NCBI RefSeq assembly: GCF_950295315.1
Contig: NC_080185.1
Coordinates: 45,551,237-45,615,236 of the forward strand
Direction of reading: 5' to 3'
From: Erinaceus europaeus
Lineage: Eukaryota; Chordata; Mammalia; Eulipotyphla; Erinaceidae
DNA length: 64,000 bases
In this document: in pieces, positions 1 through 64,000 of the stretch
Layout: every line of letters starts with the position of its first letter
Position numbering within the stretch: position 1 is the stretch's first letter
Notes under the pieces: generated by a model
Seen by the model: the letters and a program-made list of their open reading frames with translations, nothing else
What the model was told of the DNA's origin: nothing
Databases searched by the model: none
Program-made: the position numbers and the translations under genes

Positions 1-130
1 TAATTATTCCTTTTACTTCCTATTTTGAATAGTCTATATAAAAACATTAAAAGACTTGTTTCAAAATTATTATGCTATACTTTCATATATTAAAATTTCC
101 AGTTTTAGTGTTTACATTGTCATTTTCTAT

Positions 131-157
131 GATGATGATAATGATGATGGTGATGAT
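131..157. repeat. (GAT)n-type microsatellite
   Basis: A short run of GATGATGATAATGATGATGG units lies just before a SINE 3' block. It is probably the decayed tail of that antisense SINE. The preceding 130 bases show nothing recognisable. Confidence 0.7.
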
Positions 158-167
158 TATTTTTATT

Positions 168-255
168 GTCGCCAGGGTTATCACTGGGACTCGGTTCCTG
201 CTCAACAAATACACCTCTCCTGGCAGTCTTCTGTCCTTAACTTCCTTTCATTTTT
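168..255 (-). mobile_element. SINE-L, 3' part (outer half of a nested pair)
   Basis: The reverse complement shows the SINE-L 3' block (CCAGTGATAACCCTGGCGAC type wording). The body of this copy continues at 566-770 beyond a SINE-A inserted in the middle, so this is the older of two nested SINEs. Confidence 0.65.
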
Positions 256-269
256 TATGATAACATTTT

Positions 270-565
270 TTAAAATTTATTTATTTATTCATTCCTTTTT
301 GTTGTCCTTGTTGTTTTATTGTTACAGTTATTATTGTTGTTGTTATTGATGTCGTCATTGTTAGATATGACTGAGAGAAATGGAGAGAGGAGAGGAAGAC
401 AGAGAGGCGGAGAGAAAGACAGACACCTGCAAACCTGCTTCACCGTTTGTGAAGCAACTCCCCTGCAGGTGGGAAGCCGGGGGCTCAAACCGGGATCATT
501 ACACACACAGGCCCTTGCACTTTGCGCCACCTGCACTTAACCCGCTGTGCTACCACCTGATTCCC
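270..565 (-). mobile_element. SINE-A, near full length, antisense
   Basis: Read on the minus strand it starts GGGAATCAGGTGGTAGCACAG, has the B box GGTTTGAGCCC, the GAAGCAGGTTTGCAGGTGTC core, the CTCTCCATTTCTCTCAGTC segment and the ACAACAATAA tail. It splits an older SINE-L. Apparent open frames on both strands here are leucine-, serine- or asparagine-rich readings of the tail and are not genes. Confidence 0.85.
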
Positions 566-770
566 TTTATTTTATTATTTTTTTCTATTTTGTTTTATAA
601 GACACAGAGGAATTGAGTGAGGTGGGGGAGACAGAGAGGCAGCGAGAAAGATAGACACCTGCAGAACTACTCTACCAATTCTGAAAGTTCCCCTTATAGG
701 TGGAGACTGGGAGGCTGAACCTAGGTTCTTGCACATGTTCTATATTGGGTGCACAGTTTTCCTGCCCAGA
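566..770 (-). mobile_element. SINE-L or SINE-B body and head (outer half of a nested pair)
   Basis: On the minus strand this carries the TAGGTTCAGCCTCCCAGTCT head and the AGGTGTCTATCTTTCTCGCTG body with many substitutions. It completes the copy that begins at 168 and is clearly older than the SINE-A that interrupts it. From 780 to 1,320 I see only AT-rich sequence with no recognised feature. Confidence 0.6.
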
Positions 771-1320
771 TATTTCCCTTTTTTTCTCCCTTAAACTTTG
801 AAGAATACTTCTCAAGAAAGTTTTTTTTCTGAACTTCCCAATGAATTTCAACTAACTCTTAATTAGATCAGGCACTTTCCCTTCTACTCCTTAAGTATTA
901 TCAGTCACATTATTTAAGCCTGTTTTTATATCTATCTATATAGATATAAAATTTTCTTTTATAATTGCCCTAGATTATTATCATATAGTGAGAAATTGAC
1001 CAGGGCAAGTATTCCATGCTAATATTTCACATTGGTTTGACTGAAAAAGAACTTGAAGTTTCTCTCGTTTAACAGGCCTAATGACTTGAGCTTCAGAAAC
1101 CATTTGTGTAACTGCTCTTGTTTCAAAATGTTTCTGAAGCCATCTACCACACATTTCAGTTCTCTTTGTTTTTCAGAGCTATTTACCGTATTCTTAGAAG
1201 GCATAAGGAAGAGATAGAAAGCCAACAAGTCTAGACCATAATTGAAATAGATCTTCAGCCATATTTTTTGTAGAACCTTTCAAGTGGAGGATTGGTTCCC
1301 ACAAAATGTTCAGACAGATT

Positions 1321-1345
1321 TTTTTCTTTTTCTTTCTTTCTTCCT

Positions 1346-1402
<57 letters not shown>

Positions 1403-1410
1403 CTTTCTTT
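1321..1410. repeat. (CTTT)n microsatellite
   Basis: An almost pure run of CTTT units directly abuts the 3' end of an antisense SINE-L, so it is the expanded A-rich tail of that SINE. Confidence 0.9.
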
Positions 1411-1742
1411 TTTGCCTCCAGAGTTATCTCTGAGACTCTGTGCCTGCACTACAAATCCACTGCTCCTGGAGGCTATTTTTTCCCCTTTTTGTTGCCCTTT
1501 TTGATTATCATTGTTGTTGCTAATATTGTTGTTGTTGTTGCTGTCGTTGTTGTTGGATAGGACAGAGAGAAATAGAGAGAGATGGGAAAGACAGAGGGGT
1601 GAGAAAGATAGACACCTGCAGACCTGCTTCACCGCTTGTGAAAGGACCCTCCTGCAGGTGGGGAGCCAGGGACTCGAACTGGGATCCTTAAGCAGGTCCT
1701 TGCTGCTTTGTGCTATGTGCGCTTAACTGGCTGCGCCACCAA
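1411..1742 (-). mobile_element. SINE-L, full length, antisense
   Basis: On the minus strand the head is GGTGGCGCAGCCAGTTAAGCG, followed by the B box AGTTCGAGTCCC, the central TTCACAAGCGGTGAAGCAGG, a CAACAACAACAA stretch, and the 3' block GCCTCCAGGAGCAGTGGATT ending in the expanded AAAG tail. Confidence 0.85.
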
Positions 1743-1791
1743 TTTATTCTAAATTGTCCAGTTGACCTTCATCTTCCTTGATATCCCTTGC

Positions 1792-1967
1792 TATTTTGTT
1801 GTTGTTGTTTGATAGGACAGAGAGAAATTGAGAGAGGAGGGGTAGATAGAGACAGGTTCCTGAAGATCTGCTTCACAAGACTCATGAAGCATCTCTGCTA
1901 CAGGTGGGGAGCGGGACTTGAACCCCAGCCCTTGTGCTGACGCTTATATACCACTCTTGGACTCCTG
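1792..1967 (-). mobile_element. SINE-B-like copy, antisense
   Basis: The minus strand shows TTCAAGTCCCGCTCCCCACC, the GAAGCAGATCTTCAGGAACC core and CTCAATTTCTCTCTGTCC. The head is degraded. It lies between two SINE-L copies, giving three antisense SINEs in a row from 1.4 to 2.3 kb. Confidence 0.7.
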
Positions 1968-2030
1968 TATTTCTTTTCTTCTCTCTCTTCTCCCTTCTCT
2001 CTTCTCTCTTCCTCTTCTTCTTCTGTTTTC

Positions 2031-2296
2031 TGCCACCAGTGTTTTCGCTGGGGCTCAGTACCTGCATTAAGAATCCATTGCTCCTGGCAGCCATTTTTTT
2101 TTCTATTTTTCATTTGACAGGACAGAGAAATTCGAAAGAGAGGGGAGATAGAAGCAGAAGGGTGGAGGATAGACACCTGCAGACTTGCCCCACTGCTCAT
2201 GAAGTGTTTCCCCTGCAGGTGGGAAGTAAGGGCTAGAACCCAGGTCCCTGAGCTTAGTATTATGTGCACTTAGCCGGGTATATCACCAGGTCCCAG
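2031..2296 (-). mobile_element. SINE-L, full length, antisense, pyrimidine-rich tail
   Basis: The minus strand starts GGGACCTGGTGATATACCCG and ends with the 3' block TGCCAGGAGCAATGGATTCT. The CTTCTCTCTTCC-rich run at 1,973-2,030 is its decayed purine tail. Confidence 0.8.
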
Positions 2297-2439
2297 TCCC
2301 ACTATTTTTTTTTATGTCAAAGCAACAGCACTTATTACAAGCCAGTTCTCCATATAGAGAATCCGAACAGGTAAGAAAGGTCTAAACTATTTGTCTCACT
2401 TTCACAAATAATGCCCAGGTATGAAAATGTGCCAGACTG

Positions 2440-2720
2440 AGCTCCTTTTCTTTCCATTTTATTGGGATGTAAATAGTTTACAGCACATTGTTGACTCACG
2501 GGGGGGTACAGTTTCTCATTTCCATTTGGTAGGTGTCTGCAAAACACTCTTACCACCAACTTAAACCCTTTTCCACGATCAAGAACCAGGGCCCCAAGGA
2601 CCTCTTCATCTCCTTCTATCCCTTCCTTCTCTATAATCTGTTATTTTTGGTTCAGTATAGCCCAACCAGTTCAAGTTTTACTGTGTGTTTTTCCTTTTCT
2701 CAGACATACCTTTTCTAAGA
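2440..2720 (-). mobile_element. Old L1 3' UTR fragment, antisense
   Basis: The stretch beginning TCCATTTTATTGGGATG and running past 'caaaacactcttaccaccaac' shares its layout with 27,310-27,595 and with the minus-strand L1 end at 11.59 kb (short T-rich start, then 'tttctcat.tccat.tg.taggtgt'). I therefore call it an antisense L1 3' end. It has no open reading frame of note. 2,720-3,500 holds unique-looking AT-rich DNA. Confidence 0.5.
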
Positions 2721-3507
2721 AGTCCAGAGGTGGCTTTTTCCAATAAATATCACATAGGTATGAAGACTGAAATTGGCTGAGCCTATGTGTTACCATAACC
2801 TTAAATTTGACCTAGATTTAGGCACATACCCAGAAACAAGCTTCATTTCACAGAAACCTCTTCTAAGACAGGTTAAACATCCAGAAGCAAGATTTTGTCA
2901 TATGAAGGTTACATGTTGTTATGTGAAGCCCTCTCCTTCTTCCTTTGACACCCTAAGTCTCTATTCTATTCCTTAGCACAGGAAATAGCCCCCAATCCCA
3001 ATTTGTCCCATTTATTTTATAATTTACAGCCATATGAAATTCTCATATGCATGATATTAAATTTGACTTGTTTTTTTTCCCTCCTACTGATCTGTCTGAT
3101 GTTGATCTGTTTGCTTGTCCAGTCTGAGAAGAACCTGGAAGGGTAAATGAATGTTTCAACATGCCCTGAAGAAAGCTTCTGTTATTTGTATTTCTACTTG
3201 GAATGAATGACTGGGCCCACTTAAATTTTTCCTATATCAACAATTTTCTTATCAGTCTCAAAGCACTGGCTCAGAAACATTAATATTTGATATATTGCCC
3301 CGTTGAGAGCAATTTGAAAGTCTGCATCTGCTCAGGTTTTCATCTGTGAGAAAAGGAATAGCTTTCATCACTGAATAAATATTAAGGCATAAGTGGGAGG
3401 CAAAGATGTTTTCAGATGATATGCAATGAGTTCTGATTGTTCAGTGTACCACTTATATTGATTTATTCCTTTTATAAAAGAGGCACACAAAAGCCTTTCC
3501 TGAATAC

Positions 3508-3660
3508 CTTAGACCAGTAATTCTCAAAATGTGGCCCCTGGATCAGCAGCATTCGGTGCACCTAAGAGTTTTGCATCAATGTAAATTCTCCTTCTAACAC
3601 CTGCTATATCAGAAACTCTGAGAATGAGGCCTCAGAAATTGTGGTTAATCGAAGCATTCT
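3508..3660 (+). mobile_element. MER5-type hAT-Charlie relic
   Basis: The phrase AGTAATTCTCAAAATGTGGC followed by 'agcagcattcggtgcacc' and 'cagaaactctgagaatgagg' matches my memory of the MER5A/MER5B non-autonomous hAT consensus. This is an ancient eutherian DNA transposon relic, diverged as expected for its age. Confidence 0.75.
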
Positions 3661-3706
3661 GAAACAGGCTAAAGTTAGAAAAGGACTACCTTTGAAAGCT
3701 CTAGGA

Positions 3707-4004
3707 GGGAATCTGGCGGTAGCACAGCAGGTTAAGCACACTTGGTGCAAAGCACAAGGACCGGCATAAGGATCCTGGTTTGAGCCCCGGCTCCCCACCT
3801 GCAGAGGAGTAGCTTCACAGGCGGTAAAGCATATCTGCAAGTGTCTATCTTTCTCTCCCCCTCTCTGTCTTCCCCTCCTGTCTCCATTTCTCTCTGTCCT
3901 ATCCAACTACAAGGACATTAATAACAACAATAATAACTACAACAATAAAACAACAAAGGCAACAAAAGGGAAAATAAATAAATATTAAAAAAATTTAAAA
4001 AAGG
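3707..4004 (+). mobile_element. SINE-A, full length with target-site duplication
   Basis: The head is TCTGGCGGTAGCACAGCAGG (A box) with B box GGTTTGAGCCCC, followed by the central GCTTCACAGGCGGTAAAGCA, a C/T-rich segment, then ACAACAATAA and an A-rich tail. The 11-bp direct repeat AAGCTCTAGGA flanks it at 3,696-3,706 and 4,005-4,015, so this is a clean retroposed insertion. Confidence 0.92.
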
Positions 4005-4062
4005 AAGCTCTAGGAATCTAAGGCAGTGATGATTAAAATAATCAAACTAATAAGATCAACTG

Positions 4063-4240
4063 CTTATTAAGTAGCTACTATGTGCCAAGTACCATGCTAA
4101 GTACTTTAAATGGACTAAGGTATTCAGAACTGTGAGTATTGTTGTTGTTATTGTCTCATGTTACAGATGAAATTTCGAGGTAATTTTTTCAAGCTCAGAC
4201 AGCTACTACCTTAATCCAATATGCCGTCTAAAGGTCATTA
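4063..4240 (+). mobile_element. MIR (ancient tRNA-derived SINE)
   Basis: CTACTATGTGCCAAGTACCA, then 'tgctaagtacttt', then 'ttacagatgaaatt', then 'agctcagacagctac' follow the order of the MIR core consensus. Strongly diverged, as expected. 4,240-4,635 shows nothing else. Confidence 0.8.
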
Positions 4241-4635
4241 CAATATATGGCATGAAGATTATCCACACAGTTCTTAAATATGTTTAATCCTTATTCCAAG
4301 CTGCCATCTTTTATCAGCAGTGATAATACCGCAGTATTTAACTTGGACATGTGTTTTCTATAGCATAAGAGTTGAGTTTCTCAAAAGTTGTACATAAGTT
4401 ATTACTTACAGAATGAAAACAGTCTTCTGTTGATTTCATTATACTTCCCTTTCTTGTGTGCTGTATTTTCTAGTCTTTGGTTGTTAGTGGTTCATAACAC
4501 CTGTGTGTTTGATATTCCTGTCAAACAATTAATAATATATTAATAAATGTAAAGATGCACTAGGGAGCTCTACAAATTTACTAATTTCTTATTCAAGTGA
4601 AGAAGGTATTTTAAATGTTCCTAAACAATCACATG

Positions 4636-4757
4636 ACTGGGCCAGATGGTGACATACCTGGTTAAGTGCTCAAGGACATAGGTTCAAGTCCCTGGCCCCT
4701 ACTTGCAGGAAGGAAGCTTCACAAGTGGTGAAGTAGGGTTGCAGGTGTTTCTCTGTC

Positions 4758-4791
<34 letters not shown>

Positions 4792-4855
4792 CACTTCCTC
4801 TCAATTTATGACTGTCTCTATCCAATAAATAAATAAAAATAATAATTTTTAAAAT
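4636..4855 (+). mobile_element. SINE-B, full length with target-site duplication
   Basis: The head is ACTGGGCCAGATGGTGACAT, the B box region GGTTCAAGTCCC, the middle GCTTCACAAGTGGTGAAGTA, then a (CT)n run at about 4,755-4,790 and the tail CAATAAATAAATAAAAATAA. The 9-bp repeat AATCACATG at 4,627-4,635 and 4,856-4,864 marks the target site. Confidence 0.88.
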
Positions 4856-4865
4856 AATCACATGC

Positions 4866-5797
4866 CTTTCTTTATCATATCATTGACCAGTTATGAAAGG
4901 CTGAAAAATATTAATCTGGAACAAATTAATTTGATTATACGGGCCTCTCAGAAATAAAGTTACCACTCATCTTTTAATAACTTAGAGACATTTAACCAGA
5001 CTGAGAGTGAGAAGTATGATGAATACTGCTTTTCTCTCTTATTGGTGTAATCTATTTTGCCTGAGTGAGAATTTGCATTTCAGAAAGCTAAGGACTAGAT
5101 AAATATCCTAAATACTTCAGGAGAGAGAGAAAAAAAAGCTACTTGTATTTTTTTCTGCCTTAATCTCATCAGTACCCTAAATGCCTATTCTGATGTAAGA
5201 CATCAACTGACAACACTGGGTTTGTCATAATTATACTGCAAAGGAGCCCTCTAATGAAAGGACATGCTGACCTCAGAGCAAACCAATGAGTGCAGCACAG
5301 CTCCTAAGAGACTCCATTCATAAAGCAGGAAGAAGCATGAATGAAGCATTATTCTTTTGAGGGAAGTTCTGAAATGGTTGACCTCAGTGGAATGAGCGCA
5401 GATTTGTATAATGCTTTATTTCCATCAAGCAACTCAAGGGTTGGTAACCATTACATGAGGCCAGACAACATAACTGGAAAGATTAATGGGACCCTAGTAT
5501 CATTACTTCCAAGTAGAGAGGAGTCATGCCAAGGTCACTGCAAGGTTGCTGTAGGGAAAGATGCTTGCTCACTGGCATGGGTGATTTGTCTCTTAGGCTG
5601 ACAGGGTAATAGGAAACCAATTGCACATCACTAAATATTAAGCTGTCCAGTAAAGCTGCTTCTTGTTAAGTAGCATAACTGGATTAGGCATGGTATGGAT
5701 GAGATTTATAAAAACTACCTAGATTACATTGCTTGTCAAGGACCATAGTAAACAAGCCCTTTGAGCAATGATGAGTTACTGCTCTTTTTCATGTTTT
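4866..5797. other. Unique-looking DNA, no recognised feature
   Basis: About 930 bases without repeat signatures known to me. An 86-residue open frame at 5,341-5,601 (+) has no family motif that I recognise, no splice context that I can support, and a length within chance expectation, so I do not call it a gene. Confidence 0.5.
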
Positions 5798-6086
5798 TAA
5801 TATTTATTTATTTAATTTATTCCCTTTTGTTGCCCTTGTTATTTTATTGTGGTAGTTATTGTTGTTGTTATTGATGTCGTCGTTGTTGGATAGGACAGAG
5901 AAAAATGGAGAGAGGAGAGGAAGACAGAGAGGGGGAGAGAAATACTGAGAACTGTAGACCTGCTTCACCGCCTGTGAAGCGACACCCCTGCAGGTGGAGA
6001 GCCAGGGACTCGAACCAGGATCCTTACACTGGTCCTTGAGCTTTGTGCCACCTGTGCTTAACCCACTACGCTACTGCATGATTCCC
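5798..6086 (-). mobile_element. SINE-A, full length, antisense
   Basis: The minus strand begins GGGAATCATGCAGTAGCGTA, with B box GGTTCGAGTCCC and tail ACAATAAAATAACAAGGGCA. It directly abuts another antisense SINE at its head side. Confidence 0.87.
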
Positions 6087-6091
6087 TTTTT

Positions 6092-6298
6092 AAATTTTTT
6101 TTATTATCTTTATTTATTTATTAGAAAGAGACAGCTAGAAATTTAGAAAGGCTGATAGAGAGGGAGAGAGACAGTGAGACACCTAAAACACTGTTTCACC
6201 ACTCACAAAGCTTTCTCCTTGCAGGAGGGAGCCAGGGACTTGAGTCCTTACACATTGTGTTATGTGCACTTAACCAGATGAGCCAACACCACGCCCCA
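6092..6298 (-). mobile_element. SINE-B, antisense
   Basis: On the minus strand GGGGCGTGGTGTTGGCTCAT leads to ACTCAAGTCCCTGGCTCCCT and a TAATAAATAAATAAAGATAA tail. More diverged than its SINE-A neighbour. 6,300-6,765 shows no recognised feature. Confidence 0.8.
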
Positions 6299-6768
6299 GA
6301 GTCATTTCTCTTGTTATAACAAAACAAAAGAAACAAAATTCAAAGGTTTTACTTTTTGATTCAGAGTCTTGGCTCCAATTCTTGGTGTGAATAGATTATT
6401 GATAAATTGGTCAATACAGGTCCATAATGCAGAATCGATCAAACTAGCCCCAGCAGATTAGGCTAAGGGTTTAAAACTCTCTCAATGAAATACTAAAGAA
6501 CAATTGGTGGCAGAGATCTATGCACAATGACATAAGAGGCTTTCTACAGAGATTTTTTTCAGACCACTGACTCCTATTTTGTACCCATATCCTCGTCTAC
6601 ACTCAAAGCATAGCTAAGTTCAGCCTCCACCCATACTTATGAATGAAGTTCAAGATCTGTCACATGAGAAGGGAAACAAAAGTGAGAATCACACAACCCT
6701 CATTAGTAGAGAGAATATTGACTATTATATTAATCACACCAATTAACCATAAGAAGGAAAAGGACCTA

Positions 6769-6800
6769 GGGCCAGGTGGTAGTGTACCTGGTTAAGTAAT
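6769..6800 (+). mobile_element. SINE-B head fragment
   Basis: GGGCCAGGTGGTAGTGTACC followed by TGGTTAAGTAA is the SINE-B head only. It stops where L1 sequence begins at about 6,803, so an L1/SINE junction has removed the rest. Confidence 0.6.
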
Positions 6801-6802
6801 AA

Positions 6803-7122
6803 AGTAGAAGGAATTCCAGCCATGAATTTTGTATCCTGAAAAATTATCCTTCAAATAAGAGGGATAAGTGAAGGTTTGCTCAAATATTCAAAAACTAAAG
6901 GAATTTGTCACAATCAACCCCATCTTAGGAGAAATACTGAATGGAGTCCTACAAGAAAGGAAGAAGCGTGGGAATACGTGTTCTAACGGAGGTGAACAGC
7001 AGTAGACCAGAACTAAGAACACAATAACAATAGGAAATAACAACAAGCAAGTAGGGGAGGAATTAAAGGATAAAGTATGTTTGTATGTTTGTTGATCAAG
7101 ATCAACTTAAAAAAGGACTTTT
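6803..7122 (+). mobile_element. Old L1 (copy 1), end of ORF1 and inter-ORF region
   Basis: The wording 'aattccagccatgaattttgtatcctg' and 'ttatccttcaaataag' follows the 3' end of ORF1 in older mammalian L1s. This is the first visible piece of a plus-strand L1 that reappears at 7,797, 9,666 and 15,030 after younger insertions. No intact frame survives. Confidence 0.7.
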
Positions 7123-7425
7123 TAGAGTCGGGCGGTAGCACAGCATGTTAAGTGCATGTGGTGCAAAGCGCAACGACCACTATAAGGATCCCAATTCAAG
7201 CCCCCAGCTCTCCACCTGCAGGGGAGTCGCTTCACAGGCAGTGAAGCAGGTCTGCAGGTGTCTCTCTTTCTCTCCCCCCTTTGTCTTCCCCTCCTCTCTC
7301 CATTACTTTCTGTCCTATCTAACAGTAACAATATCAGTAACAACAACATTAATAACTACAACAACAATAAAAAACCAAGGGCAACAAAAGGGAAAATAAA
7401 CAAATAAATATAAAAAAAATAGAAA
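7123..7425 (+). mobile_element. SINE-A inserted in L1 copy 1
   Basis: The head AGAGTCGGGCGGTAGCACAG, central GCTTCACAGGCAGTGAAGCA and tail AACAACAACATTAATAACTA are all present. It sits directly upstream of a SINE-L. The similar flanks 'ggactttttag' and 'gtactttttgg' suggest an imperfect target-site duplication. Confidence 0.87.
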
Positions 7426-7435
7426 AGTACTTTTT

Positions 7436-7796
7436 GGAGGCTGGGAGGTAGCACAGTAGGCTAAGTGCACATGGCGTGAAGTGCAAGGACTGGTGTAAGG
7501 ACTGGCATAAGGGTCCTGGTTTGAGCTCCTGGCTCCCCACCTGTGTGTGGGGGGGTAGTCACTTCAGAAGTGGTGAAGCAGGTCTTCAGGTGTCTATCTT
7601 TCTCTCCACCTCTCTGAATTCTCCTCCTTTATTTCTCGCAGTCCTATCCAAGAACAGCAATGGCAGTGGCAACAGTAACAATAACAACAACAAGGGCAAC
7701 AAAATGGGAAGGATGGCCTCCAGGAGCAGTAGATTCATAGTATAGGCACTGAGCTCCAGCCATAACCCTGAAGGCCAAAAAAAAAAAAAAAAAAAG
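7436..7796 (+). mobile_element. SINE-L inserted in L1 copy 1
   Basis: The head GGAGGCTGGGAGGTAGCACA is followed by an unusual GTGTGTGTGGGGGGGTAGTC stretch in the middle, then the 3' block GGCCTCCAGGAGCAGTAGAT and an A-rich tail. It is the second SINE in a tandem pair in the same orientation. Confidence 0.85.
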
Positions 7797-8640
7797 AACT
7801 TCTCTAGATACAAAATGCTAGTGATTACACTTATAATAACCACAAAACAAAACAGGGAACAGAGATTTACAGAAAACACAAGAAAAATCAGCATGGAATT
7901 GACCACAGAATCTCATCCACACAAATAGGCAAAGAATCAACAATTTAAAATAAACTCAAAACAAAAATCAAAATGGACATAAGTAACCCACATATATAAA
8001 TAATCACCCTAAATATGAATGGCCTAAATTCACCTGTCAAAAGATTTAGAGTAGCTAAATGGATTAAAGAATAGGATCCATTCATTATATGTCTTCAGGA
8101 AACACAAATCCAAAGAAAAGACAAATGAAAACTAAATATAAGAGACTGGAGAAAGATGTTCCAAGTTAATAACTAACAAAAAAGGGCAGGAACAGCTATT
8201 CTGTTCTTGATAAAATAGACTTTCAGGTAAGGAAAGTAATCACACATAGAGAGGGATACTATATTTGACAATTGGTATTGGCAGAATTGGATAGTCACAT
8301 ATAGAAAATGAAACTAGACCACCAACTAACATCATAAACCAAAATTAACTCAACATGGATAAAAGATCTGGGTATTATACTTGAAAGTATATAATACATA
8401 GGATAACATATTGGTGAAACATTTCATGACATTCACACTAAAGACTTATTTGGAAACTTCAGTTTATGGGCAAAGGAAAAAAAAAACAAGGTTGAACAAA
8501 TGGGACTGTATCCAATTAAAAAGCTTCTATATATCAAAAGAAAAATTCATAAGGCTAAACAGGAACCTAACAAGTGGGAGAACATATTTGCACATCATAC
8601 TTCAGACAATCTGCTAATATTAAACATCCATAAAGAACTT
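7797..8640 (+). mobile_element. Old L1 (copy 1), ORF2 remnants with internal deletion
   Basis: Conceptual reading gives an endonuclease-region phrase (NMNGLNSPVK...KW) near 8,010-8,070. Sequence near 8,340-8,640 already corresponds to the ORF2 C-terminal region (SFYISKEKFIRLNR), so most of the reverse transcriptase has been deleted. Many stops and frameshifts. The element is interrupted at 8,640 and resumes at 9,666. Confidence 0.75.
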
Positions 8641-9665
8641 GTTGCTGAGGAGTTATTCTGATGCAGTCTCCGCCCCCAGGTTTTACTACGCCCTGCGAAA
8701 TCCTAGCAGTGCCCCCTTCAACCAATCCTGGCCCTACACGTCACCCCTGGTTGTCGCCCTATAAAAAGCCCCCTCACCCCCCCTTTCTCTGGGCTATCAG
8801 CTCTCCCTCTCTGAGGCCTCATTCCCTGCATCTCCAGTCCTGTGGCCCCAAATGTATTCTAGTAAGCACAGCCTCATAGAAAATAATGTGACTTCTGATC
8901 ACAATTATTCCAGTCACTGTCATTTGCAAGACTGACCAGCGTCTATTTAGACACTAAGAACCAGCTTGTATCAGACCTGATGTCAGGCATCAAGGTGAAT
9001 TATCATCCAGTCATTTACAGGTTAACATTTAATTTTCAAATCAGTTTTCTAACAGTCATTTATCACCAGCTGAATGTAAACAGTTACTGCTTTTCTAAGT
9101 ATTCCCAGTTTATAACACTGTATCTCCAATGTCTAGCTTCTAGATGTTAAGTAGGCAGTTTGTCCACCCAACACCGACCCCAGTGCTCTGTCGACTCTGC
9201 TTCAGGTGCCCACATCAGCTCTGCTTGCCTCAGAGAGGGAGAGCTGAGAGCCCAGAGGGGGGGGGGCGTGAGGGGGCTTTTTATAGGGCGACAACCAGGG
9301 GTGACATGTAGGGCCAGGATTGGTTGAAGGGGGCACGGCTAGGATTTCATGGGGGTGTAGTAAAACCTGGGGGCGGAGACTGCATCAGAATAACTCCTCA
9401 GCAACGTCTCCTCCTATCCCTTTATATCTAAATGGACACAGTAAAGAAAAATGGAGCAGGCTTAAATGTTTTAGAGGAATGCAATGCTCGGGTGGGAAGA
9501 TGTAGGACTTTCTGTGGAGGAGGGAAGGCTTAAATGGCTGCCAACCTTGTGAGATTTATGCGTCCAGGATTGGACCAGGATTGGTTGAAGGGGGCACTGC
9601 TAGGATTTCGCGGGGCATAATAAAACCTGGGGGCGGAGACTGCATCAGAATAACTCCTCAGCAAC
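8641..9665. mobile_element. 1.0-kb element with LTR-like inverted arms
   Basis: It interrupts the L1 cleanly: L1 text stops at 8,640 and resumes at 9,666, with AAGAACT on both sides (8,633-8,639 and 9,666-9,672). The outer ends are inverted copies beginning GTTGCTGAGGAGTTATTCTG. Arms lie at 8,641-8,815 (+), 9,229-9,405 (-) and a shorter third copy at 9,575-9,665 (-). The spacers at 8,816-9,228 and 9,406-9,574 have no recognised coding content. Each long arm holds a CCAAT box and a TATA box like a retroviral U3. It could be an inverted LTR pair, a foldback element, or one LTR insertion scrambled by recombination; the sequence alone does not decide. Confidence 0.65.
8722..8768 (+). promoter_or_regulatory. 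CCAAT and TATAAAAAG pair in the LTR-like arm
   Basis: CCAAT at 8,722-8,726 and TATAAAAAG at 8,760-8,768 are spaced as in retroviral U3 promoters and are kept in the inverted copy (TATA reverse complement near 9,281). This supports an LTR origin for the arms. Confidence 0.55.
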
Positions 9666-11584
9666 AAGAACTCATACAGTTCAACATAAATAACAAACCA
9701 ATAAAAAGTGGGCAGAATATATGAATAGACAGTTCTCTAAAGGAGAGATATGCATAGCTCAGACATATATGGAAATGCTCTAACTCATCACCAGAGAAAT
9801 GCAAATTAAAACCACACTGAGATACTACCTCACACCTGTGAAAATGGCCTTCATCAAGAAAACATAAGAGAATAAATGTTGCAAAGGATGTGGAGAGAAA
9901 GGAACTCTATTTACTACTGGTAGGAATGCAAACTGGTACAATCACTATGGAGAATATAATGGAGAATCCTTAAGAAAATACAGATGGAAATAACTAATGA
10001 TCCAGCACTTTCACTCCTAGGTATTTATCCAAAAGAGTTAATAACACGAATCTGAATAAATATATGTACCCCCACATGATCATAGCTGCATTATCCACAG
10101 TAGCCAAAATTTAGAAGCAACCAAAATGCCCTCAAACATATGACTGGATAAAAAAATTATGGGACACATACTCAATGGAGTACTACCCAGCAATAAAAAA
10201 GATGACTTTTCGTCCTTAGGTATAAAATGAATGGAACTCAAGAACATTATGCTTAGAGAAGTAAGCAAAGAGGTAAAGGAAAACCACAGGATGGTTTCAC
10301 TTATATATGGAATTTAGAGAACTGAACTCACATGCTTGAAACAAACAACCAAAGACAATACAATCCATATTTAGACTGTGGAAAACTATAGTGCTAACCC
10401 CTTGCATTCTCTTTAAGATCCTCATTTCTCCAAGTCCTGGAACCTCTAAGACTATGCCCATACTTCTTGAAATTTCTTCTCTATTATTCCTTATCACCAC
10501 ACCACCTGTAAACTTCAGCCAAATTGCTACTGGTGCTGCCATCCCACATCATGTCACTATAGAATTCTTACTGTGGACTGTAACCAGAGATATGAAGTCT
10601 GAGAAGTCAACCTAGCAATTTTTCAAATCTTGTGAGATCTTGCCTAACACATAGGACTACCTACATCCACATTAGATGACACATCATTTAACTAAGTAAC
10701 AGATACTAGATACAGGCTAGGGTTTAGGGTACTTGGTACAGGTGTACATGTATCCATAAGCAAGGAGAAATTATATAACTCAAAGTGAAAGTGCTCAGTA
10801 GTCCTCCATGAATAAACTTAGGCCTAATAAACCTGGAATCCAAGTTGAAGTGTTTAAAGAAGGCATCATGAATTCTCTAATTGATTAGACTTAGACAAAA
10901 TTAGCTTGACAACCTAGCAGAAAGGGCCAAAGAAGATATAACCCAAAAACCCAATTCTGTCTGGGTTCATCAAATGATACTCAATGCTTAAAAAATAGGG
11001 AGAAAGTTTAAGGTCATCAGATAAAGAGAGGATGAAAAACGTTGGATAAGGGCAACAGACAGGCTCACTTAATAATGGCCCTTTTGGTCAATATCACACC
11101 AACTCATCATCAGACGACCTAGTAGGGAATCCTTGGACTCCCACACAAATATGATGGGCCTAGAGCTCTAGTGGATCCTTCTCTCCACCACCACTGGTCA
11201 CTTACATCAGGAACAACGTTATAAACCCTCTGTGGGCCCTCCCAGGGCCTTGGACTCACCATAAAGCAGTGACCTTAGGGATAGTTCCAGTCTCTGAAGA
11301 GAGATTGGGGTATTCAGACCTGCCACTCAAGGAGGACTGATCCTGAGTGAGTGCAGCCAGCAATGTTCCAGGCTGTAACCAGGAGCTATGAGCTCAGACC
11401 AATATGGACTTAAACGTTGCACAGGGATATATATATATACATACATATATATGCCCACGGTCAGGTGGATGGAGGAAATAGTTAATTTTATACACAGAGC
11501 TTTTTTTCAAGGATCAGACTATTCACTGCCCTAATCCAACTTTCTAGCCCTTTTCTCTACGCTTACACAATTTTCACAGACTTT
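9666..11584 (+). mobile_element. Old L1 (copy 1), ORF2 C-terminus and 3' UTR
   Basis: ORF2 C-terminal wording (READING: QITALENALTHHQRNAN-like, then ...YLYPHDHSCIIHS near 10,050-10,100 and 'tactacccagcaataaaaaa') runs to about 10,300. It is followed by the family 3' UTR, including 'cctaacacataggactacc' at about 10,643, shared with 29,850. A TA-rich run lies at 11,427-11,456. Interrupted at 11,585 by a minus-strand L1. Confidence 0.75.
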
Positions 11585-13062
11585 CTTTTTTTATTTTATT
11601 TATTGGGGAATTAATGTTTTACATTTGACAATGAATGCAATCATTTGTACATGCATAATATTTCCCAGTTTTCCATATAACAATACAACCCCCTCTTGGC
11701 CCTCTGTCATCCTTTTTGGACCTGTATTCTCCCCACCCACTCCAGAGTCTTTTACTTTGGTGCAGTACGCCAATTCCAGTTCAGGTTCTACTTGTGTTTT
11801 CACTTCTGATCTTGTTTTTCAACTTCTGCCTGAGAGTGAGATCATCCCATATTCATCCTTCTATTTCTCACTTAATTCACTTAACATGAATTTTTCAGAG
11901 TCCATCCAAGATCAAATGAAAACGGTAAAAAACGTTTTTTTTATAGCTGAGTAGTATTCCATTGTGTATATATACCACAACTTGCTCAGCCACTCATCTG
12001 TTATTGGACACCTGGGTTGCTTCCAGATTTTGGCTCTTACAAATTGTGCTGCTAAGAACATATGTGTACACAGAGCTTTTTGGATGTGTGTGTTGGGTTT
12101 CTTAGGCTATATCCCCAGGAGAGGAATTGCAGGATCATAGGGTAGGTCCATTTCTAGCCTTCTGAGAGTTCTCCAGACTTTTCTTCACAAAGGTTGGACC
12201 AATTTACATTCTGACCAGCAGGACAGGAGGGTTCCTTTGACCCCACAAACTCTCCAGCATTCTTCACTGCTACCTGTTCTGATATATGACATTGTCACAG
12301 GAGTGAAGTGGTATCTCATTGTTGTTTTTATTTGCATTTCTCTGACAGTCAAAGACATGAAGCATTTTTTCATGTGTTTCTCTGCATTTTGGATCTCTTC
12401 TGTGGTGAATATTCTGTCCATGTCCTCCCCCCATTTTTGGATGGGGTTATTTGTTTTATTGTGCTTGAGTTTGGAAAGCTCTTTATATATTCTGGTTATT
12501 AGCCTCTTGTCTGATGTATGGCATGTAAAGACCTTCTCCCATTCTTTGAGGGGTCTCTTGGTTTGGGTAGTGGTTTCTTTTGCTGTGTAGAACTTTCTAA
12601 TTTAATGTAGTCCCATAGGTTTATGCTTGTGTTAGTCTTCTTTGTAACTGGATTTGTTTCATTGAAGATACATTTAAAATTTATATGGAAAAGAATTCTG
12701 ACAATATTTTCCTCTAAGTATCTGATATTTTCTGGTCAAACATTCAAGTCCTTGATCCACTTGGAATTTACTTTTGTATCTGGTGAAACACAGTGGTTCA
12801 GTTTCATTCTTCTGCATGATTCAACCCATTTTTTTTCCAACATCATTTGTTGAAGAGACTCTGCTTTCCCCATATAATAGTCTGGGCAACTTTGACAAAG
12901 ATTACATGTTCATAGGTGTGGGGGCTTATGTCCAGGCACTCAATTCTATTCCACTGGTGAGTGTGCCTATTCATGATCCATTAACAAGCAGTTTTATTAC
13001 AATGGACCTATAATACAATTTGAGATCTGGGAGTGTGATGCCTCCAGTTCTGTTCTTTCTTC

Positions 13063-13619
13063 TTAAAATTGTTTTGGCAATTCTAGGTCTTTTATGGTTC
13101 CAGATAAACATTTGTACATCTGTTCTATTCTCCTAAAAAATGTGGTTGGGATCTTGATGGGTATAGTGTTAAATTTGTATATGGCTCTGGGAAGTATATT
13201 CATTTTGATGATGTTAATCCTTCCAACCCATGAACATGGAATATCTTTCCACTTCTTTGTGTCTTTTTCAATTTCCTTGAGTAGTGACTCATATTTTTCA
13301 GTATACAAGTCTTTTATTTCTTTGGCTAGGGTTATTCCTAGATATTTTATTGACTTTGTTGCTATAATAAAAGAAATTGATTTCTGGGTTTCAACTTCTT
13401 CTACCTTAGTGCCACTGACTTTTGAATGTTAATTTTGTAGCCTGACACCTTACTGTACTGCCTGATGATTTCCAAAAGCTTCTTGCTGGATTCCTTAGGT
13501 TTTTCTATGTATACTATCGTGTCATCTGCAAATAGGGAGAGTTTGACTTCTTCTATTCCAATATGTATCCCGTCAATTCCTTGCTCCTGCCTGACTGCTA
13601 TGGCAAGAATTTCCAACAC
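13063..13619 (-). pseudogene. L1 ORF2 reverse-transcriptase remnant (copy 2)
   Basis: Two frames, 13,401-13,619 and 13,063-13,308, cover the FADD catalytic motif and the following connection region of an L1 reverse transcriptase. They are separated by stops and a frame change. The full family protein is about 1,275 residues; only scattered pieces are open here. Function in life was target-primed reverse transcription of L1 RNA; nothing functional remains. Confidence 0.8.
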
Positions 13620-14202
13620 TATGTTGAATAGTAATGGTGACAGTGGTCAGCCCTGTCTAGTACCTGATCTGAGGGGAAATGCTTCCAATTTTTCACAACT
13701 GAGTATTATGTTGGCTGTAGGTTTATTATAGATTCCACTATCTTCAGGAATCTTCTAGCTATTCCCGTTTTTAAAGCATTTTGATCATAAAGGGATGTTG
13801 TATTTTGTGAAAGGCTTTCTCTGCATCTATTGATATGACCATGTGGTTTTTGGTCTTGCTTTTGTTGATGTGGTGGATCACATTGATTGATTTATGTATA
13901 TGAATTCAACCTTGCATCCCTAGGATAAACCCTACTCGGTCTTGATAAACAATAGAATATCTTGCTGTATTTGGTTGGCTAGAATTTTGTTCAGTATTTT
14001 AGCATCTATGTTCATCAGAGATATTGGTATGTAGTTTTCTTTTTTGGTTGTGTCCCTGTCTGCTTTTGGTATCAAAGTGATGTTGGCTTCATAGATGCTG
14101 CAAGGGAGTATTCCAGTGTCTTCAATCTTCTGGAAGACTTTTAAAAGTAGAGGTACTCAATCTTGCTAATTCTGTCTTCAGCCTCATTTATTTTGTGTTT
14201 TC

Positions 14203-14454
14203 TTACAGAGTCTCATTTGTTGTTTCTGCATTTCTGATGACAATTCTTTCCAACTCTTTACTCACTCCTGTGATTATTTCCTTAACTAGGGTTTGGATGT
14301 TGACCTCATTATTTTGTGTTTTAACCTTTGGGGGGCTTTTAGCTGAACTCTTGTGCTGGTTCACTTCTCCAATATTTCTTCTTGTTGGTTTAACCATTCT
14401 GTATATTATGTTGTGAAGTCCCTCTCTCTCAGTACTTTTCAAAGTACTAATCAC
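14203..14454 (-). pseudogene. L1 ORF1 N-terminal fragment (copy 2)
   Basis: An 83-codon frame includes the phrase MVKPTRRNIGEVNQ, which recurs at about 45,940-45,990 in another L1 here. That recurrence identifies the family ORF1 start. Only the N-terminal part remains; the coiled coil, RRM and C-terminal domain are deleted. Confidence 0.65.
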
Positions 14455-15029
14455 TCTTGCCTGGACTGACTTGTGTCTAAGTTAGGTAATTAAAGGGTTC
14501 ACAGTTGTGGAAATTGACACTTGTTTCAATAGTATTTTAATCCCTGAGTTGGGACTCAGTGGCTTAAAAGCCTCTTTTGTTCTTTTTCTTCCCTGTAGGC
14601 TATGGGATCCTGAGGGCTTTTAAACTATAAGTAGGCTTCATAGCTTAATCACTGACTCCTGACCAAGAGATAAAGCAGGGTGGGGCAGAGATAATCCACT
14701 GGTTATGCAAAAAGACTCTCACAGCCCCACCACTAGGCCAATGAAGGGGAGTCCTCTCCTCCCTTCAGTTGTCTTTTTGTTGGTGAAACAGACTGGAGGT
14801 GGTGTCTCAACTGTTAAGCTGCTGGACTGTTACCAGCCACTTAATCTTTCCTTAGACTCCTCTCTGTCCAGGAGCCACACGTATTTGCACTCATAGGTGA
14901 TTTAATGGGTGCCTGAAGTCATTCTAGTACTGTCTTGTTGCGGTCCCAGATGACCTCCTTTGGTATACCTAGTTGTCCCAGGAGAGGAGAGGAAACACAG
15001 TTGCTACTGCTCCATAGCCCCGCCTCTGG

Positions 15030-15836
15030 AAGAAGATTCTTCTCAACTATTTTTATCCAACTTCAGGCTAGCTACCAATCTCAGGTAAAACTACCATAGT
15101 TCTGTGCCCCTAGGAACATGCCTAAAATGGATTTTCTACCATTCTTCTACCCCAAGATCCCTAATCTCATCTGCTTTATTCCTACTTTTTTGTTCCTGTT
15201 CATTAACTGTTTTGTGTCACTTTATGTCCTGCCACCTTCCAGACACCAATTTGCAGATGCTACCATGATTTCATCCCGACTGATGACCTCACTTAGTGTG
15301 TCCTGGAAGCTTATCTTTCCAGAGCTCTAGCCCACTAGGGAAAGATAGAAACAGGTTTGGGATATGGATAGAACTGCCAACATTCATATCTAGTAGAGAA
15401 GCAATTACAAACACCAGAACTCCTACCTTCTGCACCCCCAAAACAACCTAAATTCATACTCTTAGTGAGGGAGGGAGAAGTTATAGGAATAAGAGGTTAA
15501 GAGGGCTTTGAATTCCAACTCCATCAGCATCAAGAGAGAGAGGAAGAAAAGTAGAGGAATGTTTTTGAAGCAGTAATGGTGTTATGAGTAGCTTGAAGGT
15601 GGAGAGAGGAAAGGACTTGGAAGAAAATTATGTACAAATGTAGACAATTATGTACAAATGTAGACAGATAGTTGTAGAGATGATGCTTGGCCCATGTCTG
15701 CAAACTTAGAGGAACTGCTGTGGCTTACAGTGGGAAGACTGGGGATTCAGAACTCTAGTGGTGGTAATGGTGTGGAATTATACCACTGTTGACATGTAAT
15801 TTTGTAAATCAATATTAAATCACTAATAAAATAAAA
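15030..15836 (+). mobile_element. Old L1 (copy 1), terminal 3' UTR and A-rich tail
   Basis: This continues the 3' UTR broken at 11,584: 'agacaccaatttgcagatgctacc', 'gtgtcctggaagct', 'gaagcaattacaaacaccag' parallel 40,560-40,740. It ends in AATAAAATAAAAAATTAAG. A 19-bp unit (ATTATGTACAAATGTAGAC) is repeated in tandem at about 15,630-15,667. Confidence 0.75.
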
Positions 15837-15914
15837 AATTAAGAAAATCACAAAGTGCCTACACAAGTATGGATTGGCCTGTTATGGAAAATGGAGGTAA
15901 GAGCTATGAGGACT

Positions 15915-16108
15915 TTTATTTAAAATCTTTTTGAATATTTTACTTATTTATTTTGGAAAGAGATAAGAGAGAAATTAAGAGGAAGGGGGGAGATAGAGAG
16001 ATACCTGCACCACTTGTGAAGCTTCCCCCTGCAGGTGAATTCTAGAGGCTTGAACCCGGGTCCTTGTACACTGTAATATGTGTGCTTCACTAGGTGTGCT
16101 ACAACCCA
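15915..16108 (-). mobile_element. SINE-B, antisense
   Basis: The minus strand carries GGTTGTAGCACACCTAGTGA, then GGTTCAAGCCTCTAGAATTC and GGTGCAGGTATCTCTCTATC. The tail is AT-rich. 16,110-16,558 shows no further feature. Confidence 0.78.
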
Positions 16109-16560
16109 AACCTGAGATCTATGAGAATTTTAAGGTAATCTTACCCCATGTAGTCAGTCCTCTTCATACCTAGCTGCCTATTTTAGGAGCATACCACCCC
16201 CCTTTCCAAGTGAAAGGAGTTGGTGGAAGCAGTGGGTAAGGCATTTTTCTCCCCAACCCATTATATTCATTCTGCTTACTCAGAAATACCCCATTGGAAG
16301 CATATAAGTTATGCACTTCTGATTCACTTTTGGCAGTTGGTCCTATGACAACTTTCCCATCATCTCCCTTTATGACTACTCTTAAATAACTCACCAATAT
16401 CCAACACCCTATAGGCTGTCTAATCTTTCCTTGACATTACCACTCCATGGCTCTCTTCCTTTAATGTTGACTGGTGAATCCTTCTCATCCACACTCATGC
16501 TAATCAGCACCATTCCTGACAAAACAACATTATTTTTTTCATAAAGAAGTCTTCTTGTAG

Positions 16561-16856
16561 GAGGCTGGCCAGACAGTGGTATACCCAATTATGTGCATAT
16601 AGTACTAAGCTCAAGGACCTACAGAAGGATCCAGGTTAGAGCCCCCAGCTCCCACCTTCAGGAGGGACACTTCACAAATAGTGAAGCAGGTCTGCAGGTG
16701 TCTCTCTGTCTCTCTCCCTCTCTATTACCCCATATCCTCTCAATTTCTCTCTGTCCTATCCAATAAAAATAAAAAATGGCTGCCAGGAGCAGTAGATTCA
16801 TATTGCTGGCACTGAGCTCCAATGATAACTCTGGAGGTAAAAAAAAAAAAAAAAAG
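16561..16856 (+). mobile_element. SINE-L with SINE-B-like body
   Basis: The head GGAGGCTGGCCAGACAGTGG leads to TTCACAAATAGTGAAGCAGG, 'caatttctctctgtcctatcc', then the 3' block GGCTGCCAGGAGCAGTAGAT and a run of 16 As. Confidence 0.8.
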
Positions 16857-17059
16857 TAAAACTAGCATTTGAGTCTGGGATGTAGAATTAATTTTGTTAT
16901 AATGTAACCTCATTATTATTTTAAAATATTAGCATATACAGCAGACCTCCAAAAAAGTCATTACACAGGACATTGTTTACTTCTAGGTTTTATAATTAAC
17001 TTTGTACCTTTCCCAAGATGCCAATCTTTAAAATAAATTCAACTGTAATAGAAAAAGAT

Positions 17060-17285
17060 AACAAACAGAAGTTTAGAAAGAAGAACAGAAAGGGTAACTC
17101 AAAGCAGGATTTGACTGAGTTTATAGTAGGGTACCAAAGTAAAAATCTCTGGGTGGAAGGTGGGGGAGGATATTCAGCTTCACTAGGTGGGGAGGGCAGG
17201 GGGGAGGATGGGATGGGATGTGAAGCAGTCTTTTGGTGGTGGGAATGGTGCTTAGATAGAAAAAAAATAATTAAAAAAATAAAAA
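17060..17285 (+). mobile_element. Old L1 3' UTR fragment
   Basis: The order 'aagcaggatttgactga', 'agtagggtaccaaagtaaaaa', then a G-rich block and 'cttttggtggtgggaatggtg' matches the L1 3' UTR just after ORF2 at 39,598-39,740. Short and 5'-truncated. The 90-codon open frame that covers it is not a gene. Confidence 0.75.
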
Positions 17286-17299
17286 GGTAAGATAAGAAA

Positions 17300-17412
17300 G
17301 ATACCTCACCTGGCTAATGCACATGCTTTGTCAGGTTGAAGACCGGCCCTTACAACAAGGAGAAAACTTTGGTGCTGTGGTATCTTTCCCTCTCTCCCCC
17401 ATCGCTATCTTT
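17300..17412 (+). mobile_element. SINE-C fragment
   Basis: CACCTGGCTAATGCACATGC and 'aactttggtgctgtggtatctttccctctctc' share the head and 'accatagtgtctctctc' logic of the copy at 62,834. A short (AG)n run at 17,460-17,471 follows. Confidence 0.5.
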
Positions 17413-17487
17413 GTGTCTGAAAAGAGCACTGACTTGGAACAGTGAAGTCTAAGCAATTAGAGAGAGAGAGGGACTAATAAAAGCAAA

Positions 17488-17780
17488 CTGGCAGTCCAGC
17501 AGTAACGCAGCAGGTTAAGCGCGCTGGTAGCGCAAAGCACAAGGACCAGAATAAGGATCCCGGTTCAAGCCCCCGGCTCCCCACCAGAAGGGGAGTCGCT
17601 TCACAAGTGGTGAAGCAGGTCTGCAGGTGTCTTTCTCTCCTTTCTGTCTTCCCCTCTTCTCTCCATTTCTCTCTGTCCTATCCAACAACAATGACATCAA
17701 TAACAACAGCAATGATAACTACTACAACAAGAATAAAAAAGGGCAACAAAAAGGGAAAATAAATAAATATAAAAAATACA
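17488..17780 (+). mobile_element. SINE-A, full length
   Basis: The head CCAGCAGTAACGCAGCAGG has a good A box, with B box GGTTCAAGCCCC, GCTTCACAAGTGGTGAAGCA and an ACTACTACAACAAGAATAAA tail. Confidence 0.87.
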
Positions 17781-19150
17781 AGAGAATTAGCAAATTATTC
17801 TGAAGTTCTTACATGGATTCTTTAAAGCAATATTATTCTTAACAGATGGTTGGAATTTTAGTAGCAGGATTTGTATAACACTGACCTCAATACACAGAGT
17901 TTGTAAAACACAGAGAACCTGGTGAATCATTCTGTGTAAATGAACAAATAAATAAATAAGTCAGTACCTATAGCACCATAAGTATATAGGGCTAATTCTG
18001 ATGACTACCAGAACCTGTTTAAGTCAAATCCATTTATAGGCATCTAAAGTAATTTTCATGTTTGCTTGATATCTGGGGAAATACAACCAAAAACAAACTA
18101 AAAATAATATCCAGTGTCGTAATAACAAGTAAAATATTAATATTGCAAGGTGATGGGGTTTGCATGACTACACATGCAAAGATGACCTTGGGAAGTTGCT
18201 CTGGTAAGATGGAAGACAGGTGAAGCAATAAAAGAGATGAAGGTTGAAAGGACATAGCATTTTAAAACAGAACCACCTAATTATTTTTATTCTCCCTCTG
18301 GTATTTGTAATAGTTAATCATTTGGGAGCTTAGGTGGGTAGCAAAGTGTCTTTCACTCTTGGTTTCTCTTCTCTGACTACAATGTGTTAATGTGCTTCTG
18401 TAGGTTTTCCTCCCTAATCCCTTTGCATTAACAATTCCATTTTCTGCAGCTAAGACCTAGGAAAAACCGTTGGCTATACCAGCACCACTGTTTTTGCTAT
18501 GGCAGAGAGTAAAATCCTTAACCTGCTGTTTATCAGAATCTATGACATTGTTGAGGCATCTTGACACTGTCCCTGAAAATTTGGTTTTCTGCAAAGTCTC
18601 ACCTTGCCTTGTATTATTATTGTTTCTTGTTTATGAATGGGGATTAACGACATCTGCTGTCTGGGATTCAATGACTTCATGCTTTTAGCACATTTACGGG
18701 GGTTGGGGGGGGTAGTAGTCAAGATTAACAGAACTTCAAAATAATTTCCAAATCTCTAGACCTGTCTTTACAACTTTCTTTGAGAATAGACAGAAGCAAG
18801 AACTCTCTAAATAAGTGTTTCAGTGATAAAAATAGACAAAACAATAAAACACATCAAGGGAAGTGTGCGATTTGATTAATATGCTTTCAGCTCTCTAGTG
18901 TCTTTCTATGATATGTGACATGAAAACAAAAAATCCCCTCCCATCACTTTCATGATAAATAATAACTAAAGCAAAGACAGAGCAGTTTTTCCTTGTTCAC
19001 TGCTTATGGCTTTAGTACAGTGATGGCTTCTCCAGTTTGTCCAGTGTATAGATCACTTCTCACTGTCTAATGGACTTCAGAGACAATAGCCTCCCACAGA
19101 GAATGACTTAAACAGAAACTTGAACATAGCCACCAAACAAATAGAATTGA
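17781..19150. other. Unique-looking DNA, no recognised feature
   Basis: About 1.4 kb without SINE or L1 wording. Open frames here are short (at most about 73 codons) and show no recognisable domain or splice structure. Confidence 0.5.
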
Positions 19151-19154
19151 AAGT

Positions 19155-19920
19155 AAAGGGAGTCAATAAAAGCAAGACCAAAAACCATGATTATGTCAAT
19201 AGATGCAGAGAAAGCCTTTGACAAAATCCAAAACCCACTCATACTCAAAACACTACCAAAATGTGAAATTCCTCAAGATAGTGGAGTCCATATATAGCAA
19301 ACCTACAGCCAACATCATACTCAATGGACAGAAGCTGAAAGCATTACCTCTCAGATCAGGGACTAGACAGGGCTGTCCATTATCACCATTACTCTTCAAC
19401 ATAGTATAGGAAATTCTTGCCATAGCAATCAGGCAAACGAAAGAAATCAAAGCAATAAAGATTGGAAGGGAAGAAGTCAAGCTCTCACTATTTGCAGATG
19501 ATATGATAGTATACATAGAAAAACCTAAAGAATCCAGCAGAAAACTGCTGGAAGTTAATAGGCAATATAGCAAGGTGTCAGGCTACAAAATCAGTGTACA
19601 AAAATCAGTGGCATTTCTTTATGCAAACACTAAATCTGAAAAAAAAGACATCCAGAAATCACTCCCACCCATTGTTGCAGCAAAATCAATAAAATACCTA
19701 GGAACAAACCTGACCAAAGAAGTGAAAGACTTGTATACTGAAAACTAAGAGTCACTATTCAAGGAAATAGAAAATTATACCAAGAAATGGAAAGACATCC
19801 CATTGCTCATGGATTGGAAGAATAAATATCATAAAAATGAATATTCTCTCAAGAGCCATATACAAATTTAACTCGATACCCATCAAAGTTCCACCAAGCT
19901 TCTTTAAGAGAATAGAAAGT
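19155..19920 (+). pseudogene. L1 ORF2 reverse-transcriptase fragment (copy 3)
   Basis: The piece starts inside ORF2 at the '[12 protein letters not shown]' palm motif (about 19,197), passes [14 protein letters not shown] at about 19,360-19,405 and [10 protein letters not shown] at about 19,490-19,520, and stops in the 'PPSFFKRIE' region. Both ends are truncated: no 3' UTR or A-tail follows, so it is not a simple insertion. It aligns by eye with 37,480-38,260. At least one small deletion and two stops break the frame. Confidence 0.85.
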
Positions 19921-19924
19921 AAAG

Positions 19925-20800
19925 ATAGTAAAGGGCTTATTGATTTTTGCCCTCCTGTACTCTCACTTCTCATTCTGCTATCCAGAAGAAAAGACTGAAA
20001 GTTTAGTTGTAATTAGCAATGACAATATAGTCTTCTCTTTCTCCAACCTCATTAGTGCCTTTCACTAATGGTTACTTGATTTTCTGAAGATTACAATATC
20101 ACTTTTTTCTCAGTCTCCAAGTGCCCCTCATGGCTGCTGTTTCAGTGATGTCTGAGGTTAAGCAATGCCTTCACATGAAAAAGGCTGATATGCATTTATA
20201 CACAGGTAATCCTCAAATTGGAAACATCAAAAATCAGATGCACATTTAATATACCCATCCTACAAAATAGCAAAGCTCCACCATGTTTAGGATACTCATA
20301 TTACTCTGCAGTTGGGCAAATGCATCTAACAGGAAGGTGATTTTGCAATAAAGTGTTTACTATCCCACATAACTTGCTAAACATTGTACTGAAAGTGAAA
20401 AACAAAGTGCAACTATTGAAATTCAAAGTACAGATTCTGTTGAATTGCATTGCTTTCACAACATGGTAAATGTAAAAAATTGTAAGGCAAAGCATTGTTA
20501 AGTCACAGACTGTTTATATAGACAACTAAAAAGAAACAGCATTGAATGAGAGAAGGGTTTTGGAAAACCTTATTTCCGTGAAATCCAATTCATTTTCCTG
20601 TGACTCAACTTCCAGTCTTTACTTGTTCTCCATTTTACGACTTTGGAATCTGTTTCTGAAGTCCCTTCTCCTTTTTCCTCTAACATTGCCTCTCAGGAGA
20701 CACATTGTGCTCATTTTCAACAGCTGGTTTGTGATGTCTAGTTATAGCTTAAAGAGTACAAAGGATAACATTTTTTTCCCATATTATTGAAAAACTCTGG
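19925..20800. other. Unique-looking DNA, no recognised feature
   Basis: AT-rich sequence without repeat wording I know, and no convincing exon. Confidence 0.45.
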
Positions 20801-20804
20801 CTTC

Positions 20805-20890
20805 TGTTAATGGAGGGGATTGAACATGGAATGTTTGGTGCCTCAGGCATGCGTATCTTTGTGCATAACCACTATGTTATTTCCACATGT
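20805..20890 (-). mobile_element. SINE-C, antisense head fragment
   Basis: The minus strand gives 'aacatagtggttatgcacaaagatacgcatgcctgaggc' and 'atgttcaatcccctcc', the tRNA-like head also seen at 27,600 and 60,830. Confidence 0.65.
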
Positions 20891-20899
20891 AAATATTCA

Positions 20900-21259
20900 T
20901 TTTTTTTTCCGCCTCCAGGGTTATCACTGGGGCTCAGTGCCTGCACTATGAATCCACTGCTCCTGGAGGCTAATTTTTCCCCTTCTGTTGCCCTTATTGT
21001 GTATTTTGTTGCCCTTATCGTTGTGTTTACTGTTGTAGTTGTTATTATTAATGTTGTTATTGGATAGGACAGAGAGAAATGGAGAGAGAAGGGGAAGACA
21101 GAGAGGAAGAGAGAAAGACAGACACCCCCAGACCTGCTTCACCGCCTGTGAAGCGACCCCCTGAAGGTGGGGAGTCGGGGGCTCAAACCAGGATCCTTAC
21201 GCCAGTCCTTGCGCTTCATGCCACCTGCGCTTAACCTGCTATGCTACCGCCTGGCCCCC
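20900..21259 (-). mobile_element. SINE-L, full length, antisense, with target-site duplication
   Basis: The minus strand begins GGGGCCAGGCGGTAGCATAG and ends with the 3' block AGCCTCCAGGAGCAGTGGAT and an A-run. AAATATTCA at 20,891-20,899 and 21,260-21,268 flanks it. Confidence 0.9.
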
Positions 21260-21370
21260 AAATATTCACTTTTTTTTTTCATACTTAAGTATACCTCAAA
21301 TCAATTTTCAAGTATGTTTGATATAAGAACCAAGATTTCATTTTTTTCCATGTGGATATCCAGTTACTCT

Positions 21371-21642
21371 TTTTTAATATATTTATTTATTCTCTTTCTT
21401 GCTGCCCTTGTTTTTATTGCTGTAGTTATTGATGTTGTCATTGTTGGATAGGACAGAGAGAAATGAAGAGAGGAGGGGAAGACAGAGGGGGAGAGAAAGA
21501 TAGACACCTGCAGATCTGCTTCACCGATTGTGAAGCGACTCCTCTGCAAGTGGGGAGCTGGGGGCTCGAACCGGGATCCTTACATTGGTCCTAGTGCTTT
21601 GCGCCACGTGCGCTTAACCTGCTGGGCTACCACCCGACTCCC
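21371..21642 (-). mobile_element. SINE-A, full length, antisense
   Basis: The minus strand starts GGGAGTCGGGTGGTAGCCCA, close to my idea of the youngest SINE-A sequence, with B box GGTTCGAGCCCC and few changes elsewhere. Probably a recent copy. Confidence 0.88.
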
Positions 21643-21777
21643 AATATTCACTTTTTTAATGATCTAATACTCCTGTACACAGATCTCCAGCCAATGTGTC
21701 CTACTGTATTCCATTCCCAGACACCAGGTAGAACATCTCCATTTTGAGTGTCTAATGAGCAGGAAGATACAAATTTA

Positions 21778-21905
21778 TCTTATCCACCTGCAGGAGGGTT
21801 GTTTCACAAGCAGTGAAACGTGTCTGCAGGTGTCTATTTCCCTCTATCTCCTCTCTCAATTTCTCTCTATCCTGTCCAATAAAATGGAAAAATGGCCTCC
21901 AAAAA
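21778..21905 (+). mobile_element. SINE-B fragment lacking the tRNA head
   Basis: It starts in the middle at CCACCTGCAGGAGGGTTGTT, then CAAGCAGTGAAACGTGTCTG, 'tctctctatcctgtccaat' and the beginning of the SINE-L 3' block (AAATGGCCTCC). The 5' part is missing. Confidence 0.7.
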
Positions 21906-22249
21906 ATACTTATCCTATCCAAAACTTAACTCTTTATCTTCCCATGACTCAAATTCTTCTTCAGTACTTCATATCTTTTGTTATAATTATGCTATTCCTC
22001 TATACATTATATTCTGTTCTGTATTATATATAATACTATATTACTCTCTCTCTCTCCCTATTTCTTTCCTCTCACCCCCAAAGGAAAAGTAATACCAGAG
22101 CCATGAAGTCCTGTTAATGATGGTAAACAAACAAGATACTTTATCACCACAGTAAATAAGAAATGTCCTTATTTATATGAGTTTATTTCCATAATATTTC
22201 CTTATTTCTAAAGTTTTACATGGACAGTAGAGTTACATGGAATTTTAAA

Positions 22250-22421
22250 ATTTAATTTGAACAGAAACAGAGAGAAATTGAAGGGAAAGAAAGACACACA
22301 TGCAGCACTGTTGCACTGCACATGAAACTTGCTCTCTGCAAGTGGGCACTGGGGACTTGAACCTAGGTCCTTGCACACTGTGATGTGTGTCCTCTAACAG
22401 GTGTCCCACTGCCCAGTTCCC
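22250..22421 (-). mobile_element. SINE-B, antisense
   Basis: The minus strand shows GGGAACTGGGCAGTGGGACA, then GGTTCAAGTCCCCAGTGCCC and GTGCAGCAGTGTTGC-type middle. Moderately diverged. Confidence 0.75.
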
Positions 22422-22465
22422 TATAAAGAATTTATTATTTTTAAAGAGAGAGAGGAGAAGTCTTT

Positions 22466-22583
22466 CTTTTATTTTTTTATTATCTTTATTTATTTATTGG
22501 ATAGAGATAGCCAGAAATCGAAAGTGAAGGGTGAGATAGAAAGAGAGACACCTGCAGCATTGCTTCACCACTTGTGAATCTTT
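22466..22583 (-). mobile_element. SINE-B 3' half, antisense
   Basis: The tail CCAATAAATAAATAAAGATA and body are present on the minus strand, with CACAAGTGGTGAAGCAATGC, but the sequence breaks off before the head. Confidence 0.7.
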
Positions 22584-22636
22584 CTTATAAGGAATTTTTT
22601 GGCTTAGAAGTTTCCCCTTAACCCTGAGTTGTATCT

Positions 22637-22862
22637 AAGGGATAGAGTGCATGCCTTGTTTAAGTGAGGCCTGGAATTGAACTTATGTCCCATGTAAAAC
22701 ACAACAAACAACAAAAATAAGGAAAGAGAGAAAGAGAAAAAGAGAGAGAGAGAGAGAGACCACAGCATCAAATCGTCCTTCATTGAAGTGGGGCAGGCCT
22801 CCAACTTGGGTTTCTCACATGGCAAAGCAGAGCACTGTCCAGGAAAGCTATTTCACCAGCCC
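22637..22862. mobile_element. Two SINE-C pieces in opposite orientation
   Basis: On the plus strand GGGATAGAGTGCATGCCTTG and 'ggcctggaattgaactta' form a tRNA-like head (22,637-22,715). From 22,735 to 22,862 the minus strand shows 'tggtgaaatagctttcctgg' and 'cttcaatgaaggacgatttg' with an (AG)n run at 22,738-22,760. They look like two old insertions head to head. Confidence 0.5.
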
Positions 22863-22864
22863 AT

Positions 22865-23630
22865 AGGCTTTAAGTTCAAGTGTCTCTTTGTCCTTTTTGT
22901 AAGTACATTTGCATCTGCCATCTCTGTAACTCATTGTGTTTTATCAACGCTAAATGAATGAGTTGTTGCTCTAACTTTAATCTCATCAAATGTATTACTG
23001 AAATAAATATGTTTACTCAGGTAGTAAATGTCAAATATCACTAATTTGAGGAGTTAAAAATGTCTCTACCACATCAATCATTGTTGTAAAATCATGCAGA
23101 ATGTTGAAGCAGCGTCAAACAGGATCTCATCTGCCAAGACATAGTTAATAGAAATCAACATTATGGAGAAATTATTTATATAAAGAGCATGTACCATGAA
23201 GTTGGAACAAAATCTCAATTCCACATAAGCTAAGACCATGGGATAAAAAGAATATTTTTAGTTGCTCCTCTCCCTCTGCAGGAAAAACAAACAAAAGCTC
23301 TTTCATTGCTGTTACATGGTAAAAGAGCACATTAATTCAACACATGCTTGTTCAAAATAATGCAGAACAAAAACAATTTTCTTCAACAAATTAAATATAA
23401 ATCCGGCCAATTGAAAGTCAAATTAATAGAACTGCCTTGCTGAATTTGATTCCTTTTAGATTTTATTATTATTATTAAAGACAGTTCTGTAGCTTTCTTG
23501 ACAATATGTTTATAGGTCACAGTGGTGAATTAGCCACTGGTCTGAAAATATCATGGCGAAATAGAGATCGATGGAAAATTACCTGACAGGCTATTCTAGC
23601 ACTTCATATCAAATGGTTTTAAACTGTGAA
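22865..23630. other. Unique DNA, possible conserved non-coding sequence
   Basis: About 765 bases of AT-rich, repeat-free sequence with few simple repeats apart from ATT units at about 23,463. Its texture resembles conserved non-coding blocks in gene deserts, but conservation cannot be judged from one sequence. Confidence 0.35.
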
Positions 23631-23639
23631 ATTTTTTTT

Positions 23640-23915
23640 TAATTTTTTAATATTTATTTATTCCCTTTTGTTGCCCTTGTTGTTTTATTGTTGTAGTTAA
23701 TTGATGTCATCGTTGTTGGATAGGACAGAGAGAAATGGAGACAGAAGGGGAAGATACAGAGGGGAGAGAAAGATAGGCACCTGCAGACCTGCTTCTCCGC
23801 TTGTGAAGTGACTCCCCTGCAGGGGGGGAGCCAGAGGCTCCAACCGGGATCCTTATGCCAGTCTTTGTGCTTTGTGCCACCTGTGCTTAACCCGCTGAGC
23901 TACAGCTTGACTCCC
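23640..23915 (-). mobile_element. SINE-A, antisense
   Basis: The minus strand begins GGGAGTCAAGCTGTAGCTCA, with GGTTGGAGCCTCTGGCTCCC in the B box area and a GGGGGGG run in the middle (23,822-23,830). Tail ACAATAAAACAACAAGGGCA. Confidence 0.86.
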
Positions 23916-24093
23916 GAAATTTGGTTTTAAAGCATTCTCAGGTAACAGAAAAGCTGTTAGGAGCCTTTAGAACCTTGTTAAACATTAAACTGAATGATTA
24001 TTCACCTTGGTGGCACATTAAAAACAACTGGGGAAATGAAATAATAATAATAATAAACCCATTTCTAGGTCACATACTATAATAAATTAATCA

Positions 24094-24412
24094 AGGGGGT
24101 CGGGCAGTAGCGCAGCGGGGTAAGCGCACATGGTGCAAAGCACAAGGTTCCCTGTTCAGCCCCCGTCTCCCCACCTGAAGGGGAATCGCTTCACCACCGG
24201 TGAAGCAGGTCTGTCTGCATGTGTTTTTCTCTCCCTCTCTCTGTCTTCCCCTCCTCTCTCCATTTCTCTCTGTCCTATCCTGCAACAACGACATCAATAA
24301 CAACAATAATAATAACCAAAGCAACGATACAAACAACCAGGGCAACAAAAAGGAAAATAAATAAATAAATAAATATATATATATATTTTTAAATATTTAT
24401 TAAAAATAATAA
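24094..24412 (+). mobile_element. SINE-A with target-site duplication
   Basis: The head GGTCGGGCAGTAGCGCAGCG is close to consensus. A short deletion removes part of the region before the B box (CACAAGGTTCCCTGTTCAGC). The tail expands into AAATAAATAAATAAATATAT. The 13-bp repeat AATAAATTAATCA flanks it at 24,081-24,093 and 24,413-24,425. Confidence 0.92.
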
Positions 24413-24529
24413 AATAAATTAATCAGAATCCCTAGTATGGTGTGGACACCATATATTCTTTTATTGTGGTAAAGTTGATTTAATAAAAAAATTTTAATAA
24501 TAAAAACTAAAAATTTATTTTACATATTA

Positions 24530-24690
24530 CATATGAGAGAGAGAGAGAAAGAGTGAGAACTTCATATGATATCTATCAGAGAGAGAGTTGCCGGAGTACC
24601 ACTTTGGTCTATGTAGCACTGGTGATCAATCCAGAATCTGCCTCAGGCACACAAAACTGATGCTCTACCAGTTGAACTGTTATAATAGTC
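24530..24690 (-). mobile_element. SINE-C-like copy, antisense
   Basis: The minus strand gives 'caactggtagagcatcagttttgtgtgcctgaggc' then 'tggattgatcaccagtgc' and a (CT)n run, which is the SINE-C order of tRNA-like head, body and pyrimidine stretch. Old. Confidence 0.5.
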
Positions 24691-24694
24691 TGAA

Positions 24695-25570
24695 ACAAAA
24701 ATTTTAGCTTCTTTTAGCAATGCCAATATTGGAATAATTAAACTAGATACCAAGTTGACTCTTTGAAGGACAATGTTGACTAGTATACACATTTTTGATA
24801 AAGTTGGTCTCATTGAATGTCAGGGTTTTTTTTTTCATACATAAAAGATTCCAAAACACTTCAGCAGGAAAGCAAAATAAGGATGAAAACTTTGTGAAAG
24901 GATAAAGGAATTTTTCAATGCAGGGGCTTGAGGTGAAACAGATGGAAAATATAACTAGAATTCCTGGAACTGACATCCAGAAACACTTTGTTCTCTTTAC
25001 TACATTCCTATCCAAGTTTTTAAGTTAGACTCTCCATGGTATACATGGCTGATTTCTAAAATATGCTATTAATTTAGGTAGTGAATGCTGGTTCATACAG
25101 AGAAGAAAAGTACTTTGTAAATAAGTTATTCATTTTTTCTTTATCTGCTCCAAACAATGATCTCCTTTTTCTCATTCAAAAATGATAGGATCTCTCAGCA
25201 TAAAAAAAAAAAATAGTGCCTTGTCACTAACTGCAGAAGTCAAACCTTAAAAGATAGATAAGAATAGTTCAGGAAAAAAAAAACAGGTCAGAATTATGAT
25301 ATATTCCTTGACAGCATAAATCCATTTGCCTTATTCTTTATATTTTTTAGAAAAATAACTGGGCTAGCATAGGGCAATCTGTCTTTGTGTGAAGAAAAGT
25401 TATGTTTAAGTTTCCATACCAAAAATAAAGTTCCTTCCTCACATATTACAAATGTGATGGTTAATTCTGAAGTAATTAGAGCACTGATCAAAATAATGGG
25501 CATTCAAGCATCAGAATTGCTTTTGCCAAGATGAACTAGTATTTCTGCCAACCCACCAGATATTCTGTTC
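24695..25570. other. Unique-looking DNA, no recognised feature
   Basis: No SINE or L1 wording. The 90-codon minus-strand frame at 24,743-25,015 has no domain that I recognise and I do not call it. Confidence 0.45.
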
Positions 25571-25589
25571 CAAAAGAATATCTTAGCAA

Positions 25590-27062
25590 CTATGCAGCTA
25601 ACAAGAGCAATGAACCTACCTTCTCTGACCCATCTTGAACAGAGCTAGAAGGAATTATGTTAAGTGAGCTAAGTCAGAAAGATAAAGATGAGTATGGGAC
25701 GATCCCACTCATCAACAGAAGTTGAGTAAGAAGATCTGAAAGGGAAACTAAAAGCAGGACCCGACTAAATTGTAAGTAGGGCACCAAAGTAAAAACCCTG
25801 TGGTGAGGGGTAGACATGCATCTTCCTGGGCCAGTCGGGTGGGAGTGGGAGGGAGGGATGGGTCACAGTCTTTTGGCGGTGGGAATGATGTTTATGTACA
25901 CTCCTAGTAAAGTGTAGTCATATAAATCACTAGTTAATTAATATGAGAGTGGGAAAATTAATTGTAGGTCTCGAAGTTTTTAAAACACAGACTGAGTCTT
26001 TTTAATATATAGGCTGTGTATTTGATATGCGGACTCTCTCAAAAGCCTAGACCAAGTAGATCAGAAGCAACCAATAGCACAGCTATATACAAGATACTGG
26101 GTACTATACAGCAAACCCTAACAAAAGGATTTTTCAAAGTTAACTCAATTATCAAATAATGTGATGATAACATTAACTATCCATTTTCTTTTTGAACCCC
26201 AAGACAACAGGAACCTCACATTTCCACTATAGAGCCTCTACTTTCCCCAGTCCTGGAACCTTTGGATAGGGCCCACTTTCCCACATCCCTCTCCCAATCC
26301 ATATAAAATAATATTTCATCTGCCGATTGCAACCTAATCAACATAACGATTGCCACCTCAACATGCTTCAGCTCAGACTGTGTCCAGAGACTTCAGGTGT
26401 GGAATGACAAACCTTCAGCTTCATTACTCGGGTGAGACCTTTCCTTTCATAGAATTCTCTAATTCTATCCCAGGTGGTTCACTTTCTAACAAAGTCCCAA
26501 AACCTAGATATACACCAGTTTCTGTGAGAGAGATCATATGTTCACACGTATCCATAAACTACTGCAAAATATATACCTGAAAGCAGAAGTACACTAGAGT
26601 TTGCAGTGAGTATCCCCCTAACACTTCCTCTCCACTATTCCAAGTTTTGGGTCCATGATTGCTCAACAATTTGTTTGGCTTTGTATGTTAACTCTCTTTT
26701 CAGTCACCAGGTTCCAGATGCTATTAGGATGCCGGCCAGGCTTCCCTGGACTGAAGACCCCACCAAAATGTCCTGGAGCTCAGCTTCCCCAGAAACACAC
26801 CCTACTAGGGAAAGAGAGAGGCAGACTGGAAGTATGGACCGATCAGTCAACGCCCATGTTCAGCGGGGAATCAATTACAGAAGCCAGACCTTCCACCGTC
26901 TGCAACCCTGGGTCCATGCTCCCAGAGGGATAGAGAATGGGAAAGCTATCAGGGGAGGGGGTGGGATATGGAGGTTGGGTGGTAGGAATTGTGTAGAGTT
27001 GTACCCCTCCTACCCTATGGATCTGTTAATTTATCCTTTCTTAAATAAAAAAATAAAAATAA
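25590..27062 (+). mobile_element. 5'-truncated L1 with perfect 18-bp target-site duplication
   Basis: It begins in the last ~140 bp of ORF2 ('gagctagaaggaattatgttaagtgag', ending 'LINRS' then stop at about 25,724) and carries the whole family 3' UTR and an A-rich tail. AAAAGAATATCTTAGCAA occurs at 25,572-25,589 and again at 27,063-27,080. It is close to the 3' UTR at 39,572-40,915. Open frames inside (for example 26,606-27,085) are UTR readings. Confidence 0.95.
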
Positions 27063-27309
27063 AAAAGAATATCTTAGCAATATAAATAATGCTGTTACAT
27101 TATTTTCCTCTTCCAGTGTTATTTTCAATTTTTACCTCATGTCCGTTTCAATGCAATTTGAGTCTTTGGACAATGTCAAAGTAAGGCATAAAGTATATTG
27201 ATTTATTTATAGTGGAATTAACTTTTTCCTGAAAACTTTCCCCTGACTGTTGAACATATCTTCAGCATATAATCAAGCTATGACAATTTTAAAAAGTGAT
27301 TATTTTTTT

Positions 27310-27595
27310 AAAAATTTCCCACCTCTTTATTGGGATCTTAGTGGTTTTACAGTACAGTTGTTGACACATAGGTGCAATTTCTCATCTCCATATGATAGGT
27401 GTATGCAAGACACAATCTCCCTATCTCAGGTACTTTCTTGTCAGTCACCAGGATCTTAGCATTCCTCCAGCTTATCCCTTTCTCTCCATCCTCAGAATTC
27501 TGTGCTTTGGTGTAATATACCACACAAAGTCTAAATTCCACCTTGTATTTTCCCCTTACTCTTCTTTCTTAAGAAGTTCTACATATGAGTGTGGT
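27310..27595 (-). mobile_element. Old L1 3' UTR, antisense, first part
   Basis: 'cctctttattgggatcttagtgg' followed by 'tttctcatctccatatgataggtgt' parallels 2,440-2,560. The L1 text resumes at 27,725 after a SINE-C. Confidence 0.55.
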
Positions 27596-27599
27596 GATT

Positions 27600-27722
27600 T
27601 TTTTTTTTAACTATAGCACTGCTCAGCTTTGGTTTATGGTGGTGCAGGGGATTGAACCTGGTATTTCAAAGGCTCAGGCATGAGTAGCTCTTTGCATAAC
27701 CATTATGCTATCTCCACTGCAC
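27600..27722 (-). mobile_element. SINE-C, antisense
   Basis: The minus strand begins GCAGTGGAGATAGCATAATG, then GGTTATGCAAAGAGCTACTC and CAGGTTCAATCCCCTGCACC: a clear tRNA-like head with B box. It interrupts an old L1 3' end. Confidence 0.75.
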
Positions 27723-27724
27723 TG

Positions 27725-27850
27725 AGATCATTTGGTATTTGTCATTTTCTTTCTGTCTTATTTCACTGAACATGATAATTTCAAGTTCTGTCCAAGATAT
27801 GACAAAAGATCAACTTAATCTATTTTTAATGGCTGAGTAATAAATATATT
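27725..27850 (-). mobile_element. Old L1 3' end, antisense, second part
   Basis: 'cttatttcactgaacatgataatttcaagttctgtccaagat' and 'atttttaatggctgagtaat' match the antisense L1 end also seen at 11,870-11,960. 27,850-28,160 has no recognised feature. Confidence 0.65.
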
Positions 27851-28164
27851 AAATGTCCATGTTGTTCTAAGTTCTCTAGAGAACTGATGTAGACATGGTT
27901 CTTCAAGTTCTGTCAGAAAGGTTGCTGGTATATTTATTTTATTATTGATTCATTAAGTACTTAGGCACTACAGTTATATGCACTAGGGAAATTCACAAAA
28001 ATAATAAATTATTGCACATTGTGGTAATGGAAATTGAACTGAAAAGTACAGCATTGTATTTCCTACAACTCTGTTTGATATGGAAGGTAGTAGAGATTTT
28101 ATTTTACTGTGTGATTCCCCAATCATATGTATTTTAAAAATTTGGGGTCTGATACTTCTAAAAT

Positions 28165-28325
28165 ATTTTATTTGTTATTTTAATGAGATACAGAAAGAGA
28201 GGAGAGGGAGGTCAGAGACTGCTGTACATCTTGGCTCTGGCTTATTATACTGGGAATAGAAGCTGGAACCTCAGAACCTCAGGCATAAAAGTCTTTTTAC
28301 AGATCAATTATCCTATCTCATCAGT
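28165..28325 (-). mobile_element. SINE-C-like copy, antisense
   Basis: The minus strand gives 'gatgagataggataattgatctg', 'ttatgcctgaggttctgagg' and 'tctctgtatctcattaaaa'. Diverged. Confidence 0.5.
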
Positions 28326-28344
28326 CCTTATATGATTCTTTCCT

Positions 28345-28425
28345 TTTCTCTTTTTTCTTTCCTTCCTTCCTTCTTTCTTTCTTTCTTTCTTTCTTTTTTT
28401 TATCTTTTTTCCTTTCTTTCTTCCT
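28345..28425. repeat. (TTTC)n microsatellite
   Basis: TTCCTTCCTTCTTTCTTTCT-type units next to an antisense SINE-B, probably its expanded tail. Confidence 0.85.
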
Positions 28426-28427
28426 TT

Positions 28428-28613
28428 AAAACTGAGAAGAAATGGGAAGATAGAGAGGGAGACAGAAAGAGAGACACCTGCATACCTCCTTCACTACTCA
28501 TAGAGCTTCCCTCCTACATGTGAAGACCAGGTCTTGAACCTAGGTCCTTGTGAATGGTAATGTGTACATGTGTACACTCTACCAGGTGCGCCACCACCAC
28601 CTGGTCCCTGGAT
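28428..28613 (-). mobile_element. SINE-B, antisense
   Basis: The minus strand starts GGGACCAGGTGGTGGTGGCG (a duplicated GGTGGT in the head), then GGTTCAAGACCTGGTCTTCA. Confidence 0.8.
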
Positions 28614-28614
28614 C

Positions 28615-29364
28615 TGATTCTTTATAAGTATCTTGTCATTCATATACATGTAACATTTCTGATACTGTAGTTCAAATTAATTAATCCTTATAAATGCTAA
28701 AGATCACCTTAGTTACATATTTTTTTAAATGCAGTCCAGATCTCTAATGCTGAGATTGAAAGATCATTCTCAGGACTGATAGTAATTGCTAGTTCAGAGT
28801 CAATACCAATATGATATTTTAGATGAAAATGCTTTTTTATATCATAAAATAATGTGGAAAATGTAAGTCACACCACCCAGTGTGCATTTAAAGTCTAATA
28901 ATGGTGTAATGAAATGTGTCATTCTAAAGTGAAGGACTGAAAAGAGAAGAAGCTTGGAACAAAAAAATATTGCTGTGTCTTGCTTGTATCACAAAAAGTT
29001 AGCTCATCTGACCCTTGGAACTGAGCAAGCACTTCAGCAAATCAACTAAAACCCTGTGTCTGACTGTGAAATTGACCATCATCCATGGGCCATTCATTCT
29101 AAATGTTTCACCATAGGCTATCACCTTTATCTCTTTTCCTCTACCTTAGCCCATTTTTTGATAGTATTCCTAGAGAAATCAAGAACAGCAAGTCCATTTC
29201 TCTTTTATAATTTCCCTTCATAAATCATAATCTGATTTCACTCAGACTGACAAAGACATTTGCATTTTCCTCTATTCTACTTATAAAGATATTTAATAAT
29301 TCTGAATCATTTTTCTGGAATATGTACACATTCTTCTGACCATACTGAAATATCAACCTCATTG
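28615..29364. other. Unique-looking DNA, no recognised feature
   Basis: No repeat wording; no plausible exon seen on either strand. Confidence 0.45.
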
Positions 29365-29460
29365 TGACCCAATTTCTTCATCTTTAAAATGGGAACAATA
29401 ATTCGTACACCTTGAAGGATATTACATGTTAAATGAGGTGAGGCATATAAAGTAGCTTCT
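29365..29460 (-). mobile_element. MIR-like fragment, antisense
   Basis: 'gacccaatttcttcatctttaaaatgggaacaataat' followed by 'ggatattacatgttaaatgagg' follows the reverse MIR consensus (TTTCCTCATCTGTAAAATGG region). Confidence 0.7.
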
Positions 29461-29519
29461 CTCCTTGCCTGCCTTACAAGATAAATTTAGTAAATTTCAC
29501 TTATTAGTGGCATTGGTTT

Positions 29520-29655
29520 AAAGATCTATTTTATTCAGAGAGAGAAGGAGGATGCTAGATCATCTATATGGCACATGGAACATTGTTTATCAAACCCAGG
29601 GCTTCATGCCTACAAGTTCAAAATTTCACCACTGCCCTACCACCTGAGTCACAGT
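29520..29655 (-). mobile_element. SINE-C-like copy, antisense
   Basis: The minus strand shows 'gactcaggtggtagggcagtgg', 'tgaacttgtaggcatgaagccctgggtttgataaac' and a CTCTCTCTG run: tRNA-like head with B box. Old. Confidence 0.55.
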
Positions 29656-29849
29656 AGTACTAGAAAAGAAATTCTCATACTGGAAGTAGCACTTGTATAG
29701 CTTGATAGTTGGTACTTAACATAAGAGAGAGCAATATAGATAGATTCTAAATTGCCAAGTAGAAATGTGTTTTAGGGCCTTTTGGCTTCAAAGTGTATCC
29801 AGGGATGGCAAGCCTGAGATGTCAAACTTGCAACTCTAATAATCCATTG

Positions 29850-30304
29850 AGAACTGTCCTAACACATAGGACTACCCAGTTCCATTTCAAATGGTGTGCT
29901 CTCTAACAAAGTTACAGATGCTAAATATAGGCTAGGGCCTAGGGAACTTTGTACATGTATACATGAATCCATAATTAAGGGGGTAACCATGCCCCTGAAA
30001 ATAAAAGTGCTTAATAGTCCTCTATGACTAGACATAAACACAACAAGCTTGGCAATTTAGTAGAATGGTCAAAGAAGGCACCATATATTTTTAATCAAAT
30101 ATGCATTACTTAGGCCTATACACCCTCCTCTCCTACCCTCTACTTCATTGCCCTCAAACACCCTATTTACTCAACTAACTATACAAATGAAATAAGATGT
30201 CACTGCTTAATCGTTTTAGAATAAAAAGGTATACAATTGGCCAAGAGATATGCTGGCAAAAAATATGTATCAACTATAAAGGACAATTATTGCCCCTATT
30301 TTTT
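29850..30304 (+). mobile_element. L1 3' UTR (older copy), first part
   Basis: 'cctaacacataggactaccc' at 29,859 and the following 200 bases parallel 10,643-10,850 in L1 copy 1. The region from about 30,100 is the first unit of an internal tandem duplication (see 31,090). Confidence 0.65.
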
Positions 30305-30482
30305 TAAATTATCTTTTTTTAGTCTTTATTTGTTGGATAGAGACAGTCAGAGATTGAGAAGGAAGGGGGTTATAGAGAGAGATAAAGAGACACCTGCAGC
30401 ACTGCTTCACCACTTGTGAAGCTTTCCCCCTGCAGGTGGGGACCAGGGGCTGGAACCTGGGTCCTTGCACACTGTAATATTC
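30305..30482 (-). mobile_element. SINE-B, antisense, 3' part (split by LTR)
   Basis: The tail and body are intact up to 'gtccttgcacactgtaatat'; the rest of the head is at 30,838-30,872 beyond an LTR. The LTR is therefore younger than this SINE. Confidence 0.82.
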
Positions 30483-30837
30483 CTGGATAGCTTCACGGGT
30501 GGAAGACAGAGACAACCAGGAACTCATGGCTGAGTGGTACGCAGTTCAGTCTTTATTCACGTGGAACACAGTGTAATCTAAGCTATCTCTAATTACAATC
30601 CTGTTCTTATACATCCTGAGGCAGAAGTGTCAGGTCTGAAGAGGATGTACATAGGATAGGGGGTGGGGAGATGGAAAAGCTTGCAAAACAGTGAGGATTA
30701 AACCAATGCCCTGGAGGCAGGGTAGTGCTTAGTTAACAGTGGTTATGTAAATAGAATACAGTGTTTAGCAGGGAGGATTAAAGCAATGAAACAGAAGGGG
30801 ACTTAGAAGCAGAATTTAGAAGCAGACCAACAATAGC
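30483..30837 (-). mobile_element. Solo LTR, class II-type, antisense, inside a SINE
   Basis: The plus-strand text GATAGCTTCACGGGTGGAAG, then 'gacagagacaaccaggaactcatggctgag' and 'cagttcagtctttattcac' runs parallel to the LTRs at 46,000 and 50,441. The minus strand has an AATAAA signal. It interrupts a SINE-B whose two halves lie on either side. Termini are less clear than in the other copies, so it is older or damaged. Confidence 0.75.
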
Positions 30838-30872
30838 ATGTGTGCTCAACAAGGTGCACCACCACATAGTCC
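30838..30872 (-). mobile_element. SINE-B head (other half of split copy)
   Basis: GGGACTATGTGGTGGTGCAC on the minus strand completes the SINE begun at 30,305. Confidence 0.8.
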
Positions 30873-31715
30873 CAATTATTGTCTGTATTAGAACCTTTAA
30901 TTAAAATCATCAAACAAGTAAGTGTAGTAAAACTCGAGTCTAACTTAGACTTCACTAAAATCTTAAGTATATTTCTTCCCTAAATTGAGGACACACCTGA
31001 TAGGCTAATTGGGATACAACAAACGACACAAGCTTTAAAAGCTGGGAGAAAATCCAAACTCATCAGTTAAAGATAAAGAGTCTAATTTAATATATATTAC
31101 CTAATATTTACTACAACCTCCTCTCATATTCCTTACTTCACCCTCCTCAATCAATATCTTCTCAAATAACTACACAAAAGAAAGTAAGTAAGTTTTATCT
31201 CCGAATGCATTTTGACAGCACCAGCATTATTGTCAGCCTTTGCTAATCTTTAGAAGAAGCACTGTATATAATTGGCCAAGAGCTATAATGTCGAAAAATA
31301 TATATCAAACAAGGGACTATTACTGTCTCTGTAACAGAATTTATAAGAATTATCAAACAAGGAAATATACTTAAACTTGAGTTTAATTTAGACGACATTA
31401 AACCCTAGGTCTATTATATCCCTAACTTGAAGCTAGACCCTACAAACCTAATACCTGTTTGGATACAATAAATGACAGTCAGTGCTTTAACATCTGGGAG
31501 AAATCAAAGCTTGTCATATAAAGAAAGTGCTACAAAAGCTGAATAATGACAAGAGTCTGTATTACTTAATTATAGCTTTTTTGGCCAATAGCAGGACACT
31601 CCATCATCTAGGGACCTAGTCAGGGGATCCTTGGATTCCTGCATAGACAATAGAAGCCAACACCTCTAATATAGGCGGAGACAGGATGATGACATAAAAT
31701 CAGCTGCTGGCGTGA
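30873..31715 (+). mobile_element. L1 3' UTR (older copy), second part with tandem unit
   Basis: The stretches 30,880-31,080 and 31,325-31,510 are diverged copies of each other ('atcaaacaagtaagtgtagtaaaactcgagt' against 'atcaaacaaggaaatatacttaaacttgagt'). 'ggccaagagatatgctggcaaaaaatat' near 30,237 recurs near 31,278. 31,600-31,650 parallels 11,105-11,150. The L1 ends where a new L1 5' region begins at about 31,720. Confidence 0.65.
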
Positions 31716-32650
31716 GTTCCAACAACTTCTAGAAAGGGTTGGAATCTGTGGCCTTCAGCAGGATGGTGAATAAGTGGTCCTAAGGATGACACCAAGGAGG
31801 TGACTATAGCACAATTTGGGTTAGAAAACAGAGAAGAAAGAAAGGAAAATTTTTTATTATTTACTAAGTGCACCCCTCTCCCCTCCCCCTATAACCAGAC
31901 CCCAGGACATGGAGAGCTGCTACTAGTAGGCTCCCAGCTGAGCTTTTTACTTTACTAAGATTTATGGCTCCCCAGGGGTGTCATTCCAACCCTTTTCCTT
32001 TCTGAGAGCCAATCAGGAGCCATCCATGCTGCAGACTGACTGTTAGGGTTTTTTACTCTGTTCTATTTTATTATTGTTTTTATATATGTGTGTGTCCCTT
32101 TCCCTGCCTCCTTCAGGTTGACCAAGATTAACTCTTAGTGTATTTTCCATTGTTAGGTGACTGGGTGCCCTATCCATTGCGAGAGGAACTTGTTTCACTC
32201 TACCTACCTCCTCTATCCACTCTCCCCCTTCTACCTCCTCCTAGCTAATTAAAAAAAACTCTTTCATTTACTGCTCTCTTTTTCTTTTTTTTCTTTTCTG
32301 ATTCTTGTCCTCCTTTCTTCCTTCCTCCTTCTTCTGCTTTCTGAATTCACTGATACTCATTTGTGAATTATTTTGGGGAAGAAATCTGACTCAGAGTGGA
32401 CTCTCATGTGTGTGTCTCTTCTCTACCCCTAGAATTTACAGTGGAAAGAGATTTGCATAATTATCTATTCTTGCTATCCCTTTTTTACTTACTCTTTCTT
32501 TTTCATTTGGATTTGGTTGCTATTTTTTCTTGGACTGAAGGCATTGTTTGGCTAACTGGTTTTGGTTAAACTGCTTCAGTCCTTGCTTCAGTTACTGTTG
32601 TAATTTCCCAGGTTGGTGACTGCATTTGTTACAAAGGCATTTACTATAGC

Positions 32651-33430
32651 ATGGCTTGTACTCAAAACAAAACAACTGAAGAACAACAGAACATAAAAAC
32701 AAAAAACCCATAAAAAATTATTAAACCAAGAGCAAATAAAACTGCTACTACAATAAATGAAGACAAGAGCCCAGAGTAAACTACAAATCAGTCAAAGGTT
32801 ACCATAGATTAAAAAAAACTATACAAGCAATAATAAATTTAATATTCACAGAAATTAAGATAGCTATGGAGGAAAGGGCTAGCATAATTAAGGAAACAAA
32901 AGATAAGGCCCTCAAGGAAAATACTAGCTACCCCAAGGTAATTAGAGAACTGAAAGCTGAAATAGCTGAACTGAAGAAATAGGCTGAGGGAAGAGAAAGC
33001 AGACTAGCATAAGCAGAAAAAAGAATTATACAAACAGAGGATGAGCTAGAGAAAACTAAGAAAGAGGTAAAAGAGGTCAAAAAGAGATTGGGAGACACTA
33101 AAAACTACAACAGAGAAATATGGGATGATCTCAAAAGAAGTAACATTCTTGTAATTGGCCTGGCAGAGGAAGAAAGAGAGGAAGAGAAAGTAAACATTCT
33201 AGAGGAAATTATAGAAGAAAACTTCCCTGACCTGAACACCAGAAAGGACATTAAAATTCAAGAGGTCCAGAGAGTCCCAAACAGAATCATCCCAGACCTG
33301 AAGGCACCAAGACACATCATAGTTACAAAGAAAAGAAGTAAGGATAAAGAAAAGATACTAAAGGCTGCAAGAGAAAAACAAAAAGTCACATAGAGGGGAA
33401 AACCTAAGATTTCTCCACTCAAACTCTAAA
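32651..33430 (+). pseudogene. L1 ORF1 (RNA-binding chaperone), broken (copy 4a)
   Basis: It starts with an ATG at 32,651. Lysine/glutamate-rich coiled-coil text (32,860-33,090) precedes an open piece at 33,088-33,390. That piece holds the start of the RRM-like domain and the C-terminal 'RRIIPDLKAPRHIIV'-type segment as seen in L1 ORF1p. Several stops and at least one frame change separate the parts. In the family this protein trimerises and coats L1 RNA in the cytoplasm; this copy cannot make it. Confidence 0.8.
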
Positions 33431-33681
33431 ATCCAGAAGAGAATGGCAAGCTATCTATAAAGCCCTGAATGAAAAAGGGTTTCAACCAAGGATAATATAT
33501 ACTGCTAGACTTTCATTCAAACTAGATGGAGGGATCAAAACTTTCTTAGACAAACAACACACAGTTAAAGAAGCCAACCATCACCAAGCCTGTCCTGAAA
33601 GAGGATATAAAAGACCTCTTATAAACAAGAACATCACTATCATACTTACAGTATATCAGAGCAAATAAAAAATTGTTGAAA

Positions 33682-36642
33682 ATGGCACTACAGTACATTA
33701 AATCCATAATATCAATAACTTTCAATGGCTTAAACTCACCCATCAAAAGGCACAGAGTGGGAGGATGGATCAGAAAACATAATCCAACCATATGCTGCTT
33801 GCAATAATCCTATCTGATCCAACAAGATAAACACAGGCTTAAAGTGAAAGGATGGAAAACTATCATACAGGCTAATGGACCACACAAAAAGGCAGGAACA
33901 GCCATTTTCATCTCTGACACAATAGATTTTAAATTAAATAAAGTAATAAAAGATAGGCAAGGCCATTACATAGTTATTAGAGGATCAATCAGCCAAGAAG
34001 ACTAAACAATTATTAACATCTATGGAACCAATGAGGAGTGATCTAATACATCAAAAACCTATTGAAAGAGCTACACAAATACATCAATAGTAATATAATA
34101 GTGGGAGATTTTAACCCCCACTCTCACACTTAGATCAACAAAGCAGAGAATCAACAAAGAAACAAGAGAAATAAATGAAGAGATGGACAGACTAGACCTC
34201 CTGGACATTTTCAGAGTTCTTCATCCCAAAAATTGCAATACACATTCTTTTCAAATCCACACAATATATACTCAAGAATAGACTACATGTTAGGCCACGA
34301 AGACAGTGTCATCAAATTCTAGAGCATTGAAAACATCCCAAGTATCTTCTCAGACCACAGTGGAGTAAAGCTAACATTTAACAACAAACAGAAAATTACT
34401 AAAAGAAACAGAATTTGGAAGCTAAACAACATACTGCTTAAGAGCCAATGGATGAGAGAGTCACTCAAGAAAGAAATTCAAACGTTCCTGGAAACAAATG
34501 AAAATGAAGATACAACCTATCAAAATATTTGGGACAATACAGCAGTATTGAGAGGGAACCTCAGAGCCATACAATCACATATTAACGAACAAGAAAAAGC
34601 TCAAATAAATGACTTTACTGTACACCTCAAGGATTTAGAGGAAGAGGAACAAAGGAACCCTAAAGTAACAGAAGGACAGAAATCACTAAAAGTAGAGCAG
34701 AAATAAACAACATCAAAAATAAGAAAACCATACAAAAGATCAATGAAGCCAGATGTTGGTTCTTTGAAAAATTAAACAAGATGGTAAAAGCCCCTAGCCA
34801 GACTCACTAAACAAAAAAAAGGGAGAAGACTCAAATTAATAGAATTGTAAACGATAGAGGAGATATCACAAATGACCAAGCTAGAACATCTGGAAAAATG
34901 GAAGAATTCCTAGAAACATATACCCTTCCATAATTGAACCAAGAAGAACTGAAAAACCTAAATACACCAATCACAGACAAAGAATTCAAAACTGTTATTA
35001 AGAATCTCCCCAAAAACAAAAGTCCTGGACCAGAAGGCTTCACAAATTCTACAAAACCTTCAGGAAATGGTAAATGCCTATATTTCTGATGCCTTTTCTA
35101 AAGATTAAAGAAACAGAAACACTCCCTTCCACCTTCTATGAAGCCAAAATCACCCTGGTACCAAAAGCAGATAGGGACACAGAAAAAAAAGGAAAACTGC
35201 AGAGCAATATCTCTGATGAGCATAGATGCAAAAATAGTAAACAAAATTCTGGCCAACCAGATACAACTGTATATCAAAAAGATTGTTCATCGTGACCAAG
35301 TGGGATTTATCCCATTAATGCAAGGTTGGTTCAACATACATAAGTCAATCAGTGTCATTCACCACATCAATAAAAGCAAAGCCAAAAACCACATGATTAT
35401 CTCAATAGATGCAGAGAAAGCCTTTGACAAAATCCAAAACCCATTCATGCTCAAAACTCTACAAATAATGGGAATAGATGGAAAATTCCTCACGATAGTG
35501 GAATCTATATATAACAACATCATACTCAATGGACAGAAGCTGAAAACACTCCCCCTCAGATCAAGGAATAGACAGGGCTGTCCATTATCACCATTACTCT
35601 TCAACTTAGTATTGGAAGTTCTTGCCATAGCAACCAGGCAGATAAAGAAATCAAAGGAATACAGATTGGAAAGGAAGAAGTCAAGCTCTCACTACTCGCA
35701 GATGATATGATAGTATACATAGAAAAACCTAAAACATCCAGCAGAAAGCTACTGGAAGTTATTCAGTAATATAGCAAGGTGTCAGGCTACAAAATCAGTG
35801 TACAAAAATCAGTGGCATTTCTTTATGCAAACATTAAATCTGAAGCAAAAGACATCCAGAAATCACTCCCACTCACTGTTCCAGCAAAATCAATAAAATA
35901 CGTAGGAATAAACCTGACCAAAGAAGTGAAAGACTTGTATACTGAAAACTATGAGTCACTTACAAGGAAATAGAAACTGTTACCAAGAAATGGAAAGACA
36001 TTCCATGCTCATGGATTGGAAATAAACATCATCAAAATGAATATTCTCCCCAGAGCCATATAGAAATTTAGTTAGATACCCATCAAAGATCCACCAAGCT
36101 TCTTAAAGAGAATTTAACAAAAACTACAATCATTTATCTGGAACCAGAAAATATCTAGAATTGTCAGAACTCTTGAGGAAAAGAAACATAAATGGAAGCA
36201 TCACACTCCCACATCTCAAACTATATTATAAGTCCATCATCATCAAAACAGCCTGGTACTGGAACAGAAATAGGCACACAGACCAGTGAAACAGAATTGA
36301 AAGCCCAGAAATAAACCTCACACCTATGGACATCTAATCCTTGATAAGGAGGCCCAAAGTATTAAATGGGAATAGGAAGCTCTCTTCAATAAACAGTACT
36401 GGGAAAACTGGGTTGTAACATGCAGAAGAATGAAATTGAACCACCTTATCTTACCAGAAACAAAATTCAACTCCAAATGGATCAAGGACCTGGATGTCAG
36501 GCCAGAAACTATCAAATATTTAGAGGAAAACATTGGTGGAACACTTTCCCACCTAAACCTCAAGGGCATCTTTGATGAAACAAACCCTATTGCGAGGAAG
36601 ACTAAGGCAGAAATAAACCAGTGGGACTACATCAAACTTATA
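33682..36642 (+). pseudogene. L1 ORF2 (endonuclease and reverse transcriptase), broken (copy 4a)
   Basis: From ATG 33,682 the text reads as an APE-type endonuclease start (FNGLNSPIKRHRVGGWI), but with many stops. The linker at 34,452-34,690 is open. The palm motif [12 protein letters not shown] lies at about 35,400, [10 protein letters not shown] at about 35,575-35,605, and the catalytic region at about 35,695-35,725 reads ADDMIVYIE out of frame with what precedes. The C-terminal part ends at about 36,640 without a cysteine/histidine domain. Confidence 0.85.
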
Positions 36643-39572
36643 GCCATACAATCACATATTAAACACCAAAAAGAAGCTCAAATGAACGACCTTACTGCAC
36701 ACCTCCAGGACTTGGAGGAAGAGGAACAAAAGAACCCTAAAGCAACCAGAAGGACAGAAATCATTAAACTTAGAGCATAAATCAACAACATCGAAAATAA
36801 AAGAACCATACAGCAGATCAATGAAGCCAAATGTTGGTTCTTTGAAAGATTAAACAAAATTGACAAACCCCTAGTCAGACTCACAAAACAAAAAAGAGAG
36901 AAGACTCAAATTAATAGAATTGTAAACGCTGGAGGAAATATCACAACTGACACCACAGAAATCCAGAGAATCCTGCGAAACTTCTATAAAGAACTATATA
37001 CCACCAAGCTAGAGAATCTGGAAGAAATGGAACAATTTCTAAAAACATATGCCCTTCCAAAATTGAACCAAGAAGAACTAAAAAATCTAAATGCACCAAT
37101 CACAGACAAAGAAATTGAAACCATTATTAAGAATCTCCCCAACAACAAAAGTCCTGGACCAGATGGCTTCACAAACGAATTCTACAAAACTTTCAGGAAA
37201 CAGTTAGTACCCATACTTCTTAAGCTTTTCCATAAGATTGAAGAAACAGGAATACTCCCTTCCACCTTTTATGAAGCCAACATCACCCTGATACCAAAAG
37301 CTGATAGGGACAGAACAGAAAAAGAAAACTACAGACCAATATCTCTGATGAACATAGATGCCAAAATATTAAACAAGATCTTGGCCAACTGGTTACAGCA
37401 ACATATCAAAAAGATTGTTCATCATGACTAAGTGGGATTAATCCCAGGAATGCAAAGTTGGTTCAACATCCGTAAGTCAATCAATGTCATTCACCACATC
37501 AATCAAAGCAAAGCCAAAAACCACATGATTATCTCAATAGATGCAGAGAAAGCCTTTGACAAAATCCAACGCCCATTGATGCTCAAAACTCTACAAAAAA
37601 TGGGAATAGATGGGAAATTCCTCAAGATAGTGGGGTCTATATATAGCAAACCTACAGCCAACATCATACTCAATGGACAGAAGCTGAAAGCATTCCCCCA
37701 CAGATCGGGGACTAGACAAGGCTGTCCACTGTCACCGTTACTCTTCAACATATTATTGGAAGTTCTTGCCATAGCAATCAGGGACGAGAAAGAAATCAAA
37801 GTAATACAGATTGGAAGGGAGGAAGTCAAGCTCTCACTATTTGCAGATGATATGATAGTATACATAGAAAGACCTAAAGAATCCAGTAGAAAATTAAAGG
37901 AAGTTATTAGGCAATACAGCAAGGTATCAGGCTACAAAATCAATGTACAAAAATCAGTGGCATTTCTTTATGCAAACACTAAATCCGAAGAAGAAGACAT
38001 TCAGAAATCACTCCCATTTACTATTTCAGCAAAATCAATCAAATACCTAGGAATAAAGTTGACTAAAGAAGTCAAAGACTTGTATGCTGAAAACTATGAG
38101 GCGCCACTCAAGAAAATAGAAACTGATACCAAGAAATGGAAAGATATCCCATGCTTATGGATTTGAAGAATAAATATCATCAAAATGAATATTCTCCCAA
38201 GAGCCATATACAAATTTAATGCAATACCCAGCAAAGTTCCACCAAGCTTCTTTAAGAGAATAGAACAAACACTACAATCATTTATCTGGAACCTGAAAAC
38301 ACCTAGAATTGCCAAAAACATCTTGAGGAAAAGAAAGGAAATGATGGAGGCATCAGACTCCAAGACCTTAAACTATATTATAAAGCCATCATCATCAAAA
38401 CAGCATGGTACTGGAACAAAAATAGGCACACAGAGCAGTGGGACAGAATTGAAAGCCCAGAACTAAATCCCCACACCTATGGACATCTAATCTTTGATAA
38501 GGGGGCACAAAGGATTAAATGGAAAAAGGAGGATCTCTTCAATAAATGGTTCTGGGAAAACTGGGTTGTAACATGCAGAAGAAAGAAATTGAACCACTTT
38601 ATCTCACCAGAAACAAAAATCAACTCCAAATGGATCAAAGACCTATATGTCAGACCAGAAACAATCAAATACTCAGAGGAAAACATTGGTAAAACACTTT
38701 ACCACCTACACCTCAAGGACATCTTTGATGAATCAAACCCAATTGCAAGGAAGACTAAAGCAGAAACAAACCAATGGGACTACATAAAATTGAAAAGCTT
38801 CTGCACATCCAAAGAAACTATTAAACAAACAGAGAGACCCCTCACAGAATGGGAGAAGATTTTCACATGCCAGACATCAGACAAGAAACTAATCATCAAA
38901 ATATATAAAGAGCTCAGCAAACTTAGCTCCAAAAAAGCAAATGACCCCATCCATAAATGGGAAGAGTATATCAACAAAACATTCACTACAGAGGAGGCCC
39001 AAAAGGCTAACAAACATATGAAAAACTGCTCTAGGTCACTGATTGTCAGAGAAATGCAAATTAAGACAACACTAAGATACCACCTCACTCCTGTAAGAAT
39101 GGCATACATCAAAAAGGATAGCAGCAACAAATGCTGGAGAGGATATGGGGACAGAGGAACCCTTTTACATTGCTGGTGGGAATGTAAATTGTTCCAGGCT
39201 CTGTGGAGAGCAGTCTGGAAAACTCTCAGAAGGCTAGACATGAACCTTCCATATGATCCAGTAATTCCTCTCCTGGGGTTATACCCCAAGGACTCCATAA
39301 CACCCAACCAAAAAGAGGTGTGTACTCCTATGTTCATAGCAGCACAATTCATAATAGCTAAAACCTGGAAGCAACCCAGGTGCCCAACAACAGATGAGTG
39401 GCTGAGAAAGCTGTGGTATATATACACAATGGAATACTATGCAGCTATCAAGAACAATGAACCCACCTTCTCTGACCCATCTCGGACAGAGCTAGAAGGA
39501 ATTATGTTAAGTGAACTAAGTCAGAAAGATAAAGATGAGTATGGGATGATCCCACTCATTAACAGAAGTTGA
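36643..39572 (+). pseudogene. L1 ORF2, reverse transcriptase to C-terminus (copy 4b)
   Basis: The longest L1 coding remnant in the window. Open pieces: 37,027-37,431 (fingers, with '[15 protein letters not shown]'), 37,432-38,166 (palm: [26 protein letters not shown], and the catalytic [10 protein letters not shown]), 38,185-38,466 (thumb), and 38,589-39,572 (327 codons, C-terminal region including 'WWECKLFQALW' and ending LINRS). Breaks include a TAA at 37,429-37,431, a TGA at about 38,164 and a frame change near 38,460. A stop also lies near 36,778. Antisense frames of up to 215 codons here are shadows. Confidence 0.92.
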
Positions 39573-40915
39573 GTAAGAAGATCTGAAAGGGAAACAAAAA
39601 GCAGGACCTCATCAAATTGTAAGTAGGGCACCAAAGTAAAAACCCTGTGGTGAGGGGTAGACATGCAGCTTCCTGGGACAGTGGGGGGTGGGAGTGGTTG
39701 GGAGGGATGGGTCACAGTCCTTTGGTGGTGGGAATGGTGTTTATGTACACTCCTAGCAAAATGTAGACATATAAATCAGTAGTTGATTAATATGGGAGGG
39801 GGAAAATTAATTGTATGTCTCAAAGTTTTTCAAAACACAAACTGAATCCTTTTAATATTTAGGCTGTGTATTTGATATGTGGGCTCTCTCAAAAGCCTAG
39901 ACCATGTAGATTAGAAGCATCCAATAGCACAGCTATATAAAAGATACTGGATACTGTACAGCAAACCATACCAAAAGGACTTTTCAAAGTTAACCCAATT
40001 ACCAAATAATGTGATGATAACAGTAACTATCGATTGTCTTTTTGAACCCTAAGGCAGCAGGAACCTCACATCTCCACTATATAGCCCCTACTTCCCCCAG
40101 TCCTGGAACCCTTGGATAGGGCCCACTTTCCCGTATGCGTCTCCCAATCCATACCAAATAATATTGCATCTGCCGATCACGACCTAACCAACGCAATAAT
40201 TGCCACCTCAACATGCTTCACCTTAGACTGTGTCCAGAGACTTCACAAGTGGAATGACAACCCTTCAGCTTCATTACTCAGGTGAGACCTTTCCTTTTAT
40301 AGTACACTCTAATTTCATCTCAGGTCGTTCACTTTCTAACAAAGTCCCATAACCTAGATATACACCAGTTTCTGTGAGAGAGAGCTTATGTTCACACATA
40401 TCCATAAACTACTGCAAAATATATACCTGAAAGAAGAAGTACACTAGAGTTTGCAGTGAGTGCCCCCCTAACACTTCCTCTCCACTATTCCAAGCTTTGG
40501 GTCCATGATGCTCAACAATTTGCTTGGCTTCGTATGTTAACTCTCTTTTCAATCACCAGGTTCCAGATGCCACCAGGATGCTGGCCGGGCTCCCCTGGAT
40601 TGAAGACCCAACCAATTTGTCCTGGAGCTCAGCTTCCCCAGAGACACACCCTTCTGGGGATAGAGAGAGACAGACTGGGAGTATGGACCGACCAGTCAAC
40701 GCCCATGTTCAGCGGGGAAGCAATTACAGAAGCCAGACCTTCTACCTTCTGCAACCCTCAATGACCCCAGGTCCATGCTCCCAGAGGGATAGAGGATGGG
40801 AAAGCTATCAGGGAGGGGGTGGGTTATGGAGATTATGTGGTGGGAATTGTGTGGAGTTGTACCCCTCCTACCTTATGGTTTTGTTAATTATTCCTTTCTT
40901 AAATTAAAAAAAAAT
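36643..40915 (+). mobile_element. L1 copy 4b: ORF2 from linker to end, 3' UTR, A-tail
   Basis: It begins at GCCATACAATCACATATTA, the same sequence found at 34,566, so about 2.08 kb of ORF2 is present twice in direct order. It ends in the full family 3' UTR and AATTAAAAAAAAATAAATAA. Less decayed than copy 4a: long open pieces survive. It has no endonuclease domain of its own. Confidence 0.9.
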
Positions 40916-40999
40916 AAATAAGTAAAAAACAAACGATGGCTGGGTCCTTTTGCTCTACCACTCAAGCAATACTGATCCTGAAATGATCCATTAATCACA

Positions 41000-41562
41000 G
41001 GAGTGAGGAAAATACTATCAGAAATAAGGAAATAATCCATGTGACCCTAAAAGAAAATATGAGCTATCGTGAAGTAATTAGAAAACTGAAAGCTGAAAGA
41101 GCTAAGCTAAAAGGCTACATAGTAGAGCAAGCTAATACTGTAAATGAACAAGATAAAAAAAATAGCTGAACTGAAGACTCTGAGGAAAGGGATACCTGAA
41201 TACAGAAAGAGAAAAAAGAATTAGCCATTAGATGGAGGGATTAAAAACATTCTCATACAAGGAACAGTTAAAGTAGGCAACTATCACCAAGTGAAAGGAT
41301 GGAAAACTGTCTTACAAGCTAATGGATCACAAAAAAGAAAAAAAAGACAGAGCAGGAACAAATTTTCTCATCTCTAACACATAGACTTTAAAATAAATAA
41401 AGTAAATAAAAGATGGGCATGGTCATTACATAGTGATCAGATGATCAATGATCTAAGAGGATTTAATAATTAACATCCAATGAGGGCCTATCTAAATATG
41501 TCAAACACTTACTGAAAAAGCTACAAAAATAGAATAGTAACATACAAGTAGTAGGAGACTTC
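41000..41562 (+). mobile_element. Old L1 (copy 5), ORF1 remnant and endonuclease region
   Basis: ORF1-like 'gaagtaattagaaaactgaaagctgaaagagc' (about 41,071) is followed after a deletion by endonuclease-region text ('tgaaaggatggaaaactgtcttacaagctaatgg') and ends at the VVGDF motif, split by the foreign retrotransposon at 41,563. It resumes with the next residues at 42,573. Confidence 0.75.
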
Positions 41563-42549
41563 TACTGGTTCAACATCCTCGAGGAAACATTCACGAAAGA
41601 CATGTCTCTGATACCTGATTACTGTAAATAATGGCGACTAATCCCTAGCACTGCAAAAATGGTATCATCTGTTTTCCATCTACACCATGCCTCGGCCTCG
41701 CGTGAGCTTAATGTGCAGCTTGACGATACGAGAATCCGGCATGAAGCCCAGCCAGTCTATCTTGGCGTTACTCTCAATCGCACACTGTCATTTCAAGAAC
41801 ATCTCATAAAAACTGCAGCAAAGGTGGGCGCGAGGAATAACATCATTGCAAGACTGGCCAGCTCCTCATGGGGCACGAGCGCTTCCACACTGTGATCATC
41901 ATCTCTGGCATTATGCTATTCCACTGCAGAATACTGTGCCCCAGTATGGTTCCGTAGCCCCCATGTCCACTAGGTCGATTCCAAATTATATTCCTCCATG
42001 AGGGTAATTTCTGGAACCATCCGTTCCACCTCGGTTCCATGGCTGCCAGTTCTTAGCAACATCGCCCCGCCAGATATTCGTCGGGATGTGGCATCATCTA
42101 AGTTCATTTCCCAAGTCTATGCTCAACCGGACCAGCCAATATACGCGGATATCTTTGCCCACCCTGTCCAATGCTTGACGTCTCATCATCCAATCCGGTC
42201 TCCTACGCCTACACTGAACTTCTCTGTTCCAGACTCTTGGAAACAGAGTTGGCAGTCAGCTGAGGTAAAGAACAAACACACAGACCCCTGCAAGCGTCAA
42301 CCCAGCTTTGACCTAGCACGTTATGATTGGACCCTCCTCAATCGCTATCAAACAGGCCATGGCCGGTGTGCCACTATGTTCCACTGCTGAGGAGCCAGGG
42401 ACGACCCGAACTGCCCCTGCAGCTACAGACAGACTATGACCCACATAGTCAACGACTGCCACCTCTCCAGATTCAAAGGAGGTCTCGACACTTTACATCA
42501 GGCTCAACCTGATGCTGTTGACTGGCTACGGAAGAAGGGCAAACGCTAG
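41563..42549 (+). pseudogene. Reverse-transcriptase C-terminal region of the jockey/I-like element
   Basis: One reading frame (codons starting at 41,659, 41,998 and so on) runs the whole length with no frameshift. It is broken only by stops at 41,629 (TAA), 41,893 (TGA), 41,971 (TAG) and 42,388 (TGA). The thumb-region motif PVYLGVTLNRTLSFQEH (about 41,753-41,803) is followed by AEYCAPVW (about 41,925), VISGTIRSTSVPWLPVLSN (about 42,001-42,060) and the terminal TMTHIVNDCHLSRFKGGL (about 42,435-42,488). That order is typical of the C-terminus of invertebrate jockey/I-group 'pol-like' proteins, with CPC...TMTHIV..C as a terminal Cys/His motif. L1 ORF2 has no such end. The TGA at 41,893 is where related proteins tend to have arginine, so CGA to TGA decay is likely. 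The catalytic FADD part lies upstream of the truncation and is absent. Confidence 0.85.
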
Positions 42550-42560
42550 AAGAAGAAGAA
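41563..42560 (+). mobile_element. Jockey/I-group-like non-LTR retrotransposon, 5'-truncated, with (GAA)n tail and TSD
   Basis: This 998-bp segment interrupts L1 copy 5. The 12-bp repeat GTAGGAGACTTC occurs at 41,551-41,562 and 42,561-42,572, and removing the insert restores the L1 frame. It ends not in poly(A) but in AGAAGAAGAAGAA right after a TAG stop at 42,547-42,549. Base composition (CpG-rich, GC-richer) differs sharply from the AT-rich L1 around it. Only the last third or so of ORF2 is present, as expected from 5' truncation. Clade placement (jockey, I or a relative) is from recognised protein motifs only. Confidence 0.88.
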
Positions 42561-42572
42561 GTAGGAGACTTC

Positions 42573-42777
42573 AATACCCAACTCTCAGACTAAGACAGGT
42601 CATCTAAGCAGAGAATCAGGAAAGAAATGAGAGACTTAATTACAGAGATGGACAGACTAGATCATCTGGAAATTTTCAGAGTTCTTCACCCCAAGAAATT
42701 GGAATACACATTTCTTTTCAAATCCACATAGCACATCCTCAAGGATAAATGATATGTTAGTCCAAAAAGATAGTATT
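42573..42777 (+). mobile_element. Old L1 (copy 5), endonuclease region continued
   Basis: It resumes with 'NTQLSD' directly after the GDF motif before the insert, and runs through 'MDRLDHLEIFRVLHPKK' to the next insertion at 42,778. Confidence 0.78.
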
Positions 42778-43802
42778 AACATCCAATAGCACAGCTGTAT
42801 ACAAGATACTCGATACTGTACAGCAAACCATAACAAAGGGACTTTTCAAAGTTAACCCAATTAACAAATAATGTGATGATAATATTAACAATCGATTGTC
42901 TTTTTGAACCCTAAGACAGCAGGAACCTCACATCTTCACTATAGAGCCCCTACTTCCCCCAGTCCTGGAACCCTTGGATAGGGCCCACTTTCCCGTATGC
43001 ATCTCCCAATCCAAACCAAATGATACTGCATCCGCCGATCACAACCTAACCAACGCAACGATTGCTACCTCAACATGCTTCACCTCAGACTGTGTCCAGA
43101 GACTTCACGTGTGGAATGACAACCCTTCAGCTTCATTACTCGGGTGAGACCTTTCCTTTTATAGTACACTCTAATTTCATCTCAGGTCGTTCACTTTCTA
43201 ACAAAGTCCCATAACCTAGATATACACCAGTTTCTGTGAGAGAGAGCTTATGTGCACACGTATCCATAAACTACTGCAAAATATATACCTGAAAGCAGAA
43301 GTACACTAGAGTTTGCAGTGAGTACCTCACTAACACTTCCTCTCCACTATTCCAAGCTTGGGATCCATGATTGCTCAACAAATTGTTTGGCTTCGTATGT
43401 TAACTCTCTTTTCAATCACCAGGTTCCAGATGCCACCAGGATGCTGGCCAGGCTTCCCTGGATTGAAGACCCCACCAATGTGTCCTGGAGCTCAGCTTCC
43501 CCAGAGACACACCTTACTAGGGAAAGAGAGAGGCAGACTGGGAGTATGGACTGACCAGTCAACGCCCATGTTCAGCAGGGAAGCAATTACAGAAGCCAGA
43601 CCTTCTACCTTCTGCAACCCTCAATGACCCTGGGTCCATGCTCCCAGAGGGCTAGAGAATGGGAAAGCTATAATGGGAAGGGGTGGGTTATGGAGATTGG
43701 GTGGTGGGAATTGTGTGGATTTGTACCCCTCCTACCTTATGTTTTTGTTCATTAATCCTTTCTTAAATAAAAATTAAAAAAAAAAAACACCCAACCAAAA
43801 AA
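42778..43802 (+). mobile_element. L1 3'-UTR-only insertion with 14-bp target-site duplication
   Basis: It starts within the family 3' UTR ('aacatccaatagcacagctgtatac', compare 39,918) and ends in an A-rich tail that contains CACCCAACC between A-runs. AAAAAGATAGTATT at 42,764-42,777 and 43,803-43,816 flanks it. Very similar to 39,918-40,915, so relatively young. Confidence 0.92.
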
Positions 43803-43816
43803 AAAAAGATAGTATT

Positions 43817-44246
43817 GACAAATTCCAGAGAATGAAAATCATCCCAAGCATCTTTTCATGCCACAGTGAAATTAAGTTAACACTTAACAACAAACATAAA
43901 ATTGCTAAAAGTCTCCAAATATGGAAACTCAACAAAACACTGCTTAGCAAACACTAACTCAAAGAGTAACTCAGGGAAGAAATTCAAATGTTCCTAGAAT
44001 CAAATGAAAATGAATATATGAGCTATCAAAATATTTGGGAAAATGCTAAAGCAATACTTAGAGGGAAACTCACAGCCATACTGGCACACATTAGGAAACA
44101 AGAAAAAAGAAAAAGCTCAAGTAAACAGCCTTACTGCATGTCTTGAAAACTTAGAAGAAGAGCAACAAAGAAATCCTAAAGCAATCAGAAATACTGAAAT
44201 AACTAAAACTAAGGCAGAAAAAAGTAACATTGAAAATAAGAGAAAC
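43817..44246 (+). mobile_element. Old L1 (copy 5), ORF2 linker region
   Basis: 'acaaattccagagaatgaaaatcatcccaagcatcttttc' continues the ORF2 text split at 42,777 and runs to 'TKAEKSNIENKRN', where a SINE-B is inserted. Confidence 0.78.
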
Positions 44247-44467
44247 AGGGGCTGGGTGGTGGCGCACCAGGTTGAACACACTTGTTACAATGTGCAAGGA
44301 CCTAGGTTCAAGCCCCTGCTCCCTACCTGCAGGGGGAGAGCTTTGGGAGTGGTGAAGCAGAACTACAGGTGTCTCTGTCTATCTCCCTCTCTATCTCCCC
44401 CTTCCCACTTGATATATGGCTATTTCTAGCCAATAAAAAATAAAAATAATTCTAAAAATTTAAAAAA
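44247..44467 (+). mobile_element. SINE-B, full length with 15-bp target-site duplication
   Basis: The head AGGGGCTGGGTGGTGGCGCA, B box GGTTCAAGCCCC, middle GGGAGTGGTGAAGCAGAACT and tail CCAATAAAAAATAAAAATAA are present. GAAAATAAGAGAAAC at 44,232-44,246 and 44,468-44,482 flanks it. Confidence 0.93.
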
Positions 44468-44482
44468 GAAAATAAGAGAAAC

Positions 44483-45268
44483 GTGCAAAATATAATGAAG
44501 CCAAATGTTGGTTATTTGGAAAAAATTACTAACACTTAGCCATACTGACTAAAAAAGGGGAGAAGACTCAAATAAATATAATTGTAAATGATAGGATAGA
44601 CATAAAAGCAGACACCACAGAACTCCAAAATTTCATGTGAAATTTTGACACCAAGCTAGAGAACCTGGAGGAAATGGAAGAATTCATAGAAACATACTCC
44701 CTTCCAAAACTGAACCATGAAGAACTACAAAACTTATATGGAACAATGACAAACAAGGAAGAATAAATAGTTATTAAGAACTTTCCCAAAAATAAAAGTC
44801 CAGCACCAGATGCCTTTACAAATTACTTCCACAAAACCTTCACATAACAATTAATACCTCTACAATGAAAGCTCTTCCAAAAGATCAAGACACAGAAATA
44901 TTCCCTTACAGTTTTTATGAAGCCAACATCACCCTGATAGCAAAAGAAGATAGGGACACAACAAAAAAGGAAAACGACAGACCAATATCTCTGATGAACA
45001 TAGACGCTAAGATACTGAACAAAATATTAGTCAGTCAAATACAGCAGTATATTAAAAAGATTGTTCATTGTGACCAAGTAAAATTTAGCCCAGTAATGCA
45101 AGGCTGGTTCAATATATGTAACCAATCAACGTGTTTCACCACATCAATAAAAGTGAAACCAAAAAACACATGATTATTTCAATAAATACAGAGAAAGCCT
45201 TTGACAAAATACAACATCCACTAATGACCAAAACACTACAAAAATTGAGAATAGATGGTAAATTCCAT
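44483..45268 (+). pseudogene. Old L1 ORF2 fingers and palm remnant (copy 5)
   Basis: The reading includes '[20 protein letters not shown]' (about 44,750-44,820), '[20 protein letters not shown]' (about 44,975-45,035) and a degraded 'AEKAFDKIQ' at about 45,190. Open only in pieces (44,865-45,173). It stops at about 45,268, before the catalytic FADD, where L1 5'-UTR text begins. Confidence 0.8.
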
Positions 45269-45269
45269 G

Positions 45270-45999
45270 AGGAGACCACCTGGGACTGCAACAAGGCAGG
45301 GCTAGAATTAGGAACCCATCAAATCACTGATGAGTGCAAACATGTGTGGCTTGTGGATAGAGAGGAGCCTAGGGAGAAATTATGTGGCTGGTAACAGTCC
45401 GGCAGTTTACCAGTCGAGACACCACCTCCAGTCTGTTTCACCAACAAAAAGACAGCTGAAGGGAGGAGAGGACTCACGTGAGACTCCCCAAATGCAACTG
45501 TGAGTCTCCATTTCTACTGCCCTCAGAATCTGGAGCAGCAGCAGGGAGGCCCTGTGCCAGGGGACAGAGAACTAAAGAGGAAACTCAGGAGAAGGTCTAT
45601 AGCTCAGTGGCCTAGAGATGGGGCTGTGAAAGTCTCTTTGCATAACCAGTGGATTTTCTCTGCCCCACCCTGCTTTATCTCTTGGTAGGAGTCAGTGATT
45701 AAGCTATGAAGCCTACTTATAGTTTAAAAACCCTGAAGCTCCCATAGCCTATAGAGAAGAAGAACAAAAGATGCAAAAAGAGAACAAAAACTCAGGGATT
45801 AAAATACTATTGAAACAAGTGTCAATTTCCACAACTGTGGACCCTTTAATTACCTTACTTAGACACAAGTCAATCCAGGCAAAAGTGATCAGTAATTTGA
45901 AAAGTACTGAGAGAGAGGGACTTTATAACATAATATACAGAATGGTTAAACCAACAAGAAGAAATATTGGAGAAATGAACCAGGACAAGAGTCCAGCTA
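45270..45999 (+). mobile_element. L1 (copy 6): 5' UTR and ORF1 start
   Basis: 'gagaccacctgggactgcaac' and the next 700 bases are the inverse of 14,400-14,950, the 5' region of minus-strand copy 2. An ORF1 start (MVKPTRRNIGEMNQ) lies at about 45,944. A solo LTR splits it at 46,000. Confidence 0.75.
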
Positions 46000-46322
46000 T
46001 GTTGTTAAAATTCGGATGCTCTAGCTGGCCGGGCTAGCTTCACGGGCGGGTAACAGAGATGACCAGAGACATACGGCTGGGCAGGGAAGCTGTATTTCTT
46101 TATTCAGGAACAACGATTCATAAACTAAGACAGACTAATCGCCAAACAGAACTCTATTGCCTCTTTCCCTCGTGACGGTGCAAAGCACTCTCTAACTCGG
46201 AAATCTGGAACTATCTTGGGGTTCCTTGGGGTGGGGCCAAGCAGGCCCGCGAAACTAGCAGGACTGATCCAATTTTCTTGGCAGGGGGAGAGCTAGAACA
46301 ACCTAATGTAAAGCATACAACA
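46000..46322 (-). mobile_element. Solo LTR, class II-type, antisense, with 6-bp target-site duplication
   Basis: It begins TGTTGTTAAAATTC and ends CATACAACA on the plus strand (TG...CA on both readings). CAGCTA repeats at 45,994-45,999 and 46,323-46,328. The 6-bp duplication and the antisense AATAAA signal (plus-strand TTTATT near 46,098) agree with a betaretrovirus-like LTR. Related to the LTRs at 30,483 and 50,441 but clearly diverged. Confidence 0.9.
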
Positions 46323-46328
46323 CAGCTA

Positions 46329-47404
46329 AAAGCCCCCCAAAGGGTGAAACACAAAATAATGAGGTCAACATCCAAACACTAGTTAAGGAAATAATCACAG
46401 GAGTGAGCAAAGAGTTGGAAAAAATTGTCATAATAAATGCAGAAACAACAAATGAGACTCTGGAAGAAAATACCAATAATCACAAGGTGATTAGAAAGCT
46501 GAAATAGCTGAGCTAACAAAACAACCAGCTGAACAAGCTCAAAACAGTTTAAGAACAGGGTAACAAAATAGATGAACTCCAGAAAACAGTAGAGGGGAGA
46601 TAGACTAGAATAAATGAGGCTGAAGACAGAATTAGCAAGATAGAGGAGGAATTAGAGACAACTAAAAAAGAAGTAAGAGATCTCAAAAAGAGATTAAGAG
46701 ATACTTAAAACAACAACAGAGACCTATGGGATGACTTCAAAAGAAATATTATACACATTTTTGGCTTACCAGAGGAAGAAAGAGAGGGAGGGGAAGAGAG
46801 CATTCTTCAGGACATAATAGCTGAGAATTTCTGTAGTCTAGACAATATTAAAGACAAAGATTCAAGAAGCACAGAGGGTCCCAAACAGAATTAACCCAGA
46901 CTTACAGACACCAAGACACATCATATTTAAAATGGAAAGGAATAAGGATCAAGAAAGGATCCTGAAGGCTGCAAGAGAAAACCAAAGAGTCACCTATAGA
47001 GGAAATCCAATAAGATTAGCAGCAGAAATGCTGGAGAGGTTGTGAAGTCAAAGGAACCCTCCTGCATTAGTGGTGGGAATGTAAATTGGTCCAACCTCTG
47101 TGGAGAACAGTCTGGAGAACTCTCACAAGACGAGAAATGGACTTACCCTATGATCCTGCAATTCCTCTCCTGGGAATATAGCTTAATGAACCCAACACAC
47201 CCATCCAAAAAGATCTGTATACACATATGTTCTTAGCAGCACAATTTGTAATAGCCAAAACCTGGAAGCAGCTCAGGTTTCCAACAACAGATGAGTGACT
47301 GAGCAAGCTGTGGTATATATACACAATGGAATACTACTGAGCTAATAAAAAAAAAATGTGACTACCATTTTCAGCCGATCTTGGATGGACCTTGAAAAAT
47401 TCAT
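46329..47404 (+). mobile_element. L1 (copy 6): ORF1 remainder, then ORF2 C-terminus
   Basis: ORF1 coiled-coil and RRM text runs from 46,340 to about 47,005 ('EEEREGGEESILQDIIAENF' region near 46,780). It jumps at about 47,010 straight to the ORF2 C-terminal region ('CWWECKLVQPLWRTVW'-like near 47,070). Almost all of ORF2 is deleted. It ends abruptly at about 47,404 against a new L1 5' end. Confidence 0.78.
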
Positions 47405-48662
47405 GTTGGGGGGTTCCCGGAAGATGGCGGACTGAGAAGCTGCTAGTGGCTTGAGCTCTGACCACATCTTCTGGAAACGGTAGGATTTTCTGCCTTTAGT
47501 AGGCCAGTCAATAAGGGGTCCTAGCAGTGACACCAAAGAGGTGACTATAACGTAATTTGGGTTAAGAAATAGAGTAGAAAAAAAGGGGGAAATATTTTTT
47601 TCCGTTTAATTATAAAGCACACCTCCTCCCCCTCCCCACCCCCCCATAACCAGTCCCTGGGGACCAGCTCCTAGCAGGCTCCCTTGCTGAGCCTCTTTCT
47701 TTATTTACCAAATTCCTGTCCTGCCAGGGAGTATCATTCATTCTAAGTCTATACCCTTCTGAAACGTCTGGCCTTTTTTTTCTTTCTAAGTTGCCAACCC
47801 CTCCACCTCACCCCACATAGCTAATTAAATAATTAAAAATAAATTTTAAAAAATCTTTCCATTCACCGCTCTTTTATGACTGTTCTTTTTCTTATTTCTC
47901 TCTCTCTCTTTTTTTCTTTTTCTCATTCTTGTCATCCTTTCTTCCTTAATCCTACAGCTTCCAAAGCCACAGGCCCTAGCCCCCACACCACCAAAGAGTG
48001 TGCTTTTTTGAATTCACTGATACACATTTGGGAATTATTTTGGGGAAGAATTCTGACTCAACGTGGACTCTCACTGCGAGTGTCTCTGCTCAACTTCCCT
48101 TCCTCCTTTAGCCACCCCTAGAATATACAGTGGATAGTAGATTTGCATAACTGTCTATTTCAGCCATCCTTGTCTATCCTGAGGGTTTTTTTTCTTTTCA
48201 CTGCTCTTTAATTACAGCTCTTTTTCTTATCTTTTCCCTTTTTTCTCACTTGTCTCTTTTTTCTTTTTCTTTCTTTTTTTTTATCTTGTTATACACTCCT
48301 TCCTTCCTTCTTCTTTGCCTTTCTGAATTTGTGAATTATTTTGGGGAAGAAATCTGACTCAGAGTGGACTCTCTGTGTATCTCTGCTATAGTCCCCTTTC
48401 CCCTCTTGTTACCCCTAGAATATACAGTGGATAGTAAATTTGCAGAACTGTCTATTCTTGCTATCCCTTCTTTTCTCTTTCTTCTTCACTGGGATTTGGT
48501 TACTATTTTTTCACGGACTGGAGAAATTGTTTGGCTAACTGGTAGTGATTAAACTGCTTCAATACTTGCTTCAGTTGCTACTGTAATTCCTGAGGTTGGT
48601 GAGTGCAATTGTCATAAAGGTATTTAGTACAGTGTTGCTTGTACTCAAGACACAACAGCTGA
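47405..48662 (+). mobile_element. L1 (copy 7): 5' UTR with intact-looking start
   Basis: It opens GGGGGGTTCCCGGAAGATGG, a G-run followed by CGGAAGATGGCGG, which looks like a genuine L1 5' end with a YY1-like AAGATGGCGG site. Long pyrimidine-rich stretches at 47,870-47,960 and 48,180-48,330 follow, partly duplicated ('gaattattttggggaagaa.tctgactca' at about 48,031 and 48,336). The element stops at about 48,662 before ORF1, where a headless SINE is joined. Confidence 0.75.
47413..47428 (+). promoter_or_regulatory. YY1-like site in L1 5' end
   Basis: CCCGGAAGATGGCGG within the first 25 bases of the L1 resembles the YY1 site that sets the transcription start of human L1. Whether hedgehog L1 uses it this way is inference. 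Confidence 0.45.
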
Positions 48663-48835
48663 ACCCAGGTTCAAGCCCCTGGTCTCCACCTGTAGGGGGA
48701 AATCTTTGCAAGTGGTGAAGCAGGGCTGCAGGTGTCTCTGTGTCTCTGTCCCTATCACCCCCTTCCCTCTCAATTTATGGCTGTCTCTATCCAACAAATA
48801 AAGAATTTTTAAAAAAACTTTTTAAAAAGATACAG
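48663..48835 (+). mobile_element. SINE-B lacking its head
   Basis: It starts at CCCAGGTTCAAGCCCCTGGT (B box present, A box missing) and runs to CAACAAATAAAGAATTTTTA. The missing head coincides with the L1 5'-UTR junction. Confidence 0.8.
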
Positions 48836-48837
48836 TT

Positions 48838-49357
48838 ATTTGTAAATAGCATTAAATGACACAAATGATCGTGAGGTCTTATATGATACAGCAAATCCTA
48901 ACCATGGGATTTTCAAAGTAAACAAAATTCCCAAGTAACTTGGTTATACCAATAACAATCTATGGCCTTCTTAAACTCTAAGACATCAGGAACCTTCCAA
49001 GTTCTCTATATAACCCACATTTCTCCCAGTCCTAGAACCCCTGCAGCATGACTTGTCTTCCTTCATGCTTCTCTAGATCCATACTATTCAATATTGGATC
49101 TGCTGATCTCCACCAAATCAGTGCCACCAGTACCACCTCAACATGTTTCACTTTGAGTAGTGTCCAGAGGAGGCAGGTGTGAAATGTCAACTCTTCAGTT
49201 CTATTACTCTGGTAGCTCATAGGATTCCTTAATTCTGTTTTGGGTGGTGCACTTCCTAACAAAGTCACAGAACTTAGATATAGACAAAGGGTGATTAGAT
49301 GGAGCACATGTACACATGTATCAATAAGTCAGGGAAAATATATACAAATAACCCAAA
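48838..49357 (+). mobile_element. L1 3' UTR fragment
   Basis: 'tatgatacagcaaatcctaaccatgggattttcaaag' parallels 39,950-39,990; 'cctcaacatgtttcact' and 'tgtccagagg' parallel 40,205-40,240. It ends at about 49,357, where the direct-repeat region begins. Confidence 0.75.
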
Positions 49358-49751
49358 TTGATTTAGCCACTTTCCCTTCCAGGTACAAAAGAGAAATTTC
49401 TCTGGTATTTCAAACATTGCTGAAAGCTGTCACAATTCCAATTGCAAGGCAAACTTAGTACAAAATTGTGTTCACCCAAGCAATCAATTTCAAAAGTCCA
49501 CCCTCCCTTCTTTTAAGAGTGGTAAGCTGTAAACTGGCCTCTGTTCCATTATTTTTAGGTGACTGCATTAATAGCACCACTTTCAGTAAAAGCCATCCAC
49601 AGAGAGATTTCGGAAAGCTCTCACTTTGGTGCTGGACATTACAATTGAAAGAAAAGACTTTATTTCCTAAGAGTCTAACAAGGCTTGCTTGAGGAGACAA
49701 TTGTAGCCTGGAGAAAGTGAAACTGTTCTAGGTCCCAGCAGAAACATCCTG
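49358..49751. repeat. Direct repeat unit A (about 394 bp)
   Basis: From GATTTAGCCACTTTCCCTTC to CAGCAGAAACATCCT. The same sequence restarts immediately at 49,752 with only a few changes, so units A and B are a tandem duplication. The minus strand holds AATAAAG near 49,660, which would suit an old LTR, but I cannot place it. Confidence 0.8.
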
Positions 49752-50437
49752 ATTTAGCCACTTCCCCTTCCAGGGACAAAAGAGAAATTTCTCTGGTATT
49801 TCAAACACTGCTGAAAGCTGTCACAATTCCAATTGCAAGGCAAACAGTACAAAATTGTGTTCACCCAAGCAATCAATTTCAAAAGACCACCCTCCTTTCT
49901 TTTAAGAGTGGTAAGCTGTAAACTGGCCTCTGTTCCATTATTTTTAGGTGAATGCATTAATAGCACCACTTTCAGTAAAAGTCATCCACAGAGAGACTTC
50001 AGAAAGCTCTCACTTTGGTGCTGGACATTCCAATTGAAAGAAAAGACTTTATTTCCAAAGAGTCTAACAAGACTTGCTTGAGGAGACAATTGTAGCCTGG
50101 AGAAAGCGAAACTGTTCTAGGGCCCAGCAGAAACATCCTGGAGAGATAGAGAAAAGGGAGGGGGCAGAGATGGGGATGTAGGGAGAGGGAGAGAAGGGAG
50201 AAGGAAAGAGAGAGGGAGGGAGAGAGAGAGAGAAGAGAGAGACAGAGACAGAGAGAGACAGAGAGAGAAAGCTCAGGTGCCTGAGCCCTCTCCCCCTAGT
50301 CAAGCACACAATTTCCCACTGGTTCAAGAAAGCTGAAACATACTTACACTAGAAATAGTGCTGGATAATGTGAGGGATAATCGGACACATTTGTCAGAGA
50401 CCTGGCATTATAACAGAGCAGAAAAAAAAAAGAAAAA
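49752..50437. repeat. Direct repeat unit B with GA-rich extension
   Basis: It repeats unit A, then continues with a GA-rich simple-sequence block (50,145-50,275), 'gctcaggtgcctgagccctctcccc' and 'gctggataatgtgagggataatc', up to a run of As before the retroviral LTR at 50,441. The part from about 49,935 recurs as unit C at 52,730. Confidence 0.8.
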
Positions 50438-50440
50438 AGT

Positions 50441-50734
50441 TGTTAAAGTTCAGAGGCTCCAGCAGGCTGGGCTAGCATTGCGGCAGTAGACAGAGACAGA
50501 GACTCAAGGACACACGGCTGGGCTGAGAAGCTGTAGTTTAATCTTTATTCACGAGCGGGCAAATCACCACACCATGTGCTTCCCAATCATTCTCCCTCCG
50601 TGGCTGCTGCTGGGACTCTGGGCATCCTTAGCATAGGGGGCGGGGAGAAAGAGGGGCACGAAACTAGCAAGGGCCAAACCAATTCTCTCAGAGTTGGGGG
50701 GAAGGGGAATAAACCAATATGAAACATACCAACA
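50441..50734 (-). mobile_element. 3' LTR of a short class II-type endogenous retrovirus
   Basis: On the minus strand it runs from TGTTGGTATGTTTC to AACTTTAACA (TG...CA), 294 bp, with an AATAAA polyadenylation signal at 50,549-50,544. It pairs with the LTR at 52,434-52,729; by eye I count roughly 15 differences, many at CpG sites, so the insertion is not very recent. Confidence 0.9.
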
Positions 50735-50746
50735 ATTCCCCCTTCT
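50735..50746 (-). promoter_or_regulatory. Polypurine tract
   Basis: AGAAGGGGGAAT on the minus strand abuts the 5' end of the 3' LTR, the position where plus-strand DNA synthesis is primed in retroviruses. Confidence 0.8.
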
Positions 50747-52417
50747 GTTTTGAACTAAATGACCACAGTATCAGGGGTGTGGGGTGAACATAAACCTATA
50801 TCATACAGGCATTTTCAAAAAAGAAACTGGCACACACATGGAGAAACATGTAAGCAAGTAACAAGAACCAGTGTGCTGCCAAAGGAAGGCCTGAGGGGGC
50901 CATTTTTTCCTCTGTGGGCAAAACTTTATCAGCTTAAAAAAACATTTCCTGCCTCTGGGGGGCATACTTGCCTCGATGGGCATTTTATAGCATGGGGGGA
51001 GGTTGAGGCCTAGAGTCCCAAGGTATGGCTGCAGTCAGTGTTTGAGAAACCCAGCAGCATAAAGAGAAGCTGCTAGTTTTGTGCAAAGTGTCCGAGGTGT
51101 ACCAGTGAGTCCGATAGAAGTCCAAAGCAGATGTCCACCGAAGAATTGCCAAGGGGTGAATTGTATGTCTGTCTTGATGGGGAATATCAGCCACCAGAAT
51201 TCTGCTTTTCTGTAGAGAACTTGACAGCTGCAATTCACTTACTTATGAAACAAAACTTGTAGCAGGTTAGAAGTTTATCACAACTGATAATTCTATTACA
51301 ATTAGAAGTCTTTTTAGAATGATTTTAAGGTTGTTTAAAGTTTAAGCAATAGAATGTGAAAAGGTAGACATAAGAATCATAGAAAGAAAAAGGCCTCAGG
51401 CATGAGAATTATTAGCATAACCATAGCGCAATCTAACGTTTCTAATTGAGGAGTTTGAGACTTTTACATATCAACAACATCTTTTTAACCTTTTATTACA
51501 CCCATTCAAGATGGAGACACACCCTAGGTGTGCGCAGGTTTGTTTTTTTTTTACCAACTTAGTTAAAATATATTGATTTTTAACTAATTTTTACCTCAGA
51601 CTTTAAATGTAAGTTAATTTTATCTTTATGAGAATTACGTTGAAAACCTTTTTCATTTAACTTTGTCTGGTAAGAATATAGCCTTAAAGTTACATTCTTA
51701 ACCTTAAAGTTAATGTCACCAAACTTTAAACACACACGTAAACATGGTCTTTAATACACAAGGAGAGAAACTTTTGTTACGAAGACATGTCATTTCAAAT
51801 ACAAATTTAGATCTGTATTGTCTTAGCTGTTTGGGGAGTGCGTTGTCCAGCGGTGGCCTCTTGGGCAGCTTCACTTCTAGGAATTTCAGGCTGCAATTTC
51901 TGGACGAATCTCTGCATATTCTAGCTTGTCTGCCTTCAGACCCAAGCTGGAGATCTCGGCCAGGGGGCCCAGTTTTGGCAGGGAACCTGCGGTCTCCAGG
52001 TGGTCCGGGATCTGTCCAGACTTCACAGCACGAGGGCAGGCGGGCCAGCTGTGCAGAAGGTGCAGGCCAAGGTGCTCCTGGGTGGCGGCCATGATAGGCC
52101 GCCGCGGCCCTGCCCCATGGCCCTGCCATGTCTGCTGCCCTGCTCCCAGCGGCCAAGCAGCGTGGAGGGAGCCCACGTCCAATGCCCCGCACCACGTGGT
52201 GGAAAGCCAGCTTATGTGGCCTGGCATTGGGCTTCTGCGAGCTGGTGTTGGGCAGAAACCACAGAGCAGTCCAGAGATAAATGTTCCAGAAACAGCGAAA
52301 CAGTCTCGTGAAGAAAGGGCAGAGGCCTTTGGAGATCTCTTCATAAGCAGAAGAGAAGGCCATAGTACATAGGTAGCCAAATTGTCTTCACTTATCTGAG
52401 AGATGCGCAGGTCAGGT
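50747..52417 (-). mobile_element. Internal region of the retrovirus, without recognisable gag, pol or env
   Basis: About 1.7 kb between primer-binding site and polypurine tract. I find no protease, reverse-transcriptase, integrase or envelope motif. The PBS-proximal third (about 51,840-52,380) is GC-rich and holds overlapping frames: minus 51,716-52,363 (215 codons) and 51,886-52,380 (164 codons), plus 51,926-52,372 (148 codons). None resembles a retroviral protein that I know, and frames open on both strands point to GC content rather than coding. The 3' half is AT-rich. It looks like a non-autonomous element of the kind mobilised by a related complete virus, or a provirus with a very large deletion. 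Confidence 0.75.
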
Positions 52418-52431
52418 CCACGTGGGCGCCA
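52418..52431 (-). promoter_or_regulatory. Primer-binding site, lysine-tRNA type
   Basis: TGGCGCCCACGTGG on the minus strand lies two bases after the 5' LTR end. Its start TGGCGCCC is the complement of a lysine tRNA 3' end, and the ACGTGG part points to the Lys1,2 type used by betaretrovirus-like elements. Confidence 0.88.
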
Positions 52432-52433
52432 TT

Positions 52434-52729
52434 TGTTTTTAAGTTCAGAGGCTCCAACAGGCCGGACTAGCGTTGAGGCGGTAGACAGAGACAGAGACTC
52501 AAGGACACACGGCTGGGCTGAGAAGCTGCAGTTTAATCTTTATTCATGAGTGGGCAAATCACCACACCATGTGCTTCCCAATCATTCTCCCTCCGTGGCT
52601 GCTGCTGGGACTCTGGGTGTCCTTAGCATAGGGGGCGGGGAGAAAGAGGGGCACGAAACTAGCAAGGGCCAAACCAATTCTCTCAGAGTTGGGGGGAAGG
52701 GGAATAAACCAATATGAAACATACCACCA
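52434..52729 (-). mobile_element. 5' LTR of the short endogenous retrovirus
   Basis: 296 bp, from TGGTGGTATGTTTC to CTTAAAAACA on the minus strand, nearly collinear with the 3' LTR. The usual short host duplication is not visible at the outer ends; instead long direct repeats (units B and C) lie on either side. Confidence 0.9.
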
Positions 52730-53237
52730 TTATTTTTAGGTGAATGCATTAATAGGACCACTTTCAGTAAAAGTCATCTACAGAGAGATTTCTGAAAGCT
52801 CTCACTTTGGTGCTGGACATTCCAATTGAAAAAAAAGGCTTTATTTGCAAAGAGTCTAACAAGGCTTGCTTGAGGAGACAATTGTAGCCTGGAGAAAGCG
52901 AACCTGTTCTAGGGCCCAGCAGAAACATCCTGGAGAGATAGAGAAAAGGGAGGGGGGCAGAGATGGGGGTGTAGGGAGGGGGAGAGGGAGAGAAGGGAGA
53001 GGGAAAGAGACAGGGAGGGAGAGAGAGAGAGAGAGGAGAGAAAGACAGAGACAGAGAGAGACAAAGAGAGACAGAGAGGGAAAGCTCAGGTGCCTGAGCC
53101 CTCTCCCCCCAGTCAAGCACACAATTTCCCACTGGGTCAAGAAAGCTGAAACATACTTACACTAGAAATAGTGCTGGATAATGTGCGGGATAATCAGACA
53201 CATGTGTCAAGAGACCCGGCATTATAACAGAGCAGAA
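52730..53237. repeat. Direct repeat unit C
   Basis: It matches unit B from 'attatttttaggtgaatgcattaata' (about 49,937) to 'gcattataacagagcagaaaaaaa' (about 50,430), including the GA-rich block (52,935-53,090). It continues into sequence not present after unit B. Confidence 0.85.
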
Positions 53238-53340
53238 AAAAAGTGTTATGGAAAAAGATTTGAATTTGCACTTCTACATTTCCATGGAGGAAAAAAAAAG
53301 TCATCAGGAAAAGATTCTACTAGAGCTGTCTATAGTACAG

Positions 53341-53569
53341 GAAATATTGGCAGAACTCATTTCCATCTAAATTTTATAGACATTTTTAATTGCAAAAATA
53401 CAATTGTGAGGAAGATAAAAACAAAAATAAATCCATGGGACGATATCAAATGGAAAACCTGAAGAGTAAAAGAACCCACCACTCAAACCAAGAGACTTCT
53501 TACAGAATGGGAGAAGATCTTAACATGCCATATATCAGAGAAATGGATAATAACCAAAATATATAAAAA
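53341..53569 (+). mobile_element. L1 ORF2 C-terminal fragment, left arm of an inverted duplication
   Basis: The reading 'NIGRTHFHLNFIDIFN' and 'LLTEWEKILTCHISEK' is the ORF2 region just after the thumb. The same segment occurs on the minus strand at 54,031-54,260 with only a handful of differences. Confidence 0.82.
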
Positions 53570-53699
53570 TATTATAGGGGATAGTTCCACACCACACTCA
53601 CCACCAAAGTTCTGAGTCCACCACCCCATTTGTTTTTGTTTCTTATTTAATCCGTCACTCATTTAAATGTTCCTTTTTCTTTCCTTTTCCTTCCTTCCT

Positions 53700-53846
53700 T
53701 CCTTTCTTTTTTGGACAAGGAAAGAGAGAAATGTATAGTGTTCATAGAAAGAGAAGGAGGCAAAGAGCACCCATAGCACTGCTTTCCCCCTCAGGAAGTC
53801 TCCCCTCTGTAAGTGGGAACTAAGAGCTTGAACATAGGTCCTTCCC
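53700..53846 (-). mobile_element. SINE-B-like copy, antisense
   Basis: The minus strand shows GGACCTATGTTCAAGCTCTT and 'gcagtgctatgggtgctctttgcc'. A CTTCC-rich run at 53,682-53,708 is its tail. It lies in the spacer of the inverted duplication. Confidence 0.65.
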
Positions 53847-53847
53847 A

Positions 53848-54345
53848 CAGAAGTGAAGTGTTATCTCATTGTTGCCTTTATTTTCATTTTTCTGACAATC
53901 AATGACTTGGAGCTTTCTCTCATATGTCTTTTGGACTTTTGGATTTCTTCTTTGATGAATATTCTCTTCATATCCTCTCTCCAATTTTGGATGGGGTCAT
54001 TTGGTTTTGGGTTACTGAGTCTGCTGAGCTTTTTATATATTTTGGTTATTATCCCTTTCTCTGATATATGGCATGTAAAGATCTTCTCCCATTCTGTAAG
54101 AAGTCTCTTGGTTTGAGTGGTGAGTTCTTTTACTCTTCAGGTTTTCCATTTGATATCGTCTCATGGATTTATTTTTGTTTTTGTCTTCCTCATAATTGTA
54201 CTTTTGCAATTAAAAATGTCTATAAAATTTAGATGGAAATGAGTTCTGCCAATATTTCCCCCTAAGTATTTGATAGTTTCTGTTCTAACACCTAAGTGCC
54301 CTTGATGCATTTTGAGTTTACTTTTTTATCTATTCAATAATGATT
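53848..54345 (-). pseudogene. L1 ORF2 C-terminal fragment, antisense (right arm and continuation)
   Basis: The minus strand runs from 'GGNIGRTHFHLNFIDIFN' (about 54,260) through 'LLTEWEKIFTCHISEK' and 'NDPIQNWREDMKRIFI' to 'SLIVRKMKIKATMR' near 53,880, the usual order of the ORF2 C-terminal third. It is longer than its plus-strand partner. Confidence 0.82.
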
Positions 54346-54440
54346 GACAAGATTGTTGGATCAGAGGGGTATAATTCCATACAATTCCCACCACCAGAGT
54401 TCTGTATCCCATCCCCTCCATTGGAAGCTTCCTATTCTTT
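54346..54440 (-). mobile_element. L1 3' UTR end fragment, antisense
   Basis: 'gattgttggatcagaggggtataattccatacaattcccaccacc' is the inverse of the final 100 bases of the L1 3' UTR (compare 60,290-60,340 and 57,490-57,540). 54,445-55,145 has no other recognised feature. Confidence 0.65.
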
Positions 54441-55149
54441 ATCTCTCAGTTTAAGTCTTCTGCATATTTCAACCTAATTATGCCAACACCATTTACTGAA
54501 GCAATTCTACTTACTCTATTTAATAGTGTGGCTTTTTAAGTTTGGACAAACAATCAAATAAACTAAATCAGATTAATACGATAAAAAGTAAAGGAAGTCT
54601 ATAAAGGACTGTATATGGACAGCTTGAAATGATATTAAGGGAAGAGAGAAACATCGGTTGAGAAACTGGGTAATTTCACCCCAAAAACTGGTACTTGATG
54701 CTGAGGGGGGTAAAACAAAACAACAACAACAAAAAGATTTAGGGACTCAGATTGCCATTCCTTTCCTAGTGGTTGTATTAGGGAAGAGTTAGGTTCTTGT
54801 AGTGGGAATAAGGTAAGCAAGGAAATACTGTCCAGTCCTCTATTTTATGCATCCAACAACTAGAAGAGAGTGTGAAAAAGAGTCACAAGAGCTAGAAATT
54901 TTGGGTCTCAGATTTTCAGTCCTCCCTCTATATCCTAAAATATAAAAATGTCCTGACTGGGAAAGTACAAGTTGATTCAAGTAACAAAGATGCTCTGGCC
55001 TGGATTTGTGCAGCTTAATTTTTCCCTTAATTCAAGAGGCAGGTGTGCAAAGTATTGCCACATACGTAGTAGGGGTCAGAAAAAAACCTTTTATCTGACA
55101 TCAAAGGTGGCAGATTCGTGCTTATTGGTAGCAGTACTAGTATTACTTT

Positions 55150-55585
55150 TCAAAAATATTATTTCCAATTTTATTTGTTTTAGTTATCTATATTCTACAT
55201 ATGTGTGAAACCATCTGGTTATTATCCTTCACTCGTTGACATAATCACCAAGAGTTCTATTGATTTTGTTCCAATGATACAAACTCATTATTGTTTGTTT
55301 GATTTTTGTTCTATTGAAATGCATACATATGTCTGCCATAATACTTTTATACAGTCATCTGTCAATGGGCTTTTAGGTTGCTTTCATATTTTGACTATTA
55401 TAAATAGTGCACTTATTAACACAGAAGTGTATTAGAAGAGCACAGATCTTCTTGAGTTGGTGGTTTCATGTCATATATATATGAGAGGACTATATGGTAT
55501 TTCCATTTGTATTAGCTTAAGGACTCTCCAAACTTTTCCCATAGTGGCTGCACCAATTTCCAGTCTCTCCAACAGTGTACTAGAT
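55150..55585 (-). mobile_element. Ancient L1 3' part, antisense
   Basis: 'cagtcatctgtcaatgggcttttaggttgctttcatattttgactattataaatagtg' and 'cccatagtggctgcaccaatttccagtc' follow the inverse of the C-terminal ORF2 region of old mammalian L1s. Well diverged, unlike the young family elsewhere. Confidence 0.78.
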
Positions 55586-55736
55586 AAAGGAAAACATCAT
55601 TGTTTAAAGTAACGAAGCAAAATGAAATGGATTGCAGAAGAAGCAGGATGTAAGCCTAATAGTGTAGGTCTGCTGAAAGAGAGGTCTTTATAATAAATAA
55701 TAAACCAGTTTGTTCTGCCTCAAAAACCATGATAGT

Positions 55737-55936
55737 TCTTCTTCTTCTTCTAGTGTTTGCCCTTCTTCCATAGCCAGTCAACAGAGTCAGGTTGAAAGCT
55801 GTCAGGAGCTGCTTGTTGCTGGCTTTGAAAGTGACTGGGATCCATGTGGATTCAGTCGGCTAGGAAGGATCGTCAGTTTCCCCAGTGAATGGGTACTCAC
55901 GGGATGCACCACGAGAAGGTCGATCCAATGCATCCC
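55737..55936 (-). mobile_element. Complete 200-bp short retroposon with ribozyme 5' end and LINE-like 3' end
   Basis: The 12-bp repeat AACCATGATAGT lies at 55,725-55,736 and 55,937-55,948, defining both ends exactly. On the minus strand it starts GGGATGCATTGGATCG and ends CAAACACTAGAAGAAGAAGA. Bases 55,936-55,867 fit a hepatitis-delta-like ribozyme. About 70 bases (55,866-55,796) are of unknown origin. The last 46 bases before the tail (55,795-55,750) match the 3' end of the jockey/I-like LINE (42,504-42,549) with 4 differences by eye, including its stop codon and (GAA)n tail. It has no A/B-box tRNA head, so it is not a standard SINE. It looks like a short internally deleted partner that uses the LINE machinery. 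Confidence 0.88.
55867..55936 (-). ncRNA. Predicted HDV-like self-cleaving ribozyme
   Basis: Paper folding gives the nested double-pseudoknot order. P1 is GGGATGC (55,936-55,930) with GCATCCC (55,907-55,901), 7 bp. P2 is GGATCG (55,926-55,921) with CGATCC (55,872-55,867), 6 bp. P3 is ACC (55,920-55,918) with GGT (55,910-55,908), closing an L3 loop TTCTCGT. A P4 hairpin lies in 55,900-55,881, with two possible pairings (GTGA/TCAC or CCC/GGG). J4/2 reads AACTGA, and the C at 55,876 is placed like the catalytic cytosine (C75/C76). The predicted cleavage site is the 5' side of the first G, which is also the exact element boundary. Ribozymes of this class are known at the 5' ends of R2, RTE-type and L1Tc/ingi-type retrotransposons. 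Activity is untested. Confidence 0.8.
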
Positions 55937-56294
55937 AACCATGATAGTGATCCTAGACATTGCTAGTCAGCCTTTAATAAATGCTTTGTTCTTTTAATAA
56001 ATTATTCTATCACTGGTGTTAAACATTCATATCTTAAAAGAGATGTTTCTGAATGAAAGTGGCATATCCATTATTTATAATATGCTATACTTTATAGCAA
56101 GGAATACATTTTCTATTATTTTCTTGTTGTTCTAGATACATTTAGGCCATTTACCTGTTCTTTGGTTTAGATGCCTAGGGGCCCATAGCATGCATTTAAA
56201 AGATACCTAGCTAAGGTTAGGGAGTACGAGGACAGAGCTGAGACAATTAAGCTCAATTCAGGGAAATAAATTCAGGTGTTCTACACATCTATAC

Positions 56295-56338
56295 ACACAC
56301 ACACACACACACGCACAAGCACACGCACACACACTCAA
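56295..56338. repeat. (CA)n microsatellite
   Basis: ACACACACACACACACACG with AAGCACACGC interruptions. Confidence 0.95.
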
Positions 56339-56351
56339 CACAGAAAAGTAC

Positions 56352-56660
56352 AAACCAGGGATGAATGGTGGCACGTTCAGTTGAACTCACATCTTACTGT
56401 GGAAGGACCTGAGATCAAGCCTCTGGTCACTAACTGTTGAGGCTTTGGGGGAGGGTAAGCAACAGTATGTGTATGGGATAATTTCTTGAATGGTGAAGCA
56501 ATGACACAGGTCCCTCTCTTTCTCCATCTCTCTTTATCATCCCCTCTTTTCAACATCTCTCTGACCTATCAAATAAGACAAAGGAGGGGGGAGGGAAAAA
56601 TGGGTATCAGAAGTAGTGGATAAACCCAGTGATAACCCTGATGGCAATAAATAAATAAAT
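56352..56660 (+). mobile_element. SINE-L, diverged, with internal insertion
   Basis: The head GGGATGAATGGTGGCACGTT, then GAGATCAAGCCTCTGGTCAC, about 45 extra bases before 'gaatggtgaagcaatgacac', then the 3' block GTATCAGAAGTAGTGGATAA and an AATAAATAAATAAATAG tail. Confidence 0.7.
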
Positions 56661-56664
56661 AGAA

Positions 56665-56800
56665 AAAGTATAGACCAATGCTGATTAATATAGATGCAGA
56701 AATTTCAACAAAATATTAGCAATTCAAATTCACAATACACTAAAATGGCCATATGTCATGGCCAATTAACCCCTACTACACAAAAAGCCTCAAAAATATC
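56665..56800 (+). mobile_element. Ancient L1 reverse-transcriptase scrap
   Basis: 'agaccaatgctgattaatatagatgcagaaatttcaacaaaatattagc' reads as the degraded [17 protein letters not shown] motif region. Short and isolated. 56,900-57,460 shows no recognised feature. Confidence 0.6.
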
Positions 56801-57464
56801 GTATCTAAAGTTAAAATTCTGGCACAGCTATCTTAATAAAAATCAAACAGATATGAACTGGCGTAAACAAACAGAAGACATTAGACATGGACACTTGTCC
56901 AAGAACCTAAACCAATAATTAACCAATGAACTTATCATGCTTTTATATCACTGGTACAATCTGTAGCCTATAACACAATTTTATAATTGATTGGATCATA
57001 TATTATCTTCAAAGATGTCTGGAGTGATTTGAGTTTGTGACCAATTGCCATTATCCAGACATTCTGACCATTCTCTCAAGGATGTCATAAGATATGTCAA
57101 GACATTCAAAAAACCATTTAACACGTCTTTGATAATGTGCAATAAGATACAAGTCTATCAAAAAAATTCAGATGTTTTGCATAATTCTGCATCAACAAAA
57201 TCCAATGTTTCTCCCAAGTTATTTGATTTTTCAAGCTATCTGCTTCAATGAGCCATGACCCAACATTATTTATGTAGATTCTTTTGGTAATGTCAACCAA
57301 AATTCAGCATCTTGTCTAGGCCTTATGTGTTTCTTACTAATTATCAGTAAAGTACCATAGCTGACTGTAGACTAGAAGAATGTTGCATAGATCATTCTAT
57401 TTAACTATAACTATATACTATTTCCATTAAAATTGCAATTTTCCAGTCATATTTTTATTTTTTT

Positions 57465-57935
57465 ATTTTTCAATGATATAATCATGATGGACAAGATTGT
57501 AGGATAAGAGGGATACAATTCCCACCTCTAGAGTTCCATACCCCATCCCCTTCATTGGAAACTTCCCTATTCTTTATCGCTCTGGGAGTATTGACCAAAG
57601 ATCTTTATGGGGTGCAGAAGGTGGGAATTCTGGCTTCTGTGATTGCTTCTCCACTGGACATGGGCATTGACAGATTGATCCATACTCCCAGTCTGTTTCT
57701 ATCTTTCCCTATTGGGATAGGGCTCTGGGGAGGTGAGGTTCCAGGTCACATTGGTGAGGTGGTCTGCTCAGGAAAGTCAGGCTGGCATCACATAACTTGG
57801 TGGCTAAAAAGCATTAAGATATAAAGCAGAAAAAAATGTTTAATAATCAAGAACCTAAAGGTAAAAATATAGCCAGTGAGATTTGTGGTCTTCAAGTTGG
57901 AAGAAGCTGGGAAATCTATTTTAGGTATATTCCAA
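57465..57935 (-). mobile_element. L1 3' UTR, older copy, antisense
   Basis: 'gtaggataagagggatacaattcccacc', 'gggagtattgaccaaagatc', 'tgggcattgacagattgatccatactcccagtctg' and 'aggttccaggtcacattggtgaggt' are the inverse of 40,600-40,900. The part after 57,800 is similar to 60,940-61,070. Confidence 0.75.
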
Positions 57936-58119
57936 GGGGTCCATGACTTTACTAATTTTTTGCATGAGCTAATAGCTAAAATGTAGGTAGGCTGAAAGTA
58001 TTGTCTGGGAAGATGGTGTCAGAGATAGAAATAGGACTAGAAAGCTGGATCAGGGCAGAGAATAGCCCCCAAATATGGGAAAAGTATATAAATACTGTTA
58101 AGTGTAAACCCCATGTATG

Positions 58120-58454
58120 TGTCCTCTTCCTCCTCCTTCTTCTTCTTCTTATTTCCTTCCATGGTTATCACTAGATCTCACTGTCTGCATTGCTCCCTGC
58201 TTTGGTGGCTATTTTATTTTATGCTTTCGGGATTATTGCTGGAGCTACGTGATGACATTGTGAATCCACTGCTCCCACTGGTCACCTTTTCCATTTTATT
58301 GGATAGGTCAGAGAGAAACTGAGAGGGAAGTGGAAGATAGGGAGAAAGATAGACACCTGCAGACCTGCCTCACCGCCTTAAACTGGGATCCTTGAGCAGG
58401 TTCTTGTGCTTCATATTCTGTGCACTTAACTCGGTGAACCACCACCCTGGCCCA
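58120..58454 (-). mobile_element. SINE-L, antisense, 3' block duplicated
   Basis: The minus strand head GGGCCAGGGTGGTGGTTCAC leads to 'ctgcaggtgtctatctttctcc'. The SINE-L 3' block appears twice (58,225-58,275 and again, degraded, at 58,155-58,210), followed by a CTT-rich tail at 58,120-58,150. A short deletion removes part of the middle. Confidence 0.68.
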
Positions 58455-58745
58455 CTCTTTTCTTTTCTTTTTACTTGATAGGACAGAGAGAAATTATGGG
58501 AAGAGGGAAGGAGAGGGGGGAGAAGGAAGGAAATAGAATAAGGAAGAGAGAGAGGAAGAGGGAGAGGGAAGGAAGGCAGGGGAAGAGAGAGAAAGAGGGA
58601 GAAGGAAAGGGGGAGGGGAGGAGAGGGAAAAGGAAGGAAAAGGGAGAGACCTGTAGCCCTGCTTCACTGCTCATGAAGCTTTTCTCAGCCAGTGAAGGAC
58701 TGGGGGCTAATAAACACGATGACATGTGCTCTCAGCCAGATGAGC
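58455..58745 (-). mobile_element. SINE-B-like copy, antisense, with expanded purine block
   Basis: The minus strand begins GGGGCTGGGCTCATCTGGCT and has 'catgagcagtgaagcaggg'. Its C/T-rich middle has expanded into about 150 bases of GGAAG/GAGAGGGA-type sequence (58,495-58,645). Confidence 0.75.
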
Positions 58746-58749
58746 CCAG

Positions 58750-59500
58750 CCCCAAATGCCTTCAGCCTCTTTAGAGACATCAGAAAGCAGGATAATTATC
58801 ATTATGGTTTTGATTCAGGGAACTCTGTCATTTAAAATGTAGGTTAAAAAATGTTCATATTCATTTAGAGCTGAGAGAGCCATAATGAAGAAAGGTCCTT
58901 TACTCCATGCTACTTTTAATTTGTTCAAGGTTGAATATCTTTGCATTTTAAGCACTGACAAGAAAATGTGTACCTTATCTAGGGCAGAATATAAACAAGG
59001 TGGCACTATGAAGGCATTACATAATCAGATCCTAAAAATCCAGAAAGAGTTCTTCAGTGCAGCAAGATCAACTAGTTATTAAAAAAGGATTAGTTCCTCT
59101 AACCTTTTGTTCTGCCATCCTGTATTTTACAGGAAGCTGTACTTCCATTCCTAATATCCAACTGCCGCTTCTAGAAGTAGAAAGGACACACTCATCCTTT
59201 ATATCATCTTCAGCAAAATATGAGGTCAAAGGCATCTGCTTTATGTCTTACACAGTATACACTTAACACTTCTTAAGCATGTACATGATAACCCAGGGAT
59301 AGAAGAGAAATTCTGACCAGCTCTTTTTCAGGAACTTGATTTAACATTTTTTTTTTCCTAGCCTGGGGGGGACTAGAATATTTCCTTCCCAAGGCCTCTA
59401 AATCCTTACAAAAGCTCATCAAAACAGTGTCACCTGCCTGTGAATGTTTGTGAATCCTAGGTTCATTTTCTGTGGGTCAGGCTAGGGCAATAACTTAATT
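58750..59500. other. Unique-looking DNA, no recognised feature
   Basis: AT-rich sequence, no repeat wording, no convincing exon. Confidence 0.45.
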
Positions 59501-59507
59501 TATTTTT

Positions 59508-59743
59508 TTAAATATAACTTGATTTTTTATCTATTTTTAATGATCTCTATTTATTTATTGGATAGACACAGCCAGAAATCGAGAGGGAAGGGTGATAGAG
59601 AGGTAGAGAGACAGAAAGACACCTGCAGCACTACTTCACCACTCCTGAAGCTTTCCCTCCTGGCAGGTGGGAAACAGGGTCTCAAACCTGGGTCCTTGCA
59701 TTGTAACATGTGCACTCGACCAAGTGTGCCACCAACCAGTCCC
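59508..59743 (-). mobile_element. SINE-B, full length, antisense
   Basis: The minus strand starts GGGACTGGTTGGTGGCACAC, with GGTTTGAGACCCTGTTTCCC, 'gcttcaggagtggtgaagta' and tail TCCAATAAATAAATAGAGAT. Confidence 0.83.
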
Positions 59744-59759
59744 CTATAACTTAGTTTCT

Positions 59760-60050
59760 AATTGCTACCAGAATTATCATTGGGACTCTGCCTGCACAAT
59801 AAATCCACCACTCCAGGAGAATATCATGTTTTCCCTTTCTTTCATCTTCCTTTGTTTGTTTGTTTGTTTGTTTGATAGAACAGAGAGACATTGAAAAGGA
59901 ACGGGAAAGTAGAGAGGGAGAGAAAGACACCTATAGCACTGCTCCACTGCTCATGAAGCTTCCCTGCTGCAGGTAGGGACTAGGGGTTTGAACCTGGATC
60001 ATTTTGCTTGAATGAATGTGCACTTAACCAGATGCACCACCGCCTGGCCT
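59760..60050 (-). mobile_element. SINE-L, antisense, with (GTTT)n
   Basis: The minus strand begins GGCCAGGCGGTGGTGCATCT, B box GGTTCAAACCCC, and has the 3' block CTCCTGGAGTGGTGGATTTA at its end. (GTTT)n occupies 59,852-59,873. Confidence 0.8.
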
Positions 60051-60157
60051 GCTAGGGGAACTTTTCTATCAGTACTTAACTCATACTAGTATATGAACTG
60101 CTCATAGGTCTGCATCCTTGGCCTTTGGACTTGGGCTACAGACTAGTCTAGAATCAT

Positions 60158-60161
<4 letters not shown>

Positions 60162-60236
<75 letters not shown>
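60162..60236. repeat. (CT)n(GT)n compound microsatellite
   Basis: About 15 CT units run directly into about 20 GT units. Confidence 0.97.
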
Positions 60237-60238
<2 letters not shown>

Positions 60239-60257
60239 GAGCTCATTTCCCCTTATA

Positions 60258-60512
60258 TTTTTTATTTATTTAAAAAGGATACATTAACAAAACCATAGGA
60301 TAAAAGGGGTACAACTCCGCACAATTCCCACCACCAGATCTCCGTGTCCCATCCTCTCCCCTGATAGCTTTCCTATTCTTTATCCCTCTGGGAGTATGGA
60401 CCCAAGGTCATTGTGGGATGAAGAAGGTGGAAAGTCTGGCTTCTGTAATTACTTCCCCCCTGAACATGGGCGTTGACTGGTCAATCCATACTCTCTCCCT
60501 AATATTTTATAC
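60258..60512 (-). mobile_element. L1 3' UTR end, antisense, young copy
   Basis: 'tacattaacaaaaccataggataaaaggggtacaactccgcacaattccc' to 'cgttgactggtcaatccatactctc' is the inverse of 43,530-43,780 with few changes; the A-tail lies at 60,258-60,280. Confidence 0.85.
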
Positions 60513-60639
60513 ACATACATATTTTATATATGTTTGTCCTGGCATTTCTGTTGGATTCCTTCCTAACTCAGTAGTCAAAATATTTTTAAATTTATTTTTG
60601 GTTTTGGTCATCTCCATGGTTTTATTGTTCTGGGTTATT

Positions 60640-60805
60640 TTTTTTTCTCAGAGACAGAGAAGCAGAGAGAGAGGGAAAGAAACCACAGCACCAAAGATTA
60701 CTTCAGTTTGGTGGAGGTCAAGCTCTCCTGGCCTCAGAGTCCAGCCCAGAGCCTAAGGCAAGACCAGCATAGATGCTCAGGCTTGCCTAGCCTAATGAGT
60801 AATAC
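60640..60805 (-). mobile_element. SINE-C, antisense
   Basis: The minus strand shows 'cctgagcatctatgctggtcttgcc', 'aggccaggagagcttgacc' and 'aatctttggtgctgtggtttctttccc' with a CTCTCTCTGC run. Confidence 0.65.
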
Positions 60806-60819
60806 AATATGCTTTCTTA

Positions 60820-60915
60820 CAGGGGCCTGGGGAGACAGCATAATAGTTATCAAAAAAAAAAAAAAAACTCTCATGCTTGAGGCTCTGGATTCCCAGTTTC
60901 AATCACCAACAACAC
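60820..60915 (+). mobile_element. SINE-C head
   Basis: GGGGAGACAGCATAATAGTT, an A-run replacing part of the loop, then 'ctctcatgcttgaggctctgg' and CCAGTTTCAATCACC form the tRNA-like head. It is head to head with the preceding copy. Confidence 0.65.
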
Positions 60916-60939
60916 TATTAAGTCAAAGTTGAGTAGTAG

Positions 60940-61288
60940 CTGGAAAAGAGTTAAGCTATAATGCAGAACAAATTAGTGACTAATCATGAGCCTAAAGGCA
61001 TGAATATTGCAGATGAAGATCGGGGTCTCCGTTTTGGAAAAAGCTAGTAGGTCTGTTTTAGGTATATGGTCACGTTCAGTGGAGAAGCAGTTACAGAAGC
61101 CAGACCTTCCACCTTCTGTACCCCACAATGATCCTGGTTCCATACTCCCAGAGGGATAAAGAATAGGCAAGCTATGAAGGGAGGGGATTGGATGGAGCTC
61201 TGGGGGTGGGCAATGTGTGGAAATGTATCCCTCTTATCCTATGGTCTTGTCAACGTTTCCATTTTATAAATGAAATAATAATAATAAG
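60940..61288 (+). mobile_element. L1 3' UTR end with upstream repeat segment
   Basis: From about 61,075 ('cgttcagtggagaagcagttacagaagccagacc') to AATAATAATAATAAG it is the end of the L1 3' UTR. The 130 bases before it resemble 57,800-57,930. Divergent, older copy. Confidence 0.72.
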
Positions 61289-61399
61289 TTGAGTAATGAT
61301 CTGGTGCTTTCTCTCATTAAAATCAATTAAATATATTTTTAAAAGAAATATGCTTGTGTTATCATTTAGCTTGATTAAAAGCATCCTTGCATCATGCTT

Positions 61400-61436
61400 T
61401 TCTTTCTTTCTTTCTTTCTTTTTTTTTTTTTTTTTT
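61400..61436. repeat. CTTT/T-rich tract
   Basis: The expanded tail of the antisense SINE-L that follows. Confidence 0.85.
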
Positions 61437-61770
61437 GCCTCCAGGATTATTGCTGGGGCTCGGTGCCTGCACTACGAATCCACTGCTCCTGGAGGCTATT
61501 TTTCCCTTTTATTGCCCTTGTTGTTTATCATTGATGTTATTATTATTGCTGTTATTGCTGTCGTTGCTGCTGGATAGGACAGAGAGAAATGGGGAGAGAT
61601 GGGGAAGACAGAGAGGGGGAGAGAATGATAGACACCTGCAGACTTGCTTCACCACCTGTGAAGCGACCCCCCTGCAGGCAGAGAACCGAGAGCTCAAACT
61701 GGGATCCTTATGCTGGTCCTTGTTCTTCACGCCATGTGTGCTTGACCCGCTGCGCTACCGCCCGGCCCCG
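61437..61770 (-). mobile_element. SINE-L, full length, antisense, close to consensus
   Basis: The minus strand starts GGGGCCGGGCGGTAGCGCAG, with B box AGTTTGAGCTCT and the 3' block AGCCTCCAGGAGCAGTGGAT followed by 'aggcaccgagccccagcaataatcctggaggc'. One of the best-preserved SINE-L copies in the window. Confidence 0.92.
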
Positions 61771-61794
61771 TGTCTTTTCTTTTTAAAATAGACA

Positions 61795-61935
61795 GAGTTA
61801 CAGGAGAGTAACAGAGTAACAGAGACCACAGCACCAAAGCTTCCTTCAATGTAGTGGAGACTGAGCTCAAACCTGGGTCATACGCATGGCAAAGCAGTGC
61901 ATTATCCAAATGCATTATTTTACTGGCCCTCAAGC
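61795..61935 (-). mobile_element. SINE-C, antisense
   Basis: The minus strand gives 'gggccagtaaaataatgcatttggataatgcactgctttgccatgcg', 'acccaggtttgagctcagtc' and 'gaagctttggtgctgtggtctctgttac'. Part of its head is duplicated downstream. Confidence 0.72.
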
Positions 61936-62005
61936 ATATAGATAGATAGATATATGACAAAGCAGTGCATTATCCAAATGCATTATTTTACTGGCCCTCA
62001 AGCAT

Positions 62006-62025
<20 letters not shown>
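61890..62025. repeat. 68-bp tandem duplication
   Basis: CAAAGCAGTGCATTATCCAA through the beginning of the GATA run occurs at 61,890-61,957 and again from 61,958, essentially identical. Recent, probably by slippage between GATA tracts. Confidence 0.9.
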
Positions 62026-62060
<35 letters not shown>

Positions 62061-62075
62061 TAGATACATATAGGT
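61938..62075. repeat. (GATA)n microsatellite, split by the duplication
   Basis: A short GATA run at 61,938-61,953 and a long one at 62,007-62,062. Confidence 0.95.
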
Positions 62076-62079
62076 TTTT

Positions 62080-62830
62080 TTCTCTTTTTTTACAGGCTGC
62101 AGTTTTTCTGTGGTTCAACTCCTGGACTCACTTCTCATAAGGCTGCCCCCAGATCAGTCATCTCCCTAGATGGGAGTTTCACGACTGGGTAGGTCCCAAA
62201 GATCTCTAAAGCTTCTCAAAGAGGTCATGCTGCTTTTCACAAGCATACATTTTGAATCACAATAATTATATTTTAAATGTCTTTGAAAACACAGTTAGCT
62301 AATGACACATTCAAGCAGAATGAATAACAAGTTTAATATGTTGGAAACCACTACCGTGTTAATTTGTGTCACTGCTGTAAGCCTTGACTGATAGCCACTC
62401 CTACCATTTCTATTTAATTCAAGAGTCTCCTGAGATTGCAAGTTGTTAACCAAACCACTGTTTCTATTTGCAATTTATCTGTGTGAATTAGGAATGTCTC
62501 CACGCTACACCATCAAAGCCTTATAAAAATAAATTAGATACTTCAGCTGAACACAAGAATACAACCGTCATCCCCAAACTCCCTGTTTAAAGAAATGTTT
62601 GCTTGTCAAACACTTCATTTATGTAACTGATTATACCTTATATAAATTGTATACAATTGATTTTAAATCAGCCAAACATATGTTTACATATTACAGCTCT
62701 CTTAAAGATGTTATTCACAAAAAATAAATAAAACCTTCTGTTAAAAATCCAGAAGTCACCATCCACAATAAACTCTCAGTCACTCTCAAAGTTTGGTAAA
62801 CTAACTAAATTACAAATATATGCAAACACA
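62080..62830. other. Unique DNA, possible conserved non-coding sequence
   Basis: About 750 bases without repeat wording. The texture (62,300-62,700, mixed AT-rich, no simple repeats) is like conserved non-coding blocks, but this cannot be shown without other genomes. Confidence 0.35.
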
Positions 62831-62833
62831 TAG

Positions 62834-62949
62834 TAGCCCAGTGAGGAGCCTATACAAAAGAGAATGTAGAGTAGTGCACTGCTTTTCCTTGTGTGTGTTC
62901 CTGGTTCGAGCCTGGCCCTCAGCACACTGAAGGAACCTTTGGCACCATA

Positions 62950-62980
<31 letters not shown>

Positions 62981-63025
62981 CCCCCTCCCTCCCTCCCTCC
63001 CGCTGTCTCTACCTAAAAAAGAGAG
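62834..63025 (+). mobile_element. SINE-C with (CT)n and (CCCT)n
   Basis: 'gtagagtagtgcactgctttt' and GTTCCTGGTTCGAGCCTGGC form the head and B box; 'aacctttggcaccatagtgtctctctc' leads to a pure CT run and CCCTCC units (62,950-63,001), then ACCTAAAAAAGAGAGG. Confidence 0.78.
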
Positions 63026-63029
63026 GGAT

Positions 63030-63540
63030 TCCTGAAAAGGATATGCACCTACACTTTCATATCTATCCAATTTCATAAAAATTGCAATACATTCTTATAG
63101 CGCTCACCATCATTTAAAAATATATGTACTATTTATTTATCTTTATGGGATGCACAACCAAGTACACATGTATAGACAGAAGCATGCTAATGTCCACCAA
63201 CCATAGGAACGAGACAAACTGAGAGAGGTGATGGGAAATGAGATGCCTAACACTGAGAACTTTCCATGATCAAAGTCCTACATTGCTATAATCCTGACTC
63301 ATCGGACAGCCATTTCTCTTTTTCTTGATCCTGTGCTCTCTCAACAAAAGCCTTATCCCAGTTCCCTCATCCTTTTGTCACTTCTCTTGCAGTGCCAGAC
63401 ATCCCCAGCACACCATGAGCCATCAACTTCTCTAATACTTATACCTGACTTAGTTCCTAGTCCCTGGAAACAAAGACCTATGTTCAATTCTGCTTTGTGA
63501 GTATCCTGAGAGATGAAGGTGACGCCATCTCTTATAAAAA
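63030..63540. other. Unique-looking DNA, no recognised feature
   Basis: No repeat wording apart from short AT tracts; no exon supported. Confidence 0.45.
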
Positions 63541-63544
63541 AGTT

Positions 63545-63838
63545 TAGTGGGTGGGTGTTGGCACACCCAACTGAGCACATTACCATGAGGAAGGAACCAG
63601 TTTCAGGCCCCTGGTCCCCACCCGAAGGGGAGAAGCTTCATGAGCAGTAAAGTAGTGCTGCAGATGCCTCTCTTTTTCTTCGCCCTCTATCTGCCCCAAC
63701 CCTCTCAATGACTCTCGGTCCTAAGAAAATAGAAGAAAGGAAAAGGAAAAAAAAAAAAGCCTCTAGGAGAGATGGAGTCATCTGGCAGGCATCTAACTAG
63801 CCCCAGTGATAATCCTGGTGACAAAACCAAGCAAAAAT
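63545..63838 (+). mobile_element. SINE-L, diverged
   Basis: The head GTGGGTGGGTGTTGGCACAC, then GTTTCAGGCCCCTGGTCCCC, 'cttcatgagcagtaaagtagtgctgcag', a purine-rich stretch, and the 3' block CCTCTAGGAGAGATGGAGTC with about 15 extra bases. The last 160 bases of the window show nothing further. Confidence 0.7.
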
Positions 63839-64000
63839 CAATAAAGAAACTAAAAGATGGTGTGCAGATAACATTTTAAAACCAGTGAATCAAGAGGGCC
63901 TGTTTTCTTGATCTGTAAATGCCTATCAATAAAACCAGCAAAGAAAAACAGCACAGTTAACAAGTCAAATAAATCCCTCTGTGCCTGGGGGCTTTCAGCA

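What the first reader, a model, noticed from the sequence alone, without database searches (positions are those of the whole stretch)
55867..55936. HDV-like ribozyme forms the exact 5' end of a short mammalian retroposon
The first 70 nt of a TSD-bounded 200-bp element (minus strand) can form P1 (7 bp), P2 (6 bp) and P3 (3 bp) in the nested order of the hepatitis-delta fold, with an L3 loop TTCTCGT and a J4/2 containing ACTGA for the catalytic C (55,876). All three helices pair perfectly, and the predicted scissile position is the element's first base, as in R2, RTE-type and trypanosome L1Tc/ingi retrotransposons, where the ribozyme trims the 5' end of the RNA. I do not know of such a ribozyme on a short retroposon in a hedgehog-like mammal.
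Basis: partly seen in the sequence, partly recalled or inferred. Interest (0 to 1): 0.92.

Follow-up and report, generated by a model that had tools for sequence, protein, structure and literature searches.

The report
Delta-type ribozyme heading a hedgehog-type retroposon
A short jumping element in what looks like a hedgehog genome begins, to the very base, with a predicted RNA fold of the self-cutting hepatitis-delta type, which would let its RNA trim its own front end and which we did not find reported on a mammalian mobile element.

Summary
A 200-bp element (55737-55936, minus strand) lies between perfect 12-bp target-site duplications, and its first 70 nt form P1 (7 bp), P2 (6 bp) and P3 (3 bp) without a mismatch, with L3 UUCUCGU and J4/2 ACUGA. 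The topology alone is expected 0.42 times per window, so by itself it is not significant. Starting exactly at a boundary fixed independently by the duplication has a chance of about 2-3 per million per position. Rfam's HDV ribozyme model aligns end to end there at 26.6 bits, below its cut-off of 50. The element is an internally deleted LINE derivative: 58 nt at its 3' end are 93% identical to the end of a LINE ORF fragment at 41563-42559. I infer, without a sequence match, that this LINE is Vingi, reported in hedgehogs and related to trypanosome ingi, whose short derivatives carry HDV-like ribozymes. Likely function: trimming of readthrough RNA at the element's first base. Unproven: cleavage, covariation across copies, and P1.1, which is weak in this copy. 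Nested folds without the pseudoknot compete, and this copy's upstream flank can pair with P2.

The parts
55737..55936 (-). short retroposon, 200 bp, first base at 55936
   Evidence: bounded by a 12-bp perfect target-site duplication; (AAG)n 3' tail
55937..55948 (-). target-site duplication, 5' copy (ACTATCATGGTT)
55725..55736 (-). target-site duplication, 3' copy
55867..55936 (-). HDV-like ribozyme domain, nt 1-70 of the element; predicted cleavage just 5' of 55936
55930..55936 (-). P1 5' strand (nt 1-7)
55901..55907 (-). P1 3' strand (nt 30-36)
55921..55926 (-). P2 5' strand (nt 11-16)
55867..55872 (-). P2 3' strand (nt 65-70)
55918..55920 (-). P3 5' strand (nt 17-19)
55908..55910 (-). P3 3' strand (nt 27-29)
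55911..55917 (-). L3 (nt 20-26, UUCUCGU), with U20, C22, U23, C24 and G25 as in the HDV model and one model position missing
   Evidence: alignment
55881..55893 (-). P4 hairpin (nt 44-47 with 53-56), flanked by AGUA (40-43) and GAA (57-59)
   Evidence: pairs, fold; the loop-E reading of the flanks is inference
55873..55877 (-). J4/2 ACUGA (nt 60-64); candidate catalytic C61 = 55876
55750..55845 (-). 31-codon reading frame starting 21 nt after the ribozyme; its end is in the frame of the LINE ORF end
55738..55795 (-). 3' end shared with the LINE (54 of 58 identical)
41563..42559 (+). 5'-truncated LINE fragment with the same 3' end; flanked by a duplication of 13 bp, of which up to 2 may belong to the tail (41550-41562 and 42560-42572)

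Best explanation
The element is a short, internally deleted derivative of a LINE, probably Vingi. It keeps an HDV-like self-cleaving ribozyme as its 5' end and the LINE's 3' end, that is the last codons of the ORF plus (AAG)n. Transcribed from a promoter upstream in the host, the RNA folds into the double pseudoknot and cuts itself immediately 5' of nt 1, using C61 as general acid. This releases an RNA with the exact element 5' end, which the LINE's reverse transcriptase recognises by its 3' tail and inserts elsewhere. Shown: boundaries, shared 3' end, complementarity, placement. Inferred: folding, cleavage, use in retrotransposition, that the LINE itself has this 5' end, and the clade name. 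The confidence given is that the family's 5' end is an HDV-like ribozyme; that this very copy is active I put near 0.55.
For: Perfect P1, P2 and P3 in HDV order, with C-N-R-A. Fold start equals the TSD-defined first base, about 2-3e-6 by chance per position. RF00094 hit over the whole model at the same place. 3' end shared with a LINE ORF end that has its own duplication. Trypanosomatid ingi-clade short elements carry HDV-like ribozymes at their 5' ends, several active in vitro, cut at +1 (PMC4035085, passages and one section). R4, RTE and L1 (L1Tc) ribozymes also cut at the element's 5' end (PMC3774820, section and passages). Vingi is reported in hedgehogs, with a non-autonomous Vingi-1N3_EE (PMC3183009, passages).
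Against: Rfam score 26.6 against a gathering cut-off of 50. P1.1 has one possible G-C (C22-G37) beside a U-U mismatch (letters). Seven nt lie between P1 and P4, against the 0-2 reported for J1/4 of R2 (PMC3774820). The best nested fold (-25.8 kcal/mol, z -1.83, 9 of 200 shuffles as good) breaks P2 and P3 and pairs C61. With 20 nt of this locus's upstream flank, the flank pairs with the P2 3' strand (-32.2 kcal/mol). Well-folded candidates can be inactive: some trypanosomatid ones with adequate predicted folding showed none (PMC4035085), nor did sow bug and native horseshoe crab R2 (PMC3774820). Only one 5' end was available, so there is no covariation. No search named the LINE clade.
Confidence: 0.86

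Rival explanations
1. The fold descends from an active ribozyme of the parent LINE but is dead in this copy. This is a sub-case of the best explanation, not exclusive with its family-level claim.
For: U21-U38 mismatch where HDV has a second P1.1 pair (recalled; letters). Upstream flank pairs with P2 in the predicted fold. The two 3' ends differ at 4 of 58 positions, in either copy.
Against: All 16 pairs of P1, P2 and P3 and the C-N-R-A are intact.
Confidence: 0.35
2. Chance complementarity at the 5' end of an ordinary retroposon.
For: Topology alone is expected 0.42 times per window; the Rfam score is below the gathering cut-off and the hit is not listed in the whole-window scan.
Against: Starting exactly at the TSD boundary has about 2-3e-6 chance per position; L3, first G and C-N-R-A also match; the inferred clade's relatives carry such ribozymes (PMC4035085).
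Confidence: 0.07
3. The 5' domain serves as an internal promoter or a structured leader for translation, not as a ribozyme.
For: Pr77 of L1Tc is both promoter and ribozyme (PMC4035085). GATCGACC at nt 12 resembles part of a pol III B box, and an A-box-like word lies at nt 75 (consensus recalled). An ATG lies 21 nt after the ribozyme.
Against: No tRNA found; the two box-like words are in the wrong order and the strict B-box pattern gave no match; promoter function would not require the double pseudoknot. Not exclusive with the ribozyme.
Confidence: 0.07

Closest known systems
Pr77/L1TcRz-type HDV-like ribozymes of trypanosomatid L1Tc/ingi LINEs and their short derivatives (NARTc, SIDER)
   Same: HDV fold at the first base of a short LINE-derived element; cut at +1 there, predicted here (PMC4035085, passages and one section)
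   Different: host here looks mammalian; no sequence of theirs was aligned here; the downstream attenuator was not tested
R2, R4, RTE and Baggins HDV-like ribozymes
   Same: 5'-terminal ribozyme of a non-LTR element; P1 of 6-7 bp, P2 of at least 5 bp, L3 G and J4/2 C (PMC3774820, sections and passages)
   Different: longer segment between P1 and P4; P1.1 weaker; not in rDNA here
Mammalian CPEB3 ribozyme
   Same: HDV-like fold in mammals (PMC8256844 and PMC11620745, passages)
   Different: single-copy intronic, not a mobile element; no CPEB3 family among the matches
Vingi-1N non-autonomous families of hedgehog
   Same: hedgehog; that they are internal deletions of the LINE is recalled
   Different: sequence not compared, since the defining paper is not held; no ribozyme paper found

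Membership tests
HDV-like ribozyme (structural class) | P1 of 6-7 bp starting at the cleavage site | tested here: met
   7 of 7 pairs, starts at the element's first base; the cleavage site itself is predicted
HDV-like ribozyme (structural class) | P2 of at least 5 bp forming the pseudoknot | tested here: met
   6 of 6 pairs by complementarity
HDV-like ribozyme (structural class) | P3 of 3 bp closing L3 with the conserved U and G | tested here: met
   3 of 3 pairs, UUCUCGU
HDV-like ribozyme (structural class) | P1.1 pseudoknot | tested here: inconclusive
   C22-G37 possible, next position U-U (letters)
HDV-like ribozyme (structural class) | catalytic C and following A in J4/2 | tested here: met
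   C61-U-G-A64 directly before P2'
HDV-like ribozyme (structural class) | short J1.1/4 and a P4 | tested here: inconclusive
   P4 of 4 bp forms but 7 nt lie between P1 and P4; could be a loop-E-type extension (inference)
HDV-like ribozyme (structural class) | self-cleavage at +1 | not testable with these tools
   needs a transcription assay
HDV-like ribozyme (structural class) | covariation across copies | not tested
   no second 5' end in the window; own-genome search did not complete
Rfam RF00094 HDV_ribozyme | gathering score 50 | tested here: not met
   26.6 bits; so not filed under RF00094 itself
Internally deleted LINE derivative (SIDE) | 3' end shared with a LINE, TSD, no long ORF | tested here: met
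   54 of 58 identical, 12-bp TSD
Internally deleted LINE derivative (SIDE) | 5' end shared with the LINE | not tested
   the only LINE copy found in the window is 5'-truncated
Vingi clade | reverse transcriptase phylogeny | tested here: inconclusive
   only the C-terminal part is present; no significant match; assignment rests on recalled motifs and published host range

The most novel reading that the evidence does not exclude
A mammalian lineage carries an entire amplified family of LINE and SINE-like elements whose RNAs are born by HDV-type self-cleavage from host transcripts. The ribozyme came in with a horizontally acquired Vingi LINE and seeded active ribozymes at many loci in the hedgehog genome, some possibly cutting host mRNAs, and with a loop-E module grafted under P4.
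Probability: 0.4. Interest if true: 0.85.

Novelty: new member of a known kind. Interest (0 to 1): 0.74.

Why it matters
[quoted passage not shown] An HDV-like ribozyme on a hedgehog-type retroposon would break that pattern. It would explain how a short element without a promoter of its own obtains an exact 5' end, and extend the ingi-type ribozyme from trypanosomes to a related vertebrate clade. If the element belongs to a family such as Vingi-1N3_EE (311 copies listed in PMC3183009; membership not tested), it would offer many natural copies in one mammal for testing. Among open-licence papers none held both Vingi and ribozyme (0) or both HDV-like ribozymes and hedgehog (0).

Tried and rejected
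Rejected: tRNA-derived SINE (0 tRNAs). RTE/BovB SINE: my first guess, dropped when the 3' end matched an ORF end in the window. Bacterial matches to a 23-nt core pattern (6 loci): none of 6 holds the fold, though one has the P2' word nearby; taken as chance.

Led nowhere: viral-contig scans for a 5' and a 3' pattern (0 and 0). LINE protein pieces: 138-aa piece in the protein collection, 4 candidates and none at E 0.001 or better; two pieces in Pfam, 0 families; viral contigs, 8 pattern matches and none confirmed; PDB, 0 at E up to 10. A recalled tRNA-SINE word meant to confirm a hedgehog: 0 matches. The African hedgehog repeat survey (PMC12026660, abstract and passages) names neither Vingi nor ribozyme in its main text; it lists 4,476 I-Jockey copies, which may or may not be these. 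Papers not held: Kojima 2011, Ruminski 2011, Webb 2009, Sanchez-Luque 2011; what I say of them is recalled or from citing papers.

Host: that the window is hedgehog rests on the inferred Vingi clade and on a LINE-1 ORF2 match (E 7.6e-91), not on a named record. Vingi also left old traces in the human genome and is reported in reptiles (PMC5753468), so it does not by itself prove a hedgehog.

Not done: pseudoknot free energy (nested parts only); a covariance model of our own, for lack of homologues.

Full report
What is there. On the minus strand, bases 55936 down to 55737 form a 200-bp element ending in (AAG)n and flanked by ACTATCATGGTT on both sides, 12 of 12 identical. The bases that follow the two copies differ (G in the element, T in the flank), so the element's first base is fixed at 55936 without reference to any RNA structure.

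The fold. Counting 55936 as 1: P1 pairs 1-7 with 30-36, P2 11-16 with 65-70, P3 17-19 with 27-29; all 16 pairs are Watson-Crick. L3 is UUCUCGU. J4/2 ends in C61-U-G-A64 directly before the P2 3' strand; C61 is base 55876. P4 can form as 44-47 with 53-56.

Chance. The window holds one such topology, this one, against 0.42 expected in 128,000 strand-bases from an order-3 Markov null of the window (4,983 hits in 1.536e9 bases). So the three helices alone prove little. Requiring C-N-R-A gives 0.013 expected. What matters is position: the probability that a fold begins at one given base is 3.2e-6, or 1.8e-6 with the element's own composition (1,693 of 9.36e8), and with C-N-R-A about 1e-7 in both. 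With first-base G 27, and with an L3 of U..UCG as well 0, of 9.36e8. The extra sequence rules were set after seeing the element and carry less weight. Even allowing for a hundred retroelement boundaries in the window (a guess), the coincidence stays near 3e-4 on topology alone.

Rfam. In 281 nt around the site the best of five matches was RF00094, HDV ribozyme, over model positions 1-89 and bases 55938-55869, with 26.6 bits and E 0.045 for all 4,227 families; the gathering score is 50. Divided by the number of families and scaled to both strands of the window this is about 0.0024 (my arithmetic). No match passed gathering in the window, and at E up to 10 over the whole window the hit is not among the 15 listed. 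The other four local matches had E 1.7 to 8.

Against. P1.1, recalled as two pairs in HDV, has here C22-G37 and then U21 against U38. Between P1 and P4 lie 7 nt where R2 ribozymes have 0-2 in J1/4 (PMC3774820, section read). The sequence there, AGUA before and GAA after the P4 hairpin, is what I recall as the consensus of the loop-E (bulged-G) motif. If formed it would extend P4, leave J4/2 as ACUGA and remove most of the length problem. This is inference after the fact. The nested minimum-energy fold (-25.8 kcal/mol, z -1.83) lengthens P1 at the cost of P2 and P3 and pairs C61. With 20 nt of this locus's upstream sequence the predicted fold also pairs that flank with the P2 3' strand (-32.2 kcal/mol, z -1.70). 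These programs cannot form pseudoknots, but misfolding could compete at this insertion. Candidates with adequate predicted folding are not always active (PMC4035085; PMC3774820).

What carries it. A 58-nt stretch at the element's 3' end is 93% identical (54 of 58) to 42504-42561 on the plus strand. There it is the end of a degraded LINE ORF (...QPDAVDWLRKKGKR, stop, then (AAG)n), in an insertion of 41563-42559 flanked by its own 13-bp duplication, up to 2 bp of which may belong to the tail. The short element's ATG, 21 nt after the ribozyme, opens 31 codons whose last part is that ORF end, in frame. So it is an internally deleted LINE derivative, as far as the 3' end shows; the LINE's own 5' end is not in the window. 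The clade name Vingi is inferred: the protein motifs are recalled and no search named a clade. Vingi is reported in hedgehogs and reptiles, with old traces in the human genome (PMC5753468, passages), and a non-autonomous Vingi-1N3_EE is listed for hedgehog (PMC3183009, passages). The African hedgehog survey does not name Vingi (PMC12026660). The window also holds LINE-1 (ORF2 match).

Mechanism. Trypanosomatid ingi-clade elements, relatives of Vingi by the title of the Vingi paper (cited), carry at their 5' ends a 77-nt sequence that acts as promoter and HDV-like ribozyme. Short derivatives keep it, and cleavage is 5' of +1 (PMC4035085, passages and one section). The element here has the same anatomy. 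Most likely host readthrough RNA is cut at +1 and the released RNA is mobilised by the LINE's enzyme through the shared 3' tail. Structure by complementarity, boundary and shared tail are shown; cleavage and mobilisation are inferred.

Not reached. No other 5' end was obtained: one copy in the window, none in viral contigs with the one pattern tried, six bacterial matches without the fold, and the own-genome search was unanswered in eight identical tries. Covariation is therefore untested, and it is the first thing to do.

Novelty. HDV-like ribozymes on non-LTR elements are a known kind. A member on a mammalian retroposon, or one linked to Vingi, I did not find in ten paper searches. Some of these listed only the top 20 to 40 of up to 1,445 papers; the two sharpest returned 0. 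PMC11620745 states that no retrotransposon-linked case is known in mammals beyond LINE-1 (passage). Absence from an open-licence library is weak evidence, and Ruminski 2011 was not readable.

Noticed in passing
41563-42559: 5'-truncated LINE fragment with a decayed C-terminal reverse-transcriptase-like region (motif reading recalled), flanked by a 13-bp duplication; the probable partner LINE.
   Followed up: partly
49359-50140: Tandem duplication of about 390 bp, 96% identical, with parts recurring at 52727-53242.
   Followed up: no
53340-53569 and 54030-54259: Inverted pair of 230 bp, 97% identical.
   Followed up: no
34557-38789: Two stretches side by side, 85% identical over about 2.16 kb; the second holds an ORF2 piece close to LINE-1 ORF2p.
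   Followed up: partly
55750-55845: The short element keeps a 31-codon frame joining a possible ORF start directly to the LINE ORF end, in frame.
   Followed up: partly
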